From assembly GCA_017451915.1 (NCBI GenBank), contig JAFTNJ010000052.1, forward strand, positions 1-43,359: a DNA stretch of 43,359 nt. Reading direction: 5' to 3'. This document shows positions 1 to 43,359 of this stretch, piece by piece (position 1 is the first letter of the stretch; each line of letters begins with the position of its first letter). The DNA comes from Clostridia bacterium (lineage in GTDB: Bacteria > Bacillota > Clostridia > Oscillospirales > CAG-272). Made by a program: the position numbers and the translations under genes. The notes under the pieces are model-generated. The model was not told the origin of the DNA and ran no database searches. It saw only the letters and a list, made by a program, of their open reading frames with translations.

Positions 1-1
1 C

Positions 2-235
2 ATTATGAAGCAGATCACGGGCTACGTTCCGGTCTGCATTGCCTGCGGAGGGAAGGAGCTGGACGCGATTGACGATATTTTATCCAAAAAGGTTTTGCGC
101 AAGCTGGAGGCGCAGAATCCCGTATACGTAAAGAGCATGGTGCCCGGACTTTGCGGGTATCTTGACGAGCTCTTTGGAACCGACCGTATGCCGCTGTGCA
201 AGGAGTATTTGCGGCGGCTGGAAAGGAGCGCGTAA
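2..235 (+). CDS. C-terminal fragment of an unidentified protein, cut by the left edge
   Basis: The frame is open from base 2, so the methionine at base 5 is not a demonstrated start and the gene very probably begins outside the window. About 77 residues are visible: soluble, mostly helical in character, with a charged stretch around DDILSKKVLRKLEAQ and a leucine/arginine-rich end. The pattern is loosely like the C-terminal helical lid of McrB/dynein-type AAA+ ATPases, which sometimes precede transglutaminase genes, but this is inference from a short piece. The stop codon ends one base before the next ATG, and the next gene's ribosome binding site (GGAAAGGAG, 221-229) lies in its last codons, so the two are surely cotranscribed and probably translationally coupled. 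Confidence 0.6.
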   Translation: MMKQITGYVPVCIACGGKELDAIDDILSKKVLRKLEAQNPVYVKSMVPGLCGYLDELFGTDRMPLCKEYLRRLERSA

Positions 236-236
236 G

Positions 237-3200
237 ATGAATAAGCAAAAATCCAAGCTGTACGTAATTGGTTGCTCGGTCATCGGCGTTGCCGCTTTGT
301 TGTTGGTCTATTTCATTCTGGTGGCCACGGGTCTGGCCCACGCAACCCAAAACAAGCTGATCTTTACCTCCGGGAGCGGAGAAAAGATCTACGATGGCTC
401 TCCCCTGACCTGCGGGGAATGGCGCTTCAGCGAGGGGCGTCTCCAGGCAGGACACCACGCCGAGGTGCGGGTGGAGGGAAGCCTCACCCTGCCCGGGGAG
501 GTACAAAACACCCTGTTCGTCAAGATCGTAGACGACCAGGGCTTGGACGTGACCGGGGAATACGAGATCGAGTGCCGTCCCGGCACCCTGAAGGTCCTTG
601 GCCTGCCCCTGGTGTTTGAATCGGGCTCGGCGGAGAAGCCCTACGATGGGACGCCCCTGTCCTCGGACGCCTGCGTGCTGGTCACCGGCAGCCTTCTGGA
701 GGGGCATACCTTTGAGGCCATTGCCATTGGCATGATCACCGAGGTGGGCTCGGTATCCAACCTGATCCAGGTGCGGATCTACGACGAGGCCACGGGCAAG
801 GACGTTTCCTATTACTATGACGTGGAATGTCGCCACGGAACCCTGACGATTTACGGAGAAGGGAACAGCAGCGGAAGCGGTGGCGGAAACGGTGGCGGCG
901 GAGCCGCGGGAAGCGTGACCGGGGACATCAACGATTCCAATAAGAATCCCCAGGACACGGGCGTCCTTTTTGAGGTTTATACCAAAACCGCCGCAAAGCT
1001 GCTGCTTCGGCAGATGGTCTACGGCGATTATCTGGGCAACGGCTGGGGCAAGGCTCCCGTATGGAACTCTGCCGAGGCCGGTGTGGAGATCGATCCCGAC
1101 TTTTTTGCCGCTTACATTTTAAAGGAGTCGGGGTTTCCCCAGGGTTCCGTATCCTTCTCCTTTCAACAAAATTGCGGCTATATGGCTCCTTATTACTATC
1201 TTGGAGGGGAGCTGGATCAGCTTCCCGAGGGATTTCGACAGAACCGCATCTATGTGGGCAGCTACATTCCGTTTTCTTACGAGAGTGAAAGCTACGGCAC
1301 CCTTTCGGTTGCCTATGCCAACGAGGAGGCTATTTATCGGAGCTACGTTTACAGTACCTATCTCTCCCTGCCTCAAACCACGGCCAATGCCATGCTTGCC
1401 ATTGCAAGGGAGCAGGGGCTGGACGGGATCCTTGATCCCGGGCAGCAGATCCGTGCCGTGGCCAAATATATTCGCGGCGCGGCCAAATACAATATGAATT
1501 ATGCTCCCTACCCCGAGGGGGTGGATACGGCGGTCTATTTTCTGACCGATGCCAAGGAGGGCGTGTGCCGTCATTACGCCACCTCTGCCGTGGCCATGTA
1601 CCGCGCTCTGGGGATCCCCGCACGCTATGCCGTGGGTTATTCGGTACAGACCACGGGGGATGGCTGGGTCCAGGTGGAGGGTAAGAACGGCCACGCCTGG
1701 GTCGAGGTCTACGTCAACGGCCTTGGCTGGGTCAGCGTTGATCCCACCGGCAGTGCCGGTGCGGGCGGCGGTGAAGGCGGCGGAGGCGGCGAAGGTGGCG
1801 GCTCTGAGGGCGGCACCGGCGGCGCGTTTGCTCCCGAGGAGACCGGCGACCTCAACCAGAACGGCGGAGGCGGCGCAGCCGGTGGCGGAGATTCCGTGAT
1901 CTTCGCCTTCACCTCCACCGTTGGGGGAAGGATCCTGTTCCGTCAGCGCAGCTACGGCGACTACCTGGGTAGCGGCTGGGGCGCGAGCTCCTCTTATCGG
2001 GATGCCTCGCTGATCACCAATCCTCTCAAGGCCACCACCCTGACGCTATCGGAGTCGGAGTATTCTTCGGCCACGGTGAAGATCAATCCCTACACGAACA
2101 TGACCTTTGTGGCTCCCTATTATCTTTATGATGCTGCCATTGGACTTGGCGGAAAAGACGGCGACGTATTTATAAATTACCCTATGAGGGTTGGATACGC
2201 CTACCGTCATACTTACATTCTCTACGATTATCTGGAGGATCCCGGATTGGCATCCCCCGGAGTCAGCTGGTCGTCTTGCTCCTCGGCATACGAGGCCTTC
2301 GTTCAGCAGGAATACCTCTCTTTGCCCGACGAGACCCGGGCGGCCCTGGAGGCCATTGCCAAGGAACAGGGCTTTTACGAGATTCAAAGTCAAAAGCAGT
2401 TGATCCTTGCCGTGCGCGACTATATCCGCGGCGCGGCGACCTACAACAAGGCGTTTGCCTCCTATCCCGAGGGCGTGGACACGGCGGTTTATTTCCTGAC
2501 CGAGTCCCGGGAGGGCGTTTGCCGTCAGTTTGCCACGGCGGCTACCGCCATGTACCGTGCCCTGGGCATTCCCGCCCGCTATACGGTGGGCTATGCCTCC
2601 ACCGGAGTGGCAGGAAAGAGTGTGGAAGTGGTCTCCGACGACGGTCATGCCTGGGTAGAGATCTACCTGAACGGCATTGGTTGGGTTGCCATTGATCCCA
2701 CCCCCGGCTCCACCGCCGGTGAGGACAATACCTTGACCCTTGCCCCCGAGCCGATCGAAAAGATCTACGACGGCACGCCTCTGTCTGCCGCCGGTGTCAA
2801 GGTCGTTCTGCAGGGCGGTACCCTGCAAAAGGGACACACCGTTGTGGCAACTGTGATCGGAGAGCAGACCCAAGTGGGCAAGGGCATTTCCCGAATCATC
2901 GGGTTCCATATCCTTGACGAGAACGGACGGGACGTGACCGCGCTGTATCCCATTCGATTGAAGGTCGGAACCGTCACCGTCAAGCCTATTCCCCTAACGG
3001 TGGCCACCTCCGGCGGAAGCAAGAGCTACGACGGTATCCCGCTGACGGGTGCCGGCTGGAGGCTGACCTCGGGAACCCTCCTGGAGGGACACACCCTGGT
3101 GGGACAGACCACGGGATCCCTGACCAAGGTGGGAGCCTGCTACAATTTCTTTCGCGGTGACGTGATCGACGCCAACGGCAATTCTGTGCGAGGTTACTAC

Positions 3201-3527
3201 GAAATCACCGTGGAGTGTGGCCAGCTGACGGTGACCCCTGCCGCGCTGAAGGTGACGGCCGAGAGCACCACGCAAACCTACACGCCGCCCACGGGAGAGC
3301 CGTATCCGGGTTGGGATTCCTTCTCCTTTGCCGAGTACCGTTGGGAGGGGGATCTTCCCGAAGGACACACCCTGACCGTCGATTTTTTGAACATTCCCTA
3401 TGGCGTAGGTCTGTTTGACAACGTGATCCTGGGAGTGACCGTGTACAATGAACAGCACGAGGACGTGACCTCCTGCTTTACCATTACCTACGTCAACGGA
3501 CAGATCATCATTCTACCGCCCTCGTAA
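237..3527 (+). CDS. Membrane-anchored double-transglutaminase protein with MBG/YDG-type repeats
   Basis: 1096 residues. The frame is open further upstream, but ATG 237 is chosen because GGAAAGGAG ends 7 bases before it and an N-terminal membrane anchor (about residues 8-30) follows. Domain order: two YDG/MBG-like repeats (each with K-x-YDG-x-PL, a central GH, and a D-V-T...G-x-L-x-V end), a glycine-rich linker, transglutaminase unit 1, a second glycine-rich linker, transglutaminase unit 2, then three more repeats. Both transglutaminase cores keep the Cys-His-Asp triad: C444/H486/D502 and C762/H804/D820, in the contexts EGVC-R, GHAW and DPT. Each core is preceded by a similar stretch containing YGDYLG-x-GWG, so the whole unit is duplicated. 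The family (PF01841-like) makes or breaks isopeptide bonds or acts as a protease; which applies here is unknown. There is no LPXTG motif, so anchoring is N-terminal with the bulk outside the cell. It heads a four-gene operon. Confidence 0.93.
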   Translation: MNKQKSKLYVIGCSVIGVAALLLVYFILVATGLAHATQNKLIFTSGSGEKIYDGSPLTCGEWRFSEGRLQAGHHAEVRVEGSLTLPGEVQNTLFVKIVDDQGLDVTGEYEIECRPGTLKVLGLPLVFESGSAEKPYDGTPLSSDACVLVTGSLLEGHTFEAIAIGMITEVGSVSNLIQVRIYDEATGKDVSYYYDVECRHGTLTIYGEGNSSGSGGGNGGGGAAGSVTGDINDSNKNPQDTGVLFEVYTKTAAKLLLRQMVYGDYLGNGWGKAPVWNSAEAGVEIDPDFFAAYILKESGFPQGSVSFSFQQNCGYMAPYYYLGGELDQLPEGFRQNRIYVGSYIPFSYESESYGTLSVAYANEEAIYRSYVYSTYLSLPQTTANAMLAIAREQGLDGILDPGQQIRAVAKYIRGAAKYNMNYAPYPEGVDTAVYFLTDAKEGVCRHYATSAVAMYRALGIPARYAVGYSVQTTGDGWVQVEGKNGHAWVEVYVNGLGWVSVDPTGSAGAGGGEGGGGGEGGGSEGGTGGAFAPEETGDLNQNGGGGAAGGGDSVIFAFTSTVGGRILFRQRSYGDYLGSGWGASSSYRDASLITNPLKATTLTLSESEYSSATVKINPYTNMTFVAPYYLYDAAIGLGGKDGDVFINYPMRVGYAYRHTYILYDYLEDPGLASPGVSWSSCSSAYEAFVQQEYLSLPDETRAALEAIAKEQGFYEIQSQKQLILAVRDYIRGAATYNKAFASYPEGVDTAVYFLTESREGVCRQFATAATAMYRALGIPARYTVGYASTGVAGKSVEVVSDDGHAWVEIYLNGIGWVAIDPTPGSTAGEDNTLTLAPEPIEKIYDGTPLSAAGVKVVLQGGTLQKGHTVVATVIGEQTQVGKGISRIIGFHILDENGRDVTALYPIRLKVGTVTVKPIPLTVATSGGSKSYDGIPLTGAGWRLTSGTLLEGHTLVGQTTGSLTKVGACYNFFRGDVIDANGNSVRGYYEITVECGQLTVTPAALKVTAESTTQTYTPPTGEPYPGWDSFSFAEYRWEGDLPEGHTLTVDFLNIPYGVGLFDNVILGVTVYNEQHEDVTSCFTITYVNGQIIILPPS

Positions 3528-3565
3528 CCACAGTTTTTCATTTCTTAGAAAGGAGGAATATCGCC

Positions 3566-6500
3566 GTGAATTATCAAGCGTATGAGGAAAAGATGCAACG
3601 CATTGCCCAAAGGATCCAATGGGTACGCAGATACCGCTATCTGCTGCTGGCCGGCGGTATTGCTCTGTTGGCGCTTTGCGCCACGCTGCTCCTTCTCCAG
3701 GGCGCGCTCCTGTCGGATGCCTCGGCACCCGAGGAGCCCTTGGTCTACGGCTCTCCCACATCCTTCCGCGCCAATGCCTTCCTGGGCAGGGTTACCTTCG
3801 AGTACCGCGTCGCGGGGGAAGGGGAGGCCTGGAGCACCGAGCTCCCCCGTTTGCCCGGCAACTACCTGGCACGGGCGGTCAGCCATCGCACCTTTGGCCG
3901 CGTGACCTACGGTGCCGAGCTTGCCTTCTCTATTCTTCCCGCCCCCTTGGAGGTGCGTGCCGAGGATCGGGTGGTCTACGGCGATACGCCCAAGGGCGTG
4001 GCCAACGGCCTGCAATACGGCGACCGCCTGGAGACCTGCAGCGTTCTCCTTGGAGAGGAGCATGACATGCGGATCCCCACCGACGTGGATCTCGCCTCGG
4101 TGCGCGTGGTCAACGCGCAGGGCGAGGACGTGACCTCCGCTTACGCAATCACCGTTGCCTCGCAAAGCGTAACGGTTCTGCCCCGTCCCATCACCATTAC
4201 CATGGCCAGTGCCGAAAAGGTTTATGACGGCAAAGCGTTGACCGCCATGGGACATCAGATCACGGCGGGAAGCCTGACGAATGGCGATACCGTAAAGCTG
4301 ACCGTGGAAGTCTCCCTGACCAACGTGGTGGCGGGAGGCGTTGAAAACGCTCCCACCTCGGTGCGCATTCGTTCCTCCCGCGGAGAGGATTATACCTCCC
4401 GCTACGAGATCACCGTTGTGGCCGGACGCTTGACGGTGCTGCCACGTCCCATTACGATTGCGACGGGGAGCGCGGAAAAGATCTATGACGGCATCGAGCT
4501 TACCTCCTTAGAGTATACCTTGGTGGAGGGCAGCCTGGTGGCGGGACATATCGAGTATATGGTCGAGATTTGCACCCTACTGACGGCAGGGAGCATGGAG
4601 AACCGTCCCGTGTTCGAGATCATAACCACCGGCGGCGGTATCGACCGCACCTCCAACTATGAGATCACTTATCAATGCGGTACCTTGACCGTCCACCCCC
4701 GTCCCGTGCGTATCCGCGCCTCCAGCTACACCTGGTTCTACGACGGGAATCTGCATCAGGGTGACCACCTTTCCCCCAAGTTTACCCTGGAGTGGGGCGA
4801 CGGCTTTTATACGCTGGCTACGGGGGACACCCTGACCTGTGACGCCACCTCCGGCCTGGATCTGGTGAGCGAGGTCCACAACCGCCTCTCCAATCCTCGG
4901 GTGACCAATGGGGCGGGGCAGGACGTAACCTCCTCCTATACCTTTACTCTGGAGGACGGTCTGCTCAAGGTGGTTCCTTGTCCCATTACCGTTGCGGCCC
5001 CCAATAAGCAATGGGAATACACCGGGCAGACCGAGGCCGCGAGCGGCGAGGTCTTTCCCGTCTTCGGGTATCCCGACGGCAGTCTTCCCAAGCTGGAGAA
5101 CGGCGACGTGACCGATACGCAGGCAAGCAATCTTCCGCAGGTGGTTCTTGGCACCTTCCGCGCCCTTTATAAGCCCTCCACCTTCCCTGTGGATGTGGGC
5201 GCTTATTCCTACACGCCCGTGAATATTCAGATCCAGAATCTGAACCTGCAAAACAAGGACGTGACCTCGTATTTTGAGATCTATACCAAGGACGGCACCT
5301 TTACGGTGCAGCCGCGGAATATTCTTATCACCACCGCCTCCACCAGCTTCGTTTACGACGGGCAGGCCCACTACGATCCCAACTATACCGTGGTCCATCT
5401 CAAATCCGGAAACCAAAAACCCGACGGAACCTGGTCTACCGATACCACCGTGTCGGCTCTCTGCGTAGCACACAGCCTGGAGCTGATCAATTACGTAAGC
5501 ATTACCGATGCGGGAAAGATCGAAAACCGCCCCTCCCAAGCAATTATCACCGATCACACCGGGCGGGACGTGACCTTTAATTATAATATCCTTTACGAGT
5601 GCGGAGAGATTTGGGTGGTGCCGCGTCCCTTGTACCTGGAGCCCTGTGACGTATCCCTGATCTATAACGGAAGCACCCAGCATCCCAGCTCGGCCGAAGG
5701 CTATTACCGCATCGTTGACATGGATAACGGATCCGGCGGCGTAGCGCGGGCGATTTCCTTCAACGGTCTGGTGCTGGATCACCGCATTTCCAAGGTGTCC
5801 ACCCGCGGCAGCCTTCTGAATGTGGGCGAATGCGATTTTTCTCTGTTAAATGCTACCGTATGTGACGGTAACGGCAGGGACGTGACTCACAACTACGACG
5901 TTACGTTTGTCAACAACATTGCCGTCCTGACCATCCTTCCCCGACCCATTACCATTACTACCGAGAGCGACGAAAAATTCTTCGACGGTGATATGCTCTG
6001 CGGGGAGACCTTCTGGGTCAGCCAAGGTTCGTTGGCAACCGGACATACCCTGGACGGCAAAGCCTGGGGCGAGCAGTTGGGCATTGGCAACACCCACACC
6101 CGCTTGGAGTGGTATGAGATCTACGATGCCGTCGGTACCCAAGTGACTTACAACTACGACGTCACCGTGGTGGCGGGAGAGCTGTTGGTTAAGGAGCGTC
6201 CCGACAGGCCCTTGGTGGAGATTCGTCCCTATCATATTCAAAAGACCTATACCGGAGAGCTGGTCTCCTGTGGAAATACGGAGTTTTGGATCGCGGAGGG
6301 CAGAGAATTCCTTCCCGAGGGATATCGAATCGAAACCGAGATCCGAGGTAGCTATTGGGATATCGGCAACTGGGATACCGCCCTGCTTTGGATCCGAATC
6401 TACGATGGCGACGGCAACGATATTACCGCCCAATTCAACGTCAAGGCCCCCTACGGAACCATTTCCATCGTGCCGATCCGTTTGGTGGTCAGCTCCAAGT

Positions 6501-6925
6501 CGGCGGAAAAGATCTTTGACGGAACCCCGCTGACCAATCCGGAGTATCTTATCACCTTTGGTCGGTTGTTGGAGGGACATTCCCTTCAGGTGCAGGTATC
6601 GGGCGAGCAAACCGAGGTGGGAAGCTCGCAAAACGGATTCCTGGTCACCGGAATTGTGGACGCCAACGGCAACGACGTGACCCAATATTACGATGTTGAG
6701 CTCAAGCCCGGCACCCTGACCGTGCTGAGCGATCCCAACGCAGACCCGAACGTAGAGATTGTTATCCCCGAGTATCCCAACCTCCCCTGGTTGGACGCGG
6801 ACGTTGACGATCTTGGAACCGACTATCCCACTCTGGAGGACGATCCGATCCTCGAGGAGGATGCGGACGACGTGACCACAACCATACCCGATTCTACCGT
6901 TGACGAACCCGTCACCGAAGAATAA
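3566..6925 (+). CDS. Giant membrane-anchored repeat protein (about ten MBG/YDG-like repeats)
   Basis: 1119 residues, GTG start at 3566 set by a perfect AGGAGG at 3551-3556. A cytoplasmic N-terminus of about 25 residues precedes one transmembrane helix (about 25-50). The rest is extracellular and built of about ten beta-sandwich-like repeats. Most open with a (F/Y)-(Y/F)-(D/N/T)-G motif (VYDG, IYDG, FYDG, EYTG, IYNG, FFDG, TYTG, IFDG), contain N/D-G/A-x-G-x-DVT-x-x-Y, and end in G-x-L-x-V-x-PRP-I-x-I. The last about 50 residues are acidic and Thr/Asp-rich, with no sortase motif. The repeats match those of the upstream transglutaminase protein, making this a plausible structural partner or substrate; that is inference. 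It lies 38 bp downstream of the transglutaminase gene in the same operon. MBG-like domains occur in adhesins and other surface proteins of gut bacteria. Confidence 0.92.
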   Translation: MNYQAYEEKMQRIAQRIQWVRRYRYLLLAGGIALLALCATLLLLQGALLSDASAPEEPLVYGSPTSFRANAFLGRVTFEYRVAGEGEAWSTELPRLPGNYLARAVSHRTFGRVTYGAELAFSILPAPLEVRAEDRVVYGDTPKGVANGLQYGDRLETCSVLLGEEHDMRIPTDVDLASVRVVNAQGEDVTSAYAITVASQSVTVLPRPITITMASAEKVYDGKALTAMGHQITAGSLTNGDTVKLTVEVSLTNVVAGGVENAPTSVRIRSSRGEDYTSRYEITVVAGRLTVLPRPITIATGSAEKIYDGIELTSLEYTLVEGSLVAGHIEYMVEICTLLTAGSMENRPVFEIITTGGGIDRTSNYEITYQCGTLTVHPRPVRIRASSYTWFYDGNLHQGDHLSPKFTLEWGDGFYTLATGDTLTCDATSGLDLVSEVHNRLSNPRVTNGAGQDVTSSYTFTLEDGLLKVVPCPITVAAPNKQWEYTGQTEAASGEVFPVFGYPDGSLPKLENGDVTDTQASNLPQVVLGTFRALYKPSTFPVDVGAYSYTPVNIQIQNLNLQNKDVTSYFEIYTKDGTFTVQPRNILITTASTSFVYDGQAHYDPNYTVVHLKSGNQKPDGTWSTDTTVSALCVAHSLELINYVSITDAGKIENRPSQAIITDHTGRDVTFNYNILYECGEIWVVPRPLYLEPCDVSLIYNGSTQHPSSAEGYYRIVDMDNGSGGVARAISFNGLVLDHRISKVSTRGSLLNVGECDFSLLNATVCDGNGRDVTHNYDVTFVNNIAVLTILPRPITITTESDEKFFDGDMLCGETFWVSQGSLATGHTLDGKAWGEQLGIGNTHTRLEWYEIYDAVGTQVTYNYDVTVVAGELLVKERPDRPLVEIRPYHIQKTYTGELVSCGNTEFWIAEGREFLPEGYRIETEIRGSYWDIGNWDTALLWIRIYDGDGNDITAQFNVKAPYGTISIVPIRLVVSSKSAEKIFDGTPLTNPEYLITFGRLLEGHSLQVQVSGEQTEVGSSQNGFLVTGIVDANGNDVTQYYDVELKPGTLTVLSDPNADPNVEIVIPEYPNLPWLDADVDDLGTDYPTLEDDPILEEDADDVTTTIPDSTVDEPVTEE

Positions 6926-6958
6926 ATAAGCAAAAAACAATGAATAGGAGGATCTCTT

Positions 6959-7780
6959 ATGAAAACACAAAACGCATTGAACCATTTGAAGAATGATGCC
7001 AAGTATAAGCAGGGACGTTACGCCCTCTTGCTGATCGCCATCTTCTCCATCGTCAACCTCTTTTCGGTGGTGCTTACCGAAACCTATTATCTCTTCTCGT
7101 CCTACATCACCCAGTTCCTGGCCATTTTGGGCTACACCCTTTACGTGGAGACCGGTGCCATCGTTTGGGTCATCGTCTTTGGCCTTTTGGGCCTGATCAG
7201 CGTGGTGCCCTACCTGGTTTGCTACTTCCTTTCCAAAAAGAAGGTGGGCTGGATGATCGCATCCCTGGTGCTCTTCTCCCTGGATTCCCTGATCTTCTGC
7301 GTTCTGGAGCTGCCCTACTTTGACGTGTCCATGCTGTTGGACGTTGTCATTCGCGTCTGGGCGCTGGTATCCCTGGCTTTGGGCGTAAAGTACGGCGTTG
7401 CCCTGAAGGATGCTCCCGAGAGCGAGGAGCCCACGCTGCTGAACACCGACGAGACCGCCGAGGCCGCCGATGACGGGCAGGACGAACTGTCCTTTGTGGA
7501 GCGTCGCATCACCTTGACCCGCGCCAAGTCCTTTGTGGGCTGTGCCATTGCCCTGAGCTGTATTGTGGACGGCAAGGTTGTGGAAACGATCAAGAACGGA
7601 GAGACCAAGACCATTCGCATCAACGGTAAGGCCTGCGAGTTTGTTGTAATGTCGCCCAACGGTGACGCCAGCGAGATCATGCAGATCCCCGCGGGCTATG
7701 AGAGCCGTGCCTACACCGTGCGCTGCAAGACCGGAATGACCTCCTTCCGCGTGATCCTGGAGGAGACGAAGGAAGCGTAA
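6959..7780 (+). CDS. Polytopic membrane protein with a C-terminal soluble beta-rich domain, unknown function
   Basis: 273 residues; ATG 6959 sits behind a TAGGAGG site (6946-6952). About four or five hydrophobic helices fill residues 20-145. An acidic linker (about 147-172) leads to a soluble domain of about 95 residues with predicted strands (RITLTRAKSFVG, VDGKVVETIKNGET). That domain resembles the small VDG-x-x-V-x-x-I-K-NGE beta domains found at the ends of clostridial membrane proteins; I cannot name its family. Last gene of the operon, 33 bp after the repeat protein and just before a strong terminator. Its place suggests an accessory role for the surface repeat proteins, such as export or anchoring, but nothing in the sequence proves this. 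Confidence 0.88.
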   Translation: MKTQNALNHLKNDAKYKQGRYALLLIAIFSIVNLFSVVLTETYYLFSSYITQFLAILGYTLYVETGAIVWVIVFGLLGLISVVPYLVCYFLSKKKVGWMIASLVLFSLDSLIFCVLELPYFDVSMLLDVVIRVWALVSLALGVKYGVALKDAPESEEPTLLNTDETAEAADDGQDELSFVERRITLTRAKSFVGCAIALSCIVDGKVVETIKNGETKTIRINGKACEFVVMSPNGDASEIMQIPAGYESRAYTVRCKTGMTSFRVILEETKEA

Positions 7781-7802
7781 AATTCTGTTCTATCATGCTA
7801 TC

Positions 7803-7846
7803 AAAAAGCCGTTTTTCGCACTACGGTGTGCAAAAACGGCTTTTTT
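7803..7846 (+). terminator. Rho-independent terminator of the surface-repeat operon
   Basis: The arms AAAAAGCCGTTTTT-CGCA and CAAAAACGGCTTTTTT form a GC-centred stem with an A-tract before and a T6 tract after. It lies 23 bp after the stop of the polytopic membrane protein. Confidence 0.85.
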
Positions 7847-7883
7847 GCGTCCTTTTGGTCGGTTCAGGGGTGGCGAGGAGGCG

Positions 7884-7982
7884 ATTTTCCACACCTGTCC
7901 TGCAAATTGCCTTTTTCAAAGGCCAAAAAAGCATCACGTATAAGAAACTTGGCCAATTTTGCACAGGTGTGCGTTTTTTTCA
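7884..7982 (+). other. Long imperfect hairpin followed by a T-tract in a gene-free stretch
   Basis: CACACCTGT (7890-7898) pairs perfectly with ACAGGTGTG (7963-7971). The stem continues inward imperfectly through GCAAATTG / CAATTTTGC and GCC/GGC, and a run of T residues begins at 7974. No open frame of note and no promoter were seen directly upstream. It could be a second terminator, a small structured RNA or a degenerate palindromic repeat. Apart from this and the promoter at 8068, the 7847-8100 stretch holds nothing I recognise. Confidence 0.5.
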
Positions 7983-8067
7983 GCCTCTTGCCTCTGTAAA
8001 ACAGCCTCTTTTTTGGAAAAAACGAAAAAAATTTTGCAAAACGCCCCCAAAAATGGAGGGATTTGTA

Positions 8068-8096
8068 TTGACATTATTTTTTCGTTATGTTATAAT
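8068..8096 (+). promoter_or_regulatory. Sigma-A promoter for the transmembrane surface protein
   Basis: TTGACA at 8068-8073 and TATAAT at 8091-8096 with an exact 17 bp spacer. The expected transcript starts near 8103, giving a leader of about 75 bases before ATG 8177. Confidence 0.9.
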
Positions 8097-8176
8097 AAAT
8101 CAGGTTGTAGTTTCTTCCAAGGGAAGAAGGTACATCAAAGACCTGCCAATTTTTAGGAAGGAAGGGTTGAATTGCG

Positions 8177-11041
8177 ATGAAAAATCAACAAAACGCAATC
8201 AAAACGCGCAAGCTGTCGCTCCTGGCCGTTGCTCTGGTAACGCTGGCACTGCTGCTTTGCTCGTTCACTATGATGGTGTCCGCCGCAGCGGGGGATATTA
8301 CCATCGGTCTGGAGGACGTGAAGATCGATCTGGATCAGGACGTTTCCGGAAAATACACCAAGGTGTTTGATAACACCACCAACGTCACGGTGACGCTGAC
8401 CGCCTCCAATGAGGATCTCGGCATTGCCGCCGGTGACGACGTTACGGTCGTGGTCAACGCCGCTTACAACAGCGCAAACGTTGCCGATGCCACGCACATT
8501 ACCGTGACCTTTGCCCTGGAGGGTGCCGATGCCGCAAAGTATCAGACCCCCGCAGGCTTTACTGTTGGTGCGTCCATCACGCCCAAGGCACTGACCTGGG
8601 CAGATAAGGCCACCTCCAAGCTGACCTACAAGGTGGGACAGTCGGCCTACACCGCCGAGTTCTCCCTGCCTGCGCTGAACGGCGTGGTTGCCGGCTCCGA
8701 GCTCCCCTTTAAGACCGACGCCAAGCACAGCCTGACCCTGCAGGCCACCAAGGTGGGTACCTACACCGAGCTTTACAACCCCAACGTGGGCACCAACTAC
8801 CAGGTAGCCCCCCTCACGGTTGAGGTTACCATTGATCCCGTAACCGTTACCGAGATCAAGTGGGCCAACGAATATGAGTTCACCTACGGTGATGCCGCCG
8901 CCAAGGAGCTGGTGGTAGAGGCCGTTGGTTCCGACGGTGCCACCTATCAACTGGTTGTAACCTATCCCGCCGCCTACGGCTCTGCCGGCTGGCACGAGAT
9001 CAGCGTTTCCTCTCCCGATGCCGGCATCGTTCTCGGCACCGATCTGATTACCTCCAAAAAGGTAAACATCAAGCCCATCACCCTTGCCGTGTTTATGAAT
9101 TCCGCAAGCTTTGTTGGCAATGCCGACACCGCGCAGAATCCTTCGGTTTATCAGCTGGTGGTTTCGGGCGATCTTCCCGCAGAGCTGCGTGAGAAGATCC
9201 AGTACACCGTGGACGGCAAGGCCTTTGCCGGTACCTCGGCGTACGGCATTTACACCGTGGTTGCAAAGCTTCCCGCAGATAGCAACTACGTATTCGTGGA
9301 TGGCGACGGCAAGGAAGTAACCGAGCTGACCGCTACCCTCACCGTCAACCGTGCCGCCGCGGCCTTCGGTACTCCCGAGGCTCCCTACCAGGTGGTTTTG
9401 ACCGGCACCAACGGCGTTGCCGCCAACATTCAGGCAACGGTTTCGATTCCCCAGGCTCTGAATAAGAAGGCTCTGGGCGATCTGACGACCTACAAGGCCT
9501 ACGTGGTTGCCATCGCCAACGCCGGCGAGGAAAGTTACCAGATCCTGATTCCCATTTCCGATACTCTGGTTCATCCTTCCCTGAACCTGATCACCGCCGA
9601 CGATCTTTACATCTATGATGCCGTAGGCGGTACCATGGTCAAGGCCACCCAGGCCGGCTACCAGGTAGCCGTTACCGACGGTTACTTTACCGTTTCGGGT
9701 CTGGTGGGTGACATTTCCCTGACCTTTGTTCTGGCTCCTTCCGTTGCCGATAGCACCAGCTTCTGGTTCACCGCTCCCGGCATTGCCATTCTGATCCTGC
9801 TTGTGATCATTCTGATTCTCCTGATCATCCTGATCGTACGTGAGAAGAACCGCAAGGATGAGCCCGTGGAAGAGCCTGCCGAGGAAGAGCTTCCCACCGA
9901 TGAGGAATTCCTGGAGGAGCTTGCCGAAGAGGTTGCCGAAGAGCTTGCCGAGGAGGTTGCTGCTGAGGAGCCTGCCGAAGCCGAGGCCGAGAACGTTGAG
10001 GAAACCGTGGAAGAGACCATGGAAGAGCTCAACGAGGCGCCTGCCGAGGAGGACAACACGGTTGCCGAGGAGATCGCCGACCAGGTTGCCGAAACTCTGG
10101 AAGAAGAAGTGGTTGTGGAAGAGGCCGAGGCCGAAGCCACCGAGGAAGATCTGCAGAACGCTGTTTCCTCTGCTATGGAAGAGACCCTTGCCTCCGATGA
10201 GAGCGTAGAGGCCTTTGCCGAGGTAGATGATGACGACGACAAGGATGACGAAGGCGATTCCTTCGGTGCCTTTGCCGGAATGGATCTCAACTTTATTGAC
10301 GTTAAGGAACAGCCTGAGGAATACGCCGCACTCCTGGAGCAGGAGAAGAACGGCGAGGTTCAGCTGGTTACCCGTTACCGCAGAAGCTATCAGTCCCGCC
10401 TGATCCAGTCTCAGGGCAACGTTCAGGATTACTACACCATCCTCAAGAACGCACTCCTTTCCTACAAGGGTGTTAAGAGCCGTATCAGCTGGAACTACGA
10501 GGCGTTCAATAAGGGCAGAGCCCACGTGGCAAAGCTCAACGCCAAGACCAAGACCCTGTACCTCTACCTGGCCCTCAATCCCGAGGAGCTGGTGGATACC
10601 AAGTACGGCATCGTGGACGTTTCTTCCAAGAAGAAGTACGCGTCGGTTCCCGTGCTTATGAAGATCAAGGGCGACCGCAAGTTCAAGTATGCTCTGGAGC
10701 TCATTGATAAGCTCTGCGCCGAGCAGATGGAGCTGCCCAAGAAGGCAAACGCCGAGGAAGTGGATTACCACATGCCTTACCAGACCCTGGAGGAGATGGT
10801 AGAGAGCGGCGTTGTAAAGATGCTGGTTGCCGGTGTACCCCTCACCCAAACCGAGGACGAGGCAGTTGCAGACACCGCCGTGGAGACCGAAAGCGATGCA
10901 AATGTATCCTTTGTTGCTCCCGCCGATGCTCCTGCCGTGGTAGCCGCCGCTGAGGAAGTGGCCGCCGAGGAGGAAGCCGTAGAGGTTGCCGCCGAGGCCG
11001 AGGCTCCCGCCGCTGACGCCGAGGAAACCACCGAGGCATAA
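8177..11041 (+). CDS. Type I transmembrane surface protein with a conserved-looking cytoplasmic C-terminal domain
   Basis: 954 residues; the start at 8177 follows AGGAAGGAAGGG with long spacing. A signal peptide (about residues 12-38, ending near VSAAAG) leads to about 490 extracellular residues of beta-sandwich-like modules (phrases such as FTYGDAA, ITPKALTW, VNIKPIT are reminiscent of MBG/YDG repeats). One strong transmembrane helix lies near residues 530-555, followed by an E/A-rich acidic linker (about 560-695). A soluble domain at about 705-880 contains SRLIQSQ, YYTILKNALLSYKGVKSR, SWNYEAFNKGR, LYLYLALNPEE and YALELIDKL. I recognise that domain as recurring in clostridial proteins of unknown function but cannot name it. 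The tail is again Ala/Glu-rich. It has its own promoter and terminator, so is monocistronic. The layout suggests coupling between a surface contact and the cytoplasm, which is inference. Confidence 0.92.
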   Translation: MKNQQNAIKTRKLSLLAVALVTLALLLCSFTMMVSAAAGDITIGLEDVKIDLDQDVSGKYTKVFDNTTNVTVTLTASNEDLGIAAGDDVTVVVNAAYNSANVADATHITVTFALEGADAAKYQTPAGFTVGASITPKALTWADKATSKLTYKVGQSAYTAEFSLPALNGVVAGSELPFKTDAKHSLTLQATKVGTYTELYNPNVGTNYQVAPLTVEVTIDPVTVTEIKWANEYEFTYGDAAAKELVVEAVGSDGATYQLVVTYPAAYGSAGWHEISVSSPDAGIVLGTDLITSKKVNIKPITLAVFMNSASFVGNADTAQNPSVYQLVVSGDLPAELREKIQYTVDGKAFAGTSAYGIYTVVAKLPADSNYVFVDGDGKEVTELTATLTVNRAAAAFGTPEAPYQVVLTGTNGVAANIQATVSIPQALNKKALGDLTTYKAYVVAIANAGEESYQILIPISDTLVHPSLNLITADDLYIYDAVGGTMVKATQAGYQVAVTDGYFTVSGLVGDISLTFVLAPSVADSTSFWFTAPGIAILILLVIILILLIILIVREKNRKDEPVEEPAEEELPTDEEFLEELAEEVAEELAEEVAAEEPAEAEAENVEETVEETMEELNEAPAEEDNTVAEEIADQVAETLEEEVVVEEAEAEATEEDLQNAVSSAMEETLASDESVEAFAEVDDDDDKDDEGDSFGAFAGMDLNFIDVKEQPEEYAALLEQEKNGEVQLVTRYRRSYQSRLIQSQGNVQDYYTILKNALLSYKGVKSRISWNYEAFNKGRAHVAKLNAKTKTLYLYLALNPEELVDTKYGIVDVSSKKKYASVPVLMKIKGDRKFKYALELIDKLCAEQMELPKKANAEEVDYHMPYQTLEEMVESGVVKMLVAGVPLTQTEDEAVADTAVETESDANVSFVAPADAPAVVAAAEEVAAEEEAVEVAAEAEAPAADAEETTEA
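9853..10150 (+). repeat. Low-complexity Glu/Ala-coding repeat tract
   Basis: Near-repeats of GAGGAGCTTGCCGAA and GAGGTTGCCGAA encode an acidic linker of EELAEEVA type just after the transmembrane helix of the surface protein. Such DNA is prone to slippage and length variation. Confidence 0.75.
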
Positions 11042-11057
11042 TTTAAAACCAAACTTG

Positions 11058-11087
11058 GAGCTGCGTCATTGACGCAGCCCCTTTTTT
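11058..11087 (+). terminator. Rho-independent terminator after the transmembrane surface gene
   Basis: GCTGCGTC (11060-11067) and GACGCAGC (11071-11078) form a perfect 8 bp stem with loop ATT, followed by CCCTTTTTT. It lies 17 bp after the stop codon. Confidence 0.9.
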
Positions 11088-11125
11088 CATGCTTTGTGAT
11101 ATCTCGGCGTTTTTTCAAAAAGCTA

Positions 11126-11154
11126 TTTACAAATGAGGGAAAGTCGTGTATAAT
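11126..11154 (+). promoter_or_regulatory. Sigma-A promoter for the cysE-tmk operon
   Basis: TTTACA at 11126-11131 and TATAAT at 11149-11154, spacer 17 bp. The start of transcription is expected near 11161, about 60 bases before cysE. Confidence 0.85.
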
Positions 11155-11219
11155 ATATAGTAGAATGGCGGAGTGTACCTCTGCCAAACCCAGCCCACAC
11201 CCAAAGGGAGGACCAGTCC

Positions 11220-11984
11220 ATGAGCGCAAAGCTGAGATTGATCAAAATTGTAAGAAAAAACACCGATGCCGCGGAGCCTGCCTGGAAGCAGGAGATCCGT
11301 GAGATCGTTCAGACCGTAAAGGAACGCGACCCCGCCGCGCGGAGCACGGCAGAGGTTCTGCTTCTGTATTCCGGCGTACACGCGATCCTGTTGCATCGCG
11401 TTGCCCATCACTTGTACCAAAAGGAACACTTTTTCGCCGCCCGTGCCATCAGCCAGCTGGGCCGCTCGGTCACCGGCATTGAGATCCATCCCGGTGCCAC
11501 CATCGGCAAGGGCTTTTTCATCGACCACGGCATGGGTGTTGTGATTGGCGAGACCGCCGAGATCGGCGATAACTGCACCATCTACCAAGGGGTGACTCTG
11601 GGCGGTACGGGAAAGGACGTGGGCAAGCGTCATCCCACCCTTCACGATAACGTCATGGTGGGGGCCGGTGCCAAGGTGCTGGGTCCCGTAGAGGTGGGCT
11701 CCAACTCCAAGATCGCCGCCAACGCGGTGGTTCTGCGTCCCGTGCCCGAAAACAGCACGGCGGTGGGCATTCCCGCCAAGGTGGTCAAAAAGGACGGCGT
11801 GCGGGTGCAGGTCGACTTGGACCAGGTGCATATTCCCGACCCCGTTGCCCAGGAATTGAACCGACTGAACGAAAAGCTGAACGAGGTCTCCCGTGCCCTG
11901 GAGGCGTTGGAGGCAAAGCAGGCCGCCAAAAAGACGGCAACAAGAAAGAGAAAAGGAACCCAGGAACATGACAACGAAGAATGA
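11220..11984 (+). CDS. cysE: Serine O-acetyltransferase
   Basis: 254 residues. Catalyses acetyl-CoA + L-serine to O-acetylserine, the first step of cysteine synthesis, in the cytoplasm. An N-terminal helical region (about 1-80) is followed by a left-handed beta-helix of hexapeptide repeats ([44 protein letters not shown]), including the family's conserved [11 protein letters not shown] stretch and the GGTGKD-x-GKRHPT segment near the active site. ATG 11220 is fixed by GGGAGG at 11206-11211. A lysine-rich tail extends past the catalytic core. The 3' end overlaps the start of tmk by 17 bp. No cysK is next to it. Confidence 0.95.
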
Positions 11985-12594
11985 TCTGCCCGGACGCTTT
12001 ATCGTCTTTGAGGGCATTGACGGCGCGGGAAAGTCCACCCAGATCCGCTTGCTGCAGGAGGCCCTGCAGAGAGAGGGACGGCGGGTGTATTGCACCGCTG
12101 AACCCACCGAGTCGGTTTCGGGAGGGCTGTTGCGGGACGCCCTGGGAGGCGTTTCCATGCGCACCACCTGCGAGTTGGCGGCCATGTTCGTCCTGGACCG
12201 CATCTTTCACAACGTCAATCCCGTCCATGGCATTGAAAAGATGCTGGCCGAGGGGGTGGACGTGATCTGCGATCGCTATTATTATTCTTCCATGGCGTAC
12301 CAGGGCAGCGACACCGACGCAGAGTGGGTCAAGAGCATGAACCTCAACTGCCCAGAGATCCGCAAGCCCGACCTTTGTATTTTCCTGGATCTGACCCCCG
12401 AGCAGAGCATGGCGCGCATTGAGGGCGGACGGGTAACCAAGGAGATCTACGAAACCAACGAGCGCCTGACGCGGGTACGCAATCAGTTTTATCGCGTGTT
12501 CGAGGAGCTGAAGGGAAGGGACCGCATTGAGATCGTGGACGCGTCGAGAAGCATTGAGGAGATTCATGAGGAGATCGTGGGATTGTTGCAATAA
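11968..12594 (+). CDS. tmk: Thymidylate kinase (dTMP kinase)
   Basis: 208 residues. Phosphorylates dTMP to dTDP with ATP, an essential step toward dTTP. The P-loop [10 protein letters not shown] lies at residues 15-24; the [12 protein letters not shown] stretch is the family's DR(Y/W)..S..AYQG substrate-binding motif; FLDLTPE matches the FLD-x-x-P motif. The frame is open upstream inside cysE, but the ATG at 11968 gives the normal family N-terminus. It overlaps the cysE stop by 17 bp, so translation is probably coupled; its own SD (AGGAAC region) is weak. Length is normal for the family. Confidence 0.93.
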
Positions 12595-12626
12595 AACGGA
12601 ATAAAACAGACAAGGAGGAAAACACT

Positions 12627-13352
12627 ATGAAAAAATTATTAGTGCTTTTGATTTGCCTATCTTTATGTACGTCTATTTTTTTGAGTTGTAACGCCAAGGA
12701 GCCCCCTGCGGAAGACCCCGCCGTGTCCGTTGAGGATGCCATGGCAGGGATCGCTCAATTTTTCGTGAATGAAGGTCTTGTTCCCGGACTTTCGGACAAG
12801 AATCTGCTGTTGGAAGTGGATAAGTATTCCTATGAAGGAAAGAAAATATCCGAAATCGTTTCGGCTTATTACGTCTGCGGTGATACCGTGGATCGTTTGG
12901 AGGCAAACGGTGAGCTATTTGGTTATGGCAACAGGAGATCGCAAGACACGGGGATCGTGGATGACACAACCTCTTTTTACAGCAAGGTTCCCTTGGATGG
13001 CTTGACATTGCCTCTTGAAATTGCGTTTGGAGATTCCTTGGAAACCGTTTGTAAGAAAATGGGACTTTCCGAGGAATCCAACCAAGGGCTTGTGTCGGGC
13101 GAAAAGAAAACCTTGTATCAAAACGGACAAGTAACCGTTACGCTTCTTTATCATGAAGAAGTGAAAGAGGGCGCGTCTGTTCAGCTTGATGTGAGATATT
13201 CTTACGTACTGCAATACCAAAAGGTGTATGAGAGCACAAGCACCAACGGAAAGCCGGTAACCGTGACCGAAACCATGAAATTCAGCTTTGTGGGAGAAGG
13301 AGATCACCTTGCTTGCTTTTACGTTGCAGTAAACGAAAATTATGAACCATAA
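12627..13352 (+). CDS. Lipoprotein of unknown function
   Basis: 241 residues; ATG 12627 behind a strong AAGGAGG site. A signal peptide with the lipobox FLSC (Cys about residue 21) marks it as lipid-anchored on the outer face of the membrane. The mature part is soluble and mixed alpha/beta, with no motif I recognise. It is third in the cysE-tmk operon (32 bp gap) and is followed by a terminator. Base composition is visibly more AT-rich than cysE and tmk (many AAA, TTA, TTT, GAA codons), so it may be a later arrival. No link to cysteine or nucleotide metabolism can be seen. Confidence 0.88.
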   Translation: MKKLLVLLICLSLCTSIFLSCNAKEPPAEDPAVSVEDAMAGIAQFFVNEGLVPGLSDKNLLLEVDKYSYEGKKISEIVSAYYVCGDTVDRLEANGELFGYGNRRSQDTGIVDDTTSFYSKVPLDGLTLPLEIAFGDSLETVCKKMGLSEESNQGLVSGEKKTLYQNGQVTVTLLYHEEVKEGASVQLDVRYSYVLQYQKVYESTSTNGKPVTVTETMKFSFVGEGDHLACFYVAVNENYEP

Positions 13353-13355
13353 AAA

Positions 13356-13390
13356 CAACGGGCGGTTCGAGGAACCGCCCGTTGCTTTTG
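13356..13390 (+). terminator. Rho-independent terminator of the cysE-tmk-lipoprotein operon
   Basis: CAACGGGCGGTTC (13356-13368), loop GAG, and GAACCGCCCGTTG (13372-13384) form a perfect 13 bp stem followed by CTTTTG. Confidence 0.88.
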
Positions 13391-13435
13391 TTATGCTTTC
13401 ATTTTTCAACTCAGGGGCATTCTTTGAACGCCCGC

Positions 13436-13662
13436 GGGCGAACACAGTTCGCCCCTACAATAAAACAACAAAACCCTTTTTTATTTTTTGTGTCATCCTG
13501 AGCGCAGGCTCGCTTGCGAGCCTGCGCTCAGGATGACACGTTTATCGTTACAAGATTCCGTCACGCTTTGCGTGCCGCCCTCCCTATGGTCGGGTTCGGG
13601 CGAGCTTGCGAGCCTGCTCAGAGATGACACGTAGCCGGTAGGGGAATGCGGTCATCCCCTAC
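13436..13662. repeat. Cluster of palindromic intergenic repeats
   Basis: This gene-free gap holds several palindromes. GGGCGAA-CACAG-TTCGCCC spans 13436-13454. A perfect 22 bp stem with a CTTG loop, 48 bases in all, spans 13491-13538 and starts TGTCATCCTGAGCG. GTAGGGGA/TCCCCTAC lies at 13638-13662, and a damaged second copy of the GCTTGCGAGCCTG core lies near 13602-13619. The TGTCATCCTGAG and GTTCGCCCCTAC wording is familiar from intergenic repeats of gut Clostridia. No coding signal was seen. Confidence 0.8.
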
Positions 13663-13685
13663 ACGCGATTGCGTACACTTTTTAA

Positions 13686-13727
13686 AGAAAACGCCAACCC
13701 GATGGTTTGTTCGAGTTGGCGTTTTAT
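13686..13727 (-). terminator. Terminator for the GH99-like gene
   Basis: Inverted repeat AAAACGCCAAC (13688-13698) / GTTGGCGTTTT (13715-13725). On the minus strand it is followed by TTTTCTTT and lies just after the stop at 13747. Confidence 0.75.
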
Positions 13728-13746
13728 CATGATTGTTTTCTATATT

Positions 13747-14862
13747 TTATTCCTCATCCACAAAAACCTTTTTAATGGCCTCCAGGTATCCGTAGCCGTA
13801 AATGTCGTCGGGCTGGAGGTAGCTGGTTTCGGTCCATTCGTTCCAGCTGTTCACCGTAATCAGGGGAGCCTTCAGCTCTTTGTGGGTGTCCACGTACTCC
13901 TTGGCTTGGCGGAAGGCGATCTCCACGTTTTCGGGGGTGTTGTTTTTGCAGATGTTTCCGCGGAAGATGTTGTATCTGGGGTTGGAGTCCCAGCCCACCG
14001 ATACGTGGGGATAGTAGGGCATGGTAAAGGATTTGGCAACAAACGCCTGCTCCTTTTTCACGTCCTCCAGGATCTTCAGGTAATCGTTGGCCATGGAGGG
14101 AACCATATGCACGTACTGGTAATGGGTGGCGCTGTCAAAGCCCAGGGCGTTGACGGCGGTAACGGCGTCGCCCTCGTATACGGGGTCGATACCCGTGGTG
14201 TTGAGCTTGTGGCTGCTGCGCAGGGCTACCTGGAGCTCCAGACCCGGGAAGCCTGCTTTTACCGTTTCCTCACGGAAGTATTCCAACGCCCGGCGGGCAT
14301 TGTCAATGCCTCCCAATCCCACGATCAGATTGTAAAAATCATAGATCATATAGACCGGCTTTCCGTCGATCTTGTAGTAAGAGGGATGGGGAAAGTAGTT
14401 TTGGATGGTGCGCTTGACCACGGTTTGGAACTGCTCAAAGTTTACCTCACCGTTCCAGATGGGGTAGTTCATCTCGGCGGTGCGCTTGTCCCAAATGGAG
14501 GTGGCGGTGTGGTTGGCCCACATCAGGTAGAATTTGACCTTATGGTTGTTCCGCGCCTTGAGATAGCCGTTGTTCAGGCACTGCTCCAGGAAGGGGCGGT
14601 TGTCGTACCAGTACCAATCGTAGATAAAGACGTTGACGCCGTGAGAGGCGGCGGCTTCGATCTCCATTTCCATCACAAAGGGATCGGCCTCGTTCACGTA
14701 TCCCCAAAGGGGCTTGCGGGGCCACTCGTGTCCCTGGAACATGGGCTTCATAGATTTGACGGTCTGCCATTCGCCGTAGCCCTCGGGCCAAAAGATGCGG
14801 GTGCGGGGCTCGTCGCCGGTGTAAGCGGGCCATATGTAGGCGGCAATATCGTATTTTTGCAT
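13747..14862 (-). CDS. GH99-like / WbsX-family glycan enzyme
   Basis: 371 residues. The start is ATG 14862 (minus), preceded by GGAGAGG; the frame is open further upstream but runs through the promoter, so the longer version is rejected. Motifs include AAYIWPAYTG near the N-terminus, NVFIYDWYWYDNRPFLE, FYLMWANH, KPVYMIYDF and the C-terminal NSWNEWTETSYLQPD. They match the glycoside hydrolase 99-like (WbsX-type, PF14307) TIM-barrel family, whose members act on cell-surface or mannose-type glycans. There is no signal peptide, so it is predicted cytoplasmic, which is notable for a glycan-degrading enzyme. It sits downstream of, and codirectional with, the GH4 gene but has its own promoter. Substrate unknown. 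Confidence 0.88.
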   Translation of the reverse strand: MQKYDIAAYIWPAYTGDEPRTRIFWPEGYGEWQTVKSMKPMFQGHEWPRKPLWGYVNEADPFVMEMEIEAAASHGVNVFIYDWYWYDNRPFLEQCLNNGYLKARNNHKVKFYLMWANHTATSIWDKRTAEMNYPIWNGEVNFEQFQTVVKRTIQNYFPHPSYYKIDGKPVYMIYDFYNLIVGLGGIDNARRALEYFREETVKAGFPGLELQVALRSSHKLNTTGIDPVYEGDAVTAVNALGFDSATHYQYVHMVPSMANDYLKILEDVKKEQAFVAKSFTMPYYPHVSVGWDSNPRYNIFRGNICKNNTPENVEIAFRQAKEYVDTHKELKAPLITVNSWNEWTETSYLQPDDIYGYGYLEAIKKVFVDEE

Positions 14863-14890
14863 AGGGAGCACCTCTCCAAAGTTTTTTATC

Positions 14891-14919
14891 ATTTTACCAC
14901 ATTCCGGAATCGTTGTCAA
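14891..14919 (-). promoter_or_regulatory. Sigma-A promoter for the GH99-like gene
   Basis: On the minus strand TTGACA (14914-14919) and TAAAAT (14891-14896) have a 17 bp spacer, placing the transcript start about 20-25 bases upstream of ATG 14862. Confidence 0.82.
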
Positions 14920-15024
14920 TACGAAAAAAAGGCTTTGAAAAAAACAGACAGGTTTCATCGATTTATCGAATTTTTTGATCATCCTTTTTCAAAGGATTGC
15001 GCGGATGCTCTTTTGATTTGACAT

Positions 15025-15066
15025 AAAAAACAGCAAGGACATGGGAACGTATCCTTGCTGTTTTAA
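15025..15066 (-). terminator. Terminator after the GH4 gene
   Basis: AAAACAGCAAGGA (15027-15039) pairs with TCCTTGCTGTTTT (15052-15064). Read on the minus strand it lies 15 bases after the GH4 stop codon at 15081 and runs into a T-rich tail. Confidence 0.85.
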
Positions 15067-15080
15067 TGTATGGTACGGAA

Positions 15081-16457
15081 TCAGTGCAGGTGCTTCAGGT
15101 ATGCCTTTGTGCCTTCATACATGGTGTTGAAGAGCTCTTCCTGATCGGATTCCTTCAGGCTCTGTACCAGGTGATCCTGCTTAAATGCCGCCAGGGCGGT
15201 CTTGAGGTCACCCGAGAAGGAGGCGTCCACGGCACGGTCGTTCTCGGCGGCAATGCGGCTGACGTAGGGGTAGATTGCCTCGGGAATTTCTCCGGCGTAT
15301 ACGGGAATCACGGTGTTGGCACGAACAATGGCGTTGGTCTCCACAATGGTGCCCAAGGGGAGATTGGGGATCTGTCCCATGTTGGGGAAGTTGACGTTGG
15401 TAATCTTATCCTCCAGACCCAGGAGCGCGCGGATCAGGTCAACGCCCTCTTCGCCGGTCTCCTTGAGGGTGAACTTCTTTTCTCCCGAAACGAGCTGACG
15501 GCTTTCCTCCTCGCGCTTGGCCTGCTTCTCTCTGCGGTAATCCACCGTGGTCAAACCAAACTTCCAGCTCTTAACGGTTTCGGGATCGGCCAGGTAGTCG
15601 CCGGCATCCATAAACTCGGCCAGATGGCGGTCGCCTGCGGCGGCGATGTAACCAAAGCGACGGAAGAGGTCAAAGCGAACGCGGAAGGCACCGCGGAAGG
15701 GATCGGTCTCCCAGCCCTCGCCCTTGCCCTTTTCGTAGCCCGACTCGTAGTAGCGGTCTACAAACGCTTCGTAGGTCTTAAAGAGATCCAGATTGCGGTA
15801 CTGTGCCTTGGTGAACCAGGTAAAGTGGTTAACACCCACCACGTTTACGGCAATGTCCTTGTGGTGAACGTTTTCAATGCCCTCGATCTCGGCCAGAGCG
15901 TGAGAGAGGAGCTTTTGGGTGCCAAAGACCTCGTGGCAGCAACCAATGGCCTTAATGGCGGGGAACTCCTTATAGAGGGCCTTCAGGCAGTTGGCCATGG
16001 GGTTGGTGTAGTTGATGACCCAGGCGTTGTGGCAGTAGGTGCGCACGTTGCGGGCAATGTCCTGCATCATGGGAACCGTGCGCAGGGTGCGGAAGAATCC
16101 GCCGGGGCCGGTGGTATCGCCCACCGATTGATAGATCCCGTACTTCTCGCAGGAGTGTACGTCTACCTGCATCTCGTCAAAGGTTGCGGGAAGGATCGAA
16201 ACAATTACGATCTGGGCGGCAATGAGTGCCTCGCCAATGTGATGGGCAACGTGATAACGCCAGTTGGAGTTCTCAATGGAGTTGCCGATAATTTCGTTTT
16301 TATCTGCCGCGGGAAAGTCAATGTCGTAAAGAAAAACGTCGCCCGACAGATCCTTGGCCTTAGCCAGATCGTTCATCAGCGTCCAGGCCCAGCCGCGGGA
16401 TCCGCCGCCAATATACGCGATTTTCAGATCCGGTACGGTGTTATTTTCGTAGTGCAT
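15081..16457 (-). CDS. Glycoside hydrolase family 4, NAD-dependent (alpha-glucosidase/alpha-galacturonidase type)
   Basis: 458 residues; ATG 16457 (minus) follows AGGAGG with 9 bases between. GH4 enzymes cleave glycosides by an oxidation-elimination route using NAD and a divalent metal. Seen here: the Rossmann loop AYIGGGSRGW (about 14-23), NYTNPM (149-154), the metal-binding Cys-His of CCHEVFG (C174/H175), and GVNHF (208-212, His211). The CHEV form is usual for alpha-glucosidase or alpha-galacturonidase (LplD-like) members rather than the CHSV of MelA alpha-galactosidases; the true substrate needs a structure-aware tree. Cytoplasmic. It is divergent from an AraC regulator, which probably controls it. 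Confidence 0.93.
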   Translation of the reverse strand: MHYENNTVPDLKIAYIGGGSRGWAWTLMNDLAKAKDLSGDVFLYDIDFPAADKNEIIGNSIENSNWRYHVAHHIGEALIAAQIVIVSILPATFDEMQVDVHSCEKYGIYQSVGDTTGPGGFFRTLRTVPMMQDIARNVRTYCHNAWVINYTNPMANCLKALYKEFPAIKAIGCCHEVFGTQKLLSHALAEIEGIENVHHKDIAVNVVGVNHFTWFTKAQYRNLDLFKTYEAFVDRYYESGYEKGKGEGWETDPFRGAFRVRFDLFRRFGYIAAAGDRHLAEFMDAGDYLADPETVKSWKFGLTTVDYRREKQAKREEESRQLVSGEKKFTLKETGEEGVDLIRALLGLEDKITNVNFPNMGQIPNLPLGTIVETNAIVRANTVIPVYAGEIPEAIYPYVSRIAAENDRAVDASFSGDLKTALAAFKQDHLVQSLKESDQEELFNTMYEGTKAYLKHLH

Positions 16458-16490
16458 AAAATGTCGCCTCCTTTTTTCTCTATCATAACA

Positions 16491-16521
16491 CAACATTGCA
16501 CAAATTCATATAAGAATGTTG
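16491..16521. promoter_or_regulatory. Candidate operator between the GH4 and AraC genes
   Basis: CAACATT (16491-16497) and AATGTTG (16515-16521) form an inverted repeat with a 17 bp spacer in the divergent promoter region. It might be a binding site for the adjacent AraC-type regulator, although such regulators more often use direct repeats. Confidence 0.35.
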
Positions 16522-16572
16522 CCTTTTTGCACCTATTTTTGAATTTTCTTGCTCTTTTTTTGTCCAAAGCTC

Positions 16573-16601
16573 TTGCTTTTTGAAAAAGAATTCTCTATAA
16601 T
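16573..16601 (+). promoter_or_regulatory. Sigma-A promoter for the AraC-type regulator
   Basis: TTGCTT (16573-16578) and TATAAT (16596-16601), spacer 17 bp. Transcription should begin near 16608. An ATG at 16612 would thus be almost leaderless, which decides the start of the next gene. Confidence 0.78.
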
Positions 16602-16650
16602 ATAGGAGAGGATGAGCACTTTGGATATTTCGGGAAGGGAAGGTGGCACT

Positions 16651-17499
16651 GTGGACGATAGCAAATACTCCGGTACACGGGATTTTACGATTTTGAAGGA
16701 TACCTTCAAGACCCCCATGACCGCCATGCACTACCACAACTCCTTTGAGCTTTACTATCTGGTCAACGGAGAACGGGAATATTTTATTGAGGATCGGTTT
16801 GTGAAGGTGCACGCGGGGGATTACGTTCTGATTCCCCCCAATATGCTGCACCGCACCGACGGAAAAGGTGCCACGCGCGTGCTTTGCTTCTTTACCGAGA
16901 CCTTTTTGGCACGCTTTTTTTCCAAGGACATGATCGGAATGCTGGCCGACCGCACCACTCCCAAGGTCTTTCGTCCCAATGCGGGGGAGGCCGAGCGGTT
17001 GGAGGGCGTGGTGTCCACCCTGCTCCAGGAGTTTCAAAACCTGAAATCGGAGGAGGAATCGGGGGTCGATTGGTATCACCTGGCCTTTCACCTCTTTGAT
17101 CTTTTGTTCCATCTTTCCACCGGAGCCAACCACTATATGCAGCAACGCTACATTGATCAGCGCATGAGCCGGATCGTGCAGTACATCAACGAGAATTACA
17201 ATCACATTGATTCCATTGAGGACATTGCCGACCATTTTTATATTTCCAAGTATTATTTGTGCCGCCTGTTTGCCAAGGAGCTGGGGGTCTCGTTGATCTC
17301 CTACCTCAACGTGGTCAAGATCCGCACGGCCTGCGCGCTGATCGTGGAGGACGCCTTGAGCATGACCGAGATCGCCCTGAAGTGCGGCTTTAACTCCTCC
17401 TCGTATTTTTGCAAGGTGTTCCGCGCCGAGATGGGCGTCTCTCCCAGCGTGTACCGTGCCGAGCAGCTGGCGCAAAAGCGGGATACCGAGGCGGAATGA
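16651..17499 (+). CDS. AraC-family transcriptional regulator
   Basis: 282 residues from GTG 16651. The frame also offers ATG 16612, but the promoter at 16573-16601 would leave only about 4 bases of leader, while GTG 16651 has GGAAGG/AAGGTGG just upstream. The N-terminal cupin-like sensor domain (about 20-95) contains MHYHNSFELYYLVNGERE, as in sugar-responsive regulators. The C-terminal double helix-turn-helix has FYISKYYLCRLFAKELG and the second-helix signature LSMTEIALKCGFNSSSYFCKVFR. It faces away from the GH4 gene across a shared control region, the usual arrangement for a regulator of its neighbour's sugar pathway. The inducer is unknown. Confidence 0.9.
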   Translation: MDDSKYSGTRDFTILKDTFKTPMTAMHYHNSFELYYLVNGEREYFIEDRFVKVHAGDYVLIPPNMLHRTDGKGATRVLCFFTETFLARFFSKDMIGMLADRTTPKVFRPNAGEAERLEGVVSTLLQEFQNLKSEEESGVDWYHLAFHLFDLLFHLSTGANHYMQQRYIDQRMSRIVQYINENYNHIDSIEDIADHFYISKYYLCRLFAKELGVSLISYLNVVKIRTACALIVEDALSMTEIALKCGFNSSSYFCKVFRAEMGVSPSVYRAEQLAQKRDTEAE

Positions 17500-17518
17500 C
17501 CGAATGCCTCCGTAAAAC

Positions 17519-17580
17519 AAGCAGAGCAAGCATCCAAGGGATCCATTCCCGGTATGCTTGCTCTGCTTATTCTTTTCTTC
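17519..17580. terminator. Bidirectional terminator between convergent genes
   Basis: AAGCAGAGCAAGCAT (17519-17533) and ATGCTTGCTCTGCTT (17554-17568) form a perfect 15 bp stem between the AraC gene and the convergent gene ending at 17586. T-rich sequence follows on the plus side; the minus side has TTTTACGG. Confidence 0.85.
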
Positions 17581-17585
17581 GTTTT

Positions 17586-18509
17586 TTATCCCATGGGGGT
17601 TGCGGGGGCGGTGAAGATCTGGTAGTTGCCGTACATCCGCAGCTCCAGCTCCTCCCGCAGAGCGGTTTGACGGTCGCTCAACAGGGGACGCATGGCGTAT
17701 TGAGTCAGGAAATAGTCGTATTGACGGAGCAGGTCGGCGGGGGCAACGGGGAGGCCGTTGGCTTCCACGTCGCTGTGGCTGAGGTCGAGTGCCAGGAAAT
17801 CGCAAATCGTCAACAGCTGTCCCAGGATCTCCCAGCCCGTTTCCGAGGCGGCGATCTCCGGGGGAACGGCAACACCCACGGCACCAAGGGAGGAGGTCCC
17901 CTGCTTTACCGCCTCTACGTAGGAAAGGATCTCGTTCAGAGGCCGCGTGTCAAAGGGCAGATCCAGCAGGAGCACGTCGCGGGCTCCCGCTTGCAAAAAT
18001 TCCCGCACCAGGGCCACGTCGCCCGCCGTGGCGGCATAGCGCAGAGGTTCGTACTCATAGGCGAAGGCCGAGGGATAAAAGACACCGCTGATATAGGCGG
18101 TCTGTTGGCTCACCGCCTGCATCTGCTCGGTCAGGGAGACCGATTCCTTGCAGGGGAGGTGCAGATATTCGGCCACCGCCGAGGTGTAGAGCATCTCGCC
18201 CTCGGGGGTGTTGAGAGAGATCGAAAGGGCAGGGACCTTCCGCGCGTCGGCGGGATCATCGCCCAGCGCGAAGGGATAGGCGTTGATGTTGGGGACCGAT
18301 ACGCGGACGGGCTCCGAGACGGGAGGCGTCTGCGCGGTTCCTTGGGTCAGTTTTTGATAGGTTTCGTCATCCAACCAGCGGCGCAGGAGAGCGCCTGTCA
18401 CCAAGGTCAGGATCACCGCCACCACAAGACAGACCCCCAGGATCACCCAAGGGGTGTATTGTCCGGGACGCTGTCCGTAGCGTCGATAGCGTCGTTTCAT
18501 AAAAGCCAT
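17586..18509 (-). CDS. Membrane-anchored extracellular protein, possibly TIM-barrel-like, unknown function
   Basis: 307 residues. ATG 18509 (minus) is chosen because AGGAG ends 6 bases before it; a TTG two codons earlier touches the SD and is rejected. A short basic N-terminus is followed by one transmembrane helix (about residues 20-43) and an extracellular part. The latter has alternating strand/helix phrases (ALSISLNTPEG, AYISGVFYPSAF, VREFLQAGARDVLLLDLPF, LGAVGVAVPPE, CDFLALDLSH), suggestive of a barrel like those of polysaccharide-deacetylase or glycoside-hydrolase relatives; no catalytic set could be assigned. It lies 30 bp after the PrsA-like gene and is surely cotranscribed with it. 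Working together on the cell surface is an inference. Confidence 0.85.
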   Translation of the reverse strand: MAFMKRRYRRYGQRPGQYTPWVILGVCLVVAVILTLVTGALLRRWLDDETYQKLTQGTAQTPPVSEPVRVSVPNINAYPFALGDDPADARKVPALSISLNTPEGEMLYTSAVAEYLHLPCKESVSLTEQMQAVSQQTAYISGVFYPSAFAYEYEPLRYAATAGDVALVREFLQAGARDVLLLDLPFDTRPLNEILSYVEAVKQGTSSLGAVGVAVPPEIAASETGWEILGQLLTICDFLALDLSHSDVEANGLPVAPADLLRQYDYFLTQYAMRPLLSDRQTALREELELRMYGNYQIFTAPATPMG

Positions 18510-18539
18510 AGCCAACTCCTGAAAAAAGAATGGGGTTGC

Positions 18540-19547
18540 TTATTGAATGGTCAAAAGATCGATGGACTTTCCGTACTCGTTGAGCTCCAGCGTGATCTTG
18601 GCACGGAATTCCTCCACCACGGCCTCGGTCTTGGCCCATTGGTAGGAGGTGAGCAGGGTGGGGAGCTGAAGCATCAGCTTGTCGGTAGAGGACTCCATAC
18701 GCACCAGCACGTAGTAGCCGTTTTCGGTCTCCACCACCGAGGAAACGTCGCCGTCAAAGCGCAATGCCAGGGCGGCCTTCTCAATGGCGGGGTCGTAGAC
18801 GTCGCGCACCAGATAGTAGGGGGAGAGATTGGCGGTGTCCTCGTTGTATTTGCTGTTGCCGATGAAGTCGGCAATGTTGGCACCGTTGCGGAGCTTTTCG
18901 GCCACCTCCTCGGCTTTGGCGCGGTTGGTCGCGGGGTCATCCCCGGGATCGTTGCGCAGGAAGATGTGCTGAACGTAGGCGTAGTTGCCCTCCTCCAGCC
19001 ACTCCAGGAACTTGCCCTGGTCCTTATGCACCTTGCCAAGATCCTGCAAAACGTAGCAGAGCTCGTTTTCCAGCTCGGCAACACTCAGGCAAAAGCGGGT
19101 AAAGTGCTCGGTCATATACATTTCCTCTACGGCGGCGCGGAAGGTTTTTTTGCTGCCGTAGTATTCAATCATTTCGTCGATCTGCCCGTCCACCGCCGCG
19201 GTAATGGCGTCGCTTTCCAGATCGTCCTTGCCCAGGCCGTGGTAGGCACAGGCGGCCAGCACGGCGTAGTTATTCAGCATCATGTCCCACACGGTCTCTT
19301 CCAGCTCGGCGCGGTAGCGCTCGGCACTCTCGGCCGTGGCCCAGATATCCTCGCCGTAGGTGGAGGCAAACATATCCTTGTAGGAGAGGGTGACGTAGCG
19401 AAGCTCCTCGTAGAGGACGTCGTAGCCGGCACAGCTGCCGATCACCTTTTCTCCCTCTTTCTCCCATTGGCTCTTGCAGGAGAGCAGGCCGGTGGTCAGC
19501 AGGGCAATGAGCAGGATCCCGCTCAGGATTCGCAGTGCAATTTTCAT
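18540..19547 (-). CDS. PrsA/SurA-like peptidyl-prolyl isomerase lipoprotein
   Basis: 335 residues; ATG 19547 (minus) behind AAAGGGGA, chosen over the longer frame because it gives a clean signal peptide with lipobox LLSC (Cys about residue 24). The mature protein has a SurA-like N-terminal helical region (VDGQIDEMIEYYGSKKTF, EDLxxx-type helices). A parvulin-like domain follows, recognisable from YVQHIFLRN, RAKAEEVAEKLRNGANIADFIGNSKYNEDTA (shown here in part), SPYYLVRD and SSVVETENGYYVLVRME. Such foldases assist secreted proteins outside the membrane. The typical FGPFV-like active-site wording is diverged (spacing kept), so it may be mainly a chaperone. First gene of a two-gene operon. Confidence 0.86.
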   Translation of the reverse strand: MKIALRILSGILLIALLTTGLLSCKSQWEKEGEKVIGSCAGYDVLYEELRYVTLSYKDMFASTYGEDIWATAESAERYRAELEETVWDMMLNNYAVLAACAYHGLGKDDLESDAITAAVDGQIDEMIEYYGSKKTFRAAVEEMYMTEHFTRFCLSVAELENELCYVLQDLGKVHKDQGKFLEWLEEGNYAYVQHIFLRNDPGDDPATNRAKAEEVAEKLRNGANIADFIGNSKYNEDTANLSPYYLVRDVYDPAIEKAALALRFDGDVSSVVETENGYYVLVRMESSTDKLMLQLPTLLTSYQWAKTEAVVEEFRAKITLELNEYGKSIDLLTIQ

Positions 19548-19650
19548 GGTAGATCCCCTTTGCATACAGTTCTTGTTAAGTATTATACAAGATACTTGTG
19601 TCTTTTTTATGAATATGTGAAAAAAAGCCCATGAAATTTTCAAAAAGGTA

Positions 19651-19679
19651 TTTTCAACCGAGGAGTTTTGTGATAAAAT
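19651..19679 (+). promoter_or_regulatory. Probable promoter for hprK
   Basis: TTTTCA (19651-19656) and TAAAAT (19674-19679) with a 17 bp spacer. Transcription would start near 19686, about 32 bases before ATG 19718. The -35 box is a moderate match. Confidence 0.55.
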
Positions 19680-19717
19680 AGAGATATCTAACCGTATGAG
19701 AATAGGGGGACAGAATC

Positions 19718-20653
19718 ATGAAAGAGGTATATAAGATCCCGCTGGCAAAGCTGACCGAGGATTTTCATTTTGAGATCTTGGTCAGACCCGAGTGCTTTGA
19801 GGAGGTCCAGGTCATTACGCCCGAGGTCAACCGCCCGGGGCTGACCCTGGCAGGCTTCCACGAGGTCTTCGAGCCCGACCGCATCCAGCTGATCGGTAAG
19901 GCCGAGTGCCGCTATCTTCAGTCTCTGGATCCCGCCACCCTGCGTTTGCGCTTGGAAAGCTTTGTGGACGCCGGTCCCGTGGCCATTCTGTATACCACCG
20001 GTCTGGAGCCTCACGAGCCCCTCTTGGAGCGGGCGCGGGAGAAGAAGATTCCCGTGCTTCGCACCGCGGCCAAGACCAGCCATATTATGGCGGCGTTGAT
20101 CTCTACCCTCAATACCTATCTGGCTCCCCGCATTACCCGTCACGGGGGATTGGTGGAGGTCTACGGCGAGGGTCTGTTGCTTCTGGGCGATAGCGGCGTG
20201 GGTAAGAGTGAGACTGCCATTGAGCTGGTCAAGCGCGGCCACCGCCTGATTGCCGACGATGCCGTGGAAATCAAGCGGGTATCCGACCGTACCCTGGTGG
20301 GCTCGGCACCCGAGATCATTCGCCATTACGTGGAGCTGCGCGGCATTGGCATCGTGGACGTGCGCCGCCTGTTTGGTATGGGCGCGGTCAAGGAGACCGA
20401 GCGCGTGGATCTGGTGATCCAGCTGGAGAATTGGGTAGAGGGCAAGGTGTACGACCGCTTGGGAATGGAGGAGGAGAAGATCAATATTCTCGGTATCGAG
20501 ATTCCTTGCATTACCGTTCCCGTGCGTCCCGGACGAAACCTGGCCATTATTCTGGAGATCGCCGCTATGAACAACCGCCAAAAGCGCATGGGCTACAACA
20601 CGGCGGCAGAGTTCAATAAAAAGCTGATGCGCCAGATGGGCATTGAGGAGTAA
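19718..20653 (+). CDS. hprK: HPr kinase/phosphorylase
   Basis: 311 residues; ATG 19718 after AGGGGG. This bifunctional enzyme phosphorylates or dephosphorylates Ser46 of HPr and so sets carbon catabolite control in low-GC Gram-positives. The N-terminal domain is normal. The Walker A loop GDSGVGKS is at residues 157-164, followed by ELVKRGHRLIADDAVE, the family signature LRGIGIVDVRRLFG, and the C-terminal PVRPGRNLA. Length is normal. The common hprK neighbours (murB, rapZ, whiA) are absent; instead an LRR protein follows after 18 bp. Confidence 0.96.
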   Translation: MKEVYKIPLAKLTEDFHFEILVRPECFEEVQVITPEVNRPGLTLAGFHEVFEPDRIQLIGKAECRYLQSLDPATLRLRLESFVDAGPVAILYTTGLEPHEPLLERAREKKIPVLRTAAKTSHIMAALISTLNTYLAPRITRHGGLVEVYGEGLLLLGDSGVGKSETAIELVKRGHRLIADDAVEIKRVSDRTLVGSAPEIIRHYVELRGIGIVDVRRLFGMGAVKETERVDLVIQLENWVEGKVYDRLGMEEEKINILGIEIPCITVPVRPGRNLAIILEIAAMNNRQKRMGYNTAAEFNKKLMRQMGIEE

Positions 20654-20671
20654 AGAGAGGTTCCTTTTGGC

Positions 20672-22303
20672 ATGAGTAAAGAGAAGAAAACAGAGGCCAC
20701 CCTCGACGAGGCCACGCTGGACTTTCTGAAAAACAGCGAGATCCGCAACGGAGAGCTGATTCGCTATTACGGAAAGCAAAGCGAGGTGGTGATCCCCGAC
20801 GAGATTTCCACGGTTGGGGAGGGTGCCTTTTGCGATAATACCTATTTGACCGACGTGGTGCTGGGGAGCGGGGTGCGGGTGATCCGCGACAACGCCTTCC
20901 GCGGTTGTACCCAGCTGCGCAGTCTTTGTCTGCCCGCAGGCTTGCGGGAGATCGGAGACGACGCGTTTCGCGGATGTGAGAGCCTGGCATCCATGATCCT
21001 GCCACGGGAGACGGTGTCTCTGGGCAAGGGCGCCTTTCGCAAATGCCGCTCCCTGCGGCACGTCATCCTTTCTGCGGGATTGGAGCGGGTGGGAGCCTTC
21101 TGCTTTGCCGATTGCGAAAGCATTGAGGAGATCGAGCTCCCCGCTGATATTGACGTTATTCGTCACGGAATGTTCTTCCACTGCACCTCGTTGCGTTCGG
21201 TGCGGATCCTGGGGCCTTTGCGCCGAGTGGGGCAGGTGGCCTTTGCCCGCTGTCACGCCCTGGAGGAGATCACTCTGTCGGACGACGTGACCTTCCTTGG
21301 CAACGGCGCCTTCAGCGAGTGCGCCTCCCTGACCTCCTTCCGTGTGCCGGCCAATTTGCAGTTTATTGCCGACCTGGCCTTTCACGGATGCGAGTCCCTG
21401 GAGCAGATCGAGATCCCCGAAGGGGTGAATTATATTGGACTCCATTCCTTTGCCAACTGTCGGCGGCTGAAGGCGATCCGCTTGCCTTCCACCCTGACCA
21501 GGATCGCCCAGGCGGCGTTTCTGCATTGCGACGGGCTGGAGGAGATTGCCATTCCCGAAAGCGTCACCGTGCTTGCCAAGCAGGCCTTTGCCTTTTGCTC
21601 CTCCCTTACCGGGGTGGAGATCCGCGGACGGATCGGAACGCTGGAGCCCGAAACCTTCCACAGCTGCTTTGCTTTGCGTTCGATCTCCCTGCCGGATAGC
21701 ATCAGGACCATTGGAGAAAAAGCCTTTTACCGTTGCACAGGGCTGTCGTCCATTCGTATGCCGCGGCATTTGACCGCCATTGGCAAGCAGGCGTTTTCGG
21801 AGTGCCATGCTCTGCATTCGGTCAGCCTTCCGGTTACCCTGCAGCGTATTGGTGAGCATGCCTTCTCCAATTGCAAGAGCCTGCAGACCATGCTGTTCCC
21901 CGACAACCGGATCTCGGCGGGCTACGGAGTGCTGGCGGGATGTGACGCCCTGGAGGTTTTGGTACTGCAGGGAATGCCCCTGTTTTACCGTCGCCGCCTG
22001 GAGCATTGGGCGGTGACGCACAACGCACAGATCATTCTGTATAGCGACCTGCGCCTGGCCCACCTGTTTGCCGAATTTACGGCACCCGACACCACCGCCG
22101 AGCGCAAGGAGTTGATTCGCAAGGAGATTGGACGTTACCTGGACCGTATGCGTCGGCGTAACCGCTTGAAATCCAACGATCCCTTGCATCAAAATCTGCG
22201 GCGCGTTACCCAGGCCATCCGTGTGGATGCCAAGCCGGGGGATGCGGATTCCGCGTCGGACGTGTTGACGGAAGAGGCTGCGGAGGATCCTGCGGAGAAC
22301 TGA
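20672..22303 (+). CDS. Leucine-rich repeat protein (BspA/TpLRR type), cytoplasmic
   Basis: 543 residues; ATG 20672 follows AGAGAGG with long spacing. A short charged N-terminus leads to about 17 consecutive 23-residue repeats (about 40-430). The pattern is LxxIxIPxxVxxIGxxAFxxCxxL, for example IEIPEGVNYIGLHSFANC and ISLPDSIRTIGEKAFYRC. This is the Treponema/BspA-type LRR (PF13306-like). Unusually for this group there is no signal peptide or anchor, so it is predicted intracellular. A basic helical stretch (RKEIGRYLDRMRRRNR) and an acidic tail close the protein. It is likely cotranscribed with hprK. Role unknown; a protein-interaction scaffold is the plain guess. Confidence 0.92.
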   Translation: MSKEKKTEATLDEATLDFLKNSEIRNGELIRYYGKQSEVVIPDEISTVGEGAFCDNTYLTDVVLGSGVRVIRDNAFRGCTQLRSLCLPAGLREIGDDAFRGCESLASMILPRETVSLGKGAFRKCRSLRHVILSAGLERVGAFCFADCESIEEIELPADIDVIRHGMFFHCTSLRSVRILGPLRRVGQVAFARCHALEEITLSDDVTFLGNGAFSECASLTSFRVPANLQFIADLAFHGCESLEQIEIPEGVNYIGLHSFANCRRLKAIRLPSTLTRIAQAAFLHCDGLEEIAIPESVTVLAKQAFAFCSSLTGVEIRGRIGTLEPETFHSCFALRSISLPDSIRTIGEKAFYRCTGLSSIRMPRHLTAIGKQAFSECHALHSVSLPVTLQRIGEHAFSNCKSLQTMLFPDNRISAGYGVLAGCDALEVLVLQGMPLFYRRRLEHWAVTHNAQIILYSDLRLAHLFAEFTAPDTTAERKELIRKEIGRYLDRMRRRNRLKSNDPLHQNLRRVTQAIRVDAKPGDADSASDVLTEEAAEDPAEN

Positions 22304-22382
22304 GTTTTCCATTTTAAAATCAGATCATAAACCATCCTCTCTGCCGAGGGCAGAGAAAAACAGAGAAAGAGAGGTACAAGAT

Positions 22383-23381
22383 ATGCCGGGACCCGGTGGA
22401 GGCTCCAGAGGGGGCGGATTTGGAGGAGGATCAAGAGGAGGCGGCTTTGGCGGCGGTTCCCGCGGAGGCGGCTTCGGAGGAGGCTCGCGCGGCGGCGGAT
22501 TTGGCGGCGGCTTTGGAGGCCACGGCCCGCACCGTCCCCCCTTCCATCATCACCATCATCACCACGGCGGCTGGTGGTTCTTTGGTCCCCGTTACTATTA
22601 CGGAGGAGGCGGTGGATGCCTTGGCGGTCTTGTGGGAATGCTTATGCTTCCCATCATTATGCTGATGGTCGTAGGCGTTCTGCTTTTTGCTACCGTTGGC
22701 AGTGCTGTATCCTCGGTGGCCAACGGCGGCGTGGTGCGCTACGACGAGGCGGTCTTCCAGGAATACACCAACAACCGTTATTACGAGGAATTTGCCGATT
22801 CCCAGGCCTTTGAGGATCACGTTCTCATCGTCTTTTTGACCGAGGAGGATGCCGACGGCTACTATGCCATTGCCTGGGTGGGCGATAATTTGCGCGGTGA
22901 GGTAAACGATCTGTTTGGTGCCGAGGGCACCGCCTTTGGCAGAGCCATGAACGCGTCGATCAACGATTACCACGCCTATTCCTTGAGTGCCAACCTGGCG
23001 GCAGTCATGGAGCGCATGACAAGAGAGGTCAACAGCCTGGGATTGGATTCGCCCTTCCGCAAGGCGGGGGATCCCTCGGGCATCGAGCCTCATCTCTCCA
23101 ATTACAGCGAATTGAACGTTTCCTCGTCCACGGTGAACGCGGCTCTGGAGGAGTTTGAAGAGGAAACCGGCATTTGTGCCGTGATCGTGGTGGACAGCAT
23201 GGAGAACGTCTTTGGCAAGAGCGTTCCCGCCACCGATTGGTTTACCATTCTGATATTGCTGGTGATCGGCGGCGTGGCCATTTATATGATCGTGCAAACG
23301 GTTCGGGCCAACAAAAAGAAGGAGGGCTCCGAGGAGGAGTCGGCCGAGGACAAGGAAAGCAAGTATAATCGATACGAATAA
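22383..23381 (+). CDS. Glycine/histidine-rich membrane protein, possible TPM-like domain
   Basis: 332 residues; ATG 22383 behind AGAGAGG. The N-terminus is four GGGSRGGGF units plus a partial one, then a run of seven histidines and WWFFGPRYYYGGGGG, then a transmembrane helix (about 78-108). The extracytoplasmic part has helices and strands (DHVLIVFLTEEDADGYYAIAWVGD, TGICAVIVVDSMENVFGKSV) loosely like TPM/TLP18.3 domains. A second transmembrane helix (about 280-302) and a charged, acidic C-terminus follow. Gly-rich heads with a TPM domain are known from other bacterial membrane proteins. The poly-His stretch could bind metal. It follows the LRR gene by 79 bp and may be in the same transcript. 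Confidence 0.85.
   Translation: MPGPGGGSRGGGFGGGSRGGGFGGGSRGGGFGGGSRGGGFGGGFGGHGPHRPPFHHHHHHHGGWWFFGPRYYYGGGGGCLGGLVGMLMLPIIMLMVVGVLLFATVGSAVSSVANGGVVRYDEAVFQEYTNNRYYEEFADSQAFEDHVLIVFLTEEDADGYYAIAWVGDNLRGEVNDLFGAEGTAFGRAMNASINDYHAYSLSANLAAVMERMTREVNSLGLDSPFRKAGDPSGIEPHLSNYSELNVSSSTVNAALEEFEEETGICAVIVVDSMENVFGKSVPATDWFTILILLVIGGVAIYMIVQTVRANKKKEGSEEESAEDKESKYNRYE
22395..22502 (+). repeat. Four 27 bp tandem units coding GGGSRGGGF
   Basis: Units start at 22395, 22422, 22449 and 22476; a partial unit follows. The Ser-Arg codons differ between units (TCC AGA, TCA AGA, TCC CGC, TCG CGC), so the peptide is kept while the DNA has diverged. Confidence 0.9.
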
Positions 23382-23391
23382 CCAAAACAAA

Positions 23392-23432
23392 AGGCCCCCG
23401 CAACGCCATGCGTTGCGGGGGCGGTTGTTTGA
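23392..23432 (+). terminator. Probable terminator after the Gly/His-rich gene
   Basis: GCCCCCGCAACGC (23394-23406) and GCGTTGCGGGGGC (23410-23422) form a very stable 13 bp stem 12 bases after the stop. The T-tract is poor (GGTTGTTTG). Confidence 0.65.
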
Positions 23433-23459
23433 AACGACGTTTGTTCTACAGGTAAATCA

Positions 23460-23689
23460 AAACCACCGGTTCAACCGGTGGTTTGCACAGCCCCTGTAAG
23501 GGGCTATTACCTGCTTACCCCCTCAAAGGGGCACCGAATTATATCATCGCATCACACGCACTGCACCCCGTAAACGGGTTTTATCAGAAAGGCTCTCCCT
23601 TTGGGAGAGCTCCCGCGTCAGCGGGTGAGAGGGGCTCTTTCCCTCTCCGTCTTGCTCCGCAATCCACCTCTCCCTAAGGGAGAGGCTTT
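23460..23689. repeat. Palindromic intergenic repeat cluster
   Basis: AAACCACCGGTT-C-AACCGGTGGTTT (23460-23484) is a perfect 12 bp palindrome. AGCCCCT-GTA-AGGGGCT (23489-23505) follows. A larger MITE-like palindrome spans 23588-23689, with ends AAAGGCTCTCCC and GGGAGAGGCTTT and internal AGGGAGAG hairpins. The wording is of a kind common between genes of gut Clostridia. No coding signal. Confidence 0.8.
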
Positions 23690-23782
23690 CTTTGGGGCTT
23701 GCTTATAGCTCGCCTATCTTGTTCATCGCTCCGCTCGTTTCCCGCTCCCCTGGTAGAACCAGGGGTTTATTTGAATACCAAA

Positions 23783-23814
23783 CAAAAAAATCCAACTCTT
23801 GCGAGTTGGATTTT
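23783..23814 (-). terminator. Terminator of the tRNA-Thr gene
   Basis: ATCCAACTC (23790-23798) and GAGTTGGAT (23803-23811) form the stem; on the minus strand a T-run follows. It lies directly after the encoded CCA end. Confidence 0.88.
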
Positions 23815-23890
23815 TGGAGCTGGTAATCAGAATCGAACTGATGACCTCGTCATTACCAATGACGTGCTCTACCGACTGAGCCATACCAGC
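23815..23890 (-). tRNA. tRNA-Thr (anticodon GGT)
   Basis: 76 bases on the minus strand. Acceptor GCTGGTA pairs with TACCAGC; D-arm GCTC-AGTCGGTA-GAGC; anticodon stem CGTCA/TGACG with loop TTGGTAA, anticodon GGT; T-arm ATCAG-TTCGATT-CTGAT; the CCA end is encoded. It reads ACC/ACT threonine codons. Single-gene transcript with its own promoter and terminator. Confidence 0.96.
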
Positions 23891-23906
23891 ATCCTGCGAC
23901 TTTGAT

Positions 23907-23935
23907 ATTATAGCAAACTTTTTCCCCTTTGTCAA
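23907..23935 (-). promoter_or_regulatory. Sigma-A promoter for tRNA-Thr
   Basis: On the minus strand TTGACA (23930-23935) and TATAAT (23907-23912) have a 17 bp spacer, about 17 bp upstream of the mature tRNA 5' end. Confidence 0.92.
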
Positions 23936-24028
23936 TAGCTTTTTGAAAAATATTTTTTATTTTTCGGCTTTTTTTCAAAAAATCCTCCCTTTTTACACTT
24001 TCAAAGCGAAAAAACTTGGGCTTTGGTG

Positions 24029-24057
24029 TTGACAATCGGAAAAAACTGTGATATACT
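24029..24057 (+). promoter_or_regulatory. Sigma-A promoter of the T-box/valS unit
   Basis: TTGACA (24029-24034) and TATACT (24052-24057), spacer 17 bp. Transcription should begin near 24064, at the start of the T-box leader. Confidence 0.88.
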
Positions 24058-24067
24058 TTCTGTAAAC

Positions 24068-24318
24068 GCGATGAAAAAGAGGAGTAGATCCTTTGGAACT
24101 CTCAGAGAGGGGGCGGTTGGTGCGAGCCCTTGAGGAAAGAAGATCGAAGTCGCTTTGGAGCGGTGCCGGGGAAGGGAAGCCACGGGCTTTTTGGTAGTTG
24201 GCAACGGGGATTCGCCGTCAAAGAAGAAAGGGCGCACGGAGAGCGATCTGCGTGCGAAATCAGGTGGTACCGCGCGCTTACGCGTCCTGATCCGTTGGGA
24301 TTGGGAGGCGTTTTTCTT
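24068..24318 (+). promoter_or_regulatory. T-box riboswitch (tRNA-Val sensing) upstream of valS
   Basis: The leader begins with the T-box-typical GAAAAAGAGGAGTAGA, followed by the Stem I wording AGAGAGGGGGCGGTTGGTGCGAGCC and a likely specifier GTC (Val) in CGAAGTCGCTTT near 24146-24157. The conserved T-box AAATCAGGTGGTACCGCG lies at 24257-24274. A terminator stem ACGCGTCCTGATCC (24280-24293) / GGATTGGGAGGCGT (24298-24311) ends in TTTTTCTTTTT. Uncharged tRNA-Val would favour the antiterminator and let valS be read. Confidence 0.93.
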
Positions 24319-24394
24319 TTTGTCGGAACTTGTTTTGAGGAATGGGATTTGAACAAAAATGTTTGGACCGTTTGAGTGTGAAAGATCCTTCGTC

Positions 24395-24526
24395 GCTTTT
24401 CTTTTTGACACGATAGGCGCAAAAAGAAAAGCTTGCAAAAGAAAAACGCCGATTAGGGCCTTTCGACCTCTGCGGAGGTCGAGGAGGGCTACGCGCCCTC
24501 CACCGCGCAAACTTTTGAAAAAGTTT
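24395..24526. repeat. Palindromic repeat cluster between the T-box and valS
   Basis: Four inverted repeats in about 130 bp: GCTTTTCTTTTT/AAAAAGAAAAGC (24395-24432), TCGACCTC-TGCG-GAGGTCGA... (24463-24482), GGAGGGC/GCCCTCC (24483-24501) and AAACTTTT/AAAAGTTT (24509-24526). This looks like an inserted intergenic element that lengthens the valS leader to about 285 bases after the riboswitch terminator. Confidence 0.75.
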
Positions 24527-24604
24527 GATCAAAACCTTCACACGAGGGTTGTGCGAACATGGAGTTAAAAAATAAATTCTATATAAAATTATTGGAGGTT
24601 CATA

Positions 24605-27259
24605 ATGAATCAGTACAACGAGCTGCCCAAAACCTACGCCCCGGGCGAGTTTGAGGACAGAATTTACGAGAATTGGTGTAAGAAGGGCTACTTTACCCCC
24701 GACGTGACCAACGACGCCCAGCATTTCTCGGTGGTCATTCCCCCTCCCAACGTTACGGGACAGCTGCACATGGGTCACGCTCTGGACGAGACCCTGCAGG
24801 ACATTTTGGTTCGCTACAAGCGTATGCAGGGCTACAATACCCTGTGGATCCCCGGCACCGACCACGCCGGCATTGCCACCCAGATCAAGGTAGAGGAGCG
24901 TCTGCGCGTGGAGGAGGGTCTTTCCCGCTACGACCTGGGACGGGAGAAGTTCCTGGAGCGTGTATGGCAGTGGAAGGATAAATACGAGGCCCGCATCACG
25001 GGTCAGCTGAAGAAGCTGGGTGCCTCCTGTGACTGGAGCCGTCAGCGTTTCACCTTCGACGAGGGTTGCTCCCGCGCCGTGCGCGAGGTCTTTGTCAGCC
25101 TTTATGAAAAGGGCCTGATCTACCGCGGCTACCGTATCATCAACTGGTGTCCCAGATGTCTGACCGCTCTGTCGGACGCCGAGGTTGAGTATAAGGATCA
25201 GCCCGGCCATTTCTGGCATATCAAATATCCCATCAAGGGAGAGGAAGGCTTTGTTGAGGTGGCTACCACCCGTCCCGAGACCATGTTCGGTGATACCGCC
25301 GTGGCCGTCAACCCCGAGGACGAGGATATGAAGCACCTCATCGGCAAGACTCTGATCCTGCCCGCGGTTGGCCGTGAGATCCCCGTGATTGCCGACGACT
25401 ACGTAGAGATCGGCTTTGGTACCGGTTGTGTAAAGATCACCCCCGCCCACGACCCCAACGACTTCTTGGTAGGTCAGCGTCATAACCTGGAGCAGATCAA
25501 GGTTATGAACGACGACGCCACCATGAATTCCTACGCCGGCAAGTACGAGGGTATGGATCGCTATGCCTGCCGCAAGGCCCTGGTGGCCGATCTGGAGGCC
25601 GAGGGATATCTTGTTAAGGTGGTTCCTCACGATCACAACGTGGGTGTTTGCTACCGTTGCGGCACCACCGTGGAGCCCATGACCTCGGATCAGTGGTTTG
25701 TAAAGATGAAGCCCCTGGCCGAGCCTGCCATCAAGGCGGTAGAGGAGAAGGAGATCAACTTTGTTCCCGAGCGTTTCTCCAAGAACTATTTCAACTGGAT
25801 GAACAACATTCTGGACTGGTGCATTTCCCGTCAGCTCTGGTGGGGTCATCGAATTCCCGCCTTCTACTGTGACACCTGCGGTGAGATGACCGTCTCCCGC
25901 GAGGATATTACCGCCTGTCCCAAGTGCGGTGCCGCCGTTCGTCAGGACAATGACGTACTGGACACCTGGTTCTCGTCGGCCCTCTGGCCCTTCTCTACCA
26001 TGGGCTGGCCCGAGGAAACCGCGGATCTTAAGAAGTACTATCCCACCAGCGTTCTGGTGACGGGCTACGATATTATCACCTTCTGGGTATCCCGTATGAT
26101 CGTTTCGGGTCTGGAGCACATGGGTGAGAAGCCCTTTAGCACCGTGTTCATTCACGGTCTGGTGCGTGACGCCCAGGGACGCAAGATGTCCAAGTCCCTC
26201 GGCAACGGCATCGATCCCCTGGAGATCATTGAGAAATACGGCGCCGACGCTTTGCGCTTCGCCCTTTCCACCGGTAACTCTCCCGGAAACGATATGCGCT
26301 TCTCCGACGAGAAGATGGAGGCCGCCCGGAACTTCGCCAACAAGCTCTGGAACGCGTCCCGTTTTGTGCGCATGAATCTGACCATTGATCAGGTGGAGCT
26401 TCCCGCCGCCGATCGCCTGGCTACCGAGGACAAGTGGATCTTGACCCAGTACAACAAGACGGTTGCAACCGTTACCAACGCGCTGGATCACTTTGAGGTC
26501 GGCGTGGCTCTGGCCGCGATCTACGACTTTACTTGGGACGTCTTCTGCGATTGGTACATTGAGCTGACCAAGAGCCGCCTTGCCGAAAAGGACACCGAGG
26601 GCAATACCGTAGCGCAGAACGTGCTTTGCTACGTGCTTACCGGCACCCTCAAGATGCTGCATCCCTTTATGCCCTTCATTACCGAGGAGATCTACCAGGC
26701 ACTGCCCCACGACGGCGATGCCGAGAGCATTGTGATCGCATCCTATCCCAAGGCCGACGAGGCCCTGGAGTTTGCCGCCGAGTCTCTGGAGTTTGCCCGC
26801 GTAATCGCCGCCATCAAGGCCATCCGTCTGCGCCGCAACGAGATGAACGTGGTTCCCTCCCGCAAGGCAAAGGTTTACATTGCTACCAAGTATCCCGCAT
26901 CCTTTGGCCCCTCCACCCATCCCTTCTTTACCCGTCTGGCCTCGGCCTCCGAGGTAGAGGTAGCCGATGCCTTTGGAGAGGACGTGGTTTCGGCCGACAA
27001 CGCCGTGCAGATCATCACCGATTCGGCCACCATCTATCTGCCCCTGTCGGATCTGGTAGACACCGAGAAGGAGCGTGCCCGTTTGGAGGGAGAGCGGAAG
27101 AAGCTGACCGACGAGATTGACCGCGTGAACAAGAAGCTGGCCAATGAGAGCTTTGTAGCCAAGGCTCCCGCCGCCGTAGTAGACGCCGAGAGAGCTAAGC
27201 TGGAAAAATACACCGAGAATCTCAAGGGCGTAGAAGCCGCTCTGGCAAAGCTGAAATAA
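24605..27259 (+). CDS. valS: Valyl-tRNA synthetase
   Basis: 884 residues; ATG 24605 behind GGAGG with 7 bases between. Charges tRNA-Val with valine using ATP, in the cytoplasm. Class I signature HMGH (residues 55-58, in [15 protein letters not shown]) and KMSKS (527-531) are intact. The CP1 editing domain (about 190-340) contains [13 protein letters not shown] and the [11 protein letters not shown] wording. Zinc-type cysteines CDTCG/CPKCG occur near 422-445. The C-terminal about 70 residues form the usual coiled coil ([21 protein letters not shown]). Controlled by the upstream T-box; followed by a terminator. Confidence 0.97.
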
Positions 27260-27278
27260 ATAAAAGATAACAGAAACA

Positions 27279-27314
27279 AAAAGCATAGCCGAAGAAATTC
27301 GGCTATGCTTTTTT
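27279..27314. terminator. Bidirectional terminator between valS and the convergent small gene
   Basis: AAAAGCATAGCCGAA (27279-27293), loop GAAA, and TTCGGCTATGCTTTT (27298-27312) form a perfect stem with A- and T-tracts on both sides. Confidence 0.92.
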
Positions 27315-27334
27315 ATGGTTTTGTTTGATGCAAA

Positions 27335-27727
27335 TTACTTCGCCTCGTTGTTTTGAGGCTCCTCCTGCGTGGCATCGGGGTCGCTTGCGGGGGCGTTATC
27401 CGCAGGGGCGTCGGTGGCTTCTTCGGCTTTTTTCGTTGCCTTGGCGCGTGCCTCCTTGGCGGCACGGATTTTTTCGTTCCAGTCGTCCACTTCCTTCTTG
27501 GCCGCCTCAACCACCTTCATGGACTTGGCCACCTCCTCTACGGAGCTGTCCTTACTGAAGAAATGCAGGTAGGCTACTTTTCCCAGGGCGGTGTAGGCGT
27601 CCTCCAGCTTGCGCTCGGCACCTGCCAGCTTGATCTGCATGGAGGCTACGTCTGCGGTGTGATTAATGGCGTCCGCCGCTTTTCCCGTTGCTCTTTTTAC
27701 ACTTTTACAAAATTGATCCCAGGACAT
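27335..27727 (-). CDS. Small helical coiled-coil protein, unknown function
   Basis: 130 residues; ATG 27727 (minus) behind AAGGAG. Almost wholly helical: residues 1-95 show heptad-like patterns (ADVASMQIKLAGAERKLEDAYTALGKVAYLHFF, given here in pieces, and VVEAAKKEVDDWNEKIRAAKEARAK). A disordered Ala/Asp/Glu/Pro-rich tail follows. No signal peptide or membrane helix. Similar short helical proteins with an A-x-R-K-L-x-x-x-Y-x-x-L-G motif are common in Clostridia, sometimes with zinc ribbons, but their role is unknown to me. Own promoter; monocistronic. Confidence 0.85.
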   Translation of the reverse strand: MSWDQFCKSVKRATGKAADAINHTADVASMQIKLAGAERKLEDAYTALGKVAYLHFFSKDSSVEEVAKSMKVVEAAKKEVDDWNEKIRAAKEARAKATKKAEEATDAPADNAPASDPDATQEEPQNNEAK

Positions 27728-27760
27728 TTTATTTCTCCTTTTCGGTTTTTTCGTAATTTA

Positions 27761-27789
27761 AGTATATACCAAAAATGGAATCTTGTCAA
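27761..27789 (-). promoter_or_regulatory. Sigma-A promoter for the small helical protein
   Basis: On the minus strand TTGACA (27784-27789) and TATACT (27761-27766), spacer 17 bp. Confidence 0.88.
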
Positions 27790-27791
27790 CC

Positions 27792-27821
27792 GTATAGAGC
27801 AAATTTTTGTGTGAAATACTA
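27792..27821 (+). promoter_or_regulatory. Sigma-G-like (forespore) promoter for spoVAC
   Basis: GTATA (27792-27796) fits the -35 form GHATR. AATACTA (27815-27821) fits the -10 form CATNHTA at six of seven positions. The spacer is 18 bp. spoVA genes are sigma-G dependent in Bacillus subtilis, which supports the reading. No sigma-A promoter was seen here on this strand. Confidence 0.55.
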
Positions 27822-27857
27822 TGGGTGGGGAGATCTTGCTCCCGTGGAGGGACTGTT

Positions 27858-28304
27858 ATGAATATGGATAAAAAGACCTATCAAAAATACGCCGATGCAC
27901 GGGCACCGCGCTCACCCATGGGAAAGAACTGCCTGAACGCCTTTTGGATTGGCGGCAGCATTTGTCTTTTGGGGCAGCTGCTTCACGATCTGTATGAAAA
28001 GCTCTGCCATATGAGTGACGAGGATGCGGGGACCCTGGTATCGGTATCCCTGATCTTCCTGGCGGTGCTCCTGACCGCGTTGGGCGTCTTTGATAAGATC
28101 GCCAAGGTTGCAGGTGCGGGGACGTTGGTTCCCATCACCGGCTTTGCCAACGCGGTGGTTTCTCCCGCCATTGATAGCCACGCCGAGGGGCTGATCCTGG
28201 GCGTTGGTGCCAAAATTTTTACCGTCGCCGGCCCCGTCCTCTTGTACGGAACGCTTGCAGGAACGGCCTGGGGAATCCTTTATTGGATCGCAACGCTGCT
28301 TTAG
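27858..28304 (+). CDS. spoVAC: Stage V sporulation protein AC (SpoVAC/SpoVAEB family)
   Basis: 148 residues; ATG 27858 follows GGAGG with 7 bases between. The frame is open upstream, but that part crosses the promoter. SpoVA proteins form the channel that moves dipicolinic acid into the forespore and releases it on germination. Matching wording includes KTYQKYADARAPRSP near the N-terminus, KNCLNAFWIGGSICLLGQ, LIFLAVLLTALGVFDKIAKVAGAG (in part), VPITGFANAVVSPAID, EGLILGVGAKIFTVAGPVLLYG. Three to four membrane helices. The usual partners spoVAD and spoVAE are not adjacent; the next gene is convergent and its stop overlaps this one by 4 bp. Confidence 0.9.
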   Translation: MNMDKKTYQKYADARAPRSPMGKNCLNAFWIGGSICLLGQLLHDLYEKLCHMSDEDAGTLVSVSLIFLAVLLTALGVFDKIAKVAGAGTLVPITGFANAVVSPAIDSHAEGLILGVGAKIFTVAGPVLLYGTLAGTAWGILYWIATLL

Positions 28305-28795
28305 AGCGTTCTGCGAAAGGCGCGCAGGGCGGCGTCGGGATCGTTGCAAACGTACAGCAGTACCAGCGTTCCCCGCACCGTCACGCCCGCCCTTTCCAGC
28401 AAGGCGACCGAGGCGTCGTCCGTCCAATAATGCTTTAGCGTGTCCAGACGTTGCAGGCACATCTTCGCCACGTCTTCCGTTCCGTCGGCGGTCTTGCAGT
28501 AAAACACCGCAAGCTCACAGGGCGAGGCGTAGGAAAGAAAAAACGCCGCGTCCTCCACCAGATCCAGGGCAATGGGCATTCGTCCGTTGCCAAAGAGTGC
28601 CGAGAGCAAGGTGTCCGAGGGGTGGGCTGCATCGTCTGTCGGGGCCGAAAGTACATAGATCTGCCCCGCCGGAAGGGAGGCCTGGCTTTGGCAAAGCGCC
28701 TCCATTGCCGCGGCGGCGTCCGGGGGCTTTGCCCCGCATCCCGCAAGGAGCAAGGGCAGGCAAAGCAGCACTAAAAACAAGCGTTTTGGCTTCAT
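28301..28795 (-). CDS. DUF4358-like lipoprotein
   Basis: 164 residues; ATG 28795 (minus) behind CGAGGAA, chosen because it gives a signal peptide with lipobox LLAGC (Cys about residue 20). The mature part shows ALFGNGRMPIALDLVEDAAFFLSY..., ELAVFYCKTADGTEDVAK, an RLDTLKHYW helix and VTVRGTLVLLYVCNDPDAALRAFRR (quoted in pieces). This matches the layout of DUF4358 lipoproteins common in Clostridia, in which a K/R-G-x-x-V-x-x-x-x-x-x-D-x-x-x-A-x-x-A-F end is typical; function is unknown. Convergent with spoVAC, overlapping its end by 4 bp, so the two may interfere transcriptionally. Confidence 0.8.
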   Translation of the reverse strand: MKPKRLFLVLLCLPLLLAGCGAKPPDAAAAMEALCQSQASLPAGQIYVLSAPTDDAAHPSDTLLSALFGNGRMPIALDLVEDAAFFLSYASPCELAVFYCKTADGTEDVAKMCLQRLDTLKHYWTDDASVALLERAGVTVRGTLVLLYVCNDPDAALRAFRRTL

Positions 28796-28875
28796 ACGTT
28801 CCTCGTTTTTAAGAAAATTTACCGTCGTTTGGACGGAATGAAATGTTAAAAGAATGTGAATATTCGGGCAGGGGG

Positions 28876-28904
28876 TAGACAATTTCTCTTTCCTATGATA
28901 TAAT
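28876..28904 (+). promoter_or_regulatory. Sigma-A promoter for the cpsB-wzz-cpsD operon
   Basis: TAGACA (28876-28881) and TATAAT (28899-28904), spacer 17 bp. A leader of about 60 bases precedes ATG 28970. Confidence 0.82.
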
Positions 28905-28969
28905 AATCTATGCTATTTTTCCGTTTTATATGCTTTCCTTTGGAAAAAACGAATCAGGAGGAGCTTGCA

Positions 28970-29692
28970 ATGCCGTATTTTGATATGCACAGCCATATGC
29001 TCTGTGGAGTGGATGACGGCGCAAAAACCCCGGAGGAGATGTTTTCCATGCTGGAAATGGCCTATGAGGACGGAACTCGGGCCCTTTGCCTAACGCCGCA
29101 TTATTCTCCTTACCTTTTTGGTGATACGTACGAAAAGTCGTTGCGCGCCTTTGAGCAGCTGCAACGCTACGTAGCCGAAAAGCATCCGGATATGCGGCTT
29201 TTTCTCGGCCATGAATTGGGATACCACCACGGGTGCCTGGAGGCCCTGGAGAACGGAAGCTGCCGTACCCTGGCAGGGAGCCGTTACGTGCTGGTGGATT
29301 TTCCCGAGGGCGTGGATTTCTTTGAGATCCAGGCCGCCATGGATCGGCTCATGGGCGCGGGCTATACGCCGATTTTGGCGCATACCGAGCGGTACCGCAG
29401 TCTGTTCAAGCGAATCGATTGGATCGAGGAGTTTATGGATCGGGGCGGCGTGGTTCAGATGAACGCGTCCTCGGTGCAGGGCTCCTGGGGTCTGGCGGTC
29501 AAGCGGCAGTGGAAAAAGCTGTTCCGTCTGGGGTTGGTACATATCCTCTCCACCGACGGGCACAATCTGACTACCCGTCCGCCCAAAATGTCGGCCTGCG
29601 CGGAGTATTTAAAAAAGCACTGTTCTCCCGAGGGCATTCGTATGCTCACCTGGGAAAACGCCTGCCGCGTGATGCGGAATGAGCGGATCTGA
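28970..29692 (+). CDS. cpsB: CpsB/CapC-family protein-tyrosine phosphatase (PHP fold)
   Basis: 240 residues; ATG 28970 after AGGAGG with 7 bases between. Metal-dependent tyrosine phosphatases of this family dephosphorylate the BY-kinase that controls capsule or exopolysaccharide export. Metal-binding wording is intact: FDMHSHMLCGVDDGA (H7, H9), LTPHYSP, FLGHELGY, ILAHTERYR and the C-terminal STDGHN. Length is normal. First gene of cpsB-wzz-cpsD, with its kinase partner two genes downstream. Confidence 0.93.
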   Translation: MPYFDMHSHMLCGVDDGAKTPEEMFSMLEMAYEDGTRALCLTPHYSPYLFGDTYEKSLRAFEQLQRYVAEKHPDMRLFLGHELGYHHGCLEALENGSCRTLAGSRYVLVDFPEGVDFFEIQAAMDRLMGAGYTPILAHTERYRSLFKRIDWIEEFMDRGGVVQMNASSVQGSWGLAVKRQWKKLFRLGLVHILSTDGHNLTTRPPKMSACAEYLKKHCSPEGIRMLTWENACRVMRNERI

Positions 29693-29741
29693 TTCCATGA
29701 CCAAGGAGAAAGGATCATTTAAGAAAGGATTATCAAACACT

Positions 29742-30545
29742 ATGGAAGAACAAACCAAAGAAATTGAATTTCGATTTGAAGACTTTTGGGACACGTTTAA
29801 GCGTTGCTGGATCGTAATGCTGGTGGCTTTGATTGTGGTTGCGGTGGGGCTTTACATCCTCCTGTCGGCCATTCATACCGATCGCTACGAGGCAAAGGTC
29901 ACCATTTATATCCTGCGTAATTTTGAGCAGGGCGAAGGTGGCGACAACTACTCGATGGTACAGAGCATCTCCATCGCAAACGCTTTGATCGATGACTGTA
30001 AGGTTTTGATGGTCAGCCGTGACCAGGTACTCAACCCCGTCCTGGCCGAGACGCCCTCGTTGGTAGGCACCGACTGGGAGGATCTGAAGGATATGATCAA
30101 GATTGAGAACAACGGCGAGAACCGTATCATCACCCTCTCGGTAACCACCGGGGACAGTGAGATGAGCGCCGAGCTGGCCAACAAGGTGGCAACTCACGCT
30201 TGCGAGTACTTCAACGAGAAATATCAGCAGCCCATCGCCTCCGTGGTGGACTTTGCCGAGGTTCCTCAGGAGATCTGCAACCCGGTTTCCAAAATGCTGG
30301 TGCTTTTGGTAGCCATGGGCGTTGCTATTTTGATCTACCTGATCCATTTTGTGGTTTACCTGATGGACGACAAGATCAACTCCGCCGAGGATGTGGAAAA
30401 GTACCTGGGCATGAGTATGCTGGGTATGATCCCCAACCGCAACGATTCGGTTCGTCGCAAGTCCAAGTACGGATATTACTACTACCGTAGCAGCTCTTAT
30501 TACGGCTCCTCCGAGCAGGGCAACCGCCCCGCAGAGAAGCGCTGA
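29742..30545 (+). CDS. Wzz/CapA-type chain-length or kinase-activator protein
   Basis: 267 residues from ATG 29742, with AAAGGA about 12 bases upstream. Two earlier in-frame ATGs (29679, 29697) lack good ribosome binding sites; the start is uncertain. Typical Wzz layout: a transmembrane helix at about 24-46, an extracytoplasmic coiled/mixed domain, and a second helix at about 188-212 preceded by VPQEICNPVSK (the Pro-containing pre-helix motif). In Gram-positives this protein activates the separate CpsD kinase. Odd feature: the cytoplasmic tail carries its own tyrosine cluster (YGYYYYRSSSYYGSS), which normally belongs to the kinase. Confidence 0.9.
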   Translation: MEEQTKEIEFRFEDFWDTFKRCWIVMLVALIVVAVGLYILLSAIHTDRYEAKVTIYILRNFEQGEGGDNYSMVQSISIANALIDDCKVLMVSRDQVLNPVLAETPSLVGTDWEDLKDMIKIENNGENRIITLSVTTGDSEMSAELANKVATHACEYFNEKYQQPIASVVDFAEVPQEICNPVSKMLVLLVAMGVAILIYLIHFVVYLMDDKINSAEDVEKYLGMSMLGMIPNRNDSVRRKSKYGYYYYRSSSYYGSSEQGNRPAEKR

Positions 30546-30559
30546 GAACGGAGGGAATC

Positions 30560-31381
30560 ATGAGAACTATCGAAATCATCCTTGACGACAAGAATAACTA
30601 TTTCGTTCGTGAGGCCTTCAATACTCTGCGAACCAATATCCTCTTTTCGGGAAAAGAGGTCAAGTCCATTGTTGTAACCAGTTGCTTTGCCCACGAGGGT
30701 AAATCCACCATCTCCTTTGAGACCGCCCGCAGTCTTGCGGAGAGCGGCAAGAAGGTGCTGCTGGTGGATGCCGACCTTCGTAAGTCGGTGTTGGTCAGCC
30801 GCATCACCAAGGAGCGCGGCATTGTGGGCCTCAGCCAGTTGCTTTCCGGACAGGTGGAAATGGACGATGCCATTTATCACACCCAGTTCCCCGGCTTTGA
30901 TATTATTTTTGCAGGTCCCTATCCTCCCAACCCCACCGAGCTGGTTGGCAGCAAGGCCTTTAAGGATCTGATCCGTACCAAGCGTCAGGAATACGACTAT
31001 ATCCTGGTGGACGCGGCTCCCCTGGGTCTGGTTATTGACGCGGCGGTAATGGCAAGCGTTTGCGACGGTGCCATTATGGTGGTGAATCTGGGACACGTAA
31101 AATACCGCATGGCCCAGAACGTAAAGGAGCAGCTGGAAAAGAGCGGATGCCGCGTGCTTGGCGTGGTGCTCAACCAGGTGGACCGCAAGAAGGGCAACGC
31201 TTCTACCGATGCCTACTATAAGTCCAGATACGATACGGGCTATTACGGCTATCATCCGTCGGCGGCGCAAAAGCCTGCCGCTCCCGGTGCCCAGCGTCCC
31301 GCCTCCCAGGGCGGTACCCAGACCGGTGCCCGTCCCGCGCCTCGGACACCCCATTCCAATCCCAATACCAACAAGAAATAA
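30560..31381 (+). CDS. cpsD: CpsD/CapB-type tyrosine kinase (BY-kinase)
   Basis: 273 residues; ATG 30560 behind GGAGG. ATP-binding motifs: Walker A CFAHEGKST (42-50; the usual wording is PGEGKS), Walker A' VLLVDADLR (66-74) and Walker B ILVDAAP (148-154). The tail carries a tyrosine cluster AYYKSRYDTGYYGYHP, the autophosphorylation site in this family, then a Pro/Ala/Gly/Gln-rich disordered end. It works with the upstream Wzz-type activator and CpsB phosphatase to time surface-polysaccharide assembly. Gap to the Wzz gene is 14 bp. Confidence 0.93.
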   Translation: MRTIEIILDDKNNYFVREAFNTLRTNILFSGKEVKSIVVTSCFAHEGKSTISFETARSLAESGKKVLLVDADLRKSVLVSRITKERGIVGLSQLLSGQVEMDDAIYHTQFPGFDIIFAGPYPPNPTELVGSKAFKDLIRTKRQEYDYILVDAAPLGLVIDAAVMASVCDGAIMVVNLGHVKYRMAQNVKEQLEKSGCRVLGVVLNQVDRKKGNASTDAYYKSRYDTGYYGYHPSAAQKPAAPGAQRPASQGGTQTGARPAPRTPHSNPNTNKK

Positions 31382-31456
31382 TTATGCATACAGGGTGGCG
31401 CCAAGGGTGCCACCCCATTGCCTTTTCTACGGAACCATCAAGAAACAGGAGGATCT

Positions 31457-33262
31457 ATGAAGGAACAGCTTTTACAGCGACTGAAAACCACCTTTGGGTG
31501 GAACCGCATGCTTTGTCGCCTGATTGCCGCGTGGAGCTTGTTTGCCGCCGGAGTGGTGCTCCAAAACCGGGGCTTTGTTTATCTTTCCTTTATGCAGGAG
31601 GACGAGCTTTCCATGGCCACGCTGGGGCTGGTGGTGCTCTGCGTTTTCGTGCTTTATACGCTCCTGGCCTTTTTGGTGGGGAAATGGCATTTTGATTCCT
31701 GGATGCTCCTTTTGGGAGCCACGATCTGCGTGGCCTGCTGGCTTTCGGAATACGTGAGCAGTGTCAACGAGAGCCTCTTTACCCTGGCGGTGACACTGGC
31801 GTACGCGTTGTTTCTCATCTACGTGGTGCGCCGCAACCGTCGATTGCTGGAAAAATTCCGTCCGGGAAATCGGTTTACCCTGATTTGCGCCATCGTTTTT
31901 GGTCTGCTTTCGGCGGGAATGATTGCGGCAATTACCTGCTTGCGCTATCTCACCTTTTCGGCCCCCAACTTTGATTTTGGCATCTTTTGTAATATGTTTT
32001 ACAATATGAAGGAGACCGGAATTCCCATGGTGAGCTGTGAAAGAGATCAGCTGCTTTCCCATTTTGCCGTGCATCTGTCCCCCATCTACTATCTGCTACT
32101 GCCGTTTTATTATTTGTTTCCCTCGCCCTTGACCCTGCAGATCGGGCAGGCGGTGATCCTGGGCGCGGGAGTGATCCCCGTGTATTTCCTGTGCCGTCAT
32201 TTTCAGTTGCCCGGGAAGGTGACCCTGGTGGTGACCGCCCTGTACGCTTTTTATCCTGCCATCAGCACGGGATGCTTTTACGACCTTCACGAGAACTGCT
32301 TTTTGACCTTCTTCCTTCTTTGGACCTTCTATTTCTTTGAGCGGATGCGCTACGTTCCCATGTATTTGTCCGCGCTTTGCGTCCTGATGGTCAAGGAGGA
32401 CGCCGCCGTGTATCTGATGCTCTTTGCCATCTATCTGATCCTCTCCCGACGGAGCCGTCTCCACGGCGCGGGCGTGCTGGCCCTCTCCTGCGGCTGTTTC
32501 GCCTTTGCCGCCTTTTATTTGGAGAAGTACGGCCTGGGAATGATGGTCAACCGCTTTACCAACCTGATTTATGACGATAACGAGGGGCTGTTCGGCGCCA
32601 TTCGTACCGCCCTGTATAACCCCGGTTACTTGCTGGTTCAGCTCTTTACCACCAGTACGGGAACCTGGGATAAGATCGTGTATTTTTTGCAAATGCTCCT
32701 GCCCTTGGGGATGCTGCCCTTCTGCTCCAAGCGTCCTGCCCGTTGGCTGCTGCTGACCCCCATTCTGTTCAATCTCCTAACCATGTATCCCTACCAGTAT
32801 CAGCTGGGCTTCCAGTACCATTTCGGCATTACGGCGTTCCTCTTTTACGCCGTGATCCAAAATCTGCCCGAGCTGCAGGTCCCCACGCGGCGCACCCTGT
32901 TGAGCATTGCCGCGGCGGCCTCCTGTTGTCTCTATCTCTCTATGGTGACGCCTACCTTCTCTTATTATAATGCGGAGTGGCAGGCGCGAAAGGACGATTA
33001 CGCCAAGATGGAGGCGATCCTGGAGACCATTCCTGCCGATGCTTCGGTATGCGCGTCCACCTTCCTGCTGCCCCACATCAGCGAGCGGGAGGAAATTTAC
33101 GAGGTGGCATACCACGACGGTATTGCCGACGTGGAGTACGTGGCCCTGGATCTGCGCTACGAGAGCAGTCAGACCTATGAGCGACAGTATCGGATGCTGG
33201 GCTATGTCCCCTACGCCGAGGAGGAGGGATTGGTCCGGATCCTGGTGGCGGTGGATGATTGA
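31457..33262 (+). CDS. DUF2079 family polytopic membrane protein
   Basis: 601 residues; ATG 31457 behind AGGAGG with 4 bases between; the longer frame is rejected. About 12 membrane helices. It contains the DUF2079-typical region FDFGIFCNMFYNMKETG, HFAVHLSPIYYLLLPFYYLFPSP (in part), and QAVILGAGVIPVYFL, followed by FYDLHENCFLTF and LMVKEDAAVYL. The family resembles GT-C glycosyltransferases (Asp/Glu in the first loop: FDFG, HEN), but activity is unproven. It lies 75 bp after cpsD behind a weak GGGTGGC/GCCACCC hairpin, so it may be part of the same transcript and may supply sugar transfer to the surface. Confidence 0.9.
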   Translation: MKEQLLQRLKTTFGWNRMLCRLIAAWSLFAAGVVLQNRGFVYLSFMQEDELSMATLGLVVLCVFVLYTLLAFLVGKWHFDSWMLLLGATICVACWLSEYVSSVNESLFTLAVTLAYALFLIYVVRRNRRLLEKFRPGNRFTLICAIVFGLLSAGMIAAITCLRYLTFSAPNFDFGIFCNMFYNMKETGIPMVSCERDQLLSHFAVHLSPIYYLLLPFYYLFPSPLTLQIGQAVILGAGVIPVYFLCRHFQLPGKVTLVVTALYAFYPAISTGCFYDLHENCFLTFFLLWTFYFFERMRYVPMYLSALCVLMVKEDAAVYLMLFAIYLILSRRSRLHGAGVLALSCGCFAFAAFYLEKYGLGMMVNRFTNLIYDDNEGLFGAIRTALYNPGYLLVQLFTTSTGTWDKIVYFLQMLLPLGMLPFCSKRPARWLLLTPILFNLLTMYPYQYQLGFQYHFGITAFLFYAVIQNLPELQVPTRRTLLSIAAAASCCLYLSMVTPTFSYYNAEWQARKDDYAKMEAILETIPADASVCASTFLLPHISEREEIYEVAYHDGIADVEYVALDLRYESSQTYERQYRMLGYVPYAEEEGLVRILVAVDD

Positions 33263-33276
33263 GGGATTTTAAAAAA

Positions 33277-33322
33277 TAAAAAAGGTTTTCGATAGAAGTG
33301 TCTGTCGAAAACCTTTTTTATT
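33277..33322 (+). terminator. Terminator after the DUF2079 gene
   Basis: AAAAAGGTTTTCGA and TCGAAAACCTTTTTT form a stem (33279-33319) with T-tract. It runs into the end of the convergent XRE gene and likely serves both directions. Confidence 0.85.
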
Positions 33323-33530
33323 TTTGGGGAGGTATCTCCGGGGTCCGGCCCAAAAGATAGTCAATCGAAACATTAAAGTAGTCTGCAAACTTAATCAATG
33401 TTTCATAGTCTGCTTCCCGCTCCATTGTCTCATATCTACTAATACTGTTTTGGTTCATATTTAAGTCCATGGCAAGCTTTAATTGTGAAATTTTTCGTTG
33501 CTTTCTTAATTTTTTTAAACGAAATTCCAT
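33318..33530 (-). CDS. Small XRE/Cro-CI-type repressor
   Basis: 70 residues; ATG 33530 (minus) behind GAGG. The frame is open upstream, but that part lies across the promoter and would give a non-family N-terminus. The helix-turn-helix is clear: MEFRLKKLRKQRKISQLKL, ALDMNMNQNSISRYE-like turn (MDLNMNQNSISRYETMERE), then the family's LIKFADYFNVSIDYLLGRT end. DNA is visibly AT-rich. It is divergent from two membrane-protein genes across a palindrome that overlaps both promoters' -10 boxes, so autoregulation plus repression of the neighbours is strongly suggested. Confidence 0.92.
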   Translation of the reverse strand: MEFRLKKLRKQRKISQLKLAMDLNMNQNSISRYETMEREADYETLIKFADYFNVSIDYLLGRTPEIPPQK

Positions 33531-33568
33531 TTTTCCTCTTTTTTTTACAAAAAAAATAAAAAAAGTTA

Positions 33569-33597
33569 TTGACACAATTATACCATTTTGGTATAAT
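33569..33597 (+). promoter_or_regulatory. Sigma-A promoter of the AT-rich membrane-protein cassette
   Basis: TTGACA (33569-33574) and TATAAT (33592-33597), spacer 17 bp. A TATAAT also reads on the minus strand at 33577-33582, the likely -10 of the repressor gene. Confidence 0.88.
33577..33597. promoter_or_regulatory. Palindromic operator, probable XRE repressor site
   Basis: ATTATACC-ATTTT-GGTATAAT is a perfect 8 bp inverted repeat filling the spacer and -10 of the plus promoter, and containing the -10 of the minus one. A half-site TTTGGTATA follows at 33611-33619. Binding would silence both directions at once. Confidence 0.75.
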
Positions 33598-33680
33598 ATA
33601 TATATCCCGATTTGGTATATTGTTTGATATTGAACAAGAAGGGACAATTTTAACGTTGAAAACAAGGGGGATTGTTGACA

Positions 33681-34715
33681 TTGTTAGACAATGAAAGAAA
33701 TTTAATGAATCTTTCCTATGTGCTACAGCGGTTCATCACACCTGAAAAAGCACTGGAAAGGGTACAGAAGTCGGTTGCCGATCTTGCGACAAGAGCAAGC
33801 GCAGAATTTAAATCGACTCTGCAAAAGGCAACTGTGAACGAGTTGAGTCCTGTTGTAAAGTATTTACCGGTTTATCATTTGAATACTTCTGGATCCTATG
33901 AGTGGAGCGAAACATCCTATCACACCGCGGGGAACGCCTTGATCGGTGACGTATTATTTACCACCGAGCAAACCAAGAGCAAAAACGCCAGCTCCAGTTT
34001 TATTGTGGATAAAAGCTCGTCCTACGGTATTTTTGTAAACGCGCAATCCTATAAAGAGGATAACAGAAAAATTTTTAGTAAGATAGAAAATGAACAGGCT
34101 TTGAATTTGCCGGTCTTTTATCCTTTATTGACGGTAAAAGAAATGGCTAACGAAATTACAAGAAATGCAAATAAAAAGCATAAAGGCTCCTATAGCTTGT
34201 CGGATTTATCTATTCTTTTGGTTATGGTTCCGGTGATGCAATTCACGTTTGTATTTGAGGGACAAAAATATTTATTTTACGTGAATTTGTATAGTGGCGA
34301 GGCAGATACGTTGGATGTGGATACTGCCCCTGCCATCGAGGCAAAGTTTGCAAAATTAGAGAAATTGCATAATATTTTTAAGTTTGCTAAATATGGCTTG
34401 CTTGGGTTGATGGTGTTTGATTTTATTCTTGCCATCATTATCAAAGGGGGAGAACTAGGTGGCGTAGATAAGGCCTCTTATATCGTTGTTTGGGTTTTGC
34501 TTTCCGTTATTTCTGGATTATTGATTTTCCTTCCGCGTAAAAAACAGTTAGACACCTGGGAAACCCTGGAGGATGAGTATACATTTGATGACTCATTTAT
34601 AAAGGATAATGGACAACTTCGATTTAAAGCGATCGTTCACATAGGCGTGGATGTAATTCAAGTAGCGGTAACCTTTTTCTTTGTGTTCTTTATTACTGTA
34701 ATGTCTTTACAATGA
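33681..34715 (+). CDS. Membrane protein of unknown function, repressor-controlled cassette
   Basis: About 344 residues. Start uncertain: the SD AAGGGGG (33664-33670) suits TTG 33681 (10 bases away), while TTG 33672 and 33675 are too close and ATG 33705 too far. A soluble N-terminal part of about 225 residues (helical RVQKSVADLATRASAEFKS, then strands such as PVVKYLPVYHL and SSFIVDKSSSYGIFV) is followed by two membrane helices (about 235-290). A charged loop (DTWETLEDEYTFDD) and a last helix at the C-terminus (VIQVAVTFFFVFFITVMS) complete it. No family recognised. DNA is AT-rich compared with its neighbours. The next gene starts 16 bp after its stop. Confidence 0.82.
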   Translation: MLDNERNLMNLSYVLQRFITPEKALERVQKSVADLATRASAEFKSTLQKATVNELSPVVKYLPVYHLNTSGSYEWSETSYHTAGNALIGDVLFTTEQTKSKNASSSFIVDKSSSYGIFVNAQSYKEDNRKIFSKIENEQALNLPVFYPLLTVKEMANEITRNANKKHKGSYSLSDLSILLVMVPVMQFTFVFEGQKYLFYVNLYSGEADTLDVDTAPAIEAKFAKLEKLHNIFKFAKYGLLGLMVFDFILAIIIKGGELGGVDKASYIVVWVLLSVISGLLIFLPRKKQLDTWETLEDEYTFDDSFIKDNGQLRFKAIVHIGVDVIQVAVTFFFVFFITVMSLQ

Positions 34716-34731
34716 TTTTTTGGAGGAAATG

Positions 34732-35289
34732 ATGACAAAGTTTTTTGGATTTTTAATTTGGTGGGGTGCTATGATCGGTGCCGTTGTGTTGGCTTGCTTC
34801 TATTTTACGGAAGTCGAGGAGGCGATTGGCCGACTCGTTTTAATCTGCGCACTGTTCCTCTTATGTGGAATCGGGCGTCGTATATTCCACATTAAACCTG
34901 CGGCAAAGGAAAAGTACGGTGTTTGGAAATGCATTGTTAAAAGAATCTTCTGCAGACGCTTTTACATCAGTATTTTTTTGTATGCGGCAGTATGCGCTAT
35001 TTTGTATGGTGTGGTGCAATTTATGCAGGATAATCTTGTGGGTGTACTGATTGCTATTGGTGGATTTATTGTACTCACATTTGCCCGTGCAATTGTCGCA
35101 TATACTTGTGCGCATTGCGGTAACCGACTTGTGATGGATGGACGAAACTATGATGATGAATTAATCATAGAGCATTCTTCGTCTTCTTCTACCGCGTCTC
35201 GTTATTCGACGGATTATCTCCATTGCCCGAAATGTGGAAAAAAGAGTCGTATTCGCATCAAGCACACGGCCGCAAAGATAAACTATTAA
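34732..35289 (+). CDS. Four-helix membrane protein with a C-terminal zinc ribbon
   Basis: 185 residues. ATG 34732 is chosen since GGAGG (34722-34726) ends 5 bases before it; ATG 34729 is the alternative. Four membrane helices (about 5-27, 33-50, 78-98, 102-124) are followed by a cytoplasmic zinc-ribbon-like part with CAHCG and, 40 residues later, CPKCGKKSRIRIK. The insert between the cysteine pairs is Ser-rich and acidic. No family recognised. Cotranscribed with the preceding membrane protein under the XRE operator; AT-rich like it. A terminator follows. Confidence 0.85.
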   Translation: MTKFFGFLIWWGAMIGAVVLACFYFTEVEEAIGRLVLICALFLLCGIGRRIFHIKPAAKEKYGVWKCIVKRIFCRRFYISIFLYAAVCAILYGVVQFMQDNLVGVLIAIGGFIVLTFARAIVAYTCAHCGNRLVMDGRNYDDELIIEHSSSSSTASRYSTDYLHCPKCGKKSRIRIKHTAAKINY

Positions 35290-35296
35290 TTAACCC

Positions 35297-35326
35297 AAGG
35301 GCTCCTTTAAAGTGGAGCCCTTTTAT
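35297..35326 (+). terminator. Terminator of the AT-rich membrane-protein cassette
   Basis: GGGCTCC (35299-35305) and GGAGCCC (35314-35320), followed by TTTTATTAT. Confidence 0.82.
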
Positions 35327-35389
35327 TATCTATTTTTAATTTTATGAACGCAATGCGACCGAAAATAGAACGAACTGCGACGTTTTCTA

Positions 35390-35418
35390 TTGACAATCGG
35401 AGATTTCTGTGGTATGCT
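35390..35418 (+). promoter_or_regulatory. Sigma-A promoter for the acyltransferase/zinc-ribbon gene
   Basis: TTGACA (35390-35395) and TATGCT (35413-35418), spacer 17 bp; leader of about 65 bases. Confidence 0.8.
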
Positions 35419-35488
35419 AAAGGGGAACGAAAGGGGCTGCGGATGTTGTTGAAAGCCCCTCCGCCTCGGAATTCTGCAAGGAGATTGT

Positions 35489-36784
35489 ATGAAGATCAAA
35501 ACCAAACAGCGCACCCTGCAACAGGTGCTGGCTCTTCCGCCCCAAAAGCACAAAAAGCCCAAACGACCTTGGTTTCTTTTTCGATTGATCATTCGCGTGG
35601 CCTCTCAGGTCGATCTTTGGAGTACGCGATTTACCTTTACCTTTCCCGGAAAGCGGGAGGTGTTGAAGCAGCCCTGCCTGATCCTGATGAATCACTCCAG
35701 TTTTCTCGATCTGGAGATCGCCTCACGGATCCTCTTTCCGCGCCCCTATTGCATCGTTTCTACCACCGACGGCATGGTGGGCAAATCCTGGCTCATGGAG
35801 CGCATTGGTTGTATTCCTACCCAAAAGTTTGTCAGCGATCTGCGTCTGATCAGGGATATGAAGTATGCCTTAAAGGAAAAAAAGACCCACGTTCTTATGT
35901 ATCCCGAGGCCGGGTATTCCTTTGACGGATGTGCCACGGCCCTCCCGCAAAAGCTGGGGGCCTGCCTCAAGCTTTTGGACGTTCCCGTGGTGATGATCAC
36001 CACCTACGGTGCCTTTGCCAGAGACCCCTTGTACAACGGTCTGCAAAAGCGCAAGGTCAAGGTGCGTGCCGATTGCCGTCAACTGCTCTCCCGGGAGGAG
36101 ATCGCCTCCATGAGCGTGGAGGAACTGGATGACGTCCTGAAGGAAGCCTTCTCCTTTGACCAGTTCGCCTGGCAACGGGAGCAGGGCGTTGAGATCCGGG
36201 AGCCCTTCCGAGCCGATGGCTTGGAGCGGATCCTTTACAAATGTGCCGCCTGCGGCAAAGAGGGAACCACCCGCGGCGTGGGCACCGAGCTTTCCTGCTC
36301 GGCCTGCGGCAAGACCTATCATATGGATACCCTCGGACGTCTGGTTGCGCGAGAGGGAAAGACCGAGTTCTCCCACATTCCCGATTGGTACCGCTGGGAG
36401 CGAGAGTGCGTGAGAAAGGAGCTGGAGGACGGCTCCTACCGCCTGGATACTCCGGTGACCGTGGGGATGCTGGTGGATCACAAGGCACTGTATATGGTGG
36501 GAGAGGGACACCTGCTTCACACCACCGAGGGCTTTTTGCTCACGGGATGCAGCGGCGAGCTTCGTTACGAGCAAAAGCCGCTGGCTACCCACAGTCTCAA
36601 TTCCGATTATTATTGGTACGAGATCGGGGACGTGATTGGCATTGGCAACGCCAAGGCTCTGTATTATTGCTTTCCCACTCAGCCCGGTGTGGTCACCAAG
36701 ACCCGCCTTGCCACCGAGGAGCTCTACCGTATGCGCCAATCCCAAAAGCGGATCGCGTTGGCCTCCAAGACAGAACCTACGTAA
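35489..36784 (+). CDS. PlsC-like acyltransferase with a zinc ribbon and C-terminal extension
   Basis: 431 residues; ATG 35489 behind AAGGAG. The first half is an acyltransferase of the 1-acylglycerol-3-phosphate type. The catalytic HX4D motif is NHSSFLD (H69, D74), and the glycerophosphate-site PEG motif appears as MYPEAGYSFDG (P139-E140, Gly replaced by Ala). A zinc ribbon follows (C252/C255 and C270/C273, CAACG and CSACG). The C-terminal about 150 residues hold strands (YMVGEGHLLHTTEGFLLTG, YYWYEIGDVIGIGN) that look like a PH- or GRAM-type beta domain. Membrane-associated on the cytoplasmic side is likely. Standard PlsC proteins stop at about 240 residues, so this is a longer fusion of unknown substrate. 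Confidence 0.88.
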   Translation: MKIKTKQRTLQQVLALPPQKHKKPKRPWFLFRLIIRVASQVDLWSTRFTFTFPGKREVLKQPCLILMNHSSFLDLEIASRILFPRPYCIVSTTDGMVGKSWLMERIGCIPTQKFVSDLRLIRDMKYALKEKKTHVLMYPEAGYSFDGCATALPQKLGACLKLLDVPVVMITTYGAFARDPLYNGLQKRKVKVRADCRQLLSREEIASMSVEELDDVLKEAFSFDQFAWQREQGVEIREPFRADGLERILYKCAACGKEGTTRGVGTELSCSACGKTYHMDTLGRLVAREGKTEFSHIPDWYRWERECVRKELEDGSYRLDTPVTVGMLVDHKALYMVGEGHLLHTTEGFLLTGCSGELRYEQKPLATHSLNSDYYWYEIGDVIGIGNAKALYYCFPTQPGVVTKTRLATEELYRMRQSQKRIALASKTEPT

Positions 36785-36791
36785 AAAATAT

Positions 36792-36830
36792 CCCCCAACC
36801 GTTGTTTTGTATAACGGTCGGGGGTTTTTC
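36792..36830 (+). terminator. Terminator after the acyltransferase gene
   Basis: CCCCCAACCGTT (36792-36803) pairs with AACGGTCGGGGG (36813-36824) with one mismatch and is followed by TTTTTC. Confidence 0.88.
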
Positions 36831-36851
36831 TTGCTCTTTTCCGAAAAGAAA

Positions 36852-36880
36852 TTGACATTTGCTTGGATAAGTGGTATAAT
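36852..36880 (+). promoter_or_regulatory. Sigma-A promoter for the DUF3737 gene
   Basis: TTGACA (36852-36857) and TATAAT (36875-36880), spacer 17 bp. Transcription starts near 36887, which rules against the ATG at 36894 as start. Confidence 0.9.
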
Positions 36881-36917
36881 GGAGTGGTAAAATATGTTTT
36901 TGGAAAAGGATCGGATC

Positions 36918-37778
36918 ATGAAGCAATCGGAATACATCAAAATTGAGGGAAAACGCTTTGGAGAGGAGCGGGCGTTGTACGCCAGCCGAGGAGTGTACGT
37001 AAAGAATTGTGCCTTTGACGGGCCGGAGGACGGGGAAAGTGCCCTGAAGGAGTCCTCCTGCGTTCTGGTTGAGGACACGTTCTGCAATCTTCGCTACCCC
37101 TTCTGGCACGATACCACTTTGGAGTTGAAGAACTGTCAGCTGACCGAGCTCTGCCGCGCGGCATTGTGGTATTCCGAGGAGATTCAGATTTCGGACAGCC
37201 GTTTGCACGGCATCAAGGCGTTGCGGGAGTGCGCCAACGTTTCCATCACGGACACCGACGTTCGCTCCGCCGAATTTGGCTGGATGACCCGTGGGGTCTC
37301 CCTGACCCGCGTAACGGCCGAGGGGGAGTATTTTTTCTTCCGCGGTGCCGATCTGGTGGCTCGGGAGCTCAACTTCCGCGGCAAATATTCCTTCCAATAC
37401 GTGGAGAATGCCCGGTTTGAAGACTGTGTTCTCGACACCAAGGACGCCTTCTGGCACGCCAAAAACGTCACAGTGCGCAACTGTGTGGTTAAGGGCGAGT
37501 ACCTTGCCTGGTATTCCGACGGACTGACCCTGGAGAACTGCAAGATCATTGGCACCCAGCCCCTGTGCTACTGCACCAACCTCAAGCTGATCAACTGTGA
37601 GATGATCGACACCGACCTTGCCTTTGAGCGCTCCCACGTGGAGGCCACGCTGACGGCTCCCTTGATCAGCATTAAGAATCCCTATTCGGGCTCCATTACG
37701 GCCCCTTCGGCAGAGCTGATCCTGGACGATCCCGCGGCCAAATGCCACATTCATTTCACCGACCCCTCCCTTGCCTGA
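36918..37778 (+). CDS. DUF3737 family right-handed beta-helix protein
   Basis: 286 residues from ATG 36918, which has AAAAGGA 8 bases upstream; ATG 36894 would leave a leader of only about 7 bases after the promoter. Repeated short strands with N-C or D-C turns (VKNCAFDG, LKNCQLTEL, VRNCVVKGEY, LENCKIIGT, LINCEMIDTD) form a parallel beta-helix. The DUF3737 signatures GESALKES, YPFWHD, ALWYSE, DAFWHAKNVTV, GEYLAWYSDGLTLENC and DLAFERSHV are recognisable. No signal peptide, so cytoplasmic. Function of the family is unknown; the fold is shared with sugar-binding or carbohydrate-active proteins. Monocistronic. Confidence 0.9.
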   Translation: MKQSEYIKIEGKRFGEERALYASRGVYVKNCAFDGPEDGESALKESSCVLVEDTFCNLRYPFWHDTTLELKNCQLTELCRAALWYSEEIQISDSRLHGIKALRECANVSITDTDVRSAEFGWMTRGVSLTRVTAEGEYFFFRGADLVARELNFRGKYSFQYVENARFEDCVLDTKDAFWHAKNVTVRNCVVKGEYLAWYSDGLTLENCKIIGTQPLCYCTNLKLINCEMIDTDLAFERSHVEATLTAPLISIKNPYSGSITAPSAELILDDPAAKCHIHFTDPSLA

Positions 37779-37794
37779 CCAAAATTCAAAATAC

Positions 37795-37839
37795 AGCACC
37801 GCAGAATCGGCGTATGCCGGGATTCTGCGGTGCTTTTTT
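37795..37839. terminator. Terminator between DUF3737 and rarA
   Basis: AGCACCGCAGAATC (37795-37808) and GATTCTGCGGTGCT (37821-37834) form a perfect 14 bp stem with GGCGTATGCCGG between and TTTTTT after. It may also serve the convergent rarA end. Confidence 0.92.
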
Positions 37840-37859
37840 AGATCGAATTTGAGGAGGAA

Positions 37860-39080
37860 TTATTTTCCTTTGATCTTCTTCCAATATTCGGCGGCGGCCT
37901 GCTCGGTCTTGTTGGGACCGGGGTGGTAGAAGGTGGTACCCAGGAGATCATTGGGGAGGTACTGCTGGGCAACGTAGTGATTTTCGTAATCGTGGGGGTA
38001 TTTATAGCCCTGGAAAAGGGGACTCTGCAAATGCTTGGGAACCACCTCGCCCTTGCCCTGCTTCACGGCGTCCATGGCCGCAAGGATCGCGGTCTCGGCG
38101 GCGTTGGATTTGGGGGCGGTGGCCAGAAGAATGGCCGCATTGGCCAGAGGGATCTGTGCCTCGGGCATACCCAACTCCTTGGCAGATTCGCAGCAGGCGC
38201 GGGTCACGGCGGCGGCCAGGGGATAGGCGGGGCCTACGTCCTCGGAGGCGATGACCTGGAGGCGACGGCAGACCGACAGGAGCTCCCCCAGGGAGAGCAG
38301 CTTTGCCAGGTAGAAGACGGCGGCGTCGGCGTCCGAGCCGCGAATGGATTTTTGCAGACAGGAGAGGAGATCGTAGTGGGTATCGTCGTTAAAGTTGCTC
38401 ACCGAGGTGTCAAAGCTATCCACGTGCTCCTTCAGGATCTCCTTCTCGGCGGCGTGGTAGGCGTTCTCAAAAAGGACGATGGCGTGACGCACGTCTCCGC
38501 GGGCACATTTGCCAACGTAGTCCATGATCTCGGGGGATACCTGCTTCTCCAAGCCGTTCTCGGCGTTGAGAAAGTCCCGGGCGCGCTCCAGTACCGGGCG
38601 GAAGGCCGTGGGGCGAACCGCGTGGAACTCAAAGAGGGAGGAGCGGGAGAGAATGGCGTTGTAAACGAAGAAGTGGGGATTTTCGGTGGTGGAGGCAATG
38701 AGGGTGATGCGTCCGTCCTCCATATATTCCAGGAGGGATTGCTGTTGCTTTCGGTTAAAATACTGGATCTCGTCCAGATAGAGCAGAACGCCCCCCGAAC
38801 CAAACACGGTGTTGGTCTCGCTGATCACGTCCTTGACGTCCGAGAGAGATGCCGAGGTAGCGTTGAGCTTGCGGAAGGTCATGCCCGATTGCTTGGCAAT
38901 AATCGAGGCCGCGGTGGTTTTTCCCGTACCGGGAGGGCCAAAAAAGATCATATTGGTAATGCGTCCCCCCGCGAGCATACGGCGGATCACGCCGCGCTCT
39001 CCAAAGAGGTGCTCCTGGCCCACGATGCCGTCAAAGCTTTCGGGGCGCAACAGGTCGGCAAGCTGCGCGTTTTTTATCAT
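37860..39080 (-). CDS. rarA: Replication-associated recombination protein A (RarA/MgsA), AAA+ ATPase
   Basis: 406 residues; ATG 39080 (minus). RarA acts at stalled replication forks with SSB. Seen: LADLLRPESFDGIVGQEH (the family's R-P-x-x-x-D-x-x-x-GQ-x-H opening), Walker A GPPGTGKT (48-55), Walker B LLYLDEIQYF (99-108), sensor IASTTENPHF and LLSRSSLFEF-like wording (ILSRSSLFEF), arginine-finger region, and the C-terminal tetramer domain with SDADAAVFYLAKLL and DVGPAYPLA. Normal length. It is 16 bp downstream of the glycosyltransferase-CsaB gene and cotranscribed with it, an unrelated partner. Confidence 0.95.
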   Translation of the reverse strand: MIKNAQLADLLRPESFDGIVGQEHLFGERGVIRRMLAGGRITNMIFFGPPGTGKTTAASIIAKQSGMTFRKLNATSASLSDVKDVISETNTVFGSGGVLLYLDEIQYFNRKQQQSLLEYMEDGRITLIASTTENPHFFVYNAILSRSSLFEFHAVRPTAFRPVLERARDFLNAENGLEKQVSPEIMDYVGKCARGDVRHAIVLFENAYHAAEKEILKEHVDSFDTSVSNFNDDTHYDLLSCLQKSIRGSDADAAVFYLAKLLSLGELLSVCRRLQVIASEDVGPAYPLAAAVTRACCESAKELGMPEAQIPLANAAILLATAPKSNAAETAILAAMDAVKQGKGEVVPKHLQSPLFQGYKYPHDYENHYVAQQYLPNDLLGTTFYHPGPNKTEQAAAEYWKKIKGK

Positions 39081-39096
39081 AATGCCTTTGCCTTTC

Positions 39097-41301
39097 TTAG
39101 TCGTTTTCTTTATTATAAATCATTTGGGCAATATTTGCAAGGTCTTTTCGCGCTTTTTTTCGCATTTCGGCCAGGGATTCCCCCAGCAGGACCCGACGGG
39201 CGGGGGCGTCGACCATGCACGCCTCCATGCGCTCCACAAGACCCGCCGCCGTCAACTCGTCCGGGGAAAGAAACTCCTGCCCCGCCCCCAGGGCAAAGGC
39301 GCGGATCTTGGGATCCCTGGCGTCACCGGGAAGTCCAATGGCGGGACACCCCGCCACCGAGGCCAGGATCAGGGCGTGGAGGCGCATACAAAGGGTGAGC
39401 TCGCAAAGCCCGAAAAGCGCCACTGCATCAGCCGCCTCCCGCACGCGCACTACCCGTCCTCCGCATTCTCGGGCGGCAACGCGGGTGATCTTCTCGTCGG
39501 CAGAGGAAAAGGCAAGGAGCAGGGGGAGCATTCCGTGACGCTGACAAACAACCCGCACCGCCGCAAACAGCAAGGGGGAGAGGGGGCTTGTGGCGGGGAG
39601 AGCGCGGGGAACCACACAGAGAAAGGGACGGTTCCGCGGCAAACGGTTCTCCTCCAGTAGGGTCTGCCCCCGTCCCTCTCCCGGGGGAGGTAAAAAGAGG
39701 GCGGCATCGGCACCCTCGTGCAAAAGGGCGGGATCCACGTCCAGGATCTGCAGGGCTTGCATAGAGTCGGGATCCCGCAGACTGAGATACGGACAGCGAG
39801 AGAGGGTGCTGCGGCAGGCACGGCGGGAGGCAGGCTTTTCCAAGGGGCCGATGCCGGCGGCGTAGAGAATGGGAGTGCAGCCCAGGCGACGCGCCAGACG
39901 CAGAAGCCCCAGATAGTAAAAGAGGGAGCGTTGACTGGTGAGATCCTGCAACAGAGAACCGCCGCCGCAGAGGAAGGCGTGGGAGGAGAGAAAGGCGGCC
40001 GCAATTCCCGGAAGATTCTTGCGGGAGCGGCAGGGGATGCCAAACCGCCTTCGGCTTTTGCGGGGGGACCCGGTCAGGGCGCGCACCCCAAGTTCGGGGG
40101 CGGTCTGGTGCAAAAGCTCCAAAAAGCCACGGAGAATGGCGTCGTCCCCCAGATTCCCGCATCCAAAATAACCGCCCACGGTAAGAATTTTTTGCGGAGG
40201 CGGGGAAACCAGACGGTGATAGACCGCCAGAGTCGCGCGGCACATTCCGTCGGCACTAAAACGGGTGCGGATCAAGCTCCTGCACTCGGCGGCACAGCTT
40301 TGCCGCAGGTCGGCATCCTCCAGCAGGCGGCGCAGATCGGCCTCCAGAGCGTCGGCGGTGGGGAGAGGACACCCTCGCCCGCAGAGATTGGTGTGCACGG
40401 CCTGCTTGGCGTTCTCCCGTCCCAGGATCCCCAGGTAGCCCTCGTTGCCGCAAAGGATCACCGCGCACCCGCAAGCGGCGGCCTCCATGGCGCAACGGGA
40501 GACCCCCACAAAAATATCCTGCTCCCGTAGCAGGGCGGGCATATCCTCTACCCGATGCAGCATCTCTACCACGGTTTGCCCCAGGGCGCGGTTGACGGTG
40601 TCGGCTTGCTCCCGCAGCGCGTCAAAGGCATCCCCGCCCCCCGCAATGGAAAGACGAAGATCGTAGCCCCCGCGGCAGAGCGCGGGAAGGATGCGGAGTA
40701 AAAGCTTGGCTCCCAAGGAGCAATCCCCGTCCAGACGGCTGGCAAAAAGAATGCGCACGGGCCCTTCCCGACGGGGGGAGGGGGAGGGCTGAAATCGAGT
40801 TCCGTCTATGCCGTTGGGGATCACGGTGATGCTTTCGGCAGGGAGGCGGTAGGTGTCGCAGAGGTAGGAGCGAAGATCCTCGCTCACCGCCAGGGTGCGG
40901 TCCCCCCAGTAGCAGAGGCGGGAGAGCAGACGGTTGGAGGCAAAGCGGGCGTGGGTGGTTACCAGGGTGCGCACCCGTCCTCCGTCGGCGCGCCTCCAAC
41001 GGGCGATTCCTCGCAAAAGAAGGGCGGGAATTCTGGCGTGGGCGTGGAGGAGGTCAAAGCCTTGGGTACGTACCAGGGAGCGGATCCTTTGGCGGATCCT
41101 CCAAAGACGGAACAGACGGTGAGAGGGAAGGGGAACGCGGTACTGCGCAATTCCCTCGGCCTCCAGCGCGTCGGCAAGACGCCCGCCGCCCGAAAGCAGA
41201 GCTACCTCCACCCCCAACGCCTTTAAACCGCGGATCAGCTGGGCTACGTGGGTCTCGGCGCCTCCCGTGTCCATGGCATCGGTCAACATCAGTACTTTCA
41301 T
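39097..41301 (-). CDS. csaB: Glycosyltransferase (GT4) fused to polysaccharide pyruvyl transferase CsaB
   Basis: 734 residues; ATG 41301 (minus) behind AGGAG with 7 bases between. Residues 1-365 are a GT4-type glycosyltransferase: opening MKVLMLTDAMDTGGAETHV, LLHAHARIPALL, VTTHARFA, AVSEDLRSYL, VIPNGIDGTRF and the C-terminal MEAAACGCAVI donor-site region. Residues about 372-720 are CsaB: GYFGCGNLGDDAIL, FLCGGGSLLQDLTS-x-RSLFYYLGL, ILYAAGIGPL, RMHA-like MRLHALILAS and GLPGDARDPKI. CsaB pyruvylates secondary cell-wall polysaccharide, the anchor of SLH-domain S-layer proteins. Fusion implies one protein transfers a sugar and another step pyruvylates the product. No SLH proteins are in the window. 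Confidence 0.92.
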   Translation of the reverse strand: MKVLMLTDAMDTGGAETHVAQLIRGLKALGVEVALLSGGGRLADALEAEGIAQYRVPLPSHRLFRLWRIRQRIRSLVRTQGFDLLHAHARIPALLLRGIARWRRADGGRVRTLVTTHARFASNRLLSRLCYWGDRTLAVSEDLRSYLCDTYRLPAESITVIPNGIDGTRFQPSPSPRREGPVRILFASRLDGDCSLGAKLLLRILPALCRGGYDLRLSIAGGGDAFDALREQADTVNRALGQTVVEMLHRVEDMPALLREQDIFVGVSRCAMEAAACGCAVILCGNEGYLGILGRENAKQAVHTNLCGRGCPLPTADALEADLRRLLEDADLRQSCAAECRSLIRTRFSADGMCRATLAVYHRLVSPPPQKILTVGGYFGCGNLGDDAILRGFLELLHQTAPELGVRALTGSPRKSRRRFGIPCRSRKNLPGIAAAFLSSHAFLCGGGSLLQDLTSQRSLFYYLGLLRLARRLGCTPILYAAGIGPLEKPASRRACRSTLSRCPYLSLRDPDSMQALQILDVDPALLHEGADAALFLPPPGEGRGQTLLEENRLPRNRPFLCVVPRALPATSPLSPLLFAAVRVVCQRHGMLPLLLAFSSADEKITRVAARECGGRVVRVREAADAVALFGLCELTLCMRLHALILASVAGCPAIGLPGDARDPKIRAFALGAGQEFLSPDELTAAGLVERMEACMVDAPARRVLLGESLAEMRKKARKDLANIAQMIYNKEND

Positions 41302-41421
41302 CAAACGCTCCTTTTTTTGTATAGGATGTCCCGCTTTTACCAAAAGCATACCCCGGCAACGGGAGGTCGGCGGTCCGAGTGCACGGTACGGAGGTGATTT
41401 TTTGGGACAGGCAAAATTTTC

Positions 41422-41450
41422 TTGACATTCGGTTTTTTTGATGCTACAAT
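41422..41450 (+). promoter_or_regulatory. Sigma-A promoter for the sugar-binding lipoprotein
   Basis: TTGACA (41422-41427) and TACAAT (41445-41450), spacer 17 bp; about 27 bases of leader before ATG 41484. Confidence 0.88.
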
Positions 41451-41483
41451 GAGGTTGTAAAAATAGAGAAGGAGATAGAACCC

Positions 41484-42983
41484 ATGAAGCTTTTTGTTAA
41501 GATCCTGTGCAGCCTTTTGGCACTCTGCACCCTGGCCGCGCTGGCCGTGGGCTGTACCCAGTCCGGCGGCGAGGGAGAGGGCACCAAGGCTCCCGTAGCC
41601 AATACGGGGGCGCAGACCAATGCCGCTACCGAAAATCTGGATGAGAACGGATACCTCAAGGACGCTCTGCCCGAGGACCTGAAATTCAATCAGGTGGTAC
41701 GCATCGTTGTCAGCGAATCCCAGGCGATGAACGTTTACCAGACCGAGCTTTCCGACAACGTGATCAGCAACGCGATTTTCAACCGTTGCGCCACCGTAGA
41801 GGAGCGCTTGGGGATTGAGATCGAGTGGCTCCCCATGGACGCCACCTGGAACGCCAACCGCAACGCCTTTTTCTCCCACATTCAAAGCACCAGCAGCTCG
41901 GGGGATGCCTACGACGCCATTTGTGTGTATAATCTGATTCCCGGTGCTCTGGCCGCCAAGGGCCTTTGCGAGAACCTGGCCGGCACCACTTATCTGGATC
42001 TTACCGCGCCCTGGTGGCCCGAGGACTTTGTGGATGAGATCGTGGTCAACGATACCCTGTACAGCCTGGTGGAAAACTCCTCCCGCGGTACTCTCTACAA
42101 CATTCACGGCGTATTTTTCAATAATTCTCTCATTGAGGATTACCACTTGACCTCGCCCTACGATATGGTTGCCGCCAACGAGTGGACCTTTGCCAACATG
42201 ATGGCTCTGATCAAGGACACCTGGTCGGATCAGAACGACAACGGTATCAAGGACAAGGACGATTTCTTTGGCGTTATGACGGGCACCGAGGCCAAGATCG
42301 AGACCTGGTTCTACGGCATGGGCTATAAGTATTCCACCAAGAACGCCGAGGGCGAGCCCGAATTGCTCATGGGCGATACCAATTACATGATCTCCTGGCT
42401 GGACGAGTTTACCAAAGCCGCGGGAACCAACGATTTCCTGCTTTGGGACGAAAACGGCCACACCAAGGCCTTTTTTGAGAACCGCGCCATTCTTTATATG
42501 TCTGCCATTCGTCTGGTGGATAACGGCGTGGCCGCCGGTATTGAAATGGACTACGGCATTGTTCCCGTGCCCAAGAAGGACGAAAACCAGGAGAAGTACA
42601 TCACCAACGTGGCCAACACTCACGATACTTGGTGCGTTCCCCTGAATGCCAAGAGCATGGACGTTTCCTCCGCCGTTCTGGAGTGTATGGCCTCCGAGTC
42701 CTACCGCCAGGTGGCTCCCGTGTATTTTGATCAGTGTATCAAGCTGCGCTATGCTCCCGACGGCAGATTGGCCGAGATGTACGATTTGATCCGTAATTCC
42801 ATCGTTTTCGATTTTTGCGGCATTTACAGCTTTGCCTTCGTGCAGGTGCCCCGCACGGTACTGCACATGAGCGCAAAGACGCCTCAGACCTATCCCTGGG
42901 CCTCCCAGTGGGCCACCTACGGTGCCAAGTTTGAGGCCGGCTTTGCCGAGATCCTTGCCCTCTACCACGGACAGACGTCGTAA
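41484..42983 (+). CDS. Extracellular solute-binding lipoprotein (family 1, sugar ABC type)
   Basis: 499 residues; ATG 41484 behind AAGGAG. Signal peptide with lipobox AVGC (Cys about residue 24), then a low-complexity Gly/Ala/Thr linker. The fold of ABC-transporter substrate-binding proteins is suggested by YDAICVYNLIPGALAAKG, DEIVVNDTLYSLV, GVFFNNSLIEDY, the DQNDNGIKDKDDFFG loop (calcium-binding style, D-x-D-x-G), YMSAIRLVDNG and GIVPVPKKDENQEKY. Substrate unknown, probably an oligosaccharide. It is monocistronic between its own promoter and terminator; no permease or ATPase gene is in the window, so it is an orphan or works with a distant transporter. Confidence 0.92.
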   Translation: MKLFVKILCSLLALCTLAALAVGCTQSGGEGEGTKAPVANTGAQTNAATENLDENGYLKDALPEDLKFNQVVRIVVSESQAMNVYQTELSDNVISNAIFNRCATVEERLGIEIEWLPMDATWNANRNAFFSHIQSTSSSGDAYDAICVYNLIPGALAAKGLCENLAGTTYLDLTAPWWPEDFVDEIVVNDTLYSLVENSSRGTLYNIHGVFFNNSLIEDYHLTSPYDMVAANEWTFANMMALIKDTWSDQNDNGIKDKDDFFGVMTGTEAKIETWFYGMGYKYSTKNAEGEPELLMGDTNYMISWLDEFTKAAGTNDFLLWDENGHTKAFFENRAILYMSAIRLVDNGVAAGIEMDYGIVPVPKKDENQEKYITNVANTHDTWCVPLNAKSMDVSSAVLECMASESYRQVAPVYFDQCIKLRYAPDGRLAEMYDLIRNSIVFDFCGIYSFAFVQVPRTVLHMSAKTPQTYPWASQWATYGAKFEAGFAEILALYHGQTS

Positions 42984-42998
42984 TCGAACCGAATAAAG

Positions 42999-43033
42999 CA
43001 GCCCCTGACGGATGCCCGTCAGGGGCTGTTTTG
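42999..43033 (+). terminator. Terminator after the solute-binding protein gene
   Basis: CAGCCCCTGACGG (42999-43011), loop ATGC, and CCGTCAGGGGCTG (43016-43028) form a perfect 13 bp stem followed by TTTTGG. Confidence 0.9.
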
Positions 43034-43077
43034 GTTAATGCCTTTAGGCAGTGGAGCGCTTGACGCGAAACAGACAA

Positions 43078-43257
43078 CCACCCGCTATGCGGGTGGGCGA
43101 CAAAGGTATTACCATTGTTTTGGACATCGATGTAACATAAGCCTTCTCCTGTGGGAGAAGGGGGACCACCGTAGGTGGTGGATGAGGAGTTACTTTGGAA
43201 TTAGAACACCTCATCCGGCAGCCTTCGGCTGCCACCTTCCCCCGCTGGGGAAGGCTT
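43078..43257. repeat. MITE-like palindromic repeat at the right edge
   Basis: A small hairpin CCACCCGC-TAT-GCGGGTGG (43078-43096) is followed by a 118 bp imperfect palindrome (43140-43257). The palindrome's ends are AGCCTTCTCC and GGGGAAGGCT, with inner arms GGATGAGG/CCTCATCC and local hairpins such as GGCAGCC-TTC-GGCTGCC. From 43258 to the edge only part of a further palindrome (GCTTTTGCAAAGCAAAAGC) is seen; no gene. Confidence 0.8.
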
Positions 43258-43359
43258 ACTGTTGTTTGCACTCTCGATTATGGAGGGGGAGTTTGCTCAA
43301 AGCTTTTGCAAAGCAAAAGCCGGCAGCTTGAGCCGCTGGCCAGTCCTATTGGGCTTTTA

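Follow-up and report, generated by a model that had tools for sequence, protein, structure and literature searches.

The window, i.e., the whole stretch of 43,359 nucleotides analysed here, is contig C54 (positions 1-43359) of genome G000, which comprises 79 contigs (other genomes and loci are designated G and L, respectively). Four open reading frames, named A to D, lie near its start, all on the forward strand, as the initial annotation had read them. That annotation placed the boundaries of the locus at 237 and 11041; the features within these limits are sound, but the placement is not, and the end of an AAA gene immediately upstream was missed. The features are as follows.

2..235, forward strand: 3' end of a McrB-like AAA+ gene truncated by the contig boundary (77 C-terminal residues plus the stop codon), assigned to AAA2 by position
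237..3527, forward strand: gene A, surface protein 1, with a short N-terminus, one transmembrane (TM) segment, YDG-type repeats, two transglutaminase cores and further repeats
264..320, forward strand: predicted membrane anchor of A, from hydropathy
1422..1745, forward strand: transglutaminase core 1 of A, Cys-His-Asp present
2385..2699, forward strand: transglutaminase core 2 of A, Cys-His-Asp present
3566..6925, forward strand: gene B, surface protein 2, with a GTG start, a predicted cytoplasmic tail, one TM segment and 10 YDG-type repeats
3566..3637, forward strand: predicted cytoplasmic tail of B with a Y..Y motif, from the motif count in second surface proteins
6959..7780, forward strand: gene C, with four predicted TM segments, starting 33 bases after B
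8068..8096, forward strand: sigma-70-type promoter match before D, scoring 12/12, a consensus match only
8177..11041, forward strand: gene D, with a YDG-like ectodomain, a TM segment, an acidic linker and a C-terminal conserved domain
10316..10831, forward strand: conserved C-terminal domain of D ("Dcyt"), with no Pfam match of its own

Gene A had been described as encoding a double transglutaminase, and Pfam places two Transglut_core (PF01841) stretches in its product (whole-protein E 8.9e-51). The protein said to be almost only repeats is B, which matches the Pfam families YDG (7.4e-8), MBG (1.8e-5), and AgI_II_C2 (1.2e-17), and in which the Pfam scan found no transglutaminase. With an HMM built in this analysis, YDG-type repeats were matched 5 times in A and 10 times in B. 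The idea that three proteins share one repeat grammar holds for A and B but not for D, which has a single Pfam YDG match (4e-7), hits neither A nor B in BLASTP at E 1e-4, and shares with them only broad membership of the YDG family. A single TM segment, N-terminal in each case, is predicted in A and B. Both differ in this respect from sortase-anchored (LPXTG) pili, and likewise in their C-termini (...QIIILPPS in A and ...VDEPVTEE in B), from which a sorting signal of the LPXTG-TM-charge-tail kind is absent.

The small polytopic protein of the initial annotation is C, with its four predicted TM segments. It is perhaps co-transcribed with B in the window, and it had no match in any fetched locus except the window's own. 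Gene D does encode a membrane-spanning protein, with a TM segment near residue 536 and an acidic, presumably cytoplasmic C-terminal part, but its membership in one unit with A and B is not borne out. The promoter scan returned 9 matches where 6.8 were expected, so only the 12/12 score of the match before D is notable; this consensus match marks D as a putative separate transcription unit. In the congener G133 (L074), D lies next to cysE and tmk, and neither B nor AAA was found in that genome. Among 146 genomes of the family, D-like proteins occur in 27 and B-like proteins in 21, mostly different genomes, with matches to both in G000, G005, and G120. A single locus of four genes is not supported, given the block kept in G133, the promoter match and the unmatched C, and neither is the casting of D as a signalling member. 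Genome distribution, the G133 block, the promoter match and the unmatched C together led us to reject membership of C and D in the system; D belongs with cysE-tmk and not with A and B.

Some further features were recorded around these genes. Paralogues of Dcyt are found in TM proteins of the same genus (G000:C20:6401-7258 and L079-L081), where they adjoin a conserved multi-TM protein of 1266-1376 residues. Elsewhere in the window, an inverted repeat of 20 pairs with an 8-base loop lies at 13491-13538, downstream of a lipoprotein-like gene, and positions 22383-23381 encode a protein that has TM segments, a run of His and, at its N-terminus, a Gly-rich repeat (GGFGGGSRG).

The stop codon of the AAA stub lies one base before A. 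The stub is 77% identical to an AAA+ protein in G115 and, in L062, to the C-terminus of either AAA protein; no other AAA match was found in the genome of the window, nor was X, described below. In relatives, an AAA gene precedes the A-like gene and is itself preceded by X and then by a second AAA gene, such that the operon reads AAA0 (variable), AAA1, X, AAA2, surface protein 1, surface protein 2. Being the C-terminus of a McrB-like AAA+ protein of the membrane-anchored kind, the stub identifies the rest of the operon. Conservation of gene order among relatives, the check proposed with the initial annotation, is seen for the A-B pair but not for C and D. As a pair of surface repeat proteins, A and B are real and recur among relatives, and they are almost certainly the last two genes of this operon.

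Counting the SipW-type motor discussed below, the AAA gene was found in 39 of 146 genomes of the family and in 48 of 391 of the class, 20 of the latter at more than 250 bits. All 11 of the B-positive family genomes with a match to the N-terminus of B have AAA; among the other 10, it is present in three (G005, G103, and G121) and absent from seven. A profile scan of genome contigs with the AAA alignment gave at least 598 stretches, of which at least 586 were confirmed, and the best 80 were kept. They correspond to 76 loci, some of which are close relatives, so that counts among these best matches are not population frequencies. By record title, they come from Clostridia, Oscillospiraceae, Lachnospiraceae, Anaeroplasma(taceae), Bacilli, Ruminococcus, and others, mostly as metagenome-assembled genomes, and the operon is also present in a named strain, Anaerocaecibacter muris CLA-AA-M11 (L097).

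The strict order AAA-X-AAA followed by two surface proteins was seen in 31 of these 76 best-matching loci, with mostly short gaps; many of the other 45 are short contigs or have reading frames masked by the greedy choice of ORFs. Where at least 2 kb follow the last AAA gene, a downstream YDG/transglutaminase gene was found in 53 of 62 loci and was not called in nine (L096, L101, L140, L153, L154, L158, L159, L162, and L165). Upstream of AAA0 (L095-L166), a 3-TM protein recurs in 23 loci and a 1-TM protein in 16, and the L099 copies of both had no Pfam match. With the L097 AAA protein as the only query, there was no sign of carriage on mobile elements: 50,697 phage records gave two weak matches, and 72,556 plasmid records gave 266, all below 60% identity and none covering 80% of the query.

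The motor can be called McrB-like with great confidence. In a profile search, the best PDB match of the AAA family alignment is McrB (E 2.5e-5), and the motifs of McrB-type AAA+ proteins are found in the relatives, the window holding only the C-terminal 77 residues: among 89 AAA1 and AAA2 proteins, Walker A is present in 88, Walker B in 87, and GTANxDD in 84. The sequence GTANNDDS fits a NxD motif followed by D and also NxxD. The two motors differ in their predicted anchors, with one TM segment in AAA1 (43/44) and two in AAA2 (45/45).

Within a locus, AAA1 and AAA2 share 85-96% protein identity over more than 380 residues in 21 of 47 pairs, among them those of L054, L062, L097, L099, and 17 other loci. 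Third-position identity, counted in matched A, G, P, T, V, L, S, and R codons, is 92-99% in 20 of these 21 pairs and 77% in L105. In the tree of the cores, AAA1 and AAA2 are exact sisters in 23 of 41 usable loci, whereas the N-terminal anchors follow position: of the 82 that had a match, 81 have their nearest relative at the corresponding position of a different locus. The two motors form separate clades (support 1.0 and 0.995) in one group of eight loci, of Lachnospiraceae type. Old paralogues with cores homogenised by gene conversion appear to explain this pattern best, the alternative being independent replacement. Near-duplication of the two cores also accounts for contigs that end inside AAA, as happens in 5 of the 11 genomes: G000, G069, and G104, plus G068 and G128, in which both broken ends are of this kind. 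The window would accordingly lack the 5' part of the operon through an assembly break in the nearly duplicated AAA core.

Protein X consists of a DUF2357-like domain, i.e., the N-terminal domain of McrC, and coiled-coil-like segments. DUF2357 was matched by Pfam in 20 of 40 members at E 0.01, with a best value of 1.1e-6. McrC ancestry is likely rather than proven, since the match in L099 (21.5 bits) falls below the Pfam cut-off of 23.3 and the X profile found only coiled coils, and no McrC, in the PDB; on this sequence evidence, X is probably McrC-like. Among the first 25 of 34 Pfam families listed for the 40 X proteins there was no nuclease, PD-(D/E)xK or other, which leaves room for a divergent one. 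Pfam likewise found none in AAA0 or in the small upstream proteins of L099, and no HEPN or other nuclease of the CoCoNuT type in the operon proteins scanned, which represent a subset of genes and loci. NCBIfam searches with A to C and with X returned nothing.

The candidates for AAA0 are 35 proteins of at least 600 residues. Those of L153 and L154 are true AAA proteins with all three motifs; for the other 33, three loose motif patterns gave one match at most, and in 27 no match at all. All 30 of the candidates that were aligned (L092, L102, L130, L153, and L154 were left out) carry GH3 C-terminal and Fn3-like domains, with a GH3 N-terminal domain in three. TM hairpins join the GH3/Fn3-like part to a degenerate AAA part of McrB-like type, as in L099:3352-6945, L097:3021-6215, and 28 further loci. 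Two or four TM segments separate the two parts in 27 of the 30 (not in L097, L100, and L107); because this number is even, the GH3-like and the AAA-like parts should both be cytoplasmic. A shorter AAA0 of 482 residues, with neither GH3 nor any Pfam match, exists in L166.

A Y..Y motif precedes the TM segment of the second surface protein, and B of the window carries such a tail (VNYQAYEEKMQRIA...). In the 51 loci with two same-strand surface ORFs, out of 83 examined, the position-based count gave this motif in 46 second and in none of the first surface proteins, against a background of 15 among 336 other ORFs with an early TM segment. YDG proteins from loci without the operon had it in 0 of 8 cases, two of which have no TM call. 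The first tyrosine usually lies 22-23 residues from the membrane segment. Among the five exceptions, L064 and L132 are one locus present twice, in which Y..Y lies on its own upstream ORF, L151 combines the motif with a TM segment below threshold, and L133 and L149 have a partial form. A column profile of the tail was built on rows picked by Y..Y, so that its invariant tyrosines are circular and were set aside; mean column identity was no higher in the tail (0.29) than in residues 47-120 (0.31). The case for the tail therefore rests on the 46/51 count. We infer that this tail, which would bind the motor, is the best candidate for coupling cargo to it.

The first reading of the locus had been built around the enzyme of A, a centre that the relatives do not share: in the 62 loci where 2 kb or more follow the last AAA gene, a downstream transglutaminase is present in 28, compared with 53 for YDG/transglutaminase surface genes in general. 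What stays constant beside the surface genes are the McrB-like and McrC-like genes, located outside the window. When ten first surface proteins without a transglutaminase call were rescanned with Pfam, they remained negative, which makes the transglutaminase an optional part of the operon. Nor is the double core a fixed trait. After removal of two duplicates (L062 of L091 and L064 of L132), transglutaminases occur in 38 loci altogether; two cores lie in one protein in the window, L092, L116, L151, and L166, three in L128, and in the 32 others each protein has one core. The Cys-His-Asp residues are kept in 52 of 55 domains, which makes cross-linking by the enzyme of A plausible. It is not universal in the operon, as 34 of the 62 loci have no transglutaminase call.

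A sister system was found with the same motor family. Its AAA copies, of approximately 530 residues, were taken from 14 genomes of the same family; together with those of L085, L087, and four Ruminococcus loci, they form a single clade (20/20 members, support 0.98), and a SipW-like signal peptidase lies near AAA-X in all 20 loci. The peptidase of L158 matches the NCBIfam SipW family at 8.7e-35, below the family cut-off, and an HMM scan with this one query gave a SipW-like match in none of the 68 YDG/transglutaminase loci, among 87 scanned with full ORF sets. In most of L167-L180, SipW-like genes flank AAA-X on both sides, and proteins matching a "TasA-like" pattern, our own regular expression, also occur. 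The proximity of the sister clade to SipW-like peptidases suggests that two kinds of exported cargo accompany one motor family. SipW is known from the secretion of TasA fibres in Bacillus. The sister clade resembles that system in that its motors adjoin exported, probably fibre-forming proteins; the YDG-type loci differ from it in having no SipW-like gene and a cargo that is TM-anchored.

The 20 SipW-linked motors are probably CoCoPALMs, which are named and left for later in passages of PMC11090510, where they are described as an FtsB-like, TM-anchored McrB with signal peptidases. This is also the closest named kind for the YDG-type operon. The likeness lies in a membrane-anchored McrB-like NTPase, a McrC-like partner with no detected nuclease, a link to exported proteins, and GTANNDD, which can be read as the NxD motif given for that branch, though also as NxxD. 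The difference is that the same passages define CoCoPALM by the FtsB-like domain and signal-peptidase neighbours (PMC11090510), whereas the YDG-type operon encodes a pair of motors, often a GH3-like/degenerate-AAA protein as well, and cargo of the YDG/transglutaminase kind. In the open-licence literature, the term occurs, barring chance matches, only in PMC11090510 and its preprint. No open-licence paper links McrB with transglutaminase or with GH3 in its title, and none mentions DUF2357 and transglutaminase jointly; PMC3710099, on HEPN domains, contains both McrB and transglutaminase.

In two loci of the sister system, Dcyt is fused to a McrC-like protein (L085:8391-10781 and L087:7999-9703), the fusion in L087 having a weak DUF5655 match (E 0.028). 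The domain of D may therefore take part in the same biology as the motor system, an unexplained hint.

From co-encoding, topology, the tail and the cargo of the sister clade, we infer that a membrane machine derived from McrBC and driven by NTP acts through the tail on the two surface proteins and builds or remodels a fibre; we give this reading a probability of about 0.58. AAA1 and AAA2 would form a cytoplasmic ring at the membrane, which X would stimulate as McrC stimulates McrB. The ring would engage the cytoplasmic tail of surface protein 2, and NTP hydrolysis would power the insertion, ordering or remodelling of the two YDG-repeat proteins on the outer side. Where present, the transglutaminase core could then fix the fibre by isopeptide bonds to itself, to its partner or to the wall. 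Somewhat short of even odds, and tentatively, we propose the fuller picture of an undescribed transmembrane machine: two McrB-like motors with different anchors, whose cores gene conversion keeps identical, a McrC-like activator lacking a nuclease, and a cytoplasmic GH3-like/degenerate-AAA protein would act on paired YDG-repeat proteins via their conserved cytoplasmic tail, a restriction-type NTPase thereby driving the assembly or mechanical remodelling of a surface fibre with covalent cross-links in many gut Firmicutes.

An unlikely alternative is surface-triggered defence or contact sensing, in which the repeat proteins would sense phage or neighbours and the McrBC-like ring would act as effector in the conflict, in the manner of type IV restriction and CoCoNuT systems. 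The AAA+ proteins with McrB-type motifs and the DUF2357 matches of X do recall McrBC; the candidate-defence model PDC-M26A of PADLOC matches AAA1 (4e-46) and AAA2 (5e-46), and this match and the ancestry are mainly what keeps the alternative in consideration. Patchy presence, 39/146 in the family and 48/391 in the class with the SipW-type motor included, and large, variable ectodomains also fit it. Against this, N-terminal membrane anchors here replace the DNA-binding domains of McrBC, the neighbours are surface proteins, the sister clade accompanies signal peptidases, and none of the phage records reaches 80% coverage of the AAA query. Moreover, Pfam found no nuclease in X, in AAA0 or in the small upstream proteins from L099, whereas CoCoNuTs without an active McrC nuclease always carry another predicted one, according to passages of PMC11090510.

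It is improbable that A and B work alone as an adhesin or wall-stabilising locus next to co-transcribed AAA and X genes with another job. Transglutaminase repeat proteins could act without a motor, and YDG proteins without the AAA-linked tail do occur elsewhere (the motif being found in 0/8), but the strict order of 31 of the 76 best-matching loci, the presence of AAA in 11 of 11 genomes, and a tail specific to the operon all favour a joint function. Very improbable, and already largely refuted, is the cross-linked adhesin of four genes with D as its signalling component that was first proposed: adjacency, the YDG-like ectodomain, TM segment and cytoplasmic domain of D, and the Dcyt fusions in L085 and L087 speak for it, but D-cysE-tmk stands without B or AAA in G133, D has its own promoter match, C is unmatched in the fetched relatives, and D-like and B genomes mostly differ. 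MoxR AAA+ proteins, DUF58 proteins and TgpA transglutaminases form a known grouping, and a chaperone system of this kind with VWA or DUF58 partners, suggested by AAA_5 matches in some AAA copies and by AAA+ and transglutaminase in one operon, is the least probable reading, the MoxR/VWA assignment being rejected on the McrB matches in the PDB and on Pfam scans of the operon proteins examined, which gave no VWA or DUF58, while the transglutaminase here lies in a repeat ectodomain.

McrBC systems are defence machines that cut DNA or, by prediction, RNA. If the machine reading is true, the operon extends the McrB/McrC NTPase family to the cell surface, with which the SipW-linked sister clade agrees. 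It leads to testable predictions, namely tail binding, X-stimulated NTP hydrolysis and isopeptide bonds, and it would offer a candidate function for large gut-bacterial repeat proteins that lack one.
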